From assembly GCA_014859225.1 (NCBI GenBank), contig JACUUP010000084.1, forward strand, positions 1 through 6,656: 6,656 bases of DNA. The letters are read 5' to 3'. Source of the DNA: Candidatus Aerophobota bacterium (GTDB lineage Bacteria > Aerophobota > Aerophobia > Aerophobales > B3-G15). A model generated the notes under the pieces. It was not told where the DNA came from. It worked only from the letters and a program-made list of their open reading frames with translations, and ran no database searches. Each line of letters begins with the position of its first letter. The first letter of the stretch is position 1. Positions 1 to 6,656 of this stretch are shown piece by piece. The position numbers were made by a program, and so were the translations under genes.

Positions 1-22
1 GAACCCTTTCTCGGGATGTCAT
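1..22 (-). CDS. 5' end of a probable uroporphyrinogen-decarboxylase-fold (URO-D/MtaA/CmuA-like) protein, cut by window edge
   Basis: An ATG (plus-strand CAT at 20-22) opens a frame that reads MTSRERV and then a codon starting with C before the window ends. Nine bases upstream is AGGA (plus 32-35), a well-placed Shine-Dalgarno. From family knowledge, M-T-(S/P)-R-E-R-V, usually followed by L and then a HxxPDR-type motif, is the common N-terminus of URO-D-superfamily proteins. Outside haem synthesis these often act as, or resemble, corrinoid-linked methyltransferases. The start lies 41 bp after the dehydrogenase stop and I see no terminator hairpin between them, so the gene is probably the next member of the operon. 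Only seven residues are visible, so the family call is a motif-based guess. That a gene starts here is more certain than what it encodes. Confidence 0.55.
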
Positions 23-63
23 TTAATTTTTTCCTGAGAGTAAATTTTAGCTGATACTATTGC

Positions 64-1035
64 TTAAAAAGGAGGAAAATCCTCATTGGCGATATTTTCA
101 GGCACTTTGCCATTTAAAGCGTCTACAACGCTTCTGGCTGCCATAACCCCCATATTCCTGTTTGCCTCCACGGTATAGGCTCCAAGATGAGGAGTAAGAA
201 CTACATTATCCAGCTCAAATAAGGGAAAATCCTTACCAGGAGGTTCCTCAGAAAAGCAATCTAAAGCCGCTCCCCCAATTTTCCTATTTTTGAGGGCATA
301 AAATAATGCTTGCTCATCTACCAGTTCCCCTCTTGCCGTATTGATTATTAAAGCACTATCCTTCATTAAACTAAGTGTTTTCTCGTTAATTAAATGTCTT
401 GTGGATGAGGTTAATGGAGTATGGAGTGTGATAATATCATTTTCTGTAAATATTTTTTCCAGATTAACTATTTTTACCTCATATTGCCTGCAAAAATCGT
501 GGTCCACCTGCAGGTCATAGGCAAACACCTCCATATTAAATCCTTTAGCTCGCTTTACTACATTTTTCCCAACTCTGCCAAGACCAATCACACCTAATTT
601 CTTGCCCCAGATCTCTGTTCCTATTAACCTTGGCCATTTTCCATTCCTTAAGGAACAGTCCGCAAGGACTACTTTCCTTGCCAGGGCTAACATTAGCGCA
701 AAAGTCAAATCAGCTACAGCTTGTTCATTTGCTCCCGGTGTTATAGTCACGTATATTCCTTTCCTAGCTGCAGCCTTTAAATCAATGTTGTCAATTCCAA
801 CTCCATGTTTTGCTATTATTTTTAGCCTCTTGCCTTTGTCAATTACTGCCTCCCCCACAGGGTCAACTCCAACTATAATGCCATCGTAATTTTCAATTAT
901 CTTAAGAAGCCTACCCCCGGTAAAAGGTTTCCCTTCTTTATTGATATCTACCTCTATTTTTCCCCTCTTTAGCACTTCAAACGGTTCCCTGCAAGCTTTA
1001 CCGAAGGAAGTAGCGGTTATTAAAACTTTTGCCAT
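64..1035 (-). CDS. D-isomer-specific 2-hydroxyacid dehydrogenase (phosphoglycerate-dehydrogenase-like, no ACT domain)
   Basis: The 323-residue protein should reduce a 2-keto acid to a D-2-hydroxy acid, or the reverse, with NAD(H) in the cytoplasm. An N-terminal catalytic half (about 1-100, with HGVGIDNID at 77-85) is followed by a Rossmann domain carrying GLGRVG at 151-156. Asp174 at the end of the next strand favours NAD over NADP. The catalytic triad of the family is complete: Arg235 in TARGE, Glu264 in SEEPP and His283 in TPHLG. The C-terminus rejoins the catalytic lobe and stops without the ACT or intervening domains of long SerA enzymes. The length is normal for the short form. The ATG is 20 bp after the kinase stop with a modest AAGAG six bases upstream; an earlier ATG at 1051-1049 is out of frame. 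Its place after a keto-acid aldolase and kinase suggests a catabolic substrate (a 2-keto sugar acid, glyoxylate or hydroxypyruvate) rather than serine synthesis. The substrate cannot be read from the sequence. Confidence 0.9.
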   Translation of the reverse strand: MAKVLITATSFGKACREPFEVLKRGKIEVDINKEGKPFTGGRLLKIIENYDGIIVGVDPVGEAVIDKGKRLKIIAKHGVGIDNIDLKAAARKGIYVTITPGANEQAVADLTFALMLALARKVVLADCSLRNGKWPRLIGTEIWGKKLGVIGLGRVGKNVVKRAKGFNMEVFAYDLQVDHDFCRQYEVKIVNLEKIFTENDIITLHTPLTSSTRHLINEKTLSLMKDSALIINTARGELVDEQALFYALKNRKIGGAALDCFSEEPPGKDFPLFELDNVVLTPHLGAYTVEANRNMGVMAARSVVDALNGKVPENIANEDFPPF

Positions 1036-1055
1036 GCCAGACTCTTTTCATGCCT

Positions 1056-2084
1056 TTATTCAAACAACTTACACCTTCTCGCTATATCTATTGCCCCGTT
1101 AATAGTGAGCATATCTATATCTTCTGTATTGCTTATTATTCTTAGAAGACCTTCTGGCCTTATTTTTTGAAGTAGATACTTGTATATTCTGCATCTTTTT
1201 TCGTTTTTTCCCATAATAACAAAATCCCTATCTTGAGAGAAGCCAAACCTGTCAAGTTGAGCTATAGTTCTCATATCCTCTACTGCTATTGTGGCCTCCA
1301 GAAAAAGCTTCCTCTCGTACCATTTTGTCCTCAGCAAGACATCTGCTAACCTTGGCATTAACAAGCCTCTGAGAAATCCACTCCTTGTGACCCAGTAATG
1401 GGCATATTCTATTATCTTGGTATCAAAATAAGTAAAATTGTCAAAATCGTCTGTTTTTCTGATTGATTTACCTATAACAGTCCTCTCAACAATTGCCTCA
1501 TATACCTGCCCTGATAAAGTAGTTACGCTACCAGCGATTTCTCCGCTGCTGTTAACACTCACACACATGGTGTGGGAAGTTAAAAAAAGGATAGTTAAAG
1601 GTAAATTGCACTCATGGGTTGAGAGAAAGCCTGCAACTTGTGTTTCCTCTCCTCGCATGAAGTCTACCCTTCCTGCGTTCATTAAATTTGAGGTATCAAT
1701 GTTACCAACGGTCTTCACTCCTCTTACAAAAACCATGGGTACATCCAGAGGAAATACGTTCTTATCCCTTACTTTCTTTACATTCCGGGCAAGCTCATCT
1801 ATGGATACCGGAGCTAACAGGTGAGGAATCTCCAGCAGTCCGATTTCCGAGGTAATCGCACCTGAGGTGATGGCAAAACTTACATCGGTCAATTTGATAT
1901 TAGCCTTCTTAAGAGCCTCTAAAAACACCTCACTCAGTTTTTCCTTTAAAATCCTATTGGAGCCTTCTATTGTTACATTTACAACTCCCACCTTTTCAGA
2001 AGCTTTTGCTATAATTTCTCTTTTTTCATCTACAAGGTAGACGCGTGAATTGGTGGTCCCACAATCAATAATGGCAAAATACAT
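1056..2084 (-). CDS. DgoK-family sugar-acid kinase (2-dehydro-3-deoxygalactonokinase-like), divergent
   Basis: This is a 342-residue ASKHA-fold kinase, likely to phosphorylate a 2-keto-3-deoxy aldonic acid with ATP. The N-terminal phosphate loop DCGTTNSR (7-14) corresponds to the D-x-G-S/T-T-N loop of DgoK. The most specific match is MRGEETQ at 143-149, a signature of the DgoK family (it also occurs in E. coli DgoK). SGAITSEIGLLEIPHL (74-89) matches the conserved AGMVGSxxG...PYL block. The usual PGTHCKW-like segment appears here as LTSHTMCV (168-175), and the C-terminal helices (about 261-274 and 325-337) line up with the family's end. It is longer than E. coli DgoK (about 290 residues) and differs at the PGT(H)xKW block, so specificity may have shifted. 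The ATG follows the aldolase stop after one base, with only a weak AGAG inside the aldolase gene, so translation is probably coupled. The family is fairly sure; the galactonate-specific name is not, so no symbol is given. Confidence 0.82.
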   Translation of the reverse strand: MYFAIIDCGTTNSRVYLVDEKREIIAKASEKVGVVNVTIEGSNRILKEKLSEVFLEALKKANIKLTDVSFAITSGAITSEIGLLEIPHLLAPVSIDELARNVKKVRDKNVFPLDVPMVFVRGVKTVGNIDTSNLMNAGRVDFMRGEETQVAGFLSTHECNLPLTILFLTSHTMCVSVNSSGEIAGSVTTLSGQVYEAIVERTVIGKSIRKTDDFDNFTYFDTKIIEYAHYWVTRSGFLRGLLMPRLADVLLRTKWYERKLFLEATIAVEDMRTIAQLDRFGFSQDRDFVIMGKNEKRCRIYKYLLQKIRPEGLLRIISNTEDIDMLTINGAIDIARRCKLFE

Positions 2085-2085
2085 C

Positions 2086-2982
2086 TTATTTTTTCTCTAA
2101 AACCCCAAGTTTTATTAACCTCTCCTTAAAGCTATTTCTCTCATTCGGTCCCATCTCAACAAAGGGGCTCCTTGGGTGTGTTTTAACGATTCCTCTTAGC
2201 TCAAGTGTTAGGTATACTGCGACAATAGTGGAACCTGCCGAATACATGACATCCCGTAAGAGATTCACTTTTTTCTGGAGCTCCCTACCTTTAATGATAT
2301 CACCCTTCACTCCCGCTTCAAATAGTTTAAGGCAAACTTCAGGGAAAGCATTCCCCAGGCCAGGGATAAAAGCCTGAGCACCAAGAGCAGCCGCAGGTAG
2401 CCACATCGCTTCTGTGCCAGGAACCACATCAAAATCCTCTGGAGCTTCCCTCAAATAATTGGTAAACAGTATTATATCAAAAGAACTATCCTTTATGCCC
2501 CTTACCCCACACTCAGCCAATTTTAAAATTAATCTCTCATCTATCCCATATCCTACAGTCTTTGGATTATTATATATATAAACAGGGATTTTGACAGATT
2601 TTACCAGTTCTGAGTAAAAGCGAAGTATACTTTCCTCAGTGTGATGATAATAGTAAGGAGGAACAGCAGCTATCCTCTCTGCTCCGAACTTCTCTGCATG
2701 CTGTGCAAGCTCTATAGAATCCCTCAGATTAGTTGTTCCTACATGGGCTATCAACGGTATTTTACCATCAACTTCTTTTGCTGTAATTTCAAAAACTTTT
2801 TTTCTCTCCTCCACATTCATCAACGGGCCGCTACCGTAGGACCCACAAACAAAAAGACCGTGCACTCTCTCTTTTAAAAAATTTACCAGTACCTTTTGTG
2901 CATCCTCATCTATATCTTCATTTTCCTTAAAAGCGGTTATTAGCGGAGGGATAGCTCCGTACATCTTTTTCATCTTCTCCAT
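2086..2982 (-). CDS. DHDPS/NAL-superfamily class I aldolase, 2-keto-3-deoxygluconate aldolase type
   Basis: The 298-residue TIM-barrel lyase should cleave or form a 2-keto acid through a Schiff base with pyruvate. The lysine is Lys164 in GIKDSS and the catalytic tyrosine is Tyr137 in VYIYNNP. The carboxylate-binding loop is GSYGSGP (47-53), not the GTTGE of DapA. Archaeal KDG aldolases have GTTGLGP in the same place, so the G-x-x-G-x-G-P pattern favours that branch. At the site of E. coli DapA Arg138, which binds aspartate semialdehyde, there is Thr142, which argues against lysine synthesis. A C-terminal HPRSPF (269-274) also resembles the YPRPP block of KDG aldolases. The first ATG is chosen because AAGGG, inside the end of the permease gene, lies 8 bases upstream; Met4 and Met7 are less likely starts. 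It follows the permease by 4 bp and precedes the kinase by 1 bp. Related alternatives are N-acetylneuraminate lyase or 4-hydroxy-2-oxoglutarate aldolase types. Confidence 0.88.
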   Translation of the reverse strand: MEKMKKMYGAIPPLITAFKENEDIDEDAQKVLVNFLKERVHGLFVCGSYGSGPLMNVEERKKVFEITAKEVDGKIPLIAHVGTTNLRDSIELAQHAEKFGAERIAAVPPYYYHHTEESILRFYSELVKSVKIPVYIYNNPKTVGYGIDERLILKLAECGVRGIKDSSFDIILFTNYLREAPEDFDVVPGTEAMWLPAAALGAQAFIPGLGNAFPEVCLKLFEAGVKGDIIKGRELQKKVNLLRDVMYSAGSTIVAVYLTLELRGIVKTHPRSPFVEMGPNERNSFKERLIKLGVLEKK

Positions 2983-2986
2983 CTTT

Positions 2987-3859
2987 TTATCCCTTCACAG
3001 CTCCAGCGACCAAACCCATTCTGACAAATTTCTGAATACCAAGATAAAGCACAGCTGGCATCATTCCGGCGAGAATAGCTGTGGCGGCAAGTCTACCGGG
3101 GTCTACGATTTCTCCACCCCATAAAAAGAAACCAATGTGAATAGGAAGAGTATAATTCTCTGTAGTATTTAACAGAACTGTGGAGAATATAACATCACCC
3201 CAGGAAAGAACGAAAGAAAAGATGGCTACAGCAGCAAGTCCCGGCGCTGCAAGAGGAAGTACTATCTTGAGGAGTGCCTGAAGTCTGGAACATCCATCAA
3301 CCATAGCCACCTCCTCCAGCTCCCTTGGAATGCCCAGAAAGTAGCCTCTCAACATGAAGGTTGCAAAAGGGACAGTGTAAGCTAGATGGACAACAGCCAG
3401 ACCGGTGAGTTTATCAAACATCCCTACATTACTCAAAATTATTGTCATCGGAACCATGAGAATAAAAGGAGGAAAAACATAGGCAAACAGGATATAGCAA
3501 GATATAAGGTTTTTTCCTTTATAAGAAAATCGCGACAAATTGTAGGCGGCAATAGTACTCACAAGCATGGTTAATCCCACTGCAATCCCGGCGACAAAGA
3601 GTGTGTTAATGAGGGGGGTCACAATAGTGGGTGAGATGCTAAGATAGGTACCCGCAACTTCTGCCATGGCTCCCCTTGGAACAACAAAGATATCTTTAAA
3701 ATTTTGCAAAGTGGGGTTTTTTGGTATGCCCATACTCCAGACTTCCACTTCTGGTGCAAAAGATGTTTTTATAATCCAGTATACGGGAATAAATATCCAG
3801 AGGAGGAGTAAAATTGAGAAGATAGCTAAAAGAGGTTTTCTAACATATCCTTTCTGCAA
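2987..3859 (-). CDS. ABC sugar transporter permease, MalG/UgpE type (TTG start)
   Basis: The 290-residue inner-membrane protein is one half of the import channel. About six membrane segments can be seen (near 9-30, 83-106, 118-142, 150-173, 203-226 and 258-276). The EAA loop that docks the ATPase is at about 180-206: ELEEVAMVDG, then KIVLPLAAPG, with Asp188 and Gly189 conserved. The C-terminus GLVAGAVKG is typical of MalG-type subunits. The start is TTG (plus CAA at 3857-3859): GGAG, inside the last codons of the upstream permease, lies nine bases away, and the next in-frame ATG (Met43) would remove the first membrane helix. The gap to the upstream permease is 6 bp and to the aldolase 4 bp. 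No ATP-binding subunit is present in the window. Confidence 0.94.
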   Translation of the reverse strand: MQKGYVRKPLLAIFSILLLLWIFIPVYWIIKTSFAPEVEVWSMGIPKNPTLQNFKDIFVVPRGAMAEVAGTYLSISPTIVTPLINTLFVAGIAVGLTMLVSTIAAYNLSRFSYKGKNLISCYILFAYVFPPFILMVPMTIILSNVGMFDKLTGLAVVHLAYTVPFATFMLRGYFLGIPRELEEVAMVDGCSRLQALLKIVLPLAAPGLAAVAIFSFVLSWGDVIFSTVLLNTTENYTLPIHIGFFLWGGEIVDPGRLAATAILAGMMPAVLYLGIQKFVRMGLVAGAVKG

Positions 3860-3865
3860 TTTGTC

Positions 3866-4717
3866 TTACTCCAGTTGTTTTACTGTAAAATAAATTAAGA
3901 TAGCAAAAATAGGAAGAATGCTAACAGAGTAAGCTGATGCCAGAGGATAGTTTAATCCCATTAAAAAAGCTATCTTATAAGTAGCCATGGGAATTGTAAG
4001 TGTTGCATCTACAGGTCCTCCTCCTGTCATCATTTTTGGAATGACAAAGTCGCCCATCGTCCACATCAGGGAAAGCCCACAAACAATCAAAAAAACTGGT
4101 TTTAATAAAGGTAAAGTTATAAATAATAACCTTTGCGAAGAAGAGGCTCCATCTATCTCAGCTGACTCATGCAATTCAGCGGGTATTGCCTGTAGTCCAG
4201 CTAAAAATCCCAGATAAAAAAAGGGCCAGCCACGCCAGATGTTTACCAAAATAATTGAGGGCATAGCATAGTGGTATCCAAGCCAATGAATGGGTTTTAG
4301 CCCCAATGTGCTCAGGATAAAATTTCCCACTCCTCTGTAATCGTAGACAAACCAGAATAGTACACAAGCAATAAATGGTGGAATAGCCCAGGGCAGGATT
4401 GAGAGTCCTCTTAGAATACCTCTTCCGCCAAATTTCTGATTAAGTAAAAGAGCCACTCCTAATCCAATTATTGCTTTGATGGCAACAGCTGGAAATGCAT
4501 AGACGAAGGTATTTTTTAAACTCACATAGAAGATGGGAGACCTAAAAATTCGAACAAAGTTGCTTAATCCTGTAAAAGTAGGAGGATGACCTATAGGCAT
4601 ACGATGGAAACTCATCCAGAGGGTAAAAAGAAGAGGAACAATCAATATTAAAGTCAGGACAGTCATAGCTGGAAAGATGTAGGTCCAATTTGAAACAATT
4701 TTCTTGACATTCACCAT
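3866..4717 (-). CDS. ABC sugar transporter permease, MalF/UgpA/LacF type
   Basis: The 283-residue inner-membrane subunit pairs with the MalG-type permease that follows. Membrane segments are visible near 12-35, 69-92, 104-125, 151-174, 200-221 and 258-278. The EAA loop is at about 181-207, with ELHESAEIDGASS (Asp189, Gly190) and ITLPLLKP. TGGGP at 231-235 is a common motif of the UgpA/LacF branch. The short N-terminus with one helix before the first periplasmic loop is normal for this branch, which lacks the extra helices of E. coli MalF. The ATG (plus 4715-4717) has only a weak AAAAAGAG seven bases upstream. A stronger AGAGGG lies about 15 bases upstream inside the 3' arm of a hairpin, so expression may be set lower than that of the binding protein. 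Confidence 0.94.
   Translation of the reverse strand: MVNVKKIVSNWTYIFPAMTVLTLILIVPLLFTLWMSFHRMPIGHPPTFTGLSNFVRIFRSPIFYVSLKNTFVYAFPAVAIKAIIGLGVALLLNQKFGGRGILRGLSILPWAIPPFIACVLFWFVYDYRGVGNFILSTLGLKPIHWLGYHYAMPSIILVNIWRGWPFFYLGFLAGLQAIPAELHESAEIDGASSSQRLLFITLPLLKPVFLIVCGLSLMWTMGDFVIPKMMTGGGPVDATLTIPMATYKIAFLMGLNYPLASAYSVSILPIFAILIYFTVKQLE
3869..3872 (-). promoter_or_regulatory. Shine-Dalgarno GGAG for the TTG-started permease
   Basis: GGAG overlaps the Glu-stop codons (GAG TAA) of the upstream permease and sits nine bases before the TTG at 3859. It decides this non-ATG start and implies that ribosomes finishing the first permease can re-initiate on the second. Confidence 0.7.
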
Positions 4718-4727
4718 TTAATTGCTC

Positions 4728-4795
4728 TTTTTCCCTCTGTGGCGTTACGAGGAATCTTGTATCTTCTCTTCAGATAATCGCCACAGAGGGAGAAA
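4728..4795 (-). promoter_or_regulatory. Intercistronic hairpin between the binding-protein and permease genes
   Basis: In the 112-bp gap, TCCCTCTGTGGCG (transcript sense, plus 4791-4779) is perfectly complementary to CGCCACAGAGGGA (plus 4744-4732), giving a 13-bp stem. After one mismatch three more A-U pairs extend it to 4728/4795. The loop is 34 nt and holds a small AUCU/AGAU hairpin (4772-4775 with 4761-4764). The 3' arm is followed by AAAAGAGC, not a U-run, so this is not a standard intrinsic terminator. Known parallels, such as the malE-malF gap, use such stems to protect or end the abundant binding-protein mRNA and so lower permease output. The stem also buries the SD-like AGAGGG ahead of the permease gene. 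Confidence 0.75.
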
Positions 4796-4818
4796 TCTTG
4801 ATTTGTATCTTTGCTCTT
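4751..4818 (-). repeat. Imperfect direct repeat flanking and inside the hairpin loop
   Basis: In transcript sense, a purine-rich segment AAGAGCAAAGATACAA...GATTTC (plus 4818-4792) lies before the hairpin. A shorter version, AAGAGAAGATACAAGATTCC (plus 4770-4751), lies in the loop. The shared core is AAGATACAA (plus TTGTATCTT at 4757-4765 and 4803-4811), 46 bp apart. A third partial copy, AAGAGCAA, follows the stem (plus 4722-4729). The pattern suggests local duplication of a short leader segment. Confidence 0.5.
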
Positions 4819-4829
4819 ATGTTCTTCCC

Positions 4830-6194
4830 TTACCGACCGTAAGCCTCCCTGGCCATCTGCTCAGCTTTAGCCTGGTATTCATCAATGACTTTGTCAAAAC
4901 TTTCCCCTATGACAACCGCTTTGAGAACCATATCATTAGCCATCCAACCAGTGCAGAAATCTGCCCACACGGATGTTGGCTCTCCAATGGGATAAGTGAC
5001 GGGCCATTCATGGAATTTTGTCCTCATTGCTGCTTCCCAAGGGTCCATTCCCATGACCGGGTATCTACCTTCTTTCCAGGCATCACTTATAACTTTCATT
5101 TGGGACTTAAATATAGGTAGGTTATAGAAGTGTGACTGTTCAGACCAGCCTTTTCGATAAGCTTCCTTATCAGCAAAAAATCTGTAAACAAGGTCTTTAG
5201 CCAGGTCTGGATGTTTGGTGCTCTTAAATATGTAGTTTGATTCCTGTCCCAGGTCTATAGGAAATGCATCCGGCACAACCATGGTTTTTGGAACTAAATC
5301 CGGTTTCCCCGTCATTATCGCATACCAGATGCTCATGGGATTTGAGGTCATAGCTACTCTTCCATGCAGAAAAGCCAAATTATTAGATATATCAACCCAC
5401 TCGCCTGAATCAGGTGGTGTTAGCCTTTTATCAAATATCTCTTTCAAAAAGGCAAAAGTTCTCTTGGTAGCTGAGCGGTAGGGCTCTTTCCCCAGCACGA
5501 CTCCTTTACTTGATTTTTCAGTCATAAAACCTCCGCCAAAACCATACCAGTAAAGTGCAAAGGTCCACTCAGCATCAAAGCCAGTCCCCCCCAGGGGCAG
5601 TCCTATTCCATAAACACCTGGTTCTATGCCAGTTAGCTTTTCTGCAGCCATAAGGACATCTTTTTCATTTTCAAAAGGTAATATATCCAGGATTCCTGCC
5701 TTCTCAAATAGGTCTTTTCGGACATGCATCCATGTCAGCTCCCAACCAGATGGAATGGCATACACCTTTCCATCTATTATTCCAGCCTGGAGTTTAATAT
5801 CAAAGATGTCTTCTTTTCCGAGTTTCGCAACCACGTCATCCAGAGGCAGAAGTAAACCAAGTTCGGCAAACTTGGTGTAAGGCATTCCACCTATTACAAT
5901 GTCAGGTTCTGTTCCAGCGACAACGGCTGTAACTAACTTGGGCGTTACATCAGCAACAGGAATCCAGCTAATTTTAACATCCACTCCTTTTTCAGCAGCC
6001 CACTCATAGATAAAAGAGTTTGCCCAATAGGCCTGTGCTGGTGCAAAGGAGGCTCTTCCCCAAACCGAGAGTCTTGGTCGCACCTGTGCCATGCCAGCTC
6101 CATGAATAACAAAAACCGCCATTAAGAAGAGAATCGCTATCGTTATTATCCTCAATTTCTTCCATCTTACTACCCTTAATTTCTTACAGCTCAT
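4830..6194 (-). CDS. ABC transporter extracellular solute-binding protein (family 1, sugar type)
   Basis: The 454-residue secreted protein should capture the substrate outside the inner membrane and deliver it to the two permeases encoded next. A Sec signal peptide is clear: basic residues to Arg15, a hydrophobic core at about 16-30, and a likely cleavage after GMA (Ala36, before Gln37). No lipobox cysteine is present, so it is probably soluble in the periplasm. The mature part has the usual SBP_bac_1 features: a first strand RLSVWG (41-46), a helix and strand to VKISWIPV (73-80), then KLVTAVVAGTEPDIVIGG (86-103), GLLLPLDDVV (113-122), and DGKVYAIPSGWELTWMHVRKDLF (141-163). The many aromatic residues at 204-222 and 384-417 fit a sugar-like ligand. 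The ATG is supported by AGGAGG five bases upstream. As first gene of the operon it is normally the most abundant product. The ligand cannot be deduced. Confidence 0.93.
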   Translation of the reverse strand: MSCKKLRVVRWKKLRIITIAILFLMAVFVIHGAGMAQVRPRLSVWGRASFAPAQAYWANSFIYEWAAEKGVDVKISWIPVADVTPKLVTAVVAGTEPDIVIGGMPYTKFAELGLLLPLDDVVAKLGKEDIFDIKLQAGIIDGKVYAIPSGWELTWMHVRKDLFEKAGILDILPFENEKDVLMAAEKLTGIEPGVYGIGLPLGGTGFDAEWTFALYWYGFGGGFMTEKSSKGVVLGKEPYRSATKRTFAFLKEIFDKRLTPPDSGEWVDISNNLAFLHGRVAMTSNPMSIWYAIMTGKPDLVPKTMVVPDAFPIDLGQESNYIFKSTKHPDLAKDLVYRFFADKEAYRKGWSEQSHFYNLPIFKSQMKVISDAWKEGRYPVMGMDPWEAAMRTKFHEWPVTYPIGEPTSVWADFCTGWMANDMVLKAVVIGESFDKVIDEYQAKAEQMAREAYGR

Positions 6195-6274
6195 TTCAAC
6201 CTCCTCACCTGCAAGTATTTTAACCTACTCGCAGGTTTTTTATACTGGATTGTTTCGTTTTCACCCCCTTTCAT
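6191..6274 (-). CDS. Possible 27-codon leader ORF whose TGA overlaps the binding-protein ATG
   Basis: ATG at 6274-6272 opens a 27-codon frame, beginning MKGGENET and ending VRRLK, that closes at TGA 6193-6191. The TGA overlaps the start of the binding-protein gene as ATGA. Such overlaps normally mean translational coupling. The frame runs through the leader hairpins described below, so its translation could change their folding. Against it, no good Shine-Dalgarno precedes this ATG, the frame stays open upstream to 6358, and no family is recognised. It may well be chance. Confidence 0.2.
   Translation of the reverse strand: MKGGENETIQYKKPASRLKYLQVRRLK
6198..6237 (-). promoter_or_regulatory. 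Leader with mutually exclusive pairings involving the binding-protein Shine-Dalgarno
   Basis: In transcript sense AACCTGC (plus 6237-6231) can pair in three ways. AACCT can pair with AGGTT at 6226-6222 (6-nt loop). ACCTGC can pair with GCAGGT at 6212-6207 (18-nt loop). AACCT can also pair with the AGGTT inside the Shine-Dalgarno at 6202-6198. The first two leave the ribosome site free and the third covers it. Each stem is only 5-6 bp and therefore weak. This is seen pairing potential, not a known riboswitch. Confidence 0.3.
6200..6205 (-). promoter_or_regulatory. Consensus Shine-Dalgarno AGGAGG of the binding-protein gene
   Basis: AGGAGG sits five bases before the ATG at 6194 and fixes this start. 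It is the strongest ribosome site in the operon, in keeping with high demand for the binding protein. Confidence 0.85.
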
Positions 6275-6544
6275 CACTGGAGTTATTTCTAATAATAGAG
6301 AGATTTGCCAGCTTAGTTTTTTTGGAGTCTGAGATGTTTGTCTTTGGTATGATTCGTTTTAGTGTCCGCAAGTTATTAGGGACAGCGGCTTTGTGGAAAG
6401 AGGAGAAAGTTCCAGAGAGAAATTGGTTTAAAGGGAACACTCCTGTTGGAAAAGGCGTACACTTTTTCTGAAGAACTTGGTCAAAGGTAAATTTCTAAAA
6501 ACCTACCTTTTATAAAGATCAAATAAAAAGTATCGTATATTTAA
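6275..6544 (-). other. Gene-free leader region with several short inverted repeats
   Basis: No convincing gene is seen in this stretch, which would be transcribed as the 5' leader if the promoter at 6545-6573 is right. It holds several small inverted repeats: TGTCC/GGACA (6363-6367 with 6380-6384) interleaved with CCGC/GCGG (6366-6369 with 6385-6388); GTTCC/GGAAC (6409-6413 with 6434-6438); AAAAG/CTTTT with a 7-nt loop (6450-6454 with 6462-6466); and AAAGGTA/TACCTTT (6483-6489 with 6504-6510). None is followed by a clear terminator U-run on the minus strand. No tRNA, rRNA or riboswitch class was recognised. Confidence 0.4.
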
Positions 6545-6573
6545 ATTAATAATACAATTTTTTAGAATGTCAA
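6545..6573 (-). promoter_or_regulatory. Probable leftward sigma70-type promoter of the operon
   Basis: A perfect -35 TTGACA reads leftward at 6573-6568. At 16-17 bp spacing lies a modest -10, TATTAA (6551-6546) or ATTAAT (6550-6545), inside a very AT-rich stretch. Transcription would start near 6538 and give a leader of about 340 nt before the binding-protein ATG. The -35 is excellent and the -10 is only four of six, so a closer promoter is possible. Confidence 0.5.
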
Positions 6574-6575
6574 GT

Positions 6576-6599
6576 CATCATTTTCAGGCTGATGGCTGA
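6576..6599. promoter_or_regulatory. Candidate operator between the two divergent promoters
   Basis: Between the two -35 boxes lie an inverted repeat, CATCA (6576-6580) with TGATG (6590-6594) separated by 9 bp, and an overlapping direct repeat GGCTGA-T-GGCTGA (6587-6599). The position suits a regulator controlling both directions. Repeats this short can arise by chance. Confidence 0.3.
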
Positions 6600-6607
6600 A
6601 CGCTTAA

Positions 6608-6636
6608 TTGACTTTAGTTTAGCATTTTCCTATAAT
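6608..6636 (+). promoter_or_regulatory. Strong rightward sigma70-type promoter of a divergent gene
   Basis: TTGACT (6608-6613) and a perfect TATAAT (6631-6636) are separated by 17 bp, the ideal spacing. The predicted start near 6643 lies just before a ribosome-binding site, so the divergent mRNA would have a very short leader. The gene itself is outside the window. A transcriptional regulator or another pathway gene would be usual in this position. Confidence 0.78.
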
Positions 6637-6643
6637 TAAACAA

Positions 6644-6649
6644 GGGAGG
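6644..6649 (+). promoter_or_regulatory. Shine-Dalgarno GGGAGG of the divergent gene beyond the right edge
   Basis: GGGAGG follows the promoter by 7 bp. The ATG at 6650-6652 touches it with no spacing and is unlikely to be the start. A start codon about 5-9 bases on, at or beyond the last base of the window, is expected. Confidence 0.55.
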
Positions 6650-6656
6650 ATGAGAA

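Follow-up and report, generated by a model that had tools for sequence, protein, structure and literature searches.

A conserved pairing of a DHDPS-superfamily aldolase with a divergent DgoK-family kinase in a bacterial transport operon

Which compound is degraded by an aldolase of the DHDPS superfamily and a kinase of the 2-dehydro-3-deoxygalactonokinase (DgoK) family when their genes adjoin each other in an operon that contains no dehydratase gene? This question was raised by a sequence of 6656 bases (the window), which is an entire contig of a 1.8 Mb source genome that is 91% complete. The default names of the two gene products, galactonate kinase and dihydrodipicolinate synthase, are contradicted by the gene neighbourhood, and the pairing defines a function that is assayable with two proteins and a limited panel of compounds.

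The operon and its paired enzymes

The genes form a single minus-strand operon, in which the gene of a solute-binding protein is followed by those of two MalF/MalG-type permeases and then by the PF00701 aldolase and PF05035 kinase genes. The gene of a D-2-hydroxyacid dehydrogenase is the final one ahead of the contig end:

4830..6194, minus strand: extracellular solute-binding protein (Pfam SBP_bac_8, 2.4e-21)
3866..4717, minus strand: carbohydrate ABC permease, MalF/UgpA type (Pfam BPD_transp_1; UgpA/MalF-like)
2987..3859, minus strand: carbohydrate ABC permease, MalG type, TTG start (Pfam BPD_transp_1; MalG-like)
2086..2982, minus strand: DHDPS-superfamily (PF00701) class I pyruvate aldolase, 298 aa (Pfam 6.7e-53)
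1056..2084, minus strand: DgoK-family (PF05035) ASKHA kinase of a divergent subfamily, 342 aa (Pfam 5.5e-25)
64..1035, minus strand: D-2-hydroxyacid dehydrogenase, PGDH/glyoxylate-reductase-like, 323 aa (Pfam 2-Hacid_dh_C, 3.7e-61)

Gaps of 1-6 bases separate the genes of the permeases, the aldolase and the kinase, and the kinase start lies one base past the aldolase stop codon. Rfam and tRNA scans of the window were empty. The solute-binding protein matched solved sugar-binding proteins only weakly. Between its gene and the first permease gene, an inverted repeat was found (4728-4795; 17-nt arms, 94% complementary, 34-nt loop), which perhaps forms an mRNA hairpin that sets the ratio of solute-binding protein to permease expression.

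Pfam searches bore out the coordinates, strands and families that an earlier reading of the window, made from sequence alone (the sequence-only reading), had given for the aldolase and the kinase. The kinase scored 88.3 bits against PF05035 (curated cut-off 25; profile positions 1-179 of 281) and the aldolase 179.7 bits against PF00701. Based on the Pfam E-values (6.7e-53 for the aldolase, 5.5e-25 for the kinase) and on homologous pairs in seven other genomes, the possibility that either gene is a chance open reading frame was rejected.

Alignment with other sampled DgoKs confirmed the two kinase motifs that the sequence-only reading had singled out: MRGEETQ is retained (as DFMRGEETQ, along with DCGTT), and LTSHTMCV occupies the place of the PG[ST]HxK loop motif. 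At the position of the GE motif of other sampled DgoKs, the window kinase has SGQ. The window kinase and its seven closest relatives (see below) have in common an S or T for the G of the phosphate loop, a Q in place of the E that follows the next strand, and an RC motif. In these relatives the loop reads SSHTK, and Met replaces Lys (SHTM) in the window kinase alone. Lack of a loop lysine that nearly all sampled DgoKs keep counts against the explanation favoured below. The claim that the kinase is about 50 residues longer than Escherichia coli DgoK was numerically correct (342 versus 292 aa), but such length is ordinary. Sampled long-branch DgoKs measure approximately 310-345 aa and many of them adjoin classic dgoA/dgoD genes, as do Neorhizobium and Enterococcus DgoKs of approximately 330 aa, which lie beside dgoA-type and dgoD genes. 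Extra length was therefore rejected as a sign of novelty.

The predicted kinase structure (pLDDT 94) showed the DgoK fold over its full length, matching 3t69 with Z 29.7 (295 residues, rmsd 2.7) and the DgoK structure 3r1x with Z 26.6, while the next families reached Z 16. In the kinase tree, the eight proteins formed a single clade (support 100/100) on a long branch from other sampled DgoKs (stem, 1.75 changes per site). A chance match to DgoK was rejected by fold and tree. The window kinase is thus like DgoK in its family score, its 3t69 fold and its DxGTT and MRGEE motifs, and unlike DgoK in its separate clade, the change of G to S/T in PG[ST]HxK, the change of GE to GQ and the RC motif.

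In the window aldolase, presence of GSYGSGP and absence of the DapA arginine, both noticed earlier, were confirmed: T takes the position of E. coli DapA R138, whereas the equivalents of K161 and Y133 are retained as K164 and Y137. The Schiff-base lysine K164 is invariant in the aldolase clade, as are S48, Y49 and H114, and GSYGSG stands at the place of GxxGE in DapA, NanA, YagE and YjhH. The predicted structure (pLDDT 90) is a TIM barrel with YagE as its top fold match. Scores against NCBIfam equivalog models fell below the cut-offs for DapA (165.9 versus 206.15 bits), N-acetylneuraminate lyase (NAL; 163.2 versus 281 and 123.2 versus 382 bits), archaeal KD(P)G aldolase (KDGA; 153.5 versus 390 bits) and KdgD (81 versus 374 bits). 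In view of these scores, the earlier description 'KDG-aldolase-type' was too specific. A role as housekeeping DapA was not supported either, because of the T at the R138 position and the score below the DapA cut-off.

The eight aldolases also formed a single clade (support 100/100), apart from DapA, NanA, YagE/YjhH and an Agrobacterium pAt enzyme; the YagE/YjhH group and the window group were separated with support of 98/99 and 100/100, respectively. YagE and YjhH (KDG and 2-keto-3-deoxypentonate aldolases) share the TIM barrel, the Schiff-base Lys, the Tyr and the lack of the DapA Arg with the window aldolase. However, the latter shows 27% identity, has GSYGxG instead of G[ST]GGE and lacks a YagF/YjhG-type dehydratase partner. 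Superfamily and catalytic Lys/Tyr are common to DapA, NanA and the window aldolase, which nevertheless lies outside both in the tree and below both equivalog cut-offs. Consistent with the divergence proposed in the sequence-only reading, neither protein clustered with those known enzymes that could be placed (E. coli DgoK for the kinase; YagE/YjhH, NanA and DapA for the aldolase). Long branches elsewhere in both trees make deeper placements unsure and leave the two eight-member groups unaffected.

Linkage of the two subfamilies in other genomes

Among the matches listed, the four kinases nearest to that of the window (34-47% identity) each had a nearby aldolase that was 48-53% identical to the window aldolase. 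Profile searches in approximately 1,100 genomes added three loci (L106, L107 and L109) with the same aldolase neighbour. Kinase profile scores were bimodal, with members at 477-553 bits and other DgoKs at or below 240. The window and at least seven relatives thus place the pair in at least eight genomes of diverse bacteria, with an aldolase of the same clade (approximately 50% identity) near the kinase in 7/7 relatives. Because relatives were searched by kinase homology alone, presence of the aldolase is independent evidence. A scan of bacterial genomes with the kinase alignment returned at least 80 loci, and members are therefore at least as many as those counted. No match to the window kinase occurred in the other 16 genomes of the phylum examined, and in its own genome it was the sole PF05035 gene found.

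A PF00701 gene lay within 3 kb of the kinase in 7/7 members, as compared to 6/77 other DgoK loci among the matches listed, while a DgoA-type aldolase lay within this distance in 0/7 members and at 64/77 of the other loci; the comparison set is phylogenetically unbalanced and these figures are counts rather than probabilities. Up to 6 kb from the kinase, neither DgoD nor IlvD was matched in any member, whereas each of these was found at 14 of the 77 other listed loci. The classic galactonate (DeLey-Doudoroff) operon combines dgoD and dgoA with the kinase. Neither gene occurs in the window or, within the distances given, near the kinase of any of the seven relatives, and the aldolase partner of the window kinase comes from another superfamily. 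These results substantiated three proposals of the sequence-only reading, namely that the two genes belong together, that no dehydratase accompanies them and that the operon departs from the galactonate type.

Pairing of a DHDPS-type aldolase with a DgoK is not unheard of. In the pAt cluster of Agrobacterium C58 (ATU_RS26060-26085; L010:3953-5888), a DHDPS-family gene adjoins a DgoK gene and an ABC transporter, as in the window. There, however, the two genes are divergently oriented, their products fall into other clades, and an enolase-superfamily gene is present; the kinase and aldolase trees led to its rejection as an orthologous module. It is well supported that the window aldolase and kinase represent a conserved subfamily pair. 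A literature search of incomplete coverage found no description or laboratory test of this pair.

Transporters differed between members: an ABC system in the window and L107, a TRAP system in L106, L109 and L012, and an ascorbate-type PTS in L014. All three types fit import of a small polyhydroxy acid. Solved relatives of the window solute-binding protein and of the L106 TRAP solute-binding protein gave ligand clues that were not specific. A gene for a PF04199 putative cyclase/hydrolase was observed near the pair in 3/7 relatives (L012:11498-12427, L014:7035-7661 and L107:7099-7743) and within 6 kb at 1/77 other listed DgoK loci.

Candidate pathway and alternative explanations

The pair probably degrades a sugar acid via a route unlike that of the usual galactonate enzymes. 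A D-2-hydroxyacid dehydrogenase gene lies directly 3' of the kinase gene in the window, L106, L107 and L109, and the clusters of these three relatives also include a homologue of the nickel racemase LarA. Outside the member group, a DgoK at L041 is likewise accompanied by a dehydrogenase and LarA, and dehydrogenases adjoin DgoKs at L076 and, together with DgoA, L016, so that an association of dehydrogenase and kinase is also seen where the aldolase is of another kind. LarA enzymes racemise or epimerise 2-hydroxy acids at C2 (PMC7583248, PMC11770544). We tentatively favour a sugar-acid catabolic operon, built round the paired aldolase and kinase subfamilies, in which a 3-deoxyaldonic acid is oxidised to a 2-keto-3-deoxy acid and no aldonate is dehydrated. 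The ABC transporter would import a polyhydroxy acid deoxygenated at C3 (3-deoxyaldonic, metasaccharinate-like) or its precursor and, in relatives, LarA may set the C2 configuration ahead of oxidation. By analogy with the established chemistry of its family, the dehydrogenase would oxidise the C2 hydroxyl and thereby supply the 2-keto group. Since the acid would already lack its C3 hydroxyl, a dehydratase would not be needed. The kinase might then phosphorylate the terminal hydroxyl of the 2-keto-3-deoxy acid, and the aldolase, via its Lys164 Schiff base, could split the phosphorylated product to yield pyruvate plus an aldehyde phosphate; these two steps would resemble those of the lower Entner-Doudoroff branch. 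Substrate identity, the direction of the dehydrogenase reaction and the order of kinase before aldolase are all what we infer. If true, the dehydrogenase route would provide a dehydratase-free entry into a lower Entner-Doudoroff-type branch, useful for acids from alkaline or thermal sugar breakdown.

Several observations weaken this dehydrogenase route. No dehydrogenase or LarA gene was visible in the stretches read for four relatives (L011-L014; L011 and L013 lie close to contig ends), the window dehydrogenase belongs to a different subgroup than those of L106, L107 and L109 (31-36% identity), and the window has no LarA gene. The relatives' LarA proteins scored closest to malate racemase, below its cut-off, which counts against the favoured explanation, and the LarA of one relative reached the cut-off of no characterised group. 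A PF01081 aldolase gene on another contig of the source genome (C213), with no adjoining kinase in the stretch read, likewise counts against it. The more specific proposal of an undescribed 3-deoxyaldonic (metasaccharinate-like) pathway, in which the sugar-acid dehydratase gives way to a LarA epimerase plus a D-2-hydroxyacid dehydrogenase that feed a dedicated pair of new specificity, is rather unlikely.

The pair may instead act on an ordinary intermediate (KDG, KDGal or 2-keto-3-deoxypentonate) made elsewhere in the cell, in which case only the enzymes would be unusual and the dehydrogenase would be a reductase of glyoxylate or hydroxypyruvate formed later in the route. This is quite possible, if doubtful. 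By fold, the aldolase matches YagE best, the dehydrogenase is similar to glyoxylate reductase and to phosphoglycerate dehydrogenase (PGDH; 315 bits versus an equivalog cut-off of 454), PfkB-type sugar kinases occur at L011, and short-chain dehydrogenases (SDRs) of relatives score with gluconate-5-dehydrogenase and KduD models. Against it stand the position of the aldolase outside YagE/YjhH, its low scores with the KDGA and KdgD models and the absence of a dehydratase near any member. Distinctly less likely is that the aldolase acts first, as happens in the breakdown of sialic acid: a long 3-deoxy-2-ulosonic acid would be split into pyruvate and an aldose, with the kinase acting on a later product. 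NanA is a PF00701 member, and SiaP-type proteins are among the solved relatives of the L106 TRAP protein. However, the aldolase scored below the NAL cut-offs, the kinase model has a DgoK fold far above ROK kinases, and no NanE- or NanK-type gene was seen beside members. The T and M that the window kinase has instead of the G and K of the phosphate loop would fit a kinase-like protein that has lost catalysis and serves as a regulator or persists as a remnant, but this is very improbable: the remaining subfamily-invariant residues are kept, the loop Lys is retained in 7/7 relatives, the reading frame is intact and the predicted structure is confident.

The source genome carries three LarA homologues, all on other contigs, which counts against the favoured oxidative route. 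Continuation of the window operon into a LarA gene past the contig end gained no support; the homologue on contig C180 has its own dehydrogenase. At that locus (L121:3204-5637), the LarA gene adjoins a D-2-hydroxyacid dehydrogenase gene of the relatives' subgroup, and old-yellow-enzyme-like and aminotransferase-like genes are also present. Related gene combinations were observed beside DgoKs of other branches: L041:4912-10029 combines a non-member DgoK with a dehydrogenase, a proline-racemase-family gene, an RraA-type aldolase and LarA, and in Ruegeria (L076:7245-10508) dehydrogenase, RraA-like, DgoK and DgoA genes lie in a row.
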